Below are positions 1 through 36,859 of a stretch of 36,859 bases of DNA, one piece after another. A program made the translations under genes and the position numbers. The notes beneath the pieces are model-generated. The model saw nothing but the letters and a program-made list of their open reading frames with translations, was not told where the DNA came from and did no database searches. Position 1 is the first letter of the stretch. Each line of letters opens with the position of its first letter. Source of the stretch: a virus; IMG/VR virus record IMGVR_UViG_3300007352_000463, positions 1 to 36,859 of that record; one strand, given 5' to 3'.

Positions 1-951
1 CTAAGATTTGGAGTAGCCAAGCAACTGAAGATAGCCTTGCGTGGTCTTAAGGTTGGTATGGCCTAAGCGGTGGGATATTTCGAAGAGGCTCATGCCGGCA
101 TTGGCCCATAGAGAAGCGCGGCGGTGCCTGAGGTTGTGCCAGGAGAAAACCGGCAAATTCAATTTGACGATCTTGCGTTCCAGGAATCTCGGCAGCACCC
201 CATACGGAAACACCTTACCTTTTCCGATCTCGGTAATGCAGTCCGGCTTCGGGATACGGCGCGGAGTCAGGTTGGAGTTCCGGCTCTTGCGGGTCCATAA
301 TGTGATCAGGTCGCCGTCAATGTCGCTGTACTTAAACCGGACCGCCTCCATGATCCGACATCCCGTCTCGTCCACGAATTCAATCAACAAGCGCTGCTTG
401 TCGGTGCATTCAGCTTTCACAGCTTCGATGTGTTCGGCCGGCGGTATGTATTTCAGATTGATGTCGATCGGGTAAAAATCCAGATTGAAAGGATTTCTAA
501 GGTCCAGGTCATAGATTTTGTTTCCGTAATTGAACAGGGCTTTCAACGCCCGGAGCATAGAATTAACCTTGAAATTGGATTTTTTGGTGCGTTTGAGCCG
601 GTTGGCTTCTTTGATCAGTAAGGCATTGGCCATCGACTTGCTAAGCTCGCTGACATAGATGTCACCAAACTCAGCCAGGACTCTTTTGAAATAACGGTGG
701 TTCTCCCGGTAATAGTCCTTGGATTTTTTGGCCTTGATCTCGTCAAGCCGGTCTTCCATTAAAACTTTGAGTTTAATATCATTGACCGGGTTCCGCGCCT
801 GCGCGTCCAGTTCCTTCAGGCGCTCCCGTTCAGCTTTGGCACATTCGCCCTTGGTCAGGTAAATGGCCTTGCTATGATACTTCTGGCCCAAATACTGTCC
901 GGAATAAAACCATCTCGTTCCTTTCTTAATCTTTCTTTTGTACTGTCCCAT
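1..951 (-). CDS. int: Tyrosine recombinase / phage integrase
   Basis: Site-specific recombinase of 316 aa that would integrate and excise the phage genome. The catalytic set of the tyrosine recombinase family is visible: Arg199 in TGCRIMEA, a beta-hairpin Lys near 222, the HxLR-type box HNLRH (His272, Arg275), His298 in RLGHTN and the nucleophile Tyr307 in QGYLQL. The N-terminal about 45 residues (aromatic and basic, GxxY/F pattern) look like an arm-binding domain, followed by a core-binding SAM-like region. The ATG is preceded by a strong GGAGG. The upstream 100-aa gene overlaps its start by 26 nt, so the two are probably cotranscribed. An excisionase-like gene lies about 400 bp away on the opposite strand. 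The stop codon is the first triplet of the window, so the attachment site cannot be located from this end. Confidence 0.95.
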   Translation of the reverse strand: MGQYKRKIKKGTRWFYSGQYLGQKYHSKAIYLTKGECAKAERERLKELDAQARNPVNDIKLKVLMEDRLDEIKAKKSKDYYRENHRYFKRVLAEFGDIYVSELSKSMANALLIKEANRLKRTKKSNFKVNSMLRALKALFNYGNKIYDLDLRNPFNLDFYPIDINLKYIPPAEHIEAVKAECTDKQRLLIEFVDETGCRIMEAVRFKYSDIDGDLITLWTRKSRNSNLTPRRIPKPDCITEIGKGKVFPYGVLPRFLERKIVKLNLPVFSWHNLRHRRASLWANAGMSLFEISHRLGHTNLKTTQGYLQLLGYSKS

Positions 952-1228
952 GCTTCCCTCCTATCATTACGAAGAGCTTTTCAAATTTTTGGAAACTCTC
1001 CACCAATGCCGGAAAGCGGAAGGTAACGAAATATAAGGCTTCCTGGTGCTTCTTTAAAAGATCCAATATCTTGCAGAAATATTCCATTTCATAGTCAGTG
1101 GCATTCAACTTTCTGAATTCATCCTCAAGCGCTTCAAGCTGTTTAATGACACTCGATAAATCATCAACTATTCCGGAAACAATAATTACGCCCTGCTCAA
1201 GGCTGTTATACGGCTGATAGTACATCAT
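926..1228 (-). CDS. Hypothetical protein, helical, upstream of integrase
   Basis: A 100-aa protein I do not recognise. The middle (about residues 25-60) is acidic and heptad-like, suggesting a helical dimer, and the last 40 residues are aromatic/basic. Two consecutive ATG codons open the frame behind a GGGGGTG ribosome binding site; either could be used. Its 3' end overlaps the integrase start by 26 nt in another frame, which argues for translational coupling with int. Position suggests a partner or regulator of integration, but nothing in the sequence shows this. Confidence 0.7.
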   Translation of the reverse strand: MMYYQPYNSLEQGVIIVSGIVDDLSSVIKQLEALEDEFRKLNATDYEMEYFCKILDLLKKHQEALYFVTFRFPALVESFQKFEKLFVMIGGKHGTVQKKD

Positions 1229-1366
1229 CGATCACCCCCTTTGACTTTGTTAGAATGTTCAGTTATCTAAAGAGCATATGCATAGTGGGTACTCGGGTTT
1301 AGGGTGTTCTGTTTCCTGCTTAATTTAATGGGTTGAAAAATGAGAGCGGGTCTATAGGAGGTTTCT
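1229..1366. promoter_or_regulatory. Divergent intergenic region between int operon and xis-like gene
   Basis: This 138-bp gap separates the leftward integrase operon from the rightward excisionase-like gene and should hold both promoters. It contains the short palindrome GCATATGC around 1277. No convincing -35/-10 pair stands out on either strand. It is a reasonable place to look for Xis/Int arm sites or attP, by position only. Confidence 0.35.
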
Positions 1367-1585
1367 ATGGACTCGCCCATGATGACGGTGCAGGAGGTAG
1401 CGGATTATTTTAAGGTGTCTTTGAAATGGGTCTACAAAAACAAGGCTCAAATTCCAGGCTTCCTTAAGATTAACGGGCTTATCCTCTTTAACCGTCAAAC
1501 CCTGCTGGAACACACTCAAGGGCTCATCCCCACTAAAAAGGTAAGGAGCGACGGATCTTATTCAGACCGCCACTCCTTGCTTTAA
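1367..1585 (+). CDS. xis: Excisionase-like helix-turn-helix protein (HTH_17 / MerR-type)
   Basis: A 72-aa DNA-binding protein. Residues about 6-50 follow the excisionase/HTH_17 pattern: MTVQEVADYFKVS, then a recognition helix (LKWVYKNK), then a short wing (PGFLKINGLILFNRQTL). A strong AGGAGG stands 6 nt before the ATG. It is transcribed away from the integrase operon and ends at a rho-independent terminator, so it forms its own unit. Proximity to int and the family suggest a recombination directionality factor; a plain transcriptional regulator is the alternative. Confidence 0.75.
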   Translation: MDSPMMTVQEVADYFKVSLKWVYKNKAQIPGFLKINGLILFNRQTLLEHTQGLIPTKKVRSDGSYSDRHSLL

Positions 1586-1592
1586 GTTCCAG

Positions 1593-1625
1593 GGCGCCCA
1601 TCTATTCGGTGGGCGCCTTCTTTTT
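1593..1625 (+). terminator. Rho-independent terminator of the xis-like gene
   Basis: A perfect 8-bp stem (GGCGCCCA 1593-1600 with TGGGCGCC 1610-1617, 9-nt loop) is followed by TTCTTTTT. It overlaps the 3' end of the convergent minus-strand gene, whose stop codon lies in the loop. The minus strand shows no U-run, so it should act only rightward. Confidence 0.85.
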
Positions 1626-1796
1626 GGCGCGAGTCTGGCGCTGAATGATGCCGGCTTCCGTCAACATCGGCTTCAAGGTCGCCATTTGTCGCTTGATCTT
1701 TTCCAGATCGTCCTTGAGCTTGGTTTCCTGTTTCGCCAAGCCTTCGTACTGCTCCTTGCCCTGCTTGATGAATTCATCGAATTGCATCTGTGCCAT
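1602..1796 (-). CDS. Small coiled-coil protein
   Basis: A 64-aa protein, almost entirely a charged amphipathic helix (residues 5-50) ending in a basic tail (TRAKKKAP). AAGGAG precedes the ATG with good spacing. It follows the 1800-1994 gene by 5 nt in the same operon. Its last codons fold into the terminator of the convergent xis-like gene. No known family recognised; probably an oligomerising accessory protein. Confidence 0.65.
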   Translation of the reverse strand: MAQMQFDEFIKQGKEQYEGLAKQETKLKDDLEKIKRQMATLKPMLTEAGIIQRQTRAKKKAPTE

Positions 1797-1799
1797 TTT

Positions 1800-1994
1800 C
1801 TAATCTCCTTGTATTGCCCTGGCAAAATCTTTCAGGGCTTTTTGGGTTAACTTCCAGTCCTCTCGTTCCCATTGTTTGCGTCGGGCGATTATGCCCTTGC
1901 GTGTGTAAGTCTTTTTCCCCTTCCTCCTTTTCTTCTTGGGTTTCGAATTGAGTAACAAGGCTCCGGTCAATAAGGCGGTTTCAAGTATTCCCAT
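1800..1994 (-). CDS. Small basic protein with hydrophobic N-terminus
   Basis: A 64-aa protein. The start at 1994 (MGILETAL) is chosen because AAGGAGG lies 6 nt upstream; a longer frame to 2015 would put that ribosome binding site inside the gene. Residues 4-16 are hydrophobic (ILETALLTGALLL), followed by a strongly basic stretch rich in Lys/Arg (about residues 18-40) and an amphipathic C-terminus. It could be a membrane-associated or nucleic-acid-binding peptide. Function unknown. Confidence 0.65.
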   Translation of the reverse strand: MGILETALLTGALLLNSKPKKKRRKGKKTYTRKGIIARRKQWEREDWKLTQKALKDFARAIQGD

Positions 1995-2040
1995 AGCGCC
2001 TCCTTTCTGGGGCAACTATAAAGGAAAGTATTTTATTTTG

Positions 2041-2370
2041 TCATTGAACAAGATCGGAAGATTTTAGACAATTTTCCACGTCGTCGATTGAACGGGCGAT
2101 CAGGTAGGTGTGATCAAGCTTTTCAATCTTTGATTGATAGGCTTTTTGGTTGTCGTTTTGTTTGCCTTTTTCATTCTTAACCTCCAAATGAATACACCTT
2201 CCATTATGTAAAAAAACAAAAAAGTCCGGACTTCCCTTCTTGCCGAATCGGATAAACCGGTCATTTGTTTTCAGGGCGCCGCTGTTATTCTTGATATAAA
2301 CAAGCCTCCCTTGGTTTTCCAAATAATTTAAGTACTGCTCGATGGCAGTCTGAATACCGCTTTCCTTCAT
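2041..2370 (-). CDS. VRR-NUC domain nuclease
   Basis: A 109-aa stand-alone VRR-NUC protein of the PD-(D/E)xK nuclease superfamily. The family signature is complete: N-terminal helix ESGIQTAIEQYL, the NNSGA segment, GKKGSPDFFVF with the catalytic Asp, HLEVKNEKGK with the Glu-x-Lys pair, and the following Gln in the KQNDNQ segment. In phages these small nucleases are thought to process branched DNA (Holliday junctions, packaging intermediates). The Shine-Dalgarno is weak. It heads the leftward run of small genes toward int. Confidence 0.9.
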   Translation of the reverse strand: MKESGIQTAIEQYLNYLENQGRLVYIKNNSGALKTNDRFIRFGKKGSPDFFVFLHNGRCIHLEVKNEKGKQNDNQKAYQSKIEKLDHTYLIARSIDDVENCLKSSDLVQ

Positions 2371-2408
2371 GCCTAAATTGTACCACGATTCGGCTATTAC
2401 TTCTAGCG

Positions 2409-2419
2409 TATGCTATAAT
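2409..2419 (+). promoter_or_regulatory. Extended -10 promoter of the exported-protein gene
   Basis: TATGCTATAAT, a perfect extended -10, lies 28 nt upstream of the ATG at 2448, giving a leader of about 22 nt with a purine-rich ribosome binding site. The same 11-mer recurs at four other places in this window. Confidence 0.75.
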
Positions 2420-2447
2420 TAAGGCAACCAACCAAAGGAGGAGGATA

Positions 2448-2705
2448 ATGAAAGCATTGTCTGTCGTACTCGTATTGCTCTTTACATCGATGGCTACGGC
2501 CGGGGATATCCCTGTTTACGAAACCATTACCACTTGGAATAATTACGCGATCAGGTTTGATGAAATTTCCGGGATTCGGGTTTATATCAACCCGGATAAA
2601 AGCGCCGCCGTTAAGTCGGTCCAAGTGTACGTGAGAAACGAAAAAGAGATCTTTTACTGGTTTTGTCACAAAGGCGAAACCCACATCAGGCAAAAACAAA
2701 ATTAA
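2448..2705 (+). CDS. Small secreted/periplasmic protein (possible moron)
   Basis: An 85-aa protein with a clear Sec signal peptide: MKA, a hydrophobic core (residues 4-16), and a likely cleavage after MATA, leaving a mature domain of about 66 aa with alternating hydrophobic residues (beta-rich) and a single Cys. It has its own TATGCTATAAT promoter, an excellent ribosome binding site (AGGAGGAGG) and its own terminator, and is transcribed opposite to its neighbours. An autonomous cassette coding for an exported protein in a temperate phage is typical of a moron (lysogenic conversion, e.g. envelope modification or superinfection exclusion). No family recognised. Confidence 0.75.
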   Translation: MKALSVVLVLLFTSMATAGDIPVYETITTWNNYAIRFDEISGIRVYINPDKSAAVKSVQVYVRNEKEIFYWFCHKGETHIRQKQN

Positions 2706-2725
2706 GCATACTGTTTTCAGGAGGG

Positions 2726-2750
2726 AGAGAGATTAACGCTCTCTTTTTTT
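2726..2750 (+). terminator. Rho-independent terminator after the exported-protein gene
   Basis: Stem AGAGAG (2726-2731) with CTCTCT (2739-2744), 7-nt loop, immediately followed by six T residues. Confidence 0.8.
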
Positions 2751-2757
2751 ATTGTAC

Positions 2758-2766
2758 TTATCCACA
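2758..2766 (+). promoter_or_regulatory. Perfect DnaA box
   Basis: TTATCCACA, the consensus DnaA-binding 9-mer, followed by A/T-rich DNA. Identical boxes occur on the other strand at 32556-32564 (A/T-rich intergenic) and 23059-23067 (inside the primase-like gene). Confidence 0.5.
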
Positions 2767-2850
2767 GATATTTTCCCGATGTCGGGAAGACATAAAAATT
2801 AAAAATTAATGAAAGCTTAATCTTTCCTAAGGTTAAGCAACTAGACCACT

Positions 2851-2867
2851 AAGCTTAAATATGCTAA
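2851..2867 (+). promoter_or_regulatory. Operator-like motif, first copy
   Basis: AAGCTTAAATATGCTAA is identical at 16 of 17 positions to 32482-32498. The second copy contains a perfect 6-2-6 palindrome (AGCTTA-AA-TAAGCT). This copy overlaps the -10 of the structured RNA, as an operator would. Confidence 0.4.
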
Positions 2868-2870
2868 TAT
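2860..2870 (+). promoter_or_regulatory. Promoter-like element for the structured RNA/tRNA region
   Basis: TATGCTAATAT resembles the phage promoter TATGCTATAAT. Transcription would begin near 2877, just before the first hairpin (CGATG/CATCG, 2879-2894), and would cover the structured region and the tRNA. Confidence 0.4.
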
Positions 2871-2876
2871 ATTAAT

Positions 2877-3281
2877 ATCGATGTTCCACCATCGGTTAAT
2901 CATGGGGATTAAGTCGGGATAGAGTGATCTTCAAACTTTATCTCGATGTAGATTGACAAATTTATATAAGGGGCCTTACACAACAAGAGTGTTCAACTGT
3001 TTTCCGGAGGGTGTAAGGCCCCGCCGGGAACGGTTTAACACTCTTTTTGTTTATTGATGACGGCGACGAGTATCCCAATGGCTCTATCGTACCAAAGGGT
3101 CAACCACTCACAAGGTGGTTCACTGAAAAGTGGGTTTTGCTCCGATAACCATTGCCGTCGTCATCAGCGAATAAGCTGATAATCAAATTAGCAGGGAGCC
3201 ACATACAATCTTTGAAAAAATAGTTGGGAGTGGCCACGCCAGAGGGAGGGCAAGTCTGGCAGATGGATTTACAATCCTAAA
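2877..3281 (+). ncRNA. Large structured non-coding RNA candidate next to a tRNA
   Basis: No plausible protein gene lies in this stretch, but it is dense in perfect helices. A 12-bp stem joins 2913-2924 to 2936-2947 (three G-U pairs on this strand). A perfect 12-bp stem joins GGGGCCTTACAC (2970-2981) to 3011-3022. AAGAGTGTT (2985-2993), inside that loop, pairs perfectly with 3037-3045 to form a pseudoknot or an alternative terminator hairpin. A long stem joins 3055-3069 to 3152-3166 with one mismatch and encloses hairpins 3102-3120 and 3121-3132, the latter with a GAAA tetraloop. Further hairpins are 3163-3180 and 3238-3260. Multi-branched phage RNAs beside tRNAs are known (GOLLD and ROOL classes); membership here is inference. 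Confidence 0.6.
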
Positions 3282-3354
3282 GACAGGGTAGAGTATTGGC
3301 AACTCGTCACGCTCATAACGTGAATTGATGCAGGTTCGATTCCTGCCCCTGTTA
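3282..3354 (+). tRNA. tRNA-Met (anticodon CAU; Ile2 possible)
   Basis: A full cloverleaf of 73 nt. Acceptor GACAGGG pairs with CCCTGTT (first pair G-U); D arm GAGT/ACTC with GG in the loop; anticodon stem TCACG/CGTGA with loop CTCATAA, anticodon CAT at 3314-3316; 6-nt variable loop; T arm GCAGG/CCTGC with loop TTCGATT; discriminator A; CCA not encoded. It lacks the three G-C pairs of an initiator anticodon stem, so it is an elongator Met tRNA or, if lysidine-modified, an Ile(AUA) tRNA. It lies directly downstream of the structured RNA and is probably processed from the same transcript. Confidence 0.9.
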
Positions 3355-3603
3355 CTATCAGTCTGACACAAACACCTAAGAGGGAAGACTTAAAATTAGC
3401 CTCAAGGTTCTCAAAAACGGATACTCCAACCTCAATCATGAGGTTAAAATAAGTTCTTAAAATTTTTCCCAAATTTTTATACATTATTTGTATTAATAAT
3501 GGATAAACACTAATCGAAGAACAAGGAAACAAGACTTATGATTAGGTAGAGAAATGGCTTGCGGAGTGTGTTATGTAATACAATAGTCATACAATAGTCA
3601 TAC
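3355..3603. promoter_or_regulatory. Leader region of the plus-strand early operon
   Basis: A gene-free stretch after the tRNA. It contains a 6-bp hairpin (AACCTC 3429-3434 with GAGGTT), an A/T-rich segment (about 3455-3500) and, at the end, two perfect tandem copies of TACAATAGTCA (3579-3589, 3590-3600) directly before the ATG at 3604. The TACAAT in each copy is a good -10 match, so promoter and operator probably overlap here. Confidence 0.45.
3579..3600 (+). repeat. Tandem 11-bp repeat before the ribbon-helix-helix gene
   Basis: TACAATAGTCA twice in direct tandem, separated from the ATG by TAC only. Ribbon-helix-helix regulators commonly bind short tandem repeats in their own promoters, so this is a candidate autoregulatory operator. 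Confidence 0.55.
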
Positions 3604-3801
3604 ATGAGAAATAAACAATACAAAGCTTACTCCTACAGACTTGAGGATAAGACAGACAGAGCAATTAAAAATTTGGCGTCGGAAAACGGCGTAAGCAAAA
3701 ATTTGCTATTCAAAGGATTAATTTACTTAGTTGAACAATATGGATTGCCCAAAATGCAACACTACAATGAAAAGAAAAAAAAGGCCAAAGGAAATGCTTA
3801 A
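3604..3801 (+). CDS. Ribbon-helix-helix-like regulator
   Basis: A 65-aa protein. Residues about 7-14 (KAYSYRLED) form a short strand followed by two helices (KTDRAIKNLASENG and SKNLLFKGLIYLVEQYG), the strand-helix-helix order and size of Arc/MetJ/CopG-type DNA-binding dimers. The C-terminus is a basic tail. There is no ribosome binding site, and a tandem 11-bp repeat lies immediately upstream. It leads a rightward operon of four small genes facing the late operon, a usual place for a lysis-lysogeny or early regulator. Confidence 0.65.
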   Translation: MRNKQYKAYSYRLEDKTDRAIKNLASENGVSKNLLFKGLIYLVEQYGLPKMQHYNEKKKKAKGNA

Positions 3802-3910
3802 AAGACTTACATACTACTTTACTGAATGGGATGTATGCCCAAATTGTAAATATATAAAACACTACGAAAAGTTTAAAGTATATGGTCAACATCGACACCC
3901 AAATGAATAA
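3794..3910 (+). CDS. 38-aa Cys/His micro-protein
   Basis: A short frame encoding 38 aa with a CPNC pair and downstream His residues (HYEKF, GQHRHP), a possible zinc site. The ATG overlaps the end of the regulator gene by 8 nt and has AAAGGA just upstream; its 3' end overlaps the next gene by 29 nt. The gap-free tiling supports it as a real gene, but the evidence is modest. Confidence 0.45.
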   Translation: MLKRLTYYFTEWDVCPNCKYIKHYEKFKVYGQHRHPNE

Positions 3911-4136
3911 ATTTCGGCGCCAGAAATCGATCGAGGGCTTGAAGCAGACCTTAATCAGAAAAGGCATTTACAAAAAAGCCGCGCCGCAAGAAAATCCAAA
4001 CGTCACACCATTCAATCCAAAAGTCGAACAGATCAAAGACCATGACACACGCGGAGCCATGCGCGAGATGCGCTATACCGGCATCTCGGCAGCCGAATAC
4101 GACAAGGAACTCGATGAGATAATTAATAAGCAATAA
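3882..4136 (+). CDS. Hypothetical basic protein
   Basis: An 84-aa charged protein: basic helical N-terminal half (KFRRQK and LIRKGIYKK), a Pro/Asn-rich linker (about residues 34-46), and a C-terminal helix (AAEYDKELDEIINKQ). No ribosome binding site. The start lies inside the preceding micro-gene and the next gene begins 5 nt after the stop. Function unknown; N-terminal charge is compatible with nucleic-acid binding. Confidence 0.6.
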   Translation: MVNIDTQMNKFRRQKSIEGLKQTLIRKGIYKKAAPQENPNVTPFNPKVEQIKDHDTRGAMREMRYTGISAAEYDKELDEIINKQ

Positions 4137-4141
4137 AAAAT

Positions 4142-4330
4142 ATGAAAATCCATTGCCCTAATTGCGGTTACGAGGGGGAACCAAAAACAAAAAAACGCGG
4201 ATCATGCTTGTTGCTTATTTTCTTGTTTATGTTTTTTATCATTCCAGGAGTATTTTATCTTTTGTGGATGGCATCAAACAATAAGAAAATTTGCCCGAAA
4301 TGCGGCTACGAGCATATATATAAAATTTAG
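4142..4330 (+). CDS. Membrane protein with two zinc-ribbon halves
   Basis: A 62-aa protein with CPNCGYEGE at the N-terminus and CPKCGYEH at the C-terminus, flanking one hydrophobic segment (about residues 20-43). If both Cys pairs join in one zinc site, the hydrophobic part is a re-entrant hairpin; otherwise each end binds separately. Last gene of the rightward operon, upstream of the bidirectional terminator. Small membrane proteins here can act in superinfection exclusion; not shown. Confidence 0.6.
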   Translation: MKIHCPNCGYEGEPKTKKRGSCLLLIFLFMFFIIPGVFYLLWMASNNKKICPKCGYEHIYKI

Positions 4331-4360
4331 CCACACAAGCCCCGTAGACGCACGAAAATA

Positions 4361-4395
4361 AAAAAACGTCCAATCTGTCATGAATGGACGTTTTT
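4361..4395. terminator. Bidirectional terminator between convergent operons
   Basis: An 11-bp perfect stem (AAAAACGTCCA 4362-4372 with TGGACGTTTTT 4385-4395) with a 12-nt loop gives a U-run on both strands. It lies between the ends of the rightward small-gene operon and the leftward late/lysis operon. Confidence 0.85.
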
Positions 4396-4428
4396 GTTTG
4401 TTCTGGCTTTGTTTTTGGTTCAGAATGA

Positions 4429-4632
4429 CTATTTGTGTGTAAGGCTGACAACCAACATTTCGAATATTGCTTTTAGTCCTGCGCGAACCGCTAAAAACAG
4501 CGTTCCGATCCAGGCCCCGTTTTTTACCGCTTCTAAAGTGATATTATCTATTTCGGTTCCCATTATCAAAGCAAAGCCGGTCAGGAAAGAAACGGCAGAG
4601 CTGATGAGGTAGCGCTTGATTGTTTGTGTCAT
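4429..4632 (-). CDS. Holin-like membrane protein
   Basis: A 67-aa protein with two hydrophobic segments (about residues 8-26 and 40-62), short charged ends and a polar linker with TEIDN: size and topology of a small class II-type holin. It is the last gene of the late operon, 19 nt after the endolysin, its expected partner. No Shine-Dalgarno. Call rests on topology and context. Confidence 0.7.
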   Translation of the reverse strand: MTQTIKRYLISSAVSFLTGFALIMGTEIDNITLEAVKNGAWIGTLFLAVRAGLKAIFEMLVVSLTHK

Positions 4633-4651
4633 AGTTTTGTAATTGAGATAA

Positions 4652-5380
4652 TTATTTGAACGGCCGGTAACCGGCTTCGTAATCGACCTTTTTACAATAA
4701 ACCCAGATCTCCCACATAGCCGGATTGATCACCGTATCAAAATCCCATCCGCCATAGACCAGGGCGTTGATGAATTCCGTGTCGTAGATCTTGTATAACT
4801 GGTTTGTTTTCAGTAATTGCCGGTGCAGCCAAAAATTCTTGAACCGCATCGTAAATTCGGCCAGCCAGTTCTGTTCGCGTCCGTACCGGTGATACGCGGC
4901 CGGTTTCATCCAATACTGGCCGTATTGCTTAGCGAAATAAGGCGCTGGATCGACCGAACCGCCAAAGCCATTATTCTTATTTAAGGTGTTTCCGTTCCTA
5001 TCCACAAAATAAAGCTCTACGTGTTCATGGTCGCCTGTGGTGTATTTCCCCGTATTGTCGGCCGAAGCAATAACCTCTCCGGCGCCAACCTTTATGCCTT
5101 TTTGAATTTTATCAAGGTTTTCGAGGTGGTGATAATAAAAGGTTTTGAATCCAAGATCCTTATTCCAAATTTCAATTCCTGTCCCTCCGTCCTTACCGTA
5201 ACCGCACCATGATATAATTCCGTCATGCATTGCTATTATTGAACATCCCCTCCTTGCCCGAAAATCAATTCCCGGGTGCCCCTTTAAACCCCATTGCTTG
5301 TAAAAATCCAAATAATTAACTCCGAACGGTTGATTGATATGAACGTCCCGGACTGGGAGCAGTAGCTTAACCTCCGACAT
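4652..5380 (-). CDS. M23-family (LytM-type) peptidase endolysin
   Basis: A 242-aa peptidoglycan endopeptidase. Residues 10-130 form the lysostaphin/LytM fold with the zinc ligands: GHPGIDF (His35, Asp39) and DHEHVELYF (His118 as catalytic, His120 as ligand), plus the YYHHLENL segment. The C-terminal about 110 residues are aromatic and basic and could be a wall-binding or structural domain, with no family recognised. There is no signal peptide, so export would need the adjacent holin. It sits in a cassette of membrane-anchored coiled coil, endolysin and holin. No Shine-Dalgarno. Confidence 0.88.
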   Translation of the reverse strand: MSEVKLLLPVRDVHINQPFGVNYLDFYKQWGLKGHPGIDFRARRGCSIIAMHDGIISWCGYGKDGGTGIEIWNKDLGFKTFYYHHLENLDKIQKGIKVGAGEVIASADNTGKYTTGDHEHVELYFVDRNGNTLNKNNGFGGSVDPAPYFAKQYGQYWMKPAAYHRYGREQNWLAEFTMRFKNFWLHRQLLKTNQLYKIYDTEFINALVYGGWDFDTVINPAMWEIWVYCKKVDYEAGYRPFK

Positions 5381-5384
5381 AAAA

Positions 5385-5621
5385 TTATTTTTGAGTAATT
5401 AATGTTTTTACGTCCTTTCTAATCTCGTCCACGGTAAGAATCAGCGCGTCAAACTCGATCCGCGTGGGAGTAGCGGAGTATTGAGTTTTGATTTCAGCAA
5501 TGGTTTTAGCGTTTTGATCAACACGGTTGCTCATAACGCCAAGATAAAAGATACTGGCGCACATTGTTACGACCATGCCGGCTGAAATGAGAGTTTCTTT
5601 TGTAAATTTTGTTTCTGGCAT
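5385..5621 (-). CDS. Membrane-anchored coiled-coil lysis protein (XhlA/spanin-like)
   Basis: A 78-aa protein with a transmembrane segment (about residues 11-29) followed by a polar, heptad-patterned region (NRVDQNAKTIAEIK). The architecture resembles XhlA-type lysis helpers or inner-membrane spanins; the position just before the endolysin fits either. No homology beyond topology can be claimed. Confidence 0.55.
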   Translation of the reverse strand: MPETKFTKETLISAGMVVTMCASIFYLGVMSNRVDQNAKTIAEIKTQYSATPTRIEFDALILTVDEIRKDVKTLITQK

Positions 5622-5632
5622 ATTGCTTATAT

Positions 5633-6445
5633 TTATTCAGAAATTGATTTCTTAATAACGTCGTACCCGATGCTATAATTCTTCACGTATGCCGTACAAT
5701 AAACGTTATGCCCCGACCTGACATATAATTCAACTAATGCGCCATCTTCACTATCAGCAATATCATCCTCGCCTATTGTAATGTCTTCCTCATATTCAAT
5801 ATAAGAAGTTGATGTTGATGCTCTTTGAGTTCCAGCCGCTGAACCATTAATATATATTGTCGCATATGCGTTATATGGCCCCGTTTCTGATGTGATCTGC
5901 TTCATTTCAAATTTTACTTTGACAGTTCCCGGCACCCTGACTTTAAATTCTTTTAACTCAGTGTAAGTTTCCGATTTTATATTTTCTTCTGCATTGTCCT
6001 CTTTTTTAACATTATCACTCGCAATAAGTCTTTTAACACTCTCCTCGAATTCTTCTTTAATAATTAATAATTCTGTAGCCGATAAAGCAATTCCGACTAA
6101 AATAACATAAGTTCCCGGTGTTGTTCCAATCCCACCACTATCTTGAACATAATATTTTAAGCCAGCAGAAAGACCAGAAAACCCCGGAACAACGCCATTC
6201 TTTTGCAAAGTGGCTGCGATTCCATCGGAAGTGTTATTTACGACAAAACCGATGAATAGCAATTTTGTCGCATCGTTTGAATCGCATTCATAAAGCTCGC
6301 CATCTACGCTACTAATAAAAACAGGTGCTGGAGTGGTGGCCCCACCTATGGTTTCACCTCCAGTTCCTTGTACCGGCAGATCGTGATTGACTTCTTCGAC
6401 TGATAATTCATCACCGCTCGATTTTGGCCTGGCTATATCTGACAT
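5633..6445 (-). CDS. Tail fibre / receptor-binding-type protein
   Basis: A 270-aa protein. The start at ATG 6445 (MSDIARP) is preferred over a TTG two codons upstream. Residues about 25-120 carry a Gly-rich pattern familiar from phage fibre proteins (VQGTGGETIGGAT, FIGFVVNN, GLSAGLKYYVQDS, ILVGIALSATEL). After a charged helical linker (about 125-150) comes a beta-rich C-terminal domain (150-270). It is the last virion gene before lysis, the usual place of the host-recognition protein. Confidence 0.7.
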   Translation of the reverse strand: MSDIARPKSSGDELSVEEVNHDLPVQGTGGETIGGATTPAPVFISSVDGELYECDSNDATKLLFIGFVVNNTSDGIAATLQKNGVVPGFSGLSAGLKYYVQDSGGIGTTPGTYVILVGIALSATELLIIKEEFEESVKRLIASDNVKKEDNAEENIKSETYTELKEFKVRVPGTVKVKFEMKQITSETGPYNAYATIYINGSAAGTQRASTSTSYIEYEEDITIGEDDIADSEDGALVELYVRSGHNVYCTAYVKNYSIGYDVIKKSISE

Positions 6446-6461
6446 ATTCAAGAATTAATAA

Positions 6462-7007
6462 TTAAATGCTTTGAAAAGTATATTTACAGGAAACAACTAA
6501 GGCTGTATTTGTGTCCTTAACCCAATTAAGCCCGGCAATATGGCTCCATAATTCGGTATCGTCTATAAAATTGCCGAATTCAGTATAATTGCCAGAGCAT
6601 TCGCCTTCCGTGAAGATGGCAGTCAGGTAAAAGACGTTGCCACTTTCAGAGCCGCTGTATGTATCATTTCTATAATCTTCATTGAATAATCCCGTATCGT
6701 TCGCAGACGGCGTACCCGCGCCGGTACCTAAAGCCATTTTGGTGATTTTGGCTTCCCCCCCGTACGATGTGGCTCCGGACTTTAATATTCGACAGAATAC
6801 ATTAAAACCAGCATCGCAGATCACGTTCTTCTTTACATCGGTTTTAACCTTCGGGCCGAGGCGGTATGACTTCATTAAGTGCGGATATTTGTCGCGCATG
6901 GATAAAATGAATCGATTTATGGCCTTATCGAATTTGTCGAGCTTTGATTGATCGTAGAATTCGGCTGTAATTATGCCTGTGGCGATTGCTTTTTGATTGA
7001 CTTGCAT
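6462..7007 (-). CDS. Distal tail / baseplate protein
   Basis: A 181-aa protein between the hub and fibre genes. It has a helical N-terminal part (about 1-50) and a Gly/Thr/Ser-rich beta region (KITKMALGTGAGTPSANDTG, residues about 85-104) resembling fibre-network or baseplate-periphery proteins. It follows the hub gene by 5 nt. Specific role not recognisable. Confidence 0.6.
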   Translation of the reverse strand: MQVNQKAIATGIITAEFYDQSKLDKFDKAINRFILSMRDKYPHLMKSYRLGPKVKTDVKKNVICDAGFNVFCRILKSGATSYGGEAKITKMALGTGAGTPSANDTGLFNEDYRNDTYSGSESGNVFYLTAIFTEGECSGNYTEFGNFIDDTELWSHIAGLNWVKDTNTALVVSCKYTFQSI

Positions 7008-7012
7008 ATTGA

Positions 7013-8509
7013 TTATTTTAATTTCATTGAAATACTTAATCTGCCCGGGCGCTTGGGGTCGGTATGGCTTGAAGGGAAGTATGGACCTAAAACCATAATG
7101 GGAAGAACGTTCGCGCCGAAGGGGTCTTTTTGAATGTCCTCGTCTGCCTGCGCCGTTTCGTGGTCCTGATATGGTTCTACTCGGTTAATTTCCTCCTGGG
7201 CGTTGACGGTTTCATTCAGTACATAGGATTTTTTTAAGACCACATTGTCATCAATCTTAATTTCCCTGTTCTGATCGATCAATAATTTCTGTAAAAAGCT
7301 GATTATCCCGATAGTCCGGAGTGAGGCCACTTCCGCCGTCCAAAGCCCATCCGTTGCCGTTCGCATCGTGAGCGTCACTCGCTGGATCAGGAACAGGCTA
7401 TTTAGACCCCTGATATCCGACTGGATGGTGATGTTCTGGCCGGCGCGAAGTCCGGTGCTGTAGGTCTGAAAGCTGCCTTCCGAGATTTTACTGGCATAGG
7501 CTTCCAGTTGCGAAACGCCGTATTGCCTGGCCTCTTCTTCCGAACTTATCTTTGAATCCTTGACGCTGAACTCATATTCGCCATACATCGCGATACTGGC
7601 GTCATCCTGGACCTGGGCGATAATGGCATAGAGCGGCGTGCCGGACATGGAAATATCAACGCCTGCGCCGGGCGCAACCTTGAATCTGATATATTTTTCC
7701 TGGTAACTCCAAAAGCAATCATGTGCGTCTTCGCTGTGCAAGTTGTCGATACCGACATCCTGAGCCACGCCCCCGACCGTGACGGTCGGTTCATTGGAAA
7801 ATTTATAGGACAAGGGAAAAACGAGTTTTGTGCCGTCGCCCTTGTAGGTTTCAGCCCTTTCTGTTCCCTTGATCTCTCCTCCTTCGATAAATACCCTGTT
7901 CCGGATCTGCGTCAGGTCATCGATGATCTCCAAGGAGTTGAAAATATAATTGCCGCCGTCATCGCTTAAATAAAAAGGTGCGCCTTCCGTATTCTTGGCA
8001 AAAAAATGAATGTCCTTGTCATAGCCGATATACCAGTTGAAATTCACCTGTTCGGCTAGAATCTGAAGGCACCGGCTCACGGACACGCGATTAAAGGCAA
8101 TGGATGAAATGGTTAGATCGCAATAGACGCTGTTGGCCGTGAAATCGGTCAGGTAGGTTGCGTTGATATCGTCAATAATCTCCTTAACCGTTTTGTTTTC
8201 GTATCTTTCAATCACCAGTTTTTTATCAAGATAGTGCGTCCAGTCCTTGCAGGTTACTTCATATTTCAAGACGCGGCCTTCGATTCTTTCTTTCACAGTG
8301 GTAATGACGCCGGCGAAAATCGTGTAAATAATGCCGTCCGTTACTTCGATCTCCTCGCCGACCGCAGGCACCCATGATTTACTGCCATATAGTTTTGTTT
8401 CAAAGGTCAGAGAATTCGGCTGTGAATTTAGAACATCCTCCAAGGTGAATGAATCCCAAGTTATATAATTTGTCCTGTCGTTTCCCTCAACAGTAACGGC
8501 TATGGTCAT
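7013..8509 (-). CDS. Baseplate hub / tail-associated protein
   Basis: A 498-aa protein immediately after the tape measure (4-nt overlap of start and stop). Its beta-rich N-terminus begins with TIAVTVEGNDRTNYI and about residues 1-380 look like the gp27/Tal-type hub that caps the tube: VKYEV/TCKDWTHYL-like strand patterns, ENKTVKEIIDDI, and RCLQILAEQVNFNWYIGYD, typical of hub proteins. The C-terminal about 80 residues are a separate segment that may bind the fibre proteins encoded next. It has no murein hydrolase motif. Confidence 0.75.
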   Translation of the reverse strand: MTIAVTVEGNDRTNYITWDSFTLEDVLNSQPNSLTFETKLYGSKSWVPAVGEEIEVTDGIIYTIFAGVITTVKERIEGRVLKYEVTCKDWTHYLDKKLVIERYENKTVKEIIDDINATYLTDFTANSVYCDLTISSIAFNRVSVSRCLQILAEQVNFNWYIGYDKDIHFFAKNTEGAPFYLSDDGGNYIFNSLEIIDDLTQIRNRVFIEGGEIKGTERAETYKGDGTKLVFPLSYKFSNEPTVTVGGVAQDVGIDNLHSEDAHDCFWSYQEKYIRFKVAPGAGVDISMSGTPLYAIIAQVQDDASIAMYGEYEFSVKDSKISSEEEARQYGVSQLEAYASKISEGSFQTYSTGLRAGQNITIQSDIRGLNSLFLIQRVTLTMRTATDGLWTAEVASLRTIGIISFLQKLLIDQNREIKIDDNVVLKKSYVLNETVNAQEEINRVEPYQDHETAQADEDIQKDPFGANVLPIMVLGPYFPSSHTDPKRPGRLSISMKLK

Positions 8510-9963
8510 AATTTTGTGCTATATCCCAATTTCTTAATGATCATATCGCCGATCCTCTCCGCTGCTCGGCTATCTAAAAGCGTATTACCGGAAATGGTAA
8601 TGTTGATTCCGCCGGCTCCGGCCAACTGATGATTAGGAGTAATGAAACCGCTTGCGCCCGGGGTGAAAAGCTCCGGGCCTTTTTCTCCGACCAGGTAACT
8701 GGTGCCGGCGCTTACCGGACCGCCGATAGCCTTACCGCCGCCGAACGCCCATTTCAAATTCGAGCCTACATTCTTCCAGGCATCACCGACATTTTTAAGA
8801 GATAACTGGTCAAAGGCTCTCAATAATTCTTTTATGCTTTCAATGGCCTCTTGTATCCAGCCGACCATTTTATCTAATTGGCCCTTAACCCAATCGACTC
8901 CAGACGTAAATATTTCTTTTATTGTTTCCCAGATAAATTTCAGGCTTTCTTTTGATTCATCCCAATTAGTGACCACTGAATAAATACCGGCTATCAGACC
9001 GGCAATTAAAGCACCGCCAAGAATAAAGGGGGCCAATGCCAAAGCTCCTGCCGCAAAAGCCGCAACCAATCCCCAAACAGCTGGGGCCAAGGCACCGGCA
9101 ATCGCACCGGCCACCATGTAAAAAACTGTCTGATTCTCTTTTAGAAAATTAACGACGGCAACCGTTTTATCGCTTAAAATGCCGATATTGTCACTCAAGG
9201 AAACAATAGCCTTTTTAGCTAAATCGAAAATACCGGTTTGTTTGACGAATTCAGATGAAGCAATGGTAAGCGTATCAATTAGATTACTCCAAGACTGGTT
9301 TAAGCTTCCTGTTTGATTGATGTAGGCATTAAAGAACCTCCCTCCCTCATCGTTGGCCTTGTCGAACATTTTCACCAACACATCAAAAGACACATTCCCA
9401 TCTTCGATGAAATCACCAAGTGCCTCGCCGGCCAATCCAGTCTCTTCCTGCAACATCTCGAAAATTGGAATACCCGCATAAGCGAATTGCTTGATGTCGA
9501 CGGTTTGTGCCTTTCCCAGGGCAGCAACTTGTTGCAGGTTGACAATGATTCGGTCAAGTTCAGTCTGCCCCTTGCCCATAGCAGCCAAACCCTCCCCAAC
9601 GTCCAGTATGATATCTGTTGCTTTATCGCCATCTTTAGTGACTGAAGAGAGAAGTTGAACGGCCGTTGTAAGTCCAGTCAATTCAAAAGGCGTTCTTTTT
9701 GCCTCCTCTTTAATTCTCTTTATCGTCGCTGAAGCCTCTTCCGCAGATCCCAAAAGAGTTGTTAATCCGATTTCTGCGGTTTCCAGTTGGCCAGCAGTTT
9801 TCAGACCGAATAGACCCACCGAGGCAGTAATCCCGGCAAGCGACAAAGCAAAGGCATTACTGGCTCTTTTTGCATCTTCCAATTTATTGGTCAATCCTTT
9901 GAAAGTCGCGCCAGTATTATCCTTCCCGTTTATTATTATTTTTAATTCTTTTGATGACGACAT
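8506..9963 (-). CDS. Tape measure protein (short)
   Basis: A 485-aa tape measure. Residues about 1-250 match the phage tape-measure N-terminal domain (ETAEIGLTTLLGSAEEA, RTPFELTGLTTAVQLL, KQFAYAGIPIFEML); a hydrophobic stretch with several membrane-like segments spans about 285-335; a Gly-rich C-terminus follows. At roughly 0.15 nm per residue the tail would be about 70 nm, short for a siphovirus. It follows the G/GT chaperone genes, and the GT frame ends inside its first codons. Confidence 0.85.
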   Translation of the reverse strand: MSSSKELKIIINGKDNTGATFKGLTNKLEDAKRASNAFALSLAGITASVGLFGLKTAGQLETAEIGLTTLLGSAEEASATIKRIKEEAKRTPFELTGLTTAVQLLSSVTKDGDKATDIILDVGEGLAAMGKGQTELDRIIVNLQQVAALGKAQTVDIKQFAYAGIPIFEMLQEETGLAGEALGDFIEDGNVSFDVLVKMFDKANDEGGRFFNAYINQTGSLNQSWSNLIDTLTIASSEFVKQTGIFDLAKKAIVSLSDNIGILSDKTVAVVNFLKENQTVFYMVAGAIAGALAPAVWGLVAAFAAGALALAPFILGGALIAGLIAGIYSVVTNWDESKESLKFIWETIKEIFTSGVDWVKGQLDKMVGWIQEAIESIKELLRAFDQLSLKNVGDAWKNVGSNLKWAFGGGKAIGGPVSAGTSYLVGEKGPELFTPGASGFITPNHQLAGAGGINITISGNTLLDSRAAERIGDMIIKKLGYSTKL

Positions 9964-10426
9964 TTGTTTTGTTCATCAATGAATAAGATCAGATCATTTA
10001 TAAACTCCCATTTTTGATTAAAGAATTCTTGCTCGGTCCATTTCATCTCCAGGCAGATATAGACTTTAAGCGACCTAAAGGTAAGTTTGCCGCTTCTTAA
10101 GAAGTTGGCGAACTCGTACCTTTTCGGGCCGCTTTGGCTAAAAAATCTTGAACCACATCCAAGCCGGTCTGAATCTTTTCAAGATCTTCGATGTCCAACA
10201 TCCTTAAATTATCCACGGTGATCTCTATCCGGTTTCCTTTTTCATCCTCGGCATCCCAGCCGACCATCAGGTTCTTGATCATTAAATATGTGGCCCTGAT
10301 TCTGTTTTCCTCGCAGTATACTGCCTCCATATCAGCCGCCAACAGACCATCCTTTATCTCCACTGTGATCCCTGACTTAGGGAGAATGATTTTTTTAATT
10401 TTTCTATTGTCTTTAAGAATCGGCAT
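9942..10426 (-). CDS. Tail assembly chaperone GT, by -1 frameshift
   Basis: A -1 shift at the slippery heptamer TTTTTTA (minus strand, 10145-10139; 0-frame codons TTT TTA) takes the ribosome from the 109-aa G frame into a frame open for about 200 nt, ending at TAA 9942-9944 inside the tape measure start. The product is about 161 aa. The extension begins FSQSGPKRYEFANF and contains KVYICLEMKWTEQEFF, of the size and position of lambda-type T domains. It exactly fills the otherwise empty 130-bp gap before the tape measure gene. The G:GT pair is the classic arrangement in siphoviruses. Confidence 0.85.
10097..10426 (-). CDS. Tail assembly chaperone G
   Basis: A 109-aa protein between the major tail protein and the tape measure, where the lambda gpG equivalent lies. 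It has a beta-rich N-terminus (KIILPKSGITVEIKDG) and an acidic helical C-terminus (DIEDLEKIQTGLD). It would coat the tape measure during tail assembly together with the frameshifted GT form. The slippery site lies 16 codons before its stop. No Shine-Dalgarno. Confidence 0.8.
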   Translation of the reverse strand: MPILKDNRKIKKIILPKSGITVEIKDGLLAADMEAVYCEENRIRATYLMIKNLMVGWDAEDEKGNRIEITVDNLRMLDIEDLEKIQTGLDVVQDFLAKAARKGTSSPTS

Positions 10427-10430
10427 AATT

Positions 10431-10514
10431 TTAATTTGAGGCGGCTATGATAAATAAAGTCACAACCGCGCTGATTATTACTGTTAGTATTTTTGTAGTT
10501 TTACTGAATTCCAT
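10431..10514 (-). CDS. 27-aa single-pass membrane micro-protein
   Basis: A frame of 27 aa starting 1 nt after the major tail protein stop and ending 4 nt before the chaperone ATG. It has a short charged N-terminus (MEFSKTTK) followed by a clean hydrophobic helix (about residues 9-26). The exact fit between two late genes and the transmembrane pattern suggest it is translated. Role unknown; not part of the standard tail module. Confidence 0.5.
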   Translation of the reverse strand: MEFSKTTKILTVIISAVVTLFIIAASN

Positions 10515-10515
10515 A

Positions 10516-11493
10516 TTAGTAGCTTGCGGTTAAGTTAGTAAGTACGCAATCGAGCATTTTCGAATCTGTCGAGCTGTAAAAGGCTTTGAACGACAGCGTT
10601 TGCCGGACGATCTCATTTTGGTCGCTGGTCTTGGCCCATTCCGTCAGCTTAACCTTGGCCAGATCGATCACCAGTCCTGGGTTGGCGGAATCGCCGATCG
10701 TGGTGCCGGTATCAGTGATATTGATCCGCAGCGCCTTTTGCGTGCCGGCCAAGGCCAAAGCCTTATAAGTAGTAGCGTCGTAAAGCAGTTCAATGTTGCC
10801 GGTGATGGCGAATTGCTTATTGAGGAAGTCCTCCGGCTCATCATCCCCAAGCACATCGTCGCTCTCGATATTTTTTTCGATATTGAGTTCGACATTCTTA
10901 ACTGATACCTCGCTTGCCGCCGCCAGGCCGGCCAGATTGTCGGCAAATTTGACCGATATATCCTTGGCGAGAAAATTGTTTTCGGCGGTATAAGCGGGCG
11001 TGTTGGCGGCCGCCGTTCCCAATTTAGCCATAAAATTGGCGACAAATTCGACAAAACCGCCTAATTCGGCCTTTATACTCAAGGCAGACAATACCGCGTT
11101 GACGAATTTTAATTGTTCGTTGGGATTTTTGACTTCCAAAGTCAGGCTATCGTGCTGTGCGTCCTGTTGGACCGCATATGTGTGATCGTAAACAGCGGCG
11201 TTCGGCGCGTCTTTGGCATCGCTTGATACTGTCCCCAAAGCCCCTAAAAGCAGCAGACCGATAGAGGCGTCGCCGACCTTACCTGACACTTCCCCTTCAG
11301 CCCATTTTTTTGTTACTTTGAAATCCTGCGCGTCCTCGATAACGCCCAGGCTATTTTCATCAACTACGCCTTCGAACTTATCGTCTACGTCGCAATTGAT
11401 TTTTTGAAGCCAGAAAGACGGCGCGACTGCGGTGCCTCTTTCCGTTTCCTTGCCGATACCGGCTTGGATTAATCTCCCGATGAATTTGCTCAT
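10516..11493 (-). CDS. Major tail (tube) protein
   Basis: A 325-aa protein with the features of the siphovirus tube family: N-terminus GRLIQAGIGKETERGTAVAP, then AQDFKVTKKWAEGEVSGKVG, and a long beta-rich body. Length and position after the connector genes and before the chaperones fit the tube subunit that polymerises around the tape measure. No Shine-Dalgarno. Confidence 0.85.
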   Translation of the reverse strand: MSKFIGRLIQAGIGKETERGTAVAPSFWLQKINCDVDDKFEGVVDENSLGVIEDAQDFKVTKKWAEGEVSGKVGDASIGLLLLGALGTVSSDAKDAPNAAVYDHTYAVQQDAQHDSLTLEVKNPNEQLKFVNAVLSALSIKAELGGFVEFVANFMAKLGTAAANTPAYTAENNFLAKDISVKFADNLAGLAAASEVSVKNVELNIEKNIESDDVLGDDEPEDFLNKQFAITGNIELLYDATTYKALALAGTQKALRINITDTGTTIGDSANPGLVIDLAKVKLTEWAKTSDQNEIVRQTLSFKAFYSSTDSKMLDCVLTNLTASY

Positions 11494-11494
11494 A

Positions 11495-11653
11495 TTATTT
11501 TGTAGTTAATTCTTTAGCTTTTTCTTCGGCCTCCTTTAGCGAATTGGCTTTCACCGTGATCTGCTTGCCGTTCACGTCCGGAAAGAAGTATTTTTCTTCT
11601 CTGGTTTTGATTTCATCGCCCATCTGGACGGCCTTATTTTGTATTTTTGGCAT
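11495..11653 (-). CDS. Small tail-region protein
   Basis: A 52-aa protein. A longer frame reaching 11827 is discounted because its first half runs antisense-free but out of frame through the preceding gene; ATG 11653 (MPKIQNKAVQ) starts 5 nt after that gene. It has a KYFFPDVNGKQITVKANSL beta segment and a final helix. Similar small proteins occur before tube proteins in other siphoviruses, with unknown role. Confidence 0.6.
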   Translation of the reverse strand: MPKIQNKAVQMGDEIKTREEKYFFPDVNGKQITVKANSLKEAEEKAKELTTK

Positions 11654-11657
11654 ATAT

Positions 11658-12068
11658 TTATGTAAGTGAATAAATCGCGAAACACTCCAAGGTGAATTCA
11701 AGCACCCTCTCTTTGTTCCCCCTGTCCGCCCAACCGGCAATGCCTTTGATATTCGAATTATAGCAAAGACCGCCAAGCGTATAATCATCCTCAAATTTCC
11801 CCAAAATCGTGTCCAGGAGAGCTTCAACGCGTGATTCTGCCTCCTCGGCGCCGATGCCGTCCTTGTCGAGCTCCTGATATATTTTGATTTTAAAGCTGTA
11901 TTTCCTCGTATCTTCTGCGGTTGTTTCCAGTTCGGTCTCTATCGCGTCCAAAATCACGACAGCGGAGGGGTAGCCGTCCAATTCGCCTTTCTCGTAGCCA
12001 TATACTTTCTTAATGCCGTCAATGGCTTCCAGGTGGGTTTTAATGCCTGTTTTGATGCTTGAATACAT
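11658..12068 (-). CDS. Tail terminator-like protein
   Basis: A 136-aa protein: N-terminal helix (MYSSIKTGIKTHLEAI), then strands with YPSAVVILDAIETELE and YSFKIKIYQEL, and an alpha/beta end. Order and fold pattern match the gpU/gp17-type tail terminator that closes the tube and joins the head. It directly follows the gp10-type gene. Confidence 0.7.
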   Translation of the reverse strand: MYSSIKTGIKTHLEAIDGIKKVYGYEKGELDGYPSAVVILDAIETELETTAEDTRKYSFKIKIYQELDKDGIGAEEAESRVEALLDTILGKFEDDYTLGGLCYNSNIKGIAGWADRGNKERVLEFTLECFAIYSLT

Positions 12069-12518
12069 TTATTTGGCTAAAAATTTAATTACTGCGTCCA
12101 GCGCTTTGTCGAAAAGGTTGTTTACGCCGCGATCCGTCTTGCTTACGGTTCTGTCTACGAATTTGTTAGGTTTATTGCCCGGATGATTGACGCGGCGAGC
12201 GAATACTTTTTTACCGCCTATTTTGAACGCCAGGACTTTTTTCCGGACTGGGGTTATAGTGTGCGGTTTCGATCCTTCATGGACCGGCAGGGCATATTTT
12301 ACGGTGGGATATATGGCTACGCTGATCGGCCGGTAATCCATGGTAATGCTTCTTTTCAAGGTGGCGGTCCTGACAGGCACTTCTTCCTTTTCGGTTTTTA
12401 GGATGAGCTTACCGGCGTTTTTTGTGGCCGTTTCCAGTTCCTTGCCGATTATTTTCGGTGATTTTTTAAACGCCGCTTGCAATTCTGCCAGGTTGTTGAT
12501 TTTAAGCTCATAAGCCAT
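12069..12518 (-). CDS. HK97 gp10-like tail completion protein
   Basis: A 149-aa protein of the HK97-gp10/phi-13 family: LAELQAAFKKSPKIIGKELE at the N-terminus, then a VPVRTATLKRSI segment and YALPVHEGSKPHTITP, a hallmark of the family. It acts at the head-tail interface during tail completion. It overlaps neither neighbour and has no Shine-Dalgarno. Confidence 0.85.
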   Translation of the reverse strand: MAYELKINNLAELQAAFKKSPKIIGKELETATKNAGKLILKTEKEEVPVRTATLKRSITMDYRPISVAIYPTVKYALPVHEGSKPHTITPVRKKVLAFKIGGKKVFARRVNHPGNKPNKFVDRTVSKTDRGVNNLFDKALDAVIKFLAK

Positions 12519-12519
12519 A

Positions 12520-12822
12520 TTAACTGTTGAATTTGGTCAAGATCGCTTCTTTCCGGGCCAAGGCGCCAAAACCGTATGTCTTGATTCCGCTGACTGTGTA
12601 ATTCTCGTCATTATGGGTGATTCTGTCGGTTTTCTTGATATCCGCGTCCGCTGTCGTTATCAGCTTGAAAGACTCAGCCGGATTTCCCTCGGTCAGCATG
12701 GTGTCTTCCGCGCTCAATGGGGCGATATAGGCTTTGATTTGGCCGCTTATACCGTAACTTTCCTTGTTGTCGGCACTGGCCAGGCGGTAAACATCGATTG
12801 TATTTCTAAAAAACACCCTCAT
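12520..12822 (-). CDS. Head closure / head-tail joining protein
   Basis: A 100-aa protein typical of the Phage_H_T_join (SPP1 gp16-like) family: short beta-barrel with RVFFRNTIDVYRLA, GQIKAYIAPLSAED and ITHNDENYTVSGIKTYG. It overlaps the upstream adaptor gene by 4 nt. It closes the connector below the adaptor ring. Confidence 0.75.
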   Translation of the reverse strand: MRVFFRNTIDVYRLASADNKESYGISGQIKAYIAPLSAEDTMLTEGNPAESFKLITTADADIKKTDRITHNDENYTVSGIKTYGFGALARKEAILTKFNS

Positions 12823-13367
12823 AATTTTGGTTTGATATTGGCCGCCAGTAAGGCCTTAACGTCATCGGACAGGAATTTCCCCCATTCGATCCTGGCACCG
12901 GCCACCTCTTCGATACTGAATCCTTCGCTTGACCGCTTGTCATATAATTTGGTGACCAGTTTTAGCGCGGCGGCTTTCAGGCTTTTAGGAATATCGTCTT
13001 CGACATAGCCGGCCTCGTAAACGGCCTTGATATTGCGCCGGCCGGAATACATGACATCAATCAATATTTCACCGATATCATCGTCTAATTGATAATAATC
13101 GGCATTGATATCCTGCCAGTCCGGATCTGAATAAGTGCCTCGGTTGTATTGCAGGGAAGTCAGCGCAACGACCGGGTAATTGGCAAGAAAAATGGTGTCG
13201 GCCAGATCGTCGCCGTCAAAGTATTCCGTGATGGTTTCTTTTTCTATGACCCGGCCAACATAGCTTTTGATGAACTCTTCTACAGCGTCAATAAGAATGT
13301 CGATAATCTCGTCATCGTCATTGGTGTTTATGATGCGGTGGCTTTTGAAATCCTCTTTAGTGATCAT
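12819..13367 (-). CDS. Head-tail connector (HK97 gp6 / SPP1 gp15-like adaptor)
   Basis: A 182-aa adaptor: acidic N-terminal helices (DDDEIIDILIDAVEEFIKSY), a central strand pair with YPVVALTSLQYNRGTY, YEAGY, and C-terminal helix (SLKAAALKLVTKLYD). This is the pattern of the phage gp6-type connector that docks under the portal. The start has no ribosome binding site. Confidence 0.8.
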   Translation of the reverse strand: MITKEDFKSHRIINTNDDDEIIDILIDAVEEFIKSYVGRVIEKETITEYFDGDDLADTIFLANYPVVALTSLQYNRGTYSDPDWQDINADYYQLDDDIGEILIDVMYSGRRNIKAVYEAGYVEDDIPKSLKAAALKLVTKLYDKRSSEGFSIEEVAGARIEWGKFLSDDVKALLAANIKPKL

Positions 13368-13389
13368 ATTGCGAATTGATTACAAATCA

Positions 13390-13409
13390 TTCCGGGAAAA
13401 CTCCCGGAA
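13390..13409 (-). other. Intercistronic hairpin downstream of the capsid region
   Basis: TTCCGGGA (13390-13397) pairs with TCCCGGAA (13402-13409), loop AAAC, with no U-run. It sits between the 73-aa gene and the connector gene and may stabilise or separate the capsid end of the mRNA. Confidence 0.5.
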
Positions 13410-13423
13410 GTATCTGGAATCAA

Positions 13424-13645
13424 TTATTTCTTGCCGTCGTTTTCTTCTTTCTCTTTTTTCGGTTTGAAATCTTTTTCCATTACCGTAATAATTCCTTGTT
13501 CGGCATAGATCTCGGCTAATGGCTGATCGATTTTAGCCACATCGCCGACCGCATAAGGAGTTTTGGCTTTTTTGAATTTTACCAAGGACTTCTTTCCGTT
13601 GGCCTTGTAGGTGACTTTGTTTCTGTCATCAAAATCTTTTGACAT
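13424..13645 (-). CDS. Small protein after the capsid gene
   Basis: A 73-aa basic protein with a compact beta region (KVTYKANGKKSLVKF, YAVGDVAKIDQP) and a charged tail (PKKEKEEND). Small proteins in this position are often head accessory proteins. A hairpin (13679-13702, GCCCCTT/AAGGGGC type) precedes it and another follows it, so its expression may be set apart from capsid and connectors. No family recognised. Confidence 0.55.
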   Translation of the reverse strand: MSKDFDDRNKVTYKANGKKSLVKFKKAKTPYAVGDVAKIDQPLAEIYAEQGIITVMEKDFKPKKEKEENDGKK

Positions 13646-13716
13646 ACGATTTGATTTATTAATTAGTAATCGCTACACCCTTAGCCCCTTAATAAAAAGG
13701 GGCCAAGAATATGTGA

Positions 13717-14805
13717 CTATTTTACGGCTGACAGTTTAGCGGCTGCTTCAGGAAGGATATAAGCGCCATCAGTGGCTTCTGCGATAACCAGTTCGGTTTG
13801 CAGGTAGCTGATAATCTTATCAACCTCCATGAACATGTTCTCACTGTCCTTGATCCAATAATAGAACGGATCGAAGAAGTGGATCTCGGTTTCGTCCGTA
13901 CCGACTCCCAGATTGGAAGGGATATCGACGCTCTCGAAATAAGGATAGCCCATGAGCCTCTTATTCGAAGGATCGAAGATCGGCAGGCCGTTGTTGTCCT
14001 TCAATTTCATCAAGAGCTTGATAGCTGCGGTTGACAAAATGAAGATACAGTTATCCCGGTACTGTTCCGCGATACTGTAGATCAGGTTGATCAGATCATC
14101 GTAGGCCAAATCGGTTCCGACCTGGGGTACATCCGTAATACCGACAGTCTGGCGCAGGCCCAAAGGCTTGCTTGAACCGTCGCCGGCCGTGAACGCGGTT
14201 TCCTCTGTGCCGATCAGGGACCGGGAACAAAGACGCGCGATGAACTCGGTTACATTGTAAGCCGAAGTCCGGAGCAGCTGGCGCGGCATTAATACCCTGG
14301 TGGCAAGGTAATAATCTGCCAGGTCTTCCTTGTCGATGGTCGGTTCGCTTGCGGTGATCAGCGTATTTTCCCCAACCCAGTAGGAAGTGACACCGGTTCC
14401 CTCTTTGGGCAGTTGGAACGGCCCGGCGTGCTGGAACACAAACGCATTTTTGCGCATTTTCGGGATTTTATCCTTCTCCTCTAAAATGCGGCTGGCTAAC
14501 TCCGTTGGGATGGTGTAGCCGAAGGAACTGGAAGTAGAATCAACCGCCTTCGCCTCGAATTTTTCCAGGAAACTTTTATCGCCTTTTTCAAGGGCGATTA
14601 AGAAATCCTTCACTTCCTGGATGGATTCTTCTTTTTTGACCTCGTCTGTTTCTATTTGGATTTTTTCCTTGAGCTCGTTTTTGAGCTCGTTTTTGAGTTC
14701 AGGGATAACGGCCTCCAATGCCTTTTGGGCACTGTCCTTCATCATCCCCTCTAATTTTTCCTCGGTAATCTCCATTACCTCGGTTTTTCCTTTCGGTTCT
14801 GGCAT
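13717..14805 (-). CDS. Major capsid protein, HK97 fold
   Basis: A 362-aa capsid protein. Residues about 1-100 are charged coiled coil (the delta/scaffold domain, with repeated ELKNELKNELKEK), then the body begins near SSSFGYTIPTELASRIL and continues with the family patterns GPFQLPKEGTG, LADYYLATRVLMPRQLLRTS and FTAGDGSSKPLGL. The prohead protease encoded upstream would remove the N-terminal domain. A perfect extended -10 ends 6 nt before the ATG, implying a leaderless transcript; a later ATG at residue 11 (MEITEEK) is an alternative start with a weak GAGGT upstream. Confidence 0.92.
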   Translation of the reverse strand: MPEPKGKTEVMEITEEKLEGMMKDSAQKALEAVIPELKNELKNELKEKIQIETDEVKKEESIQEVKDFLIALEKGDKSFLEKFEAKAVDSTSSSFGYTIPTELASRILEEKDKIPKMRKNAFVFQHAGPFQLPKEGTGVTSYWVGENTLITASEPTIDKEDLADYYLATRVLMPRQLLRTSAYNVTEFIARLCSRSLIGTEETAFTAGDGSSKPLGLRQTVGITDVPQVGTDLAYDDLINLIYSIAEQYRDNCIFILSTAAIKLLMKLKDNNGLPIFDPSNKRLMGYPYFESVDIPSNLGVGTDETEIHFFDPFYYWIKDSENMFMEVDKIISYLQTELVIAEATDGAYILPEAAAKLSAVK

Positions 14806-14811
14806 ATTTTT

Positions 14812-14820
14812 ATTATAGCA
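14812..14820 (-). promoter_or_regulatory. Promoter abutting the capsid start (leaderless?)
   Basis: TGCTATAAT on the minus strand, followed by AAAAAT and then ATG. The expected transcription start (6-8 nt after the -10) falls on the start codon. No good -35 is seen, as usual for extended -10 promoters. Confidence 0.55.
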
Positions 14821-15594
14821 TTATTTATTATTTTCCTTAACTATTCGCAGGACCGTTGAAGTGGCCCTGTTAGCTTGTTTCACAAGCTTGATGAGTGTGG
14901 CTTGATTGCCTTCGACCTTTGGCCCCTTTTGCGGCTCTTTGACTGCCAGGGCTTTGAGATGAGTTTTATATTTAAAACTTAATCTTTTACGCTCATAACG
15001 CTTGACCGTGCCGTCCGAATAGTAGATTTTCACCCGCATTTTCTTCGGGTCAGCGTCAATATAATTAATTTTTTGTTCCTGTTTTTTGGCCGGTTGCTTT
15101 GCTTTTTGGTTCTCTTCTTTTACATTCAACAATTCAGTGTCCGGGTTCATACCAACAAGCACCGGCGACCATTCGTAAAGGCGCAGCTTTTTTAAAAGCC
15201 TGGTGCCGTCCTCTTCCCATTCATCCTCCAACACGCGGTATCCGATACTGAATTCATCGATCACGCCTTCTTTCAAAAGCTCATAGGCCTCTTTGCCCTT
15301 TTGAACTCCCAGGATCAGCTTGCCTTTGATATACAATCCGCGCTTATCCTCCCGGGCTTCCAGAGTTTTGGCGATCGGCTCATCCCAATTGTGCATCCAA
15401 CACCCGACCGGAAACTTCTTCTTGAGGCTGTCTGCGAATGCGCCTTTGATGATCTTGTCGCCGCCAAGGTCAACATTATCAAAAATGGAAACATAAGCCT
15501 CGATAACTCCCTTATCTTTGGTGTTGCCCTTTTCGTCCTTGGTCTCCAGGAGCTTTATTTGAGTTTTTGCTAATACTCGTATGATTTTTGACAT
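14821..15594 (-). CDS. HK97-type prohead protease
   Basis: A 257-aa serine protease of the HK97 prohead family. Visible signatures are IEAYVSIFDNVDLGGD, the catalytic His68 in CWMHNWDEP and the catalytic Ser116 in VIDEFSIGY, followed by RLYEWSPVLVGMNP. It would cleave the capsid scaffold domain and itself. After about residue 155 it carries a basic, helical extension of about 100 aa not needed for catalysis, perhaps a scaffold-like or DNA-proximal tail. It lies between portal and capsid as in HK97. Confidence 0.92.
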   Translation of the reverse strand: MSKIIRVLAKTQIKLLETKDEKGNTKDKGVIEAYVSIFDNVDLGGDKIIKGAFADSLKKKFPVGCWMHNWDEPIAKTLEAREDKRGLYIKGKLILGVQKGKEAYELLKEGVIDEFSIGYRVLEDEWEEDGTRLLKKLRLYEWSPVLVGMNPDTELLNVKEENQKAKQPAKKQEQKINYIDADPKKMRVKIYYSDGTVKRYERKRLSFKYKTHLKALAVKEPQKGPKVEGNQATLIKLVKQANRATSTVLRIVKENNK

Positions 15595-15609
15595 ATATTT
15601 TTAAAATTA

Positions 15610-17661
15610 TTAAATAGGCGTGTGATCGCATTTGCAGTTCGGGTGTACCGGTATCTGTCCTTCGATATTTTTGACTGTCCATTTGAGGTATGCTTTTTTA
15701 ATACAGTCCTCGCAGGCGCCCGGACTAAGCAGCCATTTCACATCGGTAAAACCATAGTATTCATACATTTTGCGGTGCGCCTCGGTAACGCCCCGGGCGG
15801 TTTCGGTCCGGGCGATCATGGTGGCGCGGGTGCCTTTGGCGAATTCGAAAATATCTTCAACCCTGTTTTTCAGTTCATTTATGCTCTCGCCTGCCGCGAC
15901 GCTTTCCTTAACCGCTTCTTCAAAGGCTTCGATGGTGGTATTGGTTATGCTCTCACCGGTCTTTTCGGCCACTCCGTCAAGCCAATCCTTGATAAAATCC
16001 ATATCTAAAATGGCGGATTCCCCAATAAGTTCGCTCGCGTGCTGGGTGCCTTTCATGACGGTTTCGTACATCAGGGGGTTTATAATATCGATGGTGGTTT
16101 TCAGTTCTTCCTCTACATCGATATCGTAATCCTCAACCGCTGACTTCTTGCCCTCAATTTTGCCCAAAAACCGGCCTTTCTGCGCTTCAAAGTGGTTTAT
16201 GAAGGTCTTTTCCCATTTTCCTTCCAAAGTGCCCTCATCGGCCATTCTGAGCTTATAGAAGGCGTCTATCTGGTCTTGCGACAATTCTTTTTTCTCCGGT
16301 ACGATCTTCAAAAGGACTTTCTTCCGGCCTATTACCTCCTGGGCGGCTTTTTCGCTCGCTCCACGGATCATCCTTTTTAGCCTGACGCTGCGGTTCAGAA
16401 TGCGTTTTTTTATTGCTCGCTGGGTTTTGAGGTCAACCTTGGCGATATCGGCGCTTTTTCCTTCTAAAACGGGCAGGTTTTTCTGGCCTTGTTCACCGCC
16501 GATCATCGGCATATTAGACATGCCCATATAGATCATGTCGCCGCCCTTGACCGGTTCCAGTCCAATTTCAGCCCGGCATTCATTCGTTGTCATCCATTTG
16601 TTCCAGGCCGCTTCCCGGCGCTTTACTTCCGCGTCCGCGTCATTCTTCGCCAACGGTTCAAAACTCAACCAGAGATCATCGCCATAACGAGGTACCAAAA
16701 ATTCATTCAGTTGCTCCACGTACTTGGTGGCCATCGGTTCCAAGGTCTGCCTGGCGAACAGGTATTCTGCCGTATAGGCGCTGGCGCGGTTAATATCGTC
16801 AAAAATGCCCATAATCGGCTTATTGACGCCGAATAAACTGAATATCTCATCCCGGTTCATCTTGGTGGATTCGATGAAATCAAGGTCTTTAGGGGGCAGG
16901 GAAATGGCTTCAAACTTTAATCCGGCTTCTAAAATGAGCATTTTATAAGCGTTTTCATAGCCTTGATACTGCTCCTTGAACTGTTTTTTAAGACGCTTGT
17001 GCGTTTCCTTATCGATCTTGTCTTCCGTGGTGAGCGTACCGGCCGGCCTGGCCCCGTTTTTCAATAGCCCGGTATTGTGCTGTTTGATATAATCGTTATG
17101 GGTGGCCGCCATTCTTACGGCTTCGATTATCCCCAAGCCCTTGTCCGGCTGCTGCGGATTATAGTTTTTCAGCTCAATGATCTCTTCCGGCTCGAACTCA
17201 TACTTTTTTGCGCCGATATTGTATTCATAGCCGAGGGTATTGCCGATCTTGTCCTTTTTGGCGGTCAGGTATTCGGGCCTTAAAAGATAAATGCCAGTCG
17301 GCTGGTTATTTTTTTTACCGTTTTCCAGATACCAAGGAGCCATGCCGAAAATGTCCAGGAAGATGACCGACATCTGCATGAAGTCGAACTTGGTCATGCT
17401 TGGATTGACTTTTAAAAGCAGGTCCAGAATCTCATGTTCTAAAATTTCTTCTACTTCTCCATCCCTTTTCAGTTTGTATAATTTGAATTCAACGTTCGCT
17501 ATTCCCTTGGCGCGTCTGTCGATACAGCCATACACCCAACTGGAATAAAGGCTTAGGCCGTCATTTCTTGTAATGAGCGAACTCATGAGGCCGTTGCCGA
17601 TAATGGCGGTCATTGGTACGGCTTCTTTTTTTCTGAATTTGAATATGTCAAATAATCCCAT
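15610..17661 (-). CDS. Portal protein fused to Mu F-type head morphogenesis domain
   Basis: A 683-aa protein. Residues about 1-400 are the HK97-type portal (SLYSSWVYGCIDRRAKGIANV, LLKVNPSMTKFDFMQ, NNQPTGIYLLRPEYL, KGLGIIEAVRMAA, GVNKPIMGIFDDINRASAYT). Residues about 530-683 are a Phage_Mu_F domain: the ARTETARG motif, the GFTDVKWLLSPGACEDC cysteine pair and the final VHPNCKCDH motif. The middle is helical linker. The portal forms the DNA-entry dodecamer; the Mu F domain is usually a separate minor head protein. The fusion means each portal carries a copy inside the head. Confidence 0.9.
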   Translation of the reverse strand: MGLFDIFKFRKKEAVPMTAIIGNGLMSSLITRNDGLSLYSSWVYGCIDRRAKGIANVEFKLYKLKRDGEVEEILEHEILDLLLKVNPSMTKFDFMQMSVIFLDIFGMAPWYLENGKKNNQPTGIYLLRPEYLTAKKDKIGNTLGYEYNIGAKKYEFEPEEIIELKNYNPQQPDKGLGIIEAVRMAATHNDYIKQHNTGLLKNGARPAGTLTTEDKIDKETHKRLKKQFKEQYQGYENAYKMLILEAGLKFEAISLPPKDLDFIESTKMNRDEIFSLFGVNKPIMGIFDDINRASAYTAEYLFARQTLEPMATKYVEQLNEFLVPRYGDDLWLSFEPLAKNDADAEVKRREAAWNKWMTTNECRAEIGLEPVKGGDMIYMGMSNMPMIGGEQGQKNLPVLEGKSADIAKVDLKTQRAIKKRILNRSVRLKRMIRGASEKAAQEVIGRKKVLLKIVPEKKELSQDQIDAFYKLRMADEGTLEGKWEKTFINHFEAQKGRFLGKIEGKKSAVEDYDIDVEEELKTTIDIINPLMYETVMKGTQHASELIGESAILDMDFIKDWLDGVAEKTGESITNTTIEAFEEAVKESVAAGESINELKNRVEDIFEFAKGTRATMIARTETARGVTEAHRKMYEYYGFTDVKWLLSPGACEDCIKKAYLKWTVKNIEGQIPVHPNCKCDHTPI

Positions 17662-17988
17662 TTATTTTGGCAGGTCTGATTTGACCTTAATAATTATATC
17701 GCTGAAAGTGATCACTTGCCCCGTCGAATATGTCACCTCGATTTCGGCGTGGTAATTTCCGGCCTCATCAAAATTGCCGTCCGCAACCAAATATTTACAG
17801 GTGCCGGCGTCAGCGTCTACTATGCTCATAATGCCTTCGAATTTGAGAACAGTCGATCCGGGCGCCTGGACTTTCAGTTTTAAGGTTGCCCCGTCCAAAT
17901 CTATCACTTCGTCATCGTACTTTTTCAACGCAAAACTAAGTTCGTATAATTTATCGTTTTTAATGGCGTCTATAATGGTGCGTGGCAT
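17662..17988 (-). CDS. BppU-N-like Ig-fold structural protein
   Basis: A 108-aa all-beta protein with the pattern of phage BppU N-terminal domains (LYELSFALKKYDD, GATLKLKVQAPGS, AGNYHAEIEVTYSTGQV). In lactococcal phages this domain attaches receptor-binding proteins to the baseplate. Here it lies between the adhesin gene and the portal, with 0-1 nt gaps, suggesting a docking partner for the adhesin. Assignment by pattern only. Confidence 0.6.
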   Translation of the reverse strand: MPRTIIDAIKNDKLYELSFALKKYDDEVIDLDGATLKLKVQAPGSTVLKFEGIMSIVDADAGTCKYLVADGNFDEAGNYHAEIEVTYSTGQVITFSDIIIKVKSDLPK

Positions 17989-17989
17989 A

Positions 17990-19786
17990 TTAGAATTTGG
18001 TTTTAAGTGTGAATTCTCTTGGAGGCTGTTTAAGGATGAATGCTCTTTGCGGTTGCTTGACTGTGAAATCTCTTTGCGGAAGTTTTAGGGTGTGAACTTT
18101 GCCCCTGATAGTTTCAATGAATACGACTGACGGCTCCGGGGCGGTAATGGAAAGTATTCCAACTTCCGGCGTAATGATTATAGCCTTTGACGCTATGGTT
18201 GTGGATGTGGGTGCTGTGATCGTAAGGACGGAAACGCTGGGGCTGATTGTTACGCTCTTAACTGCCGATATGGTAGGCGCCGGGGCGGATATAGTAAGAC
18301 TCTCGGTGCTTGGACTGGCAGTAACGCCTGCCTTTATAATGGGAGCTGGAGCTGAAAGCGATAATGTTTCCGTTACTGGTTGAACTACTGCGCTGCTTCC
18401 AGTCAACACTGTCGGGGTAGGTGCGGTTAGGCTCAATGCTTCCGCCTCAGCTAAAACATTAATGCTTTTTACGGCCGTAACACTGGGGCTTGGCTCTGAT
18501 ATAGTTAGACTTTCTGCATTAGGCTTGATTGTTACTCCGGTGCTTACGGTGGGGGCAATTTCTTGCAATGTGATCGTTTCGGTCTCTGGTTGTACAACTG
18601 CGCTTGTTTGAGTGGCTATGGTCGGTGTCGGTGCTGAAATGGTCAGGACTGAAACAGCCACCGCGATAACAACGCTTCTCACTGCCGTTACCGTTGGTGT
18701 CGGGGCTGATATTGCCAACGATTCTGTTGTGGGGGTAACTGTTACTCCTGTTGCTCCAGTACCGCCGGCGTCCTCCGGGGTTCCGGTTGATACGAACGAT
18801 GCCGGGCTATTTTGGTTGGCATATTCGGCGGTAATTATATCTGTACTGTTCGCAGTTTTTCTTATACGGATTTCCGACATATAACCGTACGTATATCGGC
18901 TATATCTGGAGATAAATCCCATTGTCACTGCTTGTGCTTTGTTTAGCGTCGTACCTCCGCCAGTACCTGTAATTGTATATTCTGCTGTTGCATCAATATA
19001 TGTTTTCCACTCTGTCCCACCATTCCACATTCCATCTAACCTATACCAAATATCATTTCCCATAACTGTGGCTGAACCGCCATCGAAATATTGATTTGCT
19101 GTTCTATTTTTTGCGAAAGAACCAGTTCCTCCATAGTTAGTTGAAAGTGCGAAGACATAATTATCGGATGAACCGAACTTTGCGATTAGCGTATGCTGTT
19201 TGCTCGCCTGTGCTATCGCCTTATACCATCCGCTTAAGCTTAAATAACTAAGACCTTCTTCGCCAAGAGCGTTATCCGCCCATCCATAGTATTGGTTAGA
19301 GCCGTTATAAGATGTTGCCTTGCCAGTTTTACCTATTGAATCACCTTCTGTAACACTATTGTAACCAGTACCGTTCGTCCCTCCTGTACTATTCGTACCG
19401 CCACCGTTGTGTGATACAAGAATATAATCCGTAGCCCACACCGCATTCCGCCCATAAGTATCCGTCACATCTGGCTGGGTTTCTCCTGCTTTGTTGTACC
19501 AGACATAAATAACCGTATCGACTGCACTGGACACGCTTGGCACTTTGACCCAGATTTCCGCCTTGCTGTTTACTGTGTCGAAGTTCACCACCTCGCATGG
19601 CAGCGGTGTATTTCCATCGCTATCGAGTGAAAACCGCAGGTCGCCGCCACCGTTATCGGCATTGGCAAATATCTCCGCCGGCAAATTGTCGTGTGTAAAA
19701 AGAACTGGAAAATCAGATAAATTGCTCCCAACATAAGATGATTGAATTGTGAGGGCGCACTTTCTACCCCAGCCTGTTGGAAACAT
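17990..19786 (-). CDS. Large repeat-bearing adhesin (DUF2341 + LamG-like), possible head fibre
   Basis: A 598-aa protein. Residues about 1-120 match DUF2341 (FPTGWGRKCALTIQ, DFPVLFTHDNLP, DLRFSLDSDGNTPLPCEV, YVWYNKAGE). Residues about 140-335 form a concanavalin-like LamG domain (NGSNQYYGWAD, LSLSGWYKA). Residues about 345-565 are nine repeats of 21-26 aa with the core ESLTISAPTPTV. The last 35 residues hold three 9-residue repeats of the type QPQRxFxLK. This is a carbohydrate-binding head on a Thr/Pro-rich stalk with a repeat anchor. Its location in the head module, far from the tail fibres, suggests a capsid-mounted fibre. Confidence 0.75.
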   Translation of the reverse strand: MFPTGWGRKCALTIQSSYVGSNLSDFPVLFTHDNLPAEIFANADNGGGDLRFSLDSDGNTPLPCEVVNFDTVNSKAEIWVKVPSVSSAVDTVIYVWYNKAGETQPDVTDTYGRNAVWATDYILVSHNGGGTNSTGGTNGTGYNSVTEGDSIGKTGKATSYNGSNQYYGWADNALGEEGLSYLSLSGWYKAIAQASKQHTLIAKFGSSDNYVFALSTNYGGTGSFAKNRTANQYFDGGSATVMGNDIWYRLDGMWNGGTEWKTYIDATAEYTITGTGGGTTLNKAQAVTMGFISRYSRYTYGYMSEIRIRKTANSTDIITAEYANQNSPASFVSTGTPEDAGGTGATGVTVTPTTESLAISAPTPTVTAVRSVVIAVAVSVLTISAPTPTIATQTSAVVQPETETITLQEIAPTVSTGVTIKPNAESLTISEPSPSVTAVKSINVLAEAEALSLTAPTPTVLTGSSAVVQPVTETLSLSAPAPIIKAGVTASPSTESLTISAPAPTISAVKSVTISPSVSVLTITAPTSTTIASKAIIITPEVGILSITAPEPSVVFIETIRGKVHTLKLPQRDFTVKQPQRAFILKQPPREFTLKTKF

Positions 19787-19800
19787 CGATTAACGATTAA

Positions 19801-20025
19801 TTATGAAAGTAGCGCCTGTATTCTTGCGGCTAAACCCTGAATAACTGCCTGCGCTTCTGCCTCATCCTCTGCCGTAAAATCCTCGTCGGCTTGCATTGCA
19901 GATATCATATTCAGCAAGTTGGTTTTTATTCCTTCCAGTTGGGTGATTGCGCTGTTTGCCTGATTATCCAGGTCGGTCAATGACTGGCCATACTTAACTC
20001 TCTTAGCTTCTGTTTGAATGCTCAT
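19801..20025 (-). CDS. Small helical protein
   Basis: A 74-aa, mostly helical acidic protein with heptad-like spacing (LDNQANSAITQLEGIKTNLL, residues about 19-38). It lies between the decoration-type and adhesin genes. It may trimerise and serve as an adaptor for the fibre. No known family. Confidence 0.6.
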   Translation of the reverse strand: MSIQTEAKRVKYGQSLTDLDNQANSAITQLEGIKTNLLNMISAMQADEDFTAEDEAEAQAVIQGLAARIQALLS

Positions 20026-20034
20026 ATTTGTAAT

Positions 20035-20451
20035 TTAATTTAAGTTCAATATTCCCTCTGCGTTCCACGTAATAGTGAACGGACCGGCAGAAGATACTTT
20101 GTCCTCGCCGAAGTCGATTATCTGGATGATCGGCGAAGTGGACGGCGTGCCGGTGTCCTTGTAAACGACCGCATATCTGGCTGTTATCGTGGAATCGGCC
20201 CAAGTAACATCATCAGCGTCAAAAACGCCCTCATTGTCCGTGTTGTCCTGGGTAACGGCTTTATTGGCTAAAGTCGCACCGCCGGCCGTGTAGCCGTCGC
20301 CGCTGACCTCATTGGCGCTTACATCATCAATGAACTCCTGCGCATCCTGATCGTCAACGTGGTTGCTGTCCAAGAGCATGACTTTGATTGTGTCTGCGGA
20401 CAGGTCAATGTCGCCGTCGAATAATTTCTTTTTTAAGCTGTTTGGGATCAT
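20035..20451 (-). CDS. Conserved phage structural protein (decoration-type)
   Basis: A 138-aa beta-rich protein of a widespread, functionally unassigned phage family recognisable by the string of motifs NEVSGDGYTAGGATLANKAV, FDADDVTWADSTITARYAV and FTITWNAEGIL. It is usually found beside terminase or head genes, and is presumed a minor virion component. A TATAAA element lies 5 nt before the ATG. Confidence 0.7.
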   Translation of the reverse strand: MIPNSLKKKLFDGDIDLSADTIKVMLLDSNHVDDQDAQEFIDDVSANEVSGDGYTAGGATLANKAVTQDNTDNEGVFDADDVTWADSTITARYAVVYKDTGTPSTSPIIQIIDFGEDKVSSAGPFTITWNAEGILNLN

Positions 20452-20464
20452 ATGTTTTTATAAT

Positions 20465-21844
20465 TTATAAGCTTGTAATATTTAACTCTGGCTTGCGGTA
20501 GACTTCGAAGTACATTCTCATCATGGCCATGTCGCCAAAGTCGGTGGACCGGCCGATGTTTTCTTTGATCTCATCCTTGCCGATCAGGTAGATCTTGCCG
20601 TCCTTATCGATGTCCTTCTGTTTGATCTGGCCCAGGTCCTCGATAAAGTCATCCTTGTCCTTGCTGTCCCTGAATACTTCCTCGCCTATTTCAACCTTGC
20701 CTTCCTCGGCCAGGTCCGCGAACTTGAAATAGCATTGCGCTTTCAGGTTACCGAAATTCTGGTAATATTCTCCTTTCTGTTTCTTTATTTTGTCCGCCCG
20801 GGTGAGGATGGGCGCTGAATTATTTACGAATCCGACACAACCGGGAATATTATCAACTACGCCGCCGCCTACGCCGTCCTCATCCAATACGATGTGGCTG
20901 AACCTTATTCCTTCCTCCTGCGCCAAATTCATTATGAAATATGCGGATTTTTTGGTACTGCTTCTTATTTCATCCGGAATCAGAATGACCTTTTGCAGTT
21001 TCAAACCCTTCCAGATACCGATAGGCATTTTGTCGCGGCCTTTCCTCGATACGTCGCCGCTTATGTATTTGGTCGTGTCCTTTTTGGCTTTGTTGGTGAA
21101 CATGTCCTGGATGACATCGTAATCAAACAGGCAGGCTGGATCGTCGTCATATTCCCAATTGCCGTGCAGGAGCCTTTCCCGGGTGGCCTTGTCCTTGATG
21201 CTTTTCAGGTTTTTGATGTAGTGGGGGGAGATGAAAGGATTATCGGTTACTAATGCCTGGATAAAGCGTTTGTTGTCCTCGATATTCCGGTCCCGATTCG
21301 GTTTATAGAACTCGGTATACACCCAACCTTTGGAGGGATTGCAGGTGCCCAACATTTTCGGGATAATGCCGAATTCATCCAGTTTGTAGCGAATACGGGA
21401 TTTGACGATTGACCAGGCCTTAAAGACTATCTGATTTACTTCGTCAACAAATGCGCCGGTTATTTCCAAACTGCCAAGGCTGTCAAAATTTGGGTCGGAA
21501 GGATAAAGGAAAAGATCTTTTAAAAGGATCTGACTGCCGTTCGTGAATGTGATCGTGCCGTCCTGCGAATTATATTTGAAATCTCTTTCGTTCTTTATGT
21601 TCCAGCGGCCGCATATTTCGAAAAAGGTGTTGAGCGTGGTTTCTTTCAGGTTCTTTAATTTCGCCCGGCCCATAAGCCAACGGCTTCCCGGATACATTCC
21701 GCACATCACTATCAGCCAGGCACAGCCCAATAAGCTTTTACCGCCGCCGGCGCCGCCGCCGAATACCAGGTCGTTTGTTTCATTGTTTGTTAAGCATTGC
21801 CAGGCCTCATTCTGTTTTTTTGTTTGCTGCCAGTCTATCTCCAT
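20465..21844 (-). CDS. terL: Terminase large subunit
   Basis: A 459-aa DNA-packaging motor. The N-terminal ATPase has the Walker A segment VFGGGAGGGKS (Lys36) and Walker B with GAFVDEVNQI, followed by the coupling motif region GTCNPSKGWVY. The C-terminal RNase H-like nuclease shows the acidic motifs GDVSRKGRDK, SHIVLDEDGVGGGVVD and a late STDFGD Asp. It translocates DNA through the portal and cuts at headful or cos ends. The start overlaps the end of the small subunit gene by 38 nt. Confidence 0.93.
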   Translation of the reverse strand: MEIDWQQTKKQNEAWQCLTNNETNDLVFGGGAGGGKSLLGCAWLIVMCGMYPGSRWLMGRAKLKNLKETTLNTFFEICGRWNIKNERDFKYNSQDGTITFTNGSQILLKDLFLYPSDPNFDSLGSLEITGAFVDEVNQIVFKAWSIVKSRIRYKLDEFGIIPKMLGTCNPSKGWVYTEFYKPNRDRNIEDNKRFIQALVTDNPFISPHYIKNLKSIKDKATRERLLHGNWEYDDDPACLFDYDVIQDMFTNKAKKDTTKYISGDVSRKGRDKMPIGIWKGLKLQKVILIPDEIRSSTKKSAYFIMNLAQEEGIRFSHIVLDEDGVGGGVVDNIPGCVGFVNNSAPILTRADKIKKQKGEYYQNFGNLKAQCYFKFADLAEEGKVEIGEEVFRDSKDKDDFIEDLGQIKQKDIDKDGKIYLIGKDEIKENIGRSTDFGDMAMMRMYFEVYRKPELNITSL

Positions 21845-22238
21845 CTGATACGGTGCTAATTTTAATACTAAAGCCCTCTGACGGAGTTAATTCTATCTTT
21901 TTCAAAATCCTTTTCTTTAATTCGTTGTATTCCTTAATCGCTCCCAGCTTAGATTTGAAATCAGCGTCCTGTGTGATCAATTTTTCAAGTTGCTTGTCAA
22001 CGAATGAATCATTCAAGCCTCTTAACTCCAGCAATTCGTCAATCCGGCTTAAAATGTCAGTTTTTGTCAATAAATTAAAGGCGCTTGATTTCGCGCTATT
22101 ATACCAATTGCCAACCCTCTTCGGTTGATATGCTTCGATATATGCCTGCACCCCATTACAAAAGAACTCTTCGTCGCTTGCGTATAGTTTGCAAAACTTC
22201 TCCTGCTTGGCATTCAGTTTTTTCTTTTTGTCAGCCAT
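21807..22238 (-). CDS. terS: Terminase small subunit
   Basis: A 143-aa protein with the terminase_2 pattern: LNAKQEKFCKLYASDEEFF, QAYIEAYQPKR and TKTDILSRIDELLE, followed by a central oligomerisation helix and a C-terminal tail that binds the large subunit. It recognises the packaging site. Overlaps terL by 38 nt, implying coupled translation. Confidence 0.88.
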   Translation of the reverse strand: MADKKKKLNAKQEKFCKLYASDEEFFCNGVQAYIEAYQPKRVGNWYNSAKSSAFNLLTKTDILSRIDELLELRGLNDSFVDKQLEKLITQDADFKSKLGAIKEYNELKKRILKKIELTPSEGFSIKISTVSDGDRLAANKKTE

Positions 22239-22239
22239 A

Positions 22240-22614
22240 TTATTTCATTGCTATAATTGCCAGCTTCTCTATCCTTTTTCCTGCGAAAATCTTAGTTTCC
22301 GCCATTTTGTCGATAGCCTTTTCCAAGCGCAAGACGATCTCCGTGAGCGGTTCCCTGTATTTTTTGATGTATTCCAGGTTCTCCGTCGCCCTCACTCCCA
22401 ACAGCTTCCTTAAATACGGGTCATCGCAGGCGATAGGCTCTTTGTCCTTCAACTTTGTGATCTCCTTTTTCCCTCCCTCATGAATCAATAAAACCGGCAA
22501 CGTGCCGATCAAATAAAACTGCCGGCCATTGCCTTCGATGGTGATGCCGGATTTCGTTTTCTGCCTGGTAAAGTCTACGCTTAGGAACAGGTTTTTGATT
22601 ATGCTTGGCTTCAT
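22240..22614 (-). CDS. First gene of the late operon, unknown function
   Basis: A 124-aa protein with a beta-rich N-terminal half (SGITIEGNGRQFYLIGTLPV) and a helical C-terminal half (YIKKYREPLTEIVLRLEKAI). It ends 1 nt before the small terminase gene. A TATGCTATAAT promoter sits 17 nt upstream of the ATG. Possibly a packaging accessory factor or late regulator; not recognised. Confidence 0.6.
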   Translation of the reverse strand: MKPSIIKNLFLSVDFTRQKTKSGITIEGNGRQFYLIGTLPVLLIHEGGKKEITKLKDKEPIACDDPYLRKLLGVRATENLEYIKKYREPLTEIVLRLEKAIDKMAETKIFAGKRIEKLAIIAMK

Positions 22615-22631
22615 AGTATAGTATTAATTAT

Positions 22632-22642
22632 ATTATAGCATA
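22632..22642 (-). promoter_or_regulatory. Putative late promoter
   Basis: TATGCTATAAT on the minus strand, just after a strong terminator and 17 nt before the first gene of the 18-kb head-tail-lysis operon. Expected leader about 10 nt, no ribosome binding site. Confidence 0.65.
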
Positions 22643-22651
22643 TCGGGGTAT

Positions 22652-22873
22652 TCAGAACAAAAAAGCCTCAAGGACATCTTCCTTAAGGCGTTCAAATTCA
22701 CTCAAATTGCGAATGTCTTTTAACATTTGGTTCACTTCGATGATGTGCAGATTAAGACGGGAGGCGATTTTACTGTCTTTCCAATCGAACAGATAATAAC
22801 AAACAAAAACCCTAAATTCCAAATTGTTCAGATCGTCTATGATCGAATAATCTTTGTTTTTTGGCTCCGCCAT
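22652..22873 (-). CDS. Small HTH-like protein, candidate late regulator
   Basis: A 73-aa protein. Residues about 30-58 (DWKDSKIASRLNLHIIEVNQ) look like a sigma-region-4 or small-terminase-type helix-turn-helix. It has its own TGGTATAAT promoter, AGGAGGT ribosome binding site, and a terminator embedded in its 3' end. A self-contained unit directly upstream of the late promoter suggests a regulator of late genes; this is inference. Confidence 0.65.
   Translation of the reverse strand: MAEPKNKDYSIIDDLNNLEFRVFVCYYLFDWKDSKIASRLNLHIIEVNQMLKDIRNLSEFERLKEDVLEAFLF
22659..22689 (-). terminator. Terminator between early regulator and late operon
   Basis: On the minus strand a 10-bp stem (22689-22680 with 22674-22665, one G-U), 5-nt loop and six U. 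The hairpin lies inside the end of the coding region; the G-U pair fixes the orientation as leftward. Confidence 0.85.
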
Positions 22874-22897
22874 ACCTCCTGATTTTATGTCTCTTTA

Positions 22898-22906
22898 ATT
22901 ATACCA
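22898..22906 (-). promoter_or_regulatory. Extended -10 promoter of the small HTH gene
   Basis: TGGTATAAT on the minus strand, followed after 24 nt by the ATG with AGGAGGT in between. Confidence 0.65.
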
Positions 22907-22910
22907 TAAA

Positions 22911-22938
22911 AGAAAGCCCCCGCCAAATGACAGGGGCT
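22911..22938 (-). terminator. Terminator after the primase-like gene
   Basis: AGCCCC/GGGGCT stem (22938-22933 with 22920-22915) followed on the minus strand by TTCTTTT. Confidence 0.75.
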
Positions 22939-22948
22939 AAGAGAACGG

Positions 22949-23734
22949 TTAGAAAAGCTTTTTAATCGCTTCACTATCCATTCCCCGGACACTATTTTCT
23001 CTAACCGCTTTGCAAAAGCAGTATTGAGAAATTCTGCATAGGATATTTTCCGGTGCCTTGTGGATAACCAGGACTCGCTTGAAACAATTCCCGAGCAGGT
23101 TAATTTGCTCATCGGTGGCAGATTCTGCCATGAGCGCGACCGTAAACGGGAAACCTTGCCGGATGATATGAAGGCAGTCGAGGATGTCGGAAACAAGGAT
23201 CGAATAATCCGTATTAACCCGGTTGAGGTTATAGACGACATTGCCGCGCTTCGAGCCTTTTGGAAATATCCATTTCTTATCCTTCAGGTTCCAGCCCACG
23301 TAACCGGCCGGCGCCTGATCCTCGTAATAGAGCCGGAAAGCCACACAACCGGACAGGACTGATTTGGCTTTGACCTTGCCGATCTCGAATTCGGCCGCCT
23401 CCTTTTCGGTGATTCCCTGTTTCTCCATCCATGGATCATATTCCAGGGTGAGGGTTGGAATTTGGCGTTTCGGTTCCGGGATCTCGGTCAGAAATATCTT
23501 TTGCAGGTATTCAGCTGCCTGCCGGAGGTTGCAGTCCGCGTGGTCGGAATAGAAATTGATCGGAGATCCGCCTTTCTGCGTGTCTTTGTAAAAAAACATG
23601 TTCTTTTTGACCGACACGATAACCCGATCGGTTTTAATGGTGTCCTTGTCCCGGGTGAAGGGCAAATTAAGATGGTTGAAAAGAGCTTCGAAAGATACTT
23701 GTTGGCTGATTTTTTGGAAATCAAGATATTTCAT
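22949..23734 (-). CDS. Primase-like protein with zinc-less CHC2-type and degenerate TOPRIM domains
   Basis: A 261-aa protein; start at 23734 (MKYLDFQ) chosen for its GGGGGTG ribosome binding site, against a longer frame. Residues 1-85 resemble the DnaG N-terminal domain without zinc cysteines (KNMFFYKDTQKGGSPINFY, LRQAAEYLQKIF). Residues about 140-230 keep the TOPRIM framework (GYVGWNLK, ILVSDILDCLHIIRQGFPF, RVLVIHKAPEN), but the catalytic Glu position is Ser and the DxD motif is missing. So it may bind DNA or replisome parts without catalysis. Overlaps the preceding small gene by 14 nt. Confidence 0.7.
   Translation of the reverse strand: MKYLDFQKISQQVSFEALFNHLNLPFTRDKDTIKTDRVIVSVKKNMFFYKDTQKGGSPINFYSDHADCNLRQAAEYLQKIFLTEIPEPKRQIPTLTLEYDPWMEKQGITEKEAAEFEIGKVKAKSVLSGCVAFRLYYEDQAPAGYVGWNLKDKKWIFPKGSKRGNVVYNLNRVNTDYSILVSDILDCLHIIRQGFPFTVALMAESATDEQINLLGNCFKRVLVIHKAPENILCRISQYCFCKAVRENSVRGMDSEAIKKLF
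23059..23067 (-). promoter_or_regulatory. Perfect DnaA box inside the primase-like gene
   Basis: TTATCCACA on the minus strand (plus strand TGTGGATAA). It lies in coding sequence, so it may be chance. Confidence 0.3.
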
Positions 23735-23942
23735 CGGTCCACCCCCTTTGATCCAGCGGAATGACGCCAAAAGTCCATTCATCGACACGCTTCCCCTTGT
23801 AAAGAAGATTTTCGCCTGTCAGTCTTGCGTTAACGATACGGAATTTCTTTCCGTGCGCCCATCTGCCGTCCAAAACGTGTTCAATTGCCTGTACGGCTTC
23901 AATAAGCGAATTGCCCCTGCCGATAACTTCACTTGGTTTCAT
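23721..23942 (-). CDS. Small conserved-looking early protein
   Basis: A 73-aa alpha/beta protein starting at ATG 23942 with AAAGGGGG 5 nt upstream; a GTG two codons earlier is too close to that site. It has an N-terminal helix (NSLIEAVQAIEHVLDGRW) and a strand-rich end (FRIVNARLTGENLLY, EWTFGVIPL). A TGATATAAT promoter precedes it and the primase-like gene follows in a 14-nt overlap. Function unknown. Confidence 0.65.
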   Translation of the reverse strand: MKPSEVIGRGNSLIEAVQAIEHVLDGRWAHGKKFRIVNARLTGENLLYKGKRVDEWTFGVIPLDQRGWTDEIS

Positions 23943-23961
23943 TTTCACCCCCTTTCTTAAA

Positions 23962-23970
23962 ATTATATCA
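23962..23970 (-). promoter_or_regulatory. Extended -10 promoter of the primase-like operon
   Basis: TGATATAAT on the minus strand, 19 nt upstream of the ATG at 23942. Confidence 0.6.
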
Positions 23971-23978
23971 AAAATAGC

Positions 23979-24006
23979 AAAAGCGGACTAGTGATAGCCC
24001 GCTTTT
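23979..24006. terminator. Terminator of the 24.0-kb structured RNA
   Basis: Eight-bp stem AAAAGCGG/CCGCTTTT with 12-nt loop; on the minus strand it is followed by further U-rich sequence (GCTATTTTTG). Confidence 0.7.
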
Positions 24007-24241
24007 AAACGTATTCCTATAAGCGTTATCCAGGTATGGGAGTACCCGGATACTCAGCCACTAATCAGCCCTACTTCTTGCGAAGGCCGTTGTTCCGACA
24101 CGCCCTGCTTGCTCCCATTTCCCGCCTTATAATACCGTGCGAACACGGCACAACCCAAAAGGGAAGAAGGACAAGTCCGCCCACATCGACTATCGGACTG
24201 ATCTTAAGCTTACCTGAAGTAAGCCAAGGGAATCTACTTAA
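23979..24241 (-). ncRNA. Structured non-coding RNA candidate with own promoter and terminator
   Basis: A 300-bp gene-free gap with a complete RNA unit on the minus strand. The -10 TGATATAAT is at 24250-24242; the terminator AAAAGCGG/CCGCTTTT is at 24006-23979. Between them are GCTTAC/GTAAGC (loop TTCAG), a 7-bp stem capped by TTCG (24150-24133), and a 10-bp stem 24052-24043 with 24036-24027. The loop CTCCCA of that last stem is perfectly complementary to TGGGAG at 24117-24112, forming a pseudoknot. The one G-U pair in the 10-bp stem would be A-C on the plus strand, supporting minus orientation. I match it to no known RNA. Confidence 0.6.
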
Positions 24242-24250
24242 ATTATATCA
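24242..24250 (-). promoter_or_regulatory. Promoter of the 24.0-kb structured RNA
   Basis: TGATATAAT on the minus strand, overlapping the last codons and stop of the coupling-ATPase gene. Same sequence as the promoter at 23962-23970. Confidence 0.55.
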
Positions 24251-25307
24251 TACACCAGTCGTCCCTTAAGAATGAGAACGTCGGTGGATTCTTCGGCGTA
24301 ATTTCTGGAGGTGGGTCGCATAACACAAGGTGGGATTTTTGGCCGATATGCACTTCAGCTTTATGTTTATCTTGCAGAATTATTTTGGTATAACAATTAG
24401 CTTCAATCATTGATTCTAAGTCTTTGGGTATCTGCGAGTAGGAGTGCATACTCATTATTACGCCAATATTGTATTTCCTGGCTTCTGCTAAAAACCTCGA
24501 AAACAAGGATGAAAAGAATAAATCAACCTCGTCCACAAAAAAGAATAACGGTTTGCTTTCTTGTGTCGCCACATGAAGATAGTAGCTCTTAACGTATATT
24601 GAAATTAAACCACCTAAAAATGCAGTTAAAAAATCGTCGAATCCACGGAAATCGAATATCACCACTTTGCCCTTTTCCACCAACTGTTCGACCGCAAAAA
24701 AATTATTACCTTGAATAAACGGCAAAATATGCTCATCATCTACCAACATGGACAATCTGGCCGAAATGCGCTTGGCTGATTCCCTTTGCTCGCGGTTAAC
24801 GTACCAACCTTTGCTGTCTTTCTCGTCAAAAGCTTTCCAGTACTTATCGTTTACCTTTTTCCGCAGTTCCTCGTATTCCAGAAATTCCGATAATCCCCCA
24901 AGGTCTTTAATCCCAATCCGGACGGCGTTCCTGATAATTTTCGCCATCAGCACCGACACTTCCACCTGGTCTTTGCTTGTAACCCTGGAGGCGGTGTTCA
25001 GAACTTCGACAAGCTCGTTCGCCATTTCCGATTTTGACAAATGTTCTCTGGTTAACGGATTGAGCGAAACTGGATTGTGTTTATTTACATAAATCGCATC
25101 GGGGTGCATTGCGTAAACCATTTCAGCCAATGCGCCGTTTGGATCAAGGATAATTTTAGCTCCGTTTACCTTGCTGATAAGATGCAAAAGTTTGGTCGTT
25201 TTACCCTGCCCGGTACCGCCAACAATAGCGACGTGTTTGTACATGTCCTTATCGTCAATGTCCGGCAAACCATCCCTTGCTTTCAACGGCATCCCAAAGC
25301 TTATCAT
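24243..25307 (-). CDS. VirD4/TraD/HerA-type coupling ATPase
   Basis: A 354-aa soluble P-loop ATPase of the FtsK-HerA superfamily, VirD4/TraD branch. Walker A is VGGTGQGKTT (Lys36), followed by the strand ending in ILDPNGALAEM; Walker B is PLFFFVDEVD (Asp259, Glu260); the sensor-type MSMHSYSQIP follows. Type IV coupling proteins normally carry N-terminal membrane helices; here these are absent and a separate two-helix membrane protein is encoded directly upstream with an ATGA overlap. A pump or DNA-delivery role is suggested. GAGGT precedes the ATG. No relaxase or secretion channel is in the window. Confidence 0.8.
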   Translation of the reverse strand: MISFGMPLKARDGLPDIDDKDMYKHVAIVGGTGQGKTTKLLHLISKVNGAKIILDPNGALAEMVYAMHPDAIYVNKHNPVSLNPLTREHLSKSEMANELVEVLNTASRVTSKDQVEVSVLMAKIIRNAVRIGIKDLGGLSEFLEYEELRKKVNDKYWKAFDEKDSKGWYVNREQRESAKRISARLSMLVDDEHILPFIQGNNFFAVEQLVEKGKVVIFDFRGFDDFLTAFLGGLISIYVKSYYLHVATQESKPLFFFVDEVDLFFSSLFSRFLAEARKYNIGVIMSMHSYSQIPKDLESMIEANCYTKIILQDKHKAEVHIGQKSHLVLCDPPPEITPKNPPTFSFLRDDWCMI

Positions 25308-26002
25308 TTGTACCTCTTTCTGGTTTCTTTAACGGTTAACCCATCAAGATCGGCTTGATATCTTTTTTGCCTGCCTTCCTGCGTTAAATTATACGTTTCG
25401 GCCTTTATGCGGTTGAGCTGTTCTTCGACCATTCTTTCCTGGCCAATGCTTATGCCGGTATCAGCACTCGGATTCAATAATTTTAAAAGCAAATGGGCTT
25501 CATTCGGGGTGATGTTCTTTGCTTCCGCTTCCAGGCTGATTTTATTTAAAATCTCTGCTTGTGTGTTTGTTATGTTGGAGTTGCTTAATATCTGCATGAT
25601 TTCGGCGTTCAGCTTGTTTATTTCGGCTTTTAAATGATTGGTTATTTGTTCGCCGTGCAGGTTGGCCATCCGGCCCATGCGGTCGAGTGTAAGTGTTCTC
25701 TCTTTTAGCGTGGCCAATTCCGCGTCTTGTTGCGCTCTTTGCATTCTTTTTTGGTGGTCTTCTTCATTCAATGGTTCAGCGGCGGCCATTTCATCATGCA
25801 AGCTAAAAAGGAAGTATATAGATCTGAATAAAAAATGTGCATTTTTATTTTTGCCTTTTTCATTGGCGGCAAACAAAGCCCCCGTGTATAAACACATTAT
25901 CAAAAAACCGACAATACAGGTGGCGGCGATATTGTGGGTCAAGGCCCAAATAAAATAAAACATAAAAGCACTCGGCAGTCCAATTATCGCCACAACTATC
26001 AT
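25304..26002 (-). CDS. Membrane protein with long cytoplasmic coiled coil
   Basis: A 232-aa protein; start at ATG 26002 (MIVVAIIG) has GGAGG 7 nt upstream. Two transmembrane segments (about residues 1-20 and 24-44) are followed by about 185 residues of charged helix with heptads (EEDHQKRMQRAQQDAELATL, LKAEINKLNAEIMQIL). Its start overlaps the upstream gene and its stop overlaps the ATPase start, both by ATGA, so the three are translationally coupled. It looks like the membrane anchor of the soluble ATPase. Confidence 0.75.
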   Translation of the reverse strand: MIVVAIIGLPSAFMFYFIWALTHNIAATCIVGFLIMCLYTGALFAANEKGKNKNAHFLFRSIYFLFSLHDEMAAAEPLNEEDHQKRMQRAQQDAELATLKERTLTLDRMGRMANLHGEQITNHLKAEINKLNAEIMQILSNSNITNTQAEILNKISLEAEAKNITPNEAHLLLKLLNPSADTGISIGQERMVEEQLNRIKAETYNLTQEGRQKRYQADLDGLTVKETRKRYK

Positions 26003-26643
26003 AGAATCCTCCAAGCAACAGAAAAACAGAAGTTATCAATCGAACACATCGGCAACCCCAACTGTCCGGCGTGGTAAGCCCACCACTTGTGATAAGTATT
26101 GCCGTCCTTTGCCACCTGTTCATATTTGGCTTGCTTTTCCTCGGTGTAACCCCTCGGCTTATCGCTGACCTCAACTTCGCCGAACTCGATCTTGTAAGCA
26201 CTGTCACGTTTTCGGATCAGGCAATAATCAGGGATCAGATAAATCTCGGTATAGTCTGGCGGTCGCTTGAAAATCGGGTAAAAAACGCTGTAAAAATCAG
26301 GCTCATTAAACAGTCCAAAAATTACAGAGGATAGCTTTTGCTGGTGTTGGGCGGCTTCCCCCTGTAATTTCTTCTGTAAAATCCTGGTATTGAACCCCTC
26401 TTTGTGCATTAATTCCAGGGATTTATCTCTGTAAAAATAATAATCCCCGGTTTGGCCGATATAACCGAGGTCAACGAGGCTTTTTAGTTTCTTGGGAGTG
26501 GCTAACTTGTTGTTTATGGCGTTTAATTGGGGCTTGGTGCCGTACCGGGCGAGGGCGAGCTTATATAATAGGTGCGCGAGCTGTCTTATCGAACTTCCAG
26601 CTATGATCGGTTCAAGGTCCGGGAATTGTTGAATTTTTCTGAT
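25999..26643 (-). CDS. Replication-relaxation-type protein, apparent AUC start
   Basis: About 214 aa. The frame is open from ATC 26643, 8 nt after a perfect GGAGG, and has no in-frame ATG, GTG or TTG until ATG 26409; an in-frame stop lies just upstream. Residues about 1-80 form a winged helix (SSIRQLAHLLYKLALARYG, KLKSLVDLGYIGQTG, DYYFYRDKSLEL). The C-terminal part has the family pattern IYLIPDYCLIRKRD, EFGEVEVSDKP and YTEEKQAKYEQVA, also seen in PD-(D/E)xK-like folds. Family members occur on plasmids beside coupling proteins and relaxases. Starting only at 26409 would delete the DNA-binding domain. Confidence 0.7.
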   Translation of the reverse strand: MRKIQQFPDLEPIIAGSSIRQLAHLLYKLALARYGTKPQLNAINNKLATPKKLKSLVDLGYIGQTGDYYFYRDKSLELMHKEGFNTRILQKKLQGEAAQHQQKLSSVIFGLFNEPDFYSVFYPIFKRPPDYTEIYLIPDYCLIRKRDSAYKIEFGEVEVSDKPRGYTEEKQAKYEQVAKDGNTYHKWWAYHAGQLGLPMCSIDNFCFSVAWRIL

Positions 26644-26658
26644 TTTTTATACCTCCGT

Positions 26659-26746
26659 ATAAAAGCGGGCTTTTATCGGACCTGTAGCGGACATATCAAA
26701 AATATCAATGGATTGAAAGGTTTTTGATGTGGCTGCGATAGGTCCG
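26659..26746 (-). promoter_or_regulatory. Structured leader before the replication-relaxation gene
   Basis: On the minus strand, nested helices CGGACCT/AGGTCCG (26746-26740 with 26683-26677) and ATCAAAAA/TTTTTGAT (26728-26721 with 26702-26695), then a 7-bp hairpin ATAAAAG/CTTTTAT (26676-26659) that abuts the ribosome binding site GGAGG (26656-26652). The arrangement could gate translation of the AUC-start gene. Confidence 0.5.
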
Positions 26747-26781
26747 TTTTTTAGGGAGGGTCTGGGGCTTAAAAGACAACC

Positions 26782-27471
26782 CTATATAAGGGTCATCTGT
26801 TCCGGCTCTTTCATCGCCTCCCGGATGGACGGCTTCAACATCTGAATTTCGTCATCGGTCAAATCTCTGATCGCTCCGCCATACACGCTTCTGATAGTAC
26901 GATATCCCCAGTTCACTTCCACCGCCAAAGTGTTTCCCTGCACAACATAACCGTTGAGATTAAAAAATGTCATATTCAAAGCGCACATCTTAACGCACGT
27001 CGGGTCCAGGTCCTGACCCACAAAAACCGCTTCCGAGCAATCCTTGTAACTCATCGCCTTGGCCGATTCCACCAACATGATCCCCGATCCGCATGTCGGG
27101 TCCAATATCCTGCCTTTCGGATTAGTTATTTGCGCCATCAGTTTCGCAATCTGGGGCGGCGTAAAATACTGACCGACATATTTGTTCTGGATATTCCATT
27201 CCTGATAAATCAAACCTAACAGCTCTTCATTCTCAGTCGCCATGCCCTGCATCAAAGCCCCAAATGCACAAGCGAAGTGATCAATTTCACGCCGACCTAT
27301 TTCGCCCTCGTTCTTGTACCTGCCAACCACTTTCAGATATTTCTCATCATTCCTCATGAGCGCATAAATCATCAGATCCAGCCAGTCCTCGAATACGTCA
27401 TGATTGCTGTAGCCTCTGCATGTGATTTTTGTAAGGTAATTGATTATCTCCTTAATTTTTTGGTTACGCAT
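26782..27471 (-). CDS. N-6 DNA methylase-type protein, truncated
   Basis: A 229-aa protein related to HsdM/N-6 adenine methylases: FTPPQIAKLMAQI and the SAM-binding motif ILDPTCGSGIMLVESAK (residues about 122-138), then FVGQDLDPTCVKMCALNM. The catalytic NPPF/Y motif expected after the GNTL segment is absent; the chain ends about 35 residues later. Short versions like this are common in plasmids and phages, and may be inactive or modify something other than DNA. The ATG directly follows the U-run of the ParB terminator. Confidence 0.75.
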   Translation of the reverse strand: MRNQKIKEIINYLTKITCRGYSNHDVFEDWLDLMIYALMRNDEKYLKVVGRYKNEGEIGRREIDHFACAFGALMQGMATENEELLGLIYQEWNIQNKYVGQYFTPPQIAKLMAQITNPKGRILDPTCGSGIMLVESAKAMSYKDCSEAVFVGQDLDPTCVKMCALNMTFFNLNGYVVQGNTLAVEVNWGYRTIRSVYGGAIRDLTDDEIQMLKPSIREAMKEPEQMTLI

Positions 27472-27510
27472 AAATAAAAAGAGGGGATAAGCCGGTTAAG
27501 GCCTATCCCC
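27472..27510 (-). terminator. Terminator after parB
   Basis: GGGGATAGGCC (27510-27500) pairs with GGCTTATCCCC (27493-27483) on the minus strand, followed by TCTTTTTATTTA. A G-U pair on this strand would be A-C on the other, fixing its direction. Confidence 0.8.
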
Positions 27511-27537
27511 CATGATTGAATTAACTGAAATTCGTTC

Positions 27538-28971
27538 CTACTTTGTCAATGCTTTGATAGCTTTCTTGCGCGGTTCATCCCAGACATTTTGAAGCATGAT
27601 TTCGAAAATCAATTTCATCTTTTCATTGTCGGTCATTTCGACATATTTTTGTCTCGCCGTCTTTTCCCAATTTCTTACATTCCTCTCTTTGTTCGAATCC
27701 ATGTAACTTTTCTGAACTTCAACAACAGGGTCCCATCCGTGACGTTGACAGATATTTTTTAAGATCTCGTCCACGTATGACCGGCATAGCAGAAGGTCTA
27801 AAATGATATCGATCTCATTTGTCTTTATTGGATAATTGACCTTTTCAAGTGCATCCAATATTTGCTTGTCCTCCTTGGCCTTCTTCTTCTTCGCCTTGGC
27901 CAATTCTTTTGCGCGCTCTACTTTCCGCATTTCTTTTTCTTCCGGGGTAGGTTCATAATTGGTTTCGCAAGGATGGTGCTTTTTGCAAGATTTCGTGGTG
28001 CAGATCTGAATTATTTTTCCCATACCTTCGCCATCGACGATAATCGCATCCCGGGTGAACTTGCAGTGGCCATTTTTCTTAACCTCCTCGTATTGTCCGT
28101 TGGTAAGTACCTTCTGCTTTTGCAGTTCGGCGCTAACACCATAATGGGAAGCGACTTTAGTCATGCGCGGTTCCGAGCTATTGACTATGAAATCGATGTA
28201 TTTTTGCATTTTGTACTCCCAGCATTTAGTCGAAGTGCAGGCACCTTCCTTCACATCCCCAAACAAGGTGGGATTATTCGGCGGGCAGAATTTGCACGGC
28301 CCGATCGCTTTGTTCGCCTCCTCATTTTTCAGCCAAGGCTGGAAGCTCAAAACGTCATAGAACTTTTCTTTGATGTACTCTTTCAACTCCTTCAAAGTCC
28401 TAATAGGATTATACTCGTGCGAGTTGGTCAGCTTCGTTACGGTTTGATTCTGGTTATCCGGTGACAATTTCGCGATCTCTACGGCATACCCGTCATTGAA
28501 TTTTCCGTTCCTGTAAGCTTGAGCCGCCTTTTCCGTCAGGTTGGTCAGGAACAATCGATACCGCACATACTGTTCGCTTTTGCCGACCCGGGCCGCGATT
28601 GTTTTTACGTCATATTTTGAATTTTCGATTAGATTCCGGTAGGCCGTTCCCTCCTCGATCGGATGAACGTCCTCGCGCTGTAGGTTCTCGATGATTTGGA
28701 CCTCTTTGGCTTCTTCATCGCTCATCTCCTCGACCCTTGCCGGGATCTCCTCTAAGCCGGCTTTCTGTGCTGCGGTGAAACGACGGTTGCCGGCCACCAC
28801 TTCATAAAGCTTGTCGTCTTTTTTGTTTGGCCTGACAATGATGGGAACTAAAACGCCTTTTTCCTTTACGCTTGCCACAAGGTCATCAAGGGCAGGGCCG
28901 TTGAAGTCGTTGCCTCGTGGGTTTGTTTCAGAGGCATACGCCTGCGAAACAGAGATGTTTTGTAGTTTCAT
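27538..28971 (-). CDS. parB: ParB-family protein with cysteine-rich insertion
   Basis: A 477-aa ParB/Spo0J-type protein. The N-terminal ParB/Srx domain has the CTP-binding motifs EVVAGNRRFTAAQKAG and IIENLQREDVHPIEEGTAY; the KorB/ParB helix-turn-helix follows (DVKTIAARVGKSEQYVRYRL). From about residue 220 on there are Cys/His clusters (CKFCPPNNP, CTSTKCWEYKM, CTTKSCKKHHPC), unlike chromosomal ParB. No ParA is in the window. Roles range from partition of a plasmid prophage to gene regulation. A long rod-like inverted repeat lies directly upstream. No Shine-Dalgarno. Confidence 0.88.
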   Translation of the reverse strand: MKLQNISVSQAYASETNPRGNDFNGPALDDLVASVKEKGVLVPIIVRPNKKDDKLYEVVAGNRRFTAAQKAGLEEIPARVEEMSDEEAKEVQIIENLQREDVHPIEEGTAYRNLIENSKYDVKTIAARVGKSEQYVRYRLFLTNLTEKAAQAYRNGKFNDGYAVEIAKLSPDNQNQTVTKLTNSHEYNPIRTLKELKEYIKEKFYDVLSFQPWLKNEEANKAIGPCKFCPPNNPTLFGDVKEGACTSTKCWEYKMQKYIDFIVNSSEPRMTKVASHYGVSAELQKQKVLTNGQYEEVKKNGHCKFTRDAIIVDGEGMGKIIQICTTKSCKKHHPCETNYEPTPEEKEMRKVERAKELAKAKKKKAKEDKQILDALEKVNYPIKTNEIDIILDLLLCRSYVDEILKNICQRHGWDPVVEVQKSYMDSNKERNVRNWEKTARQKYVEMTDNEKMKLIFEIMLQNVWDEPRKKAIKALTK

Positions 28972-29011
28972 AATTTTTATGCGGAATTAATTATATGAGA
29001 GGACAGAGCCG

Positions 29012-29154
29012 CTTAATATCGCTCTCGACCAATTGATAGCATCGGGGACCCCGGCCGCTGTCAAGGTGTGGTAAAGTCGGAGCGGAGCGCAGACTTTTCC
29101 ATCGCCTTTACAGTGGTTGGGGTGATGCTACAATGGGAGACGAGTGATATTAAG
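29012..29154 (+). ncRNA. Rod-like structured RNA candidate upstream of parB
   Basis: A nearly continuous hairpin of about 140 nt. The 13-bp base joins CTTAATATCGCTC (29012-29024) to 29142-29154. CCAATTG/CAATGGG-type pairing and TAGCATC/GATGCTA (29037-29043 with 29124-29130) follow. After a one-sided GGGGA bulge comes an 18-position stem (29049-29066 with 29105-29122) with one mismatch, then AAAGTC/GACTTT near the tip. Four wobble positions are G-U on the plus strand but would be C-A on the minus strand, so the plus strand is the likely RNA. A hairpin with T-run at 29204-29228 could end it. It could instead act as a DNA centromere or origin. Confidence 0.6.
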
Positions 29155-29203
29155 GGCTGATTTGTTAGACAAACTATTCTACTCTGCCAGTTCAACTTAG
29201 GAA

Positions 29204-29228
29204 AGTTGCCGGCCAGGCAACTACATTT
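29204..29228 (+). terminator. Possible terminator of the rod-like RNA
   Basis: AGTTGCC (29204-29210) pairs with GGCAACT (29216-29222), loop GGCCA, then ACATTTTT. It lies just before the end of the convergent HTH gene. Confidence 0.5.
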
Positions 29229-29417
29229 TTATTGGATTAACCGATAGACAAACTCGCTGCCCTTTACGCGTATAGTTTCAATCTTGTAGCCTTGCTCGCG
29301 TAATTCATCAAGCCGGCCACCATAGCGATAACCAATTTTATTCAGTGTCCTCATATGGACTTTGCGGCCGGTCAAAAGAAGTTTCAATATCCGGTCTTTT
29401 TTGGAGAGGGTGCGCAT
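29229..29417 (-). CDS. Small winged-helix protein (HTH_39-like)
   Basis: A 62-aa protein with the pattern of small phage HTH_39 proteins: KKDRILKLLLTGRKVHMRTL, then GGRLDELREQGYKIETI and a final FVYRL strand. Probably a DNA-binding regulator. It follows the next upstream gene by 4 nt and has no ribosome binding site. Confidence 0.7.
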   Translation of the reverse strand: MRTLSKKDRILKLLLTGRKVHMRTLNKIGYRYGGRLDELREQGYKIETIRVKGSEFVYRLIQ

Positions 29418-29421
29418 AGGG

Positions 29422-29580
29422 TTATTTTAAAGATTTAGCGATTAAAAGTTTCCCGTACTCTTTCACGGCCGCGCCATAAGCCTTGACGATCCGGCTCCAC
29501 TTCGGATCAAAACGGTGTTCGTCAATGATCGGCTTCAGGATTTCCAGGTCTTGGTGGTCGATGATTAATTTGACTTGCAT
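29422..29580 (-). CDS. Small hypothetical protein
   Basis: 52 aa from ATG 29580 (MQVKLIIDHQD); an earlier ATG at 29622 would lie inside the zinc-ribbon gene and has its ribosome binding site too close. The N-terminal strand-helix (KLIIDHQDLEILKPII) is followed by helices rich in Lys and Tyr. Unknown function. Confidence 0.55.
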   Translation of the reverse strand: MQVKLIIDHQDLEILKPIIDEHRFDPKWSRIVKAYGAAVKEYGKLLIAKSLK

Positions 29581-29686
29581 AGGTTTTTTTGCACAATTTA
29601 CAAATATACTCCCTTTCCTCATCCTCCTCGAAACAGTACCACGGGCCGCAGATTCCGCAGCGGTGGCAGCATACGATCAAGCACAT
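29522..29686 (-). CDS. Small zinc-ribbon protein
   Basis: 54 aa from ATG 29686 (a TTG at 29707 is possible). Two Cys pairs, CCHRCGIC and YICKLC, separated by an acidic loop, form a zinc ribbon; a basic Pro-rich tail with His follows. It overlaps the next gene by 59 nt in a different frame. Cys spacing is the main support. Confidence 0.5.
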   Translation of the reverse strand: MCLIVCCHRCGICGPWYCFEEDEEREYICKLCKKTYASQINHRPPRPGNPEADH

Positions 29687-29731
29687 ACATTCAGTTCGGC
29701 AGGACAAGCGGGGAGACTGCTAAATGGTTAT

Positions 29732-30013
29732 TTAATATAAATCTTCGCTGTAAAGAGTGTTCCCCCGGTAGCCATCCTTGCCGGCTGATTTTATACCAGC
29801 TGCCTCTTGCAAGCTCCTTCCCTCCTCCCTGCTGACATACCTGTTTTTAGATGTTACGAAGCCCTGCTCTACGTCTAATTTACCAATTTGCTGCCTGTTC
29901 ATTGCATAAGACAATTCATCTCTCATAGCCTCTAGGCAGTTATTGTGCCTATGTCCCAGCCATACTTTTCCGTTCGCTCTTACTGCGGCACAAATACAAA
30001 TTTCTTTTTCCAT
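29732..30013 (-). CDS. Conserved phage protein of unknown function
   Basis: A 93-aa protein of a phage family recognisable by an N-terminal ICAAVRANGKVWLGHRHNNC pattern and the core EQGFVTSKNRYVSREEG ... AGI ... LYSEDLY. Members are frequent in tailed phage early regions, with no established function. Complete length for the family. Confidence 0.7.
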   Translation of the reverse strand: MEKEICICAAVRANGKVWLGHRHNNCLEAMRDELSYAMNRQQIGKLDVEQGFVTSKNRYVSREEGRSLQEAAGIKSAGKDGYRGNTLYSEDLY

Positions 30014-30096
30014 ATTTATAATCTAATAATAATCGAGTGGCCGCTTAAAATTGGGTCGCAATCCCGTCCTGTGGAGGATAAGGGCAGCCGAGATAT

Positions 30097-30609
30097 CTAA
30101 TAATTATTCACTGCTTCTAAATAGGATAGTGTTTTTTCAGTCCCTGGCGTGCCGTTATGACGCATTATGGCGTAAGAACGATATTCGGGGTATCCATAGT
30201 GCAAAAGCCTCTTAAAAGTCCATTTTGTGGCAAATTCGGGGTCTCTTGCTTCCTCCTGGGTTATTTCAGGGTGATAACCTAAATGGATCTGGAAACAGCC
30301 GTGTGAAGCGCCGAAGTCTCCGTTGGCCGTACAGTCAAATTTTGATTCTTTATTCGCTATACCCATCAGATCGTTTCTGCATAGTTTTCCGTAACCGTGA
30401 GCGTAACACTCCCTCATCGCTACTGCGTAAATTATATCTTTGTCGGTCATTTCCTTATCGTCATTAAACGGTAATCTGTAATTGATCGCGTCATTTGGGG
30501 CGTTGGCTTCTGCCGGTTTGATTACATTGTGTTTGGCGTAAAAGCCGATTAGGGCAGTGAATAGAATAAGCCAGATTAGGATTTTAAGGTCTTTTGTTTG
30601 GGTTTTCAT
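30097..30609 (-). CDS. Membrane-anchored lytic transglycosylase-like protein
   Basis: A 170-aa protein. Residues about 8-24 are a signal anchor or signal peptide. The rest is an SLT/lysozyme-like domain: catalytic Glu88 in GIANKESKFDC, then GDFGASHGCFQIHLGYHP, ATKWTFKRLLHYGY and MRHNG. It cuts peptidoglycan glycan strands. It is far from the late lysis cassette and among replication genes, so it may act in DNA entry or local wall opening rather than lysis. Four Cys suggest disulfides outside the cell. Confidence 0.78.
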   Translation of the reverse strand: MKTQTKDLKILIWLILFTALIGFYAKHNVIKPAEANAPNDAINYRLPFNDDKEMTDKDIIYAVAMRECYAHGYGKLCRNDLMGIANKESKFDCTANGDFGASHGCFQIHLGYHPEITQEEARDPEFATKWTFKRLLHYGYPEYRSYAIMRHNGTPGTEKTLSYLEAVNNY

Positions 30610-30620
30610 GTGTTTTTATT

Positions 30621-31064
30621 TTAGTTTTCTAATTCCTCTTGCATGAGCGTTTCTACACTCGGAAAAGGGATAAAAAGGCCTGTCCGCTCGCCTATCGCCT
30701 TACTGATAACATCAAATATTTTATCAATTTCGTTTGTTTTGAGCAGTCTGGTGCTTTTGTAGCCGAACATGGTTTTCATTGTTGGCCGGAACAGGTGCTC
30801 CTTGATCGTATAGGGCGACCATGGTATGTCTACGGCCTGGCTGATTACCTGGCGCATATCACAGCCGTTGTCGTTAAGTTCGTTGGCTAATTGAGTAAAC
30901 CAGAGGTGGAGGGCTTTGTTTTGCTGCGTAGTACGAGTTTTGCGGTACTTCTTTATTTCAATACTGATTTCCTTACCCTCATAAAATTTCAATATCCCTT
31001 TAAGATATAAACTATTGGGAAGATGTAATTTGCCGTTTTCAACTTTGGCTTTTAAATAATACAT
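30621..31064 (-). CDS. ninB: NinB-family recombination protein
   Basis: A 147-aa protein with the NinB pattern: KTRTTQQNKALHLWFTQLAN, DMRQVISQAVDIPWSP, KEHLFRPTMKTMFG and TNEIDKIFDVISKAIGERTG. NinB (lambda Orf) binds ssDNA-binding protein and DNA to promote recombination mediator functions. The ssDNA-binding protein is encoded just upstream, as expected for partners. Confidence 0.85.
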   Translation of the reverse strand: MYYLKAKVENGKLHLPNSLYLKGILKFYEGKEISIEIKKYRKTRTTQQNKALHLWFTQLANELNDNGCDMRQVISQAVDIPWSPYTIKEHLFRPTMKTMFGYKSTRLLKTNEIDKIFDVISKAIGERTGLFIPFPSVETLMQEELEN

Positions 31065-31079
31065 AGGTTTGTTTCTAAT

Positions 31080-31110
31080 TACACAACTGGGACTAGAAAC
31101 CAGTTGTGTA
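31080..31110. other. Perfect hairpin between ssb-like and ninB genes
   Basis: An 11-bp perfect stem (31080-31090 with 31100-31110) and 9-nt loop, without U-run. It lies between the stop of the ssDNA-binding gene and the ninB start, a possible RNase III site or autoregulatory element. Confidence 0.5.
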
Positions 31111-31119
31111 TATCAGCCA

Positions 31120-31698
31120 CTAACCCATAGGGACTTGATTAACGTCAATTCCGCCTGTCTTCTCCCTGTCGATTTCGGCCTGTTCTTTGGCTATTTGTTC
31201 GGCTGTCACTGGAGCACCTGCGAAAGGATCGCCGTTTTCGTACAGTTTGTTCAGGTCGATATTCATGCTCTGATACAGTTCGACAATAGCCTGATCAAGC
31301 GGTCTTGGCGGTACTGGCGCCACGCTGTATTCGGTATCAAGCGCCTTGCCTTTTCTGGTGACAATAATGTCGTAATTCTTGGGATCTCCCCAATCGGCGC
31401 TTTTGACTAAATTCATTATGGCGTTGCGAATGCCGACTTGCGTAACCTCTAATATCTTCACAGCTTCACCCTTGTAGTCCCAGACCACGAAAGCCCAGAA
31501 ATGTTTGGCGGGTTTGCTTGGATCGATCGGCGCTTCCGGCTGTTCCTTGGTTCGGACTGGGGTTTTGTCGTCCCAATCAAGCCAGCCGACAATAGCGGAG
31601 CTAAGCACTCTGAATCTGTTTTCGCCGTCTGTTAGTTTGAAATACTTGCCACCGCTTACGGGCGGTTCATAGCTCTGGGGAAGAAATGTGTTTTCCAT
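31120..31698 (-). CDS. ssb: gp32-like single-stranded DNA-binding protein
   Basis: A 192-aa protein of the phage ssDNA-binding type seen next to NinB: N-terminal YFKLTDGENRFRVLSSAIVG, a beta-barrel with HFWAFVVWDYKGEAVKIL and VTQVGIRNAIMNLV, GDPKNYDIIVTRKG, and an acidic, disordered C-terminus typical of SSB partner-binding tails (short here). It would coat ssDNA during replication/recombination. Confidence 0.75.
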   Translation of the reverse strand: MENTFLPQSYEPPVSGGKYFKLTDGENRFRVLSSAIVGWLDWDDKTPVRTKEQPEAPIDPSKPAKHFWAFVVWDYKGEAVKILEVTQVGIRNAIMNLVKSADWGDPKNYDIIVTRKGKALDTEYSVAPVPPRPLDQAIVELYQSMNIDLNKLYENGDPFAGAPVTAEQIAKEQAEIDREKTGGIDVNQVPMG

Positions 31699-31708
31699 AA
31701 ATTTATTG

Positions 31709-31861
31709 TTACTTAGTTATATCTACTTTTTTAACTTTCGGCTCCTCGAATGGCTTAGTGTTCATCACCCAGCCGAGAAAGTCGTTTTGATCTTTGAATA
31801 GCGGTTTCCATTCAACTGGTTTGCCGACTATTCCTTTTTTGGGGTCGAAACATGCTGACAT
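31709..31861 (-). CDS. 50-aa hypothetical protein
   Basis: A 50-aa frame (MSACFDPKKGIVGKPVEWKP at the start, ending in KVKKVDITK) that fills the gap between the 64-aa gene and the ssDNA-binding gene, with 4-nt and 10-nt spacings. Amino acid composition looks protein-like (Trp, balanced charges). Unknown function. Confidence 0.55.
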   Translation of the reverse strand: MSACFDPKKGIVGKPVEWKPLFKDQNDFLGWVMNTKPFEEPKVKKVDITK

Positions 31862-31865
31862 ATTT

Positions 31866-32060
31866 TTATTCTATTATTGTATTACAGGCTGTACAAAGGA
31901 TGTGGCTTTCGATCTCGTCAATTAAAGGATTGGTGATGTCTACTGCTTCATGAAACCTTTTGTGGTGGGGACAAAGCTCCGGCGTGATGTGTTTTTTTTG
32001 TCGAGCGTGTTCCGCCTCTATTGGATTAAGGGGCATTTTGATTGAATTGACTGGTCGCAT
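31866..32060 (-). CDS. Small Cys/His protein
   Basis: 64 aa with CPHHKRFHEA and CTACN, a possible four-ligand zinc site (Cys-His / Cys-Cys). It starts 2 nt after the 41-aa gene stop. No Shine-Dalgarno. Unknown role, perhaps a DNA-binding accessory factor. Confidence 0.55.
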   Translation of the reverse strand: MRPVNSIKMPLNPIEAEHARQKKHITPELCPHHKRFHEAVDITNPLIDEIESHILCTACNTIIE

Positions 32061-32061
32061 A

Positions 32062-32187
32062 TTACGCGTGGGTTAGTTTGTAATGTAGGCGAGTAAGGCG
32101 TCTGTATTCTGGGGATTTTGTTTTGCCTGCGATTATCAGGCAATCAATTTTTTGGTTGAGGATTTTTATGATTTTTGTTTTGGGCAT
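32062..32187 (-). CDS. 41-aa basic micro-protein
   Basis: A 41-aa frame (MPKTKIIKILNQKIDCLIIA at its start) that begins inside the end of the XRE gene in another frame and ends 2 nt before the next start. Strongly basic with a hydrophobic centre. The tight packing supports translation. Confidence 0.5.
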   Translation of the reverse strand: MPKTKIIKILNQKIDCLIIAGKTKSPEYRRLTRLHYKLTHA

Positions 32188-32404
32188 TTTTTTGTTTTAA
32201 TTTTTGTTTATCTAAAGCATTTCTTAGCTTATTCCAATAAGCAAGGCTCATTGAATGATACCCTAAGCTAATGCGATTTAGGTGGGCATAGTTGACTTCC
32301 GCAAGACGAGCGAGTTCTGGCAAGGAAATATTTGCTTTTTCGCAGAGTGCCTTTAAATCAACCTTGTGGATTTTTACTTCTTTTATAAGTGATAGCTTTG
32401 GCAT
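32144..32404 (-). CDS. XRE-family helix-turn-helix regulator
   Basis: An 86-aa DNA-binding protein. Residues about 15-60 are a Cro/CI-type HTH (DLKALCEKANISLPELARL, NYAHLNRISLGYHSMSLAY), and the tail is Lys/Asn/Gln-rich. It lacks a C-terminal protease domain, so it is Cro-like or a small repressor. Its promoter TATGCTATAAT lies about 30 nt upstream, beside an A/T-rich region with palindromes that are candidate operators. It leads the operon toward the ssDNA-binding and ninB genes. Confidence 0.8.
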   Translation of the reverse strand: MPKLSLIKEVKIHKVDLKALCEKANISLPELARLAEVNYAHLNRISLGYHSMSLAYWNKLRNALDKQKLKQKNAQNKNHKNPQPKN

Positions 32405-32431
32405 ACAGGTGACTAAATTATTTATACTTTA

Positions 32432-32442
32432 ATTATAGCATA
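32432..32442 (-). promoter_or_regulatory. Promoter of the XRE regulator operon
   Basis: TATGCTATAAT on the minus strand, with the ATG 28 nt downstream and no clear ribosome binding site. Confidence 0.65.
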
Positions 32443-32481
32443 TATATACTAGCTGTCAATATACCTATAAGCCAGAAATAA

Positions 32482-32498
32482 AAGCTTAAATAAGCTAA
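32482..32498 (+). promoter_or_regulatory. Operator-like motif, second copy
   Basis: AAGCTTAAATAAGCTAA with the perfect palindrome AGCTTA-AA-TAAGCT. Matches 2851-2867 at 16 of 17 positions. Lies about 40 bp upstream of the XRE promoter -10. Confidence 0.4.
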
Positions 32499-32516
32499 AA
32501 AATTAAATGACTTTCT

Positions 32517-32551
32517 AAACATATAGAAAAAATAAAATCTTCTATATGTTT
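32517..32551. repeat. 12-bp inverted repeat in the XRE upstream region
   Basis: AAACATATAGAA (32517-32528) and its exact complement TTCTATATGTTT (32540-32551), 11-nt spacer. It stands 5 bp from a DnaA box in A/T-rich DNA; candidate operator or origin element. Confidence 0.6.
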
Positions 32552-32555
32552 GAGC

Positions 32556-32564
32556 TGTGGATAA
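32556..32564 (-). promoter_or_regulatory. Perfect DnaA box
   Basis: TTATCCACA on the minus strand, at the edge of an A/T-rich intergenic region (32405-32570) with inverted repeats. The best origin candidate in the window. Confidence 0.5.
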
Positions 32565-32596
32565 ATAAAAAAAGAGGCTGGTTTATTCGCCTCTTT
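32561..32596 (-). terminator. Terminator of the right-hand operon
   Basis: AAAGAGGC (32571-32578) pairs with GCCTCTTT (32589-32596); on the minus strand it is followed by a long U-rich run. It overlaps the end of the 61-aa gene. Confidence 0.85.
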
Positions 32597-32768
32597 GGTT
32601 TTCTTCAAAACGTACGATCCGGTAATCAGGTTGGTTTTCCTCCTTCTGATCATTCGGGAAAATCCCGACATTTACCTGCCCCATTGCACCGAGGTCAAGA
32701 ACTCCCGTCAGGTATGTCTTTTTTCCCTTGGTCTTTTTCCAAAGACTTCCGATTTGCTTTAATGGCAT
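32583..32768 (-). CDS. Small DUF736-like protein
   Basis: 61 aa with the pattern LWKKTKGKKTYLTGVLDLG and VGIFPNDQKEENQPDYRIV seen in small plasmid and phage proteins of the DUF736 kind, a short beta-barrel. GGAGGG precedes the ATG. The start overlaps the previous gene by 74 nt. Confidence 0.6.
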   Translation of the reverse strand: MPLKQIGSLWKKTKGKKTYLTGVLDLGAMGQVNVGIFPNDQKEENQPDYRIVRFEENQRGE

Positions 32769-32973
32769 CTTGCACCCTCCTTTTTTCGCAATCCTCCTTA
32801 ATTGCCGTTAGGATCAGGTTGTCAGTCCAATAGGTGCTTTCGCAATGAAGGCACGGACTGATTTTGGCGGTCGGCGTGATTTTCATATCTTCACCGCAAC
32901 GCTGGCAATGATAGGTGAAGCCGCCGCGCTCATACCAATAGGTCACCTGCTGAAAAATCGTCTTTAGGGTCAT
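32695..32973 (-). CDS. Zinc-ribbon protein A
   Basis: 92 aa: a short helix, YHCQRCGEDMKI and CLHCES forming a zinc ribbon, then helix LILTAIKED and a charged tail. AGGAGGG precedes the ATG. The first 60 residues follow the same plan as the next upstream gene, so the two are probably a duplication. Confidence 0.7.
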   Translation of the reverse strand: MTLKTIFQQVTYWYERGGFTYHCQRCGEDMKITPTAKISPCLHCESTYWTDNLILTAIKEDCEKRRVQDAIKANRKSLEKDQGKKDIPDGSS

Positions 32974-32988
32974 TTGCCCTCCTGTTGT

Positions 32989-33174
32989 TCACCGATTTTT
33001 AATGGCCTCTATTATCAGGGTTTCCGCAGCTGAGTATTTATTGCAACTGGTGCAGGTAACCTGATAGTCGGAGGGTTTAATTTCCAATTCACTGCCGCAA
33101 TAAGGGCAGGGGGCTTTAAGTCCGCGCCTTACCCATGACTTGGCTAGAATTTCCAGGATCTTCAGGTTCATCAT
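32989..33174 (-). CDS. Zinc-ribbon protein B
   Basis: 61 aa: SWVRRGLKAPCPYCGSELEI, then VTCTSCNKYSAAETLIIEAI. Same order as protein A (basic Trp-containing helix, Cys pair, IKP/ITP turn, Cys pair, LI..AIK helix). Two ATG codons in a row follow GGGGG. It overlaps the end of the DUF932 gene by 59 nt. Confidence 0.7.
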   Translation of the reverse strand: MMNLKILEILAKSWVRRGLKAPCPYCGSELEIKPSDYQVTCTSCNKYSAAETLIIEAIKNR

Positions 33175-33904
33175 TCCCCCAAACTTCTTGGCCGTTGATT
33201 ATGGTTCGGTGAAGATTGATGTGCCGCTCCATGACATTGATCGGAGGACTCGATTTCAAGGACTCCGTACATGCCTGGTAAAGGCTGAAGGCGTTCCGTG
33301 GTTGGAAATCCGGATGCCGGGGTTTCTGCCATTCTTCCAGAGCAACCGGTAACTGCCGAGATGAAAGGATTCCGTGGCCGAACAATATCCCGAGCATTTG
33401 GAAAGCCTGCTGATCGGAAATGCCCTTGGCCTTTAAAAGCTGGGAATCTTTCACCAGCTTGGAAAAGGTGTATTGCGCCCGGTACAGGGTGCTGATCGTT
33501 GCCTCTTCCAGCGTGGCCAGCACATTGGGGGTATGCTTTTTCATGACCGTTATGTCGCCGGTCATCATCAGGTTTTCACATACAAAAACTTGACTGCCTA
33601 TAGCGATCCCGATCGACATCGATTTATCGTAACTGTTCCGGAAACCGATGGACAATCCCATTTCGGAATTGTCGGCCCTCATGGTAATGAGGGCGAAAAG
33701 CTGGTTACCATTCCGGGCCACGGCGTATTGCTCATTGATCAGGTTGAAGCCGGTAAGCATATCCTGGCCGATAGTCCGGATGGATCTCGACAGATCGTAA
33801 TGCGGCACCGGGGTATAAGTCGCGGTTGCCAGTGGGACCGGAAATGCTTTAAGTTCATCCAGTCCGATAATGCTCGTGCCTCTGTTAACGGATAATCCTT
33901 CCAT
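33116..33904 (-). CDS. DUF932-family protein
   Basis: A 262-aa protein of the DUF932 family common in plasmids, ICEs and prophages, often beside RadC as here. Visible patterns: YTPVPHYDLSRSIRTIGQD, FNLINEQYAVARNGNQLF, MRADNSEMGLSIGFRNSYDK and IAIGSQVFVCENLMMTGD. Function is not established; a DNA-associated protective or anti-defence role has been suggested from context. AGGAGGT before the ATG. Confidence 0.85.
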   Translation of the reverse strand: MEGLSVNRGTSIIGLDELKAFPVPLATATYTPVPHYDLSRSIRTIGQDMLTGFNLINEQYAVARNGNQLFALITMRADNSEMGLSIGFRNSYDKSMSIGIAIGSQVFVCENLMMTGDITVMKKHTPNVLATLEEATISTLYRAQYTFSKLVKDSQLLKAKGISDQQAFQMLGILFGHGILSSRQLPVALEEWQKPRHPDFQPRNAFSLYQACTESLKSSPPINVMERHINLHRTIINGQEVWGNDEPEDPGNSSQVMGKART

Positions 33905-33913
33905 GTTTACCTC

Positions 33914-34351
33914 CTATAAATGACCGTTTTCATTGAATGAATAGTAACCCTCGCCGATAATGACGTGATCCAAAATCTTTATTCCCATTACAAGCCCGGC
34001 CTCCTTTAGCTGCCGGGTAACTGCGAAATCATCCTGGGAAGGCTGAATTTCGCCGGAAGGGTGGTTGTGGAGCAGAATTAAGGCGCATGCAGAAGAGAGC
34101 AGGGCCGACTGGAAAACTTCCCGGGGGTGGACCAATGAACGATTGGCCAGACCGACCGAAACGATATCGATGCAGACCAGCTTATTCGATCCGTTCAGGT
34201 GGAGGGTGATGAAGTGCTCTTTGGGTTCGTCCTTCAGGAATCTGAAAGATTCGTAAACATCAGTGGGAAATGTGAATTTTTTAAAGGGCGGGCAGGGCGG
34301 TTCTTTGACTTCCAGGTACTTGAACTTCGGAACGAGAATGCGGAAACGCAT
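33914..34351 (-). CDS. radC: RadC-like JAB/MPN domain protein
   Basis: A 145-aa short RadC. The zinc metalloprotease-like JAMM motif is intact: the Glu position upstream, LLHNHPSGEIQPSQDD (His95, His97, Asp107). It lacks the N-terminal helix-hairpin-helix part of full RadC, as is typical of mobile-element versions. Expected partner of the DUF932 gene that follows 9 nt later. AAGGAGG before the ATG. Confidence 0.88.
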   Translation of the reverse strand: MRFRILVPKFKYLEVKEPPCPPFKKFTFPTDVYESFRFLKDEPKEHFITLHLNGSNKLVCIDIVSVGLANRSLVHPREVFQSALLSSACALILLHNHPSGEIQPSQDDFAVTRQLKEAGLVMGIKILDHVIIGEGYYSFNENGHL

Positions 34352-34416
34352 ATAGCCTCCTTACGGTTTGCGGTTGATCAAATTCCACGACAAACCGAAA
34401 GAGGTTTAATAATAAA

Positions 34417-34632
34417 TTATTCTATTTCATCGCATTGCTTCTTATCGGCAAGGAGCAATCCCCCGTAAAATTCCTTATTATTCATGAGGTCATGGGCGGT
34501 TTGCAGATCTACGGCAATATGCACAATCCCGCCTCTGGTATTAATATCAACACCCTGGATGTTCGCTTGCGGTGCCAGACGAATATCTTTACCTTCGTCT
34601 GACATTTTTTGAAATTTTTCAAAAATCTTCAT
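34417..34632 (-). CDS. Small hypothetical protein
   Basis: 71 aa, alpha/beta: IFEKFQKMSDEGKDIRL, then a strand GGIVHIAVDLQTAHDLM and a Gly-Gly-Leu-Leu-Leu segment. Starts 12 nt after the 245-aa gene, without ribosome binding site. No family recognised. Confidence 0.55.
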   Translation of the reverse strand: MKIFEKFQKMSDEGKDIRLAPQANIQGVDINTRGGIVHIAVDLQTAHDLMNNKEFYGGLLLADKKQCDEIE

Positions 34633-34644
34633 TTTATTCTTACA

Positions 34645-35382
34645 TTAATTTATTAACCTACACCTCTGTCCATCCGGCCTAAACCACACGGACTGGTGTA
34701 TTTTATTAAAATCATGAAATGACATAAAACGGTAGTAATACTTGCAGCCCTTAGACAACCTGATCAACTCTTGCACGCTTTCTTTCGATTTCGCGATTTC
34801 GGCGCCTAACCGGCAATATTCAAGCGGCCGCCAACTGAAATCCCAGATCCTGGGAGCGAACGCAAACAAAACAATAGCGCTTTTGAATTCACCTTTACGC
34901 TTCATTTTCTCGTAACGCTTTATCTTGTTTTCGAATATCTGCAATGGCGTTAAGGATTTTTCCAGCTCAACTATAAAAACATATTTCCCGGTCCGGACAA
35001 CCAGGTCACTTCTAATGTCGGTGCCGTCAACCGGGATTTTCTCCTCATAACTTAATTGGCAATCCTCAAAGCGGTAATTGAACGCCATAGCCAGGTCAGC
35101 GAGCATCGACCGGTGCGCAACTGAATTGAAATCAAGCTCTATCTGCTTAGTGCCGTAAAAGGCGTATTTCTTGTTATTCACGCCGATGAAATTGGATAGC
35201 CTGGCAGGTTTGATTAATCCGGCCTTGCATAATTTACTAATATATCGGGAAGGAGAGGCTAAGGAAGAATCAAGCTTATTCGAAGATTCATTCGTATAGG
35301 GTTGGAGCGTGTACGCCGTAAAATCCCTAATAGCGGAAACAAGGCGGTGGATGTCTATAATTGTGTGTTTGGATCGGGTCAT
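34645..35382 (-). CDS. Replication-relaxation/nuclease-like protein (second)
   Basis: A 245-aa protein. Residues about 1-75 may form a winged helix (SRYISKLCKAGLIKPARLS, KKYAFYGTKQIEL). Residues about 105-180 carry GTDIRSDLVVRTGKYVFIVE, ELEKS, and KIKRYEKMKRKGEFKSAIV, an Asp...Glu-x-Glu pattern of PD-(D/E)xK-like folds shared with replication-relaxation proteins. It resembles in plan the 25999-26643 product. Role likely in DNA transactions; not certain. Confidence 0.6.
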   Translation of the reverse strand: MTRSKHTIIDIHRLVSAIRDFTAYTLQPYTNESSNKLDSSLASPSRYISKLCKAGLIKPARLSNFIGVNNKKYAFYGTKQIELDFNSVAHRSMLADLAMAFNYRFEDCQLSYEEKIPVDGTDIRSDLVVRTGKYVFIVELEKSLTPLQIFENKIKRYEKMKRKGEFKSAIVLFAFAPRIWDFSWRPLEYCRLGAEIAKSKESVQELIRLSKGCKYYYRFMSFHDFNKIHQSVWFRPDGQRCRLIN

Positions 35383-35420
35383 TTTGGTTATAGTAATTTA
35401 TCGCAATAAGCATAAATTCC

Positions 35421-35522
35421 TTACATTTTCTGGTCTATGATTATCAGGGAATGCTTGAACATTATGAATGCCAAAACACCTAAGACTATGGCAAATTTTA
35501 TATAGTATTCTCGGACGGTCAT
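35421..35522 (-). CDS. 33-aa single-pass membrane micro-protein
   Basis: 33 aa with a transmembrane helix (YIKFAIVLGVLAFIMF) and short polar ends. Starts 4 nt after the stop of the zinc-ribbon gene, in the same operon. Function unknown. Confidence 0.5.
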   Translation of the reverse strand: MTVREYYIKFAIVLGVLAFIMFKHSLIIIDQKM

Positions 35523-35526
35523 TTGT

Positions 35527-35799
35527 TTATGGTAAGCTTATAACTCTTTTGGCGCCGCATTTGCACCGGACATCCTTGTAATCAGCAGTGCTGAAAAATA
35601 TTTTACTGCATTCCTCGCACCTGTATTTCTTACCCCTCTCTTCAGACGAAGCTGTTATTTCCCTTTTTTTATATTTCCTTTTTGTTGTTTTAGTTTTTGG
35701 TGCTTCGGTTGACGAGCTTCCTATCAGCTCGATAATTTCGCTATCAATAGCGTCACGCTGTTTAAAAAGCTCGGATAGTTTGGCAATTTTTTCATGCAT
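35527..35799 (-). CDS. Coiled-coil zinc-ribbon protein
   Basis: 90 aa: N-terminal helix (KIAKLSELFKQRDAIDSEII), a basic Thr/Lys linker, and a C-terminal ribbon with YRCEECSKIFF and VRCKCGAKR. This layout is common in small phage DNA-binding proteins. The mRNA leader folds into a three-way junction (35831-35959). No ribosome binding site. Confidence 0.65.
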   Translation of the reverse strand: MHEKIAKLSELFKQRDAIDSEIIELIGSSSTEAPKTKTTKRKYKKREITASSEERGKKYRCEECSKIFFSTADYKDVRCKCGAKRVISLP

Positions 35800-35830
35800 A
35801 GGATTAAATTTATTAATATTATTTTTATTA

Positions 35831-35959
35831 TGTCGGATTTTGTCTGGCGTAGCCGACAGCCCGGCTTTGCATGGTTCTCGTTAGTACAATTTGCGAGGTT
35901 CTGGAAAGGCGGGCTGTCGGTTTTTGGTGGTCTTCACCAAAAGCGACATAAATCCGACA
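35831..35959 (-). ncRNA. Three-way-junction leader RNA
   Basis: Minus-strand transcript expected to start near 35957, just after TATAAT at 35967-35962. The base P1 is TGTCGGATTT/AAATCCGACA (35959-35950 with 35840-35831), extended by TGTC/GACA past one bulged base. Arm P3 is TTTTGGTG/CACCAAAA, loop 5 nt (35942-35922). Arm P2 is an 11-bp perfect stem (35920-35910 with 35863-35853) with a 46-nt loop that contains CTCG/CGAG. It lies in the leader of the zinc-ribbon gene and resembles a cis-regulatory RNA. Confidence 0.55.
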
Positions 35960-35961
35960 CT

Positions 35962-35967
35962 ATTATA
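35962..35967 (-). promoter_or_regulatory. Promoter of the three-way-junction leader
   Basis: Perfect TATAAT on the minus strand; its expected start site coincides with the 5' arm of helix P1. Confidence 0.5.
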
Positions 35968-35974
35968 TAATTTT

Positions 35975-36000
35975 GCCGAAGGTCGGCTAAAATTTTTTAA
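35975..36000 (+). terminator. Small hairpin with T-run
   Basis: GCCGA (35975-35979) pairs with TCGGC (35983-35987); the plus strand continues TAAAATTTTTT. TAGCCGAC at 35850-35857 is also complementary to GTCGGCTA at 35982-35989, an alternative pairing with the leader RNA. Confidence 0.4.
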
Positions 36001-36067
36001 AAGCGGAACGAAGCAAAGGGGTGAACTTGGTTAAGCGGAAAATTATGAGGGGGAGTATTATAATATT

Positions 36068-36078
36068 ATTATAGCATA
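36068..36078 (-). promoter_or_regulatory. Upstream promoter, fifth TATGCTATAAT copy
   Basis: TATGCTATAAT on the minus strand in the gap after the 250-aa gene; would transcribe a leader of about 260 nt toward the zinc-ribbon gene and the genes after it. Confidence 0.6.
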
Positions 36079-36106
36079 TATTAAAAATACTGCAAAGCCA
36101 TGCCTT

Positions 36107-36859
36107 TTATAGAGTGAATAAACTGATTCCAAATGTGCTTCTAATCTTAGCATGCAACTTCTTGGGAATAGAAAAGCTTATCGATTTTCTCAAATCCCTA
36201 AGTTTGGCGCCTTGAATTTTTTCATAAAACATTGAGACCATAAGCTGATTAATCATCTGTAAAGTCTCTTTTTCTCTTGTGGCCCATTGACCTAATTTAG
36301 GTTTCTCTGGAACCATTAGAGACGGAAACTTGTATGGAGCGGTTGTCATGCGGAATTTTGTCGATGATCCATGAACGGCTTTTGATAAGGTCGCATACTC
36401 CTTTTTTAGCAAGGCAATGCCGGAAAGCTCATCAGGAATGGAATCATAAAGAGGATGGCGTTCTAAATAACTTCTATATTCACTTATAGGGAGTTGGCTT
36501 TTCCCTTTTTCCCAAAGCATATATTCGACCGGGTGGTCCTTGTAAAATAATCCGAATAAAACGTTTTCCACCGCCGACCGTAAAGACTTCAAGGCAGCTC
36601 GCCAAGAACCTATCCTGGCGAAGGCATGTGATAACAGCGCATCGTTTTGTGCTTCAATAAAAAAATCCAAACTTTCAGGAGATATTGTTCCTTCCAGCAC
36701 ATAGGCCCTCCATGCTTCTAAGCTGGAGAGCCTATTGTAACTTGCAAGATATATCGATTTATTCCCTTCAAGGCTTTTGAAAGACACCGAGAATGATGAG
36801 TGCAAATCAGAGCTGAATAAATCAAAACTTTTTTCCAGCTCTTTTTCTAAGGTTTTCAT
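36107..36859 (-). CDS. Helical protein of unknown function
   Basis: A 250-aa, nearly all-helical protein. It has segments such as SWRAALKSLRSAVENVLFGL, HPVEYMLWEKGKSQLPISEY and YATLSKAVHGSS, which faintly resemble HEPN-like or abortive-infection helical bundles, but no catalytic motif is clear. Its ATG is the last triplet of the window, so its upstream signals are not visible. It could be a phage defence or host-takeover protein; this is speculation. Confidence 0.6.
   Translation of the reverse strand: MKTLEKELEKSFDLFSSDLHSSFSVSFKSLEGNKSIYLASYNRLSSLEAWRAYVLEGTISPESLDFFIEAQNDALLSHAFARIGSWRAALKSLRSAVENVLFGLFYKDHPVEYMLWEKGKSQLPISEYRSYLERHPLYDSIPDELSGIALLKKEYATLSKAVHGSSTKFRMTTAPYKFPSLMVPEKPKLGQWATREKETLQMINQLMVSMFYEKIQGAKLRDLRKSISFSIPKKLHAKIRSTFGISLFTL

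Follow-up and report, generated by a model that had tools for sequence, protein, structure and literature searches.

In streptococcal integrative and mobilisable elements (IMEs) of class 8, a relaxase of PF13814, there listed as a MOBC relaxase superfamily, accompanies a VirD4 coupling protein (PMC5357655). Together with CloDF13 MobC/MobB and pAD1/pAM373 TraX, such MOBC plus VirD4 systems are the closest described counterparts of the locus considered here, the likeness being an apparent member of the PF13814 superfamily of winged-helix plus restriction-endonuclease-like relaxases together with a coupling ATPase and, for the streptococcal IMEs, an integrase and no type IV secretion system (T4SS). 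MOBC relaxases have been described as PD-(D/E)XK-related, with pAD1 TraX having a winged HTH at its N-terminus (PMC12857230), and MOBC proteins can act as multifunctional RCR initiators (PMC5714925). Most but not all type IV coupling proteins (T4CPs) carry a TMD; those without one are a recognised class whose members may pair with another membrane protein to give a VirD4-type complex, and for the TMD-less TraJ/TraI of pIP501 anchoring in trans has been proposed (PMC7431656). DNA donation in Thermus, transjugation, involves TdtA of the small, tRNA-inserted element ICEth1, a HerA/FtsK-superfamily ATPase that is a HerA-like hexamer, partly membrane-associated and encoded in an operon with nucleases (PMC5365140). 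Among phages, Bacillus tyrovirus (gp17-gp18), Novomoskovsk and Bolokhovo have T4SS/FtsK-type plus replication-relaxation genes, which the authors of those studies considered plasmid-like and linked to the plasmid-maintenance genes ParM/RHH (PMC9703825, PMC9658697).

How does the present locus compare? The window, the whole stretch of DNA analysed here, has 36,859 nucleotides (positions 1 to 36,859 of IMG/VR virus record IMGVR_UViG_3300007352_000463) and holds a copy of a block that elsewhere usually comprises five genes. Set against the MOBC plus VirD4 systems, this block occurs on tailed phages as well as on integrative elements and in other phyla, the integrase is a tyrosine and not a serine enzyme, the ATPase lacks a TMD, and the genes for a membrane anchor and a DnaG-like protein are extra. 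The coupling ATPase is soluble like pIP501 TraJ/TraI, whereas, going by description, the element here has no T4SS genes and its anchor is a coiled-coil or zinc-ribbon protein. ICEth1, likewise by description, has NurA and a type IIG enzyme rather than a MOBC-like relaxase, has no anchor and is not in phages, while the Bacillus phage pairs are without a reported anchor gene and not in a fixed slot before the terminase. The initial annotation of the window held a possible movement of phage or plasmid DNA across a membrane or to a cell pole to be undescribed for siphoviruses, which is too sweeping given these comparable pairs, and yet retains some justice in that they were read as plasmid-like. 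The open-access literature searched yielded no earlier account of the five-gene block, of the place it takes before the terminase, or of defence-carrying elements that have it in common with phages.

Gene movement by phages and gene movement by conjugative elements tend to be considered apart. A fixed relaxase plus coupling block, in the same slot of tailed phages and of capsid-less elements with defence cargo and a related integrase, would be a case, open to testing, for a common engine of DNA handling, and could serve as an entry point both to phage/IME exchange and defence-island movement in Ignavibacteria and Desulfobacterales and to coupling ATPases that work without a resident type IV secretion system.

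The prophage and its gene triad

The window belongs to a prophage of about 42 kb bounded by a 46-bp direct repeat of the 3' part of tRNA-Phe (contig positions 61250 and 19343). It carries terminase, portal, major head and tail genes, ParB and, outside the window, ParA, and also RadC, DUF932 and an N6-methylase. Early regions of the loci have ERF, SSB-like and NinB-like genes, and among the genes tested there was no recognisable DNA polymerase or DnaB helicase. The features referred to below are, in window coordinates:

1..951, minus strand: tyrosine integrase (PF00589; 46-bp tRNA-Phe att repeat)
20465..22238, minus strand: small and large terminase genes, downstream of the block (phrog_979 TerL, 3e-28)
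22652..22873, minus strand: 73-aa sigma-like HTH protein, between block and terminase, conserved in phage loci
22949..23734, minus strand: degenerate DnaG-like protein, CHC2/TOPRIM region (phrog_47 DNA primase, 7e-13; alignment)
24243..25307, minus strand: gene for a soluble ATPase, apparently of TrwB/VirD4 class (PF10412 match, AF2 model, Foldseek, alignment)
25304..26002, minus strand: TM coiled-coil gene, putative membrane anchor (TM scan of relatives, alignment, HMM matches)
25999..26643, minus strand: gene for a winged-helix (WH) protein with an apparently PD-(D/E)XK-like domain, candidate relaxase of MOBC type (PF13814 superfamily via relatives; reading frame 26646-25999, ATC start likely)
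26677..26746, no strand assigned: 26-nt imperfect inverted repeat (81%) upstream of the WH gene, candidate cis-site
27538..28971, minus strand: ParB (PF02195, 1.9e-24)

At the core of the block is a triad, and the junctions of WH with coiled-coil gene and of coiled-coil with ATPase gene are both ATGA overlaps (GATTCTATGATAG and ACAAATGATAAG); positions and overlaps claimed for the three genes were confirmed in the sequence, and the degenerate TOPRIM, ParB and DUF932/RadC genes said to be nearby are all present.

A soluble ATPase and its putative anchor

The ATPase has a RecA-like NBD with Walker A (GGTGQGKT, residues 30-37) and Walker B (FFFVDE, fitting hhhhDE, with DE at 259-260), as in T4CPs. 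Its Pfam matches are PF10412 TrwB_AAD_bind (2e-13) and PF01935 HerA (2e-11), TrwB and HerA not being separable by sequence profiles alone. In an AF2 model (pLDDT 86.5) a TrwB-like fold including the all-alpha domain is present, and the best Foldseek match is TrwB 1e9r (E 8.5e-12, TMq 0.65-0.70, ~400 columns), with HerA behind it at a TMq of about 0.55 and SIR2-HerA and DUF4297-HerA also among the structural matches. The model supports classing the ATPase as VirD4/TrwB-like, that is, as a probable relative of the coupling proteins. Most copies keep a C-terminal tail, FxFLxDDWxxI/V.

A hydrophobicity scan gave no TM helix in the ATPase chain. The N-terminal two-TM domain of typical T4CPs is absent from it, and a hairpin sits in a neighbouring protein instead. 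In the window this is the coiled-coil protein, with a hydrophobic N-terminal hairpin at residues 1-47 and no further TM. Nearly all loci scanned have such a two-TM hairpin though not in a constant position, since it is found either in a separate zinc-ribbon protein, the coiled coil then being soluble, or in the coiled-coil protein itself (the window, L047 and L048); L046 is an exception, neither protein having a clear TM. The initial annotation was right about a coupling-protein ATPase without membrane helices of its own and about a two-helix membrane protein with a coiled coil, and its idea of a VirD4-like protein split into anchor and motor is strengthened by the way a separate two-TM anchor shifts between proteins, which matches the TMD-less T4CP class (PMC7431656).

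A relaxase candidate

The WH protein of the window has itself no Pfam match, PF13814 included. A relative in locus L045, 34% identical to it, passes the PF13814 (Replic_Relax) cut-off with 26.1 against 25.3 bits, and the pAM373 relaxase, which is typed MOBC in PLSDB, also passes, with a score similar to that of the L045 copy. The L045 and G323 copies match phrog_9381, 'replication initiation by nicking'. In an AF2 model of the window protein (pLDDT 88) a winged helix precedes a domain of mixed alpha/beta type that appears PD-(D/E)XK-like, and P139-D140, E157-x-E159 and K171 (window numbering) are invariant in an alignment of 10 sequences; the conserved D, E-x-E and K of the MOBC layout are thereby present as D140, E157, E159 and K171, and the pAM373 relaxase has, judged by eye, a similar D...FEIEL...K pattern. 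Fold matches of the model in the PDB are weak (FokI top, E 0.07), those in BFVD, with gp146 of Bacillus phage G at E 6e-7 and others below 1e-3, are phage proteins with no named function, and a comparison of the WH profile with a pAM373 MOBC profile, at 7% probability, is too weak to use. On pAM373, and likewise on plasmids of Geobacillus, Paenibacillus and Lysinibacillus, a PF13814 gene has a T4CP gene within a few kb.

To judge from sequence, the WH protein probably belongs via its relatives to the PF13814/MOBC relaxase superfamily, and would be expected to nick DNA; the relaxase plus coupling-protein identity of the module is fairly strong. A WH replication-relaxation protein had been proposed from the start and that stands, in contrast to the accompanying views that it is a mere DNA-recognition subunit and that the locus has no relaxase: the PF13814 relatives and the apparently PD-(D/E)XK-like second domain of the model suggest that it is more than the former.

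A block common to phages and capsid-less elements

Used as a single query, the ATPase of the window had no matches among phages, plasmids, IMG/VR and GTDB contigs; relatives surfaced only via whole-genome and profile searches. Whole-genome search gave ATPases with 45% and 30% identity in two genomes of the same family and order, both adjoined by the companion genes. The bulk of the weak whole-genome matches, short P-loop stretches in mostly 600-1100-aa proteins, was discarded, and L044 (22% identity, a 761-aa protein) was set aside as not of this family.

By local HMMs the block is collinear in 18 independent loci, namely the window, G022, G046, G323 (the same as L070), L045-L050, L061, L066 (truncated), L067, L071, L072, L074/L075, L082 and L083, with L074/L075 being one element; the three-gene order proposed for the window is thus also that of other genomes. 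The genes normally run WH, TM/zinc-ribbon, coiled coil, ATPase and DnaG-like, with G046 having the zinc-ribbon gene after the ATPase gene. The DnaG-like protein resembles a primase N-region whose TOPRIM catalytic motifs, on inspection of the alignment, are lost. Its gene comes after that for the ATPase in 16 of the 18 loci, the local HMMs detecting none with the G022 and G046 copies, and it is not strictly tied to the block since L073, L077 and L078 have it without the triad. The spread takes in several phyla, with Desulfobacterales, Ignavibacteria, Kapaibacteria and metagenomic phages; the named hosts are Desulfococcaceae, Ignavibacteria, Stygiobacter, bacterium BRH_c32 and Candidatus Kapaibacterium. 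In close pairs, with synonymous sites mostly near saturation, pN/pS is 0.11-0.31 for the ATPase, 0.19-0.23 for WH, 0.11-0.23 for the DnaG-like protein and 0.45 for the coiled coil. The block is a real conserved module under purifying selection, and recurrence of the same order in so many independent loci, with low ATPase pN/pS, argues that the triad arrangement is not due to chance.

In 11 loci (the window, G323, L045-L050, L061, L066 and L067) the block is directly upstream of terminase genes, the ten besides the window being related phage contigs or prophages and TerL being identified by profile in the window and L048 and by inspection in the other nine. A small HTH gene usually lies between block and terminase in these phage loci. 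At the position of the sigma-like gene of the window it is found in L046-L050, L061, L066 and L067, and the L048 copy matches phrog_1190 sigma factor at 0.004.

At least six integrated elements are of another sort, with no capsid or terminase genes seen: G022, G046, G767/G769, G768, G770 and L082. The G046 element is incomplete since its contig begins 2.4 kb before the block. G767/G769 and G768 have one backbone, made up of HTH, ArdC-like, RadC, ERF, SSB-like, block and integrase (names given partly via the phage copies and partly by eye), and differ in cargo. Most of the capsid-less elements carry anti-phage defence cargo: Gabija in G022 (GajA 1e-244), PDC-S06 in G046, type III R-M plus Septu in G768 and IetAS in G767. 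By phmmer, five of the six share the integrase family of the window prophage. The G022 island occupies a tRNA-Lys site and measures about 34.5 kb; G028, which is without it, has an empty site at which the two flanks run on into each other, overlapping by 50 bp. With integrase, block and site-specific insertion, and assuming relaxase function and mobilisation, the island would resemble integrative and mobilisable elements; it also contains a second, canonical PF13814 gene and looks composite. Searches for att repeats came up empty for G046 and G323, as did those for flanking repeats of G767/G768. Occurring as it does in phages and in capsid-less elements, the block, reminiscent of what nicks and pumps DNA in bacterial conjugation, suggests that viruses and conjugation-like elements share a DNA-handling engine.

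No T4SS genes were recognised in the prophage or the capsid-less elements. Among eight host genomes there was no VirB4 (PF03135), so that a mating channel is missing from the sampled hosts, and the PF19044 matches in host genomes are the module's own ATPases plus one weak G046 match. Among the neighbour genes of the block, none had a Pfam match to NurA.

Mobilisation and its rivals

What might such a block be for? It can be envisaged as a five-gene DNA-processing and pumping module, with a MOBC-like relaxase, a split coupling ATPase and a DnaG-like accessory. The integrase would excise the element, the WH domain bind a cis-site upstream of its own gene and the PD-(D/E)XK-like domain nick it. 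The nicked DNA would then be passed to the ATPase, presumed to be hexameric and to be tethered to the inner membrane through the two-TM coiled-coil anchor, which would pump it either to another cell or on to a different machine. A temperate tailed phage bears the module in the window, relatives having the same backbone with defence genes instead of a capsid. A mobilisation-type module of this kind, in which the element, once nicked by a relaxase, has its DNA moved by a coupling ATPase tethered to the membrane, is the reading that we favour, holding it to be about as probable as all else together. It is favoured because relaxase superfamily, coupling ATPase, anchor and integrase without a T4SS agree with the published composition of IMEs that supply a relaxase and coupling protein of their own, and because PF13814 and T4CP genes are neighbours on pAM373 and other plasmids. 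Against it stand the weak or missing matches of the window WH protein, an ATPase that by sequence is inseparable from HerA and the lack of VirB4 (PF03135) in the eight host genomes, and what phages would gain from conjugal transfer is not obvious. Given hosts with no VirB4, either a non-resident helper would be needed or, by analogy with Thermus TdtA (PMC5365140), the pump might work alone. The bolder proposal, that temperate tailed phages also move, or move hitchhikers, in conjugation-like fashion on a backbone of integrase, early genes, relaxase and split coupling ATPase that swaps capsid and defence payload, with a pump working in hosts that lack a recognisable T4SS, we regard as doubtful.

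The main rival, unlikely and yet to be reckoned with, is a replication module in which the WH/nuclease protein would be a rolling-circle-type initiator and the ATPase a membrane-tethered helicase or translocase, with the DnaG-like protein as accessory, the excised element being replicated by the three in concert. The nicking label on the L045 and G323 copies, the regular place of the DnaG-like gene after the ATPase gene, the ERF, SSB-like and NinB-like genes of the early regions and the lack of a recognised polymerase or DnaB among the genes tested would all suit it, as would the RCR initiator role open to MOBC proteins (PMC5714925). However, the DnaG-like protein has lost its TOPRIM motifs, G022 and G046 have the block without that gene, a membrane anchor and a TrwB-class ATPase would be unusual for a replisome, and at 34645-35382 the window offers a second, if weak, candidate for 'replication initiation' (phrog_2190, 1.7e-4).

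Less probable again is a channel-independent pump that would move dsDNA at the membrane with no need of a T4SS, on the pattern of Streptomyces TraB or Thermus TdtA. The sampled hosts without VirB4 fit such a pump, and TdtA, with its membrane association, nuclease operon and small ICE (PMC5365140), is a fitting precedent; but TrwB and not HerA is the best fold match of the ATPase, TdtA being compared by description, and no NurA partner was recognised by Pfam among the neighbours. A HerA-type nuclease-ATPase system of defence or counter-defence, which would make sense of a HerA-related ATPase paired with a PD-(D/E)XK-like protein, of the SIR2-HerA and DUF4297-HerA matches and of the defence genes adjoining the block in elements, is quite improbable: the block stays the same when the cargo differs, the layout of the WH protein appears to be that of a relaxase family, and the conserved anchor and DnaG-like gene would be left unexplained. 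A part for the ATPase in packaging, by supplying the terminase or procapsid with DNA, or in DNA ejection is suggested by the pre-terminase slot but is very improbable and was dropped, because the block persists without capsid genes in integrase- and defence-carrying elements, and the phages have their own TerL.

Upstream sequences and the WH start codon

For the mobilisation reading the sequence preceding the WH gene is where a cis-site might be sought. The inverted repeat at 26677..26746, which has a partial counterpart upstream of the L045 WH gene, is a candidate oriT or binding site, operator or terminator. Ten loci, phage and non-phage, have before the WH gene a conserved non-coding stretch of about 220 bp, different from the upstream element common to the window and L045. 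It holds CTGTAAAT copies at a spacing of ~51 bp, inverted TTTACAG copies 12 bp apart that adjoin the start codon, and a terminator-like hairpin, and could be a relaxase binding site, an operator or a leader. An RNA reading of the upstream element was dropped, there being no Rfam family in the loci scanned and, by RNAalifold, compensatory pairs at only 2/24, a weak covariation.

The WH reading frame has no ATG, GTG or TTG near its N-terminus. While the WH genes of relatives start with ATG, the start in the window is likely to be the ATC at 26643, which has GGAGG 8 nt upstream.

Gene start and surroundings of the block

Upstream of the gene for WH, the winged-helix MOBC-type relaxase candidate with which the block begins, there is a conserved non-coding element of ~220 bp (L046, L047, L048, L049, L050, L061, L071, L075, L083 and L112), common to phages and non-phage elements and containing CTGTAAAT/TTTACAG repeats together with a terminator-like hairpin. 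In relatives the WH start codon is ATG, whereas that of the window is apparently ATC (at 26643), with GGAGG well placed before it; this ATC may reduce expression, or it may reflect an error in the sequence.

In certain contigs other genes adjoin the block:

L047:6197-7646, L048:6196-7645 and L067:450-1899 (phage contigs), nucleotidyltransferase gene (CD-NTase-like, by eye) plus small TM gene, divergent, just upstream of the block; the pair resembles a short CBASS-like operon
L082:822-2483 (Kapaibacterium contig), TIR-like domain protein (recognised by eye), immediately upstream of the block

Further genes

The capsid-less island of G022 carries, besides the block:

L105:7075-8040, second, canonical Replic_Relax protein (PF13814, 3e-16)
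L105:2948-3946, CHC2/TOPRIM primase

The block's own DnaG-like gene stands alone in Ignavibacteria contigs L073, L077 and L078. In the window, the protein of 34645-35382 weakly matches phrog_2190, 'replication initiation protein', and since the MOBC relaxase of pAM373 matches this same family, two readings are possible, a second TraX-like N-domain and a Rep. Close to the prophage's integrase end ARAGORN gives a tRNA gene:

Window 3282-3354, tRNA gene, Met anticodon
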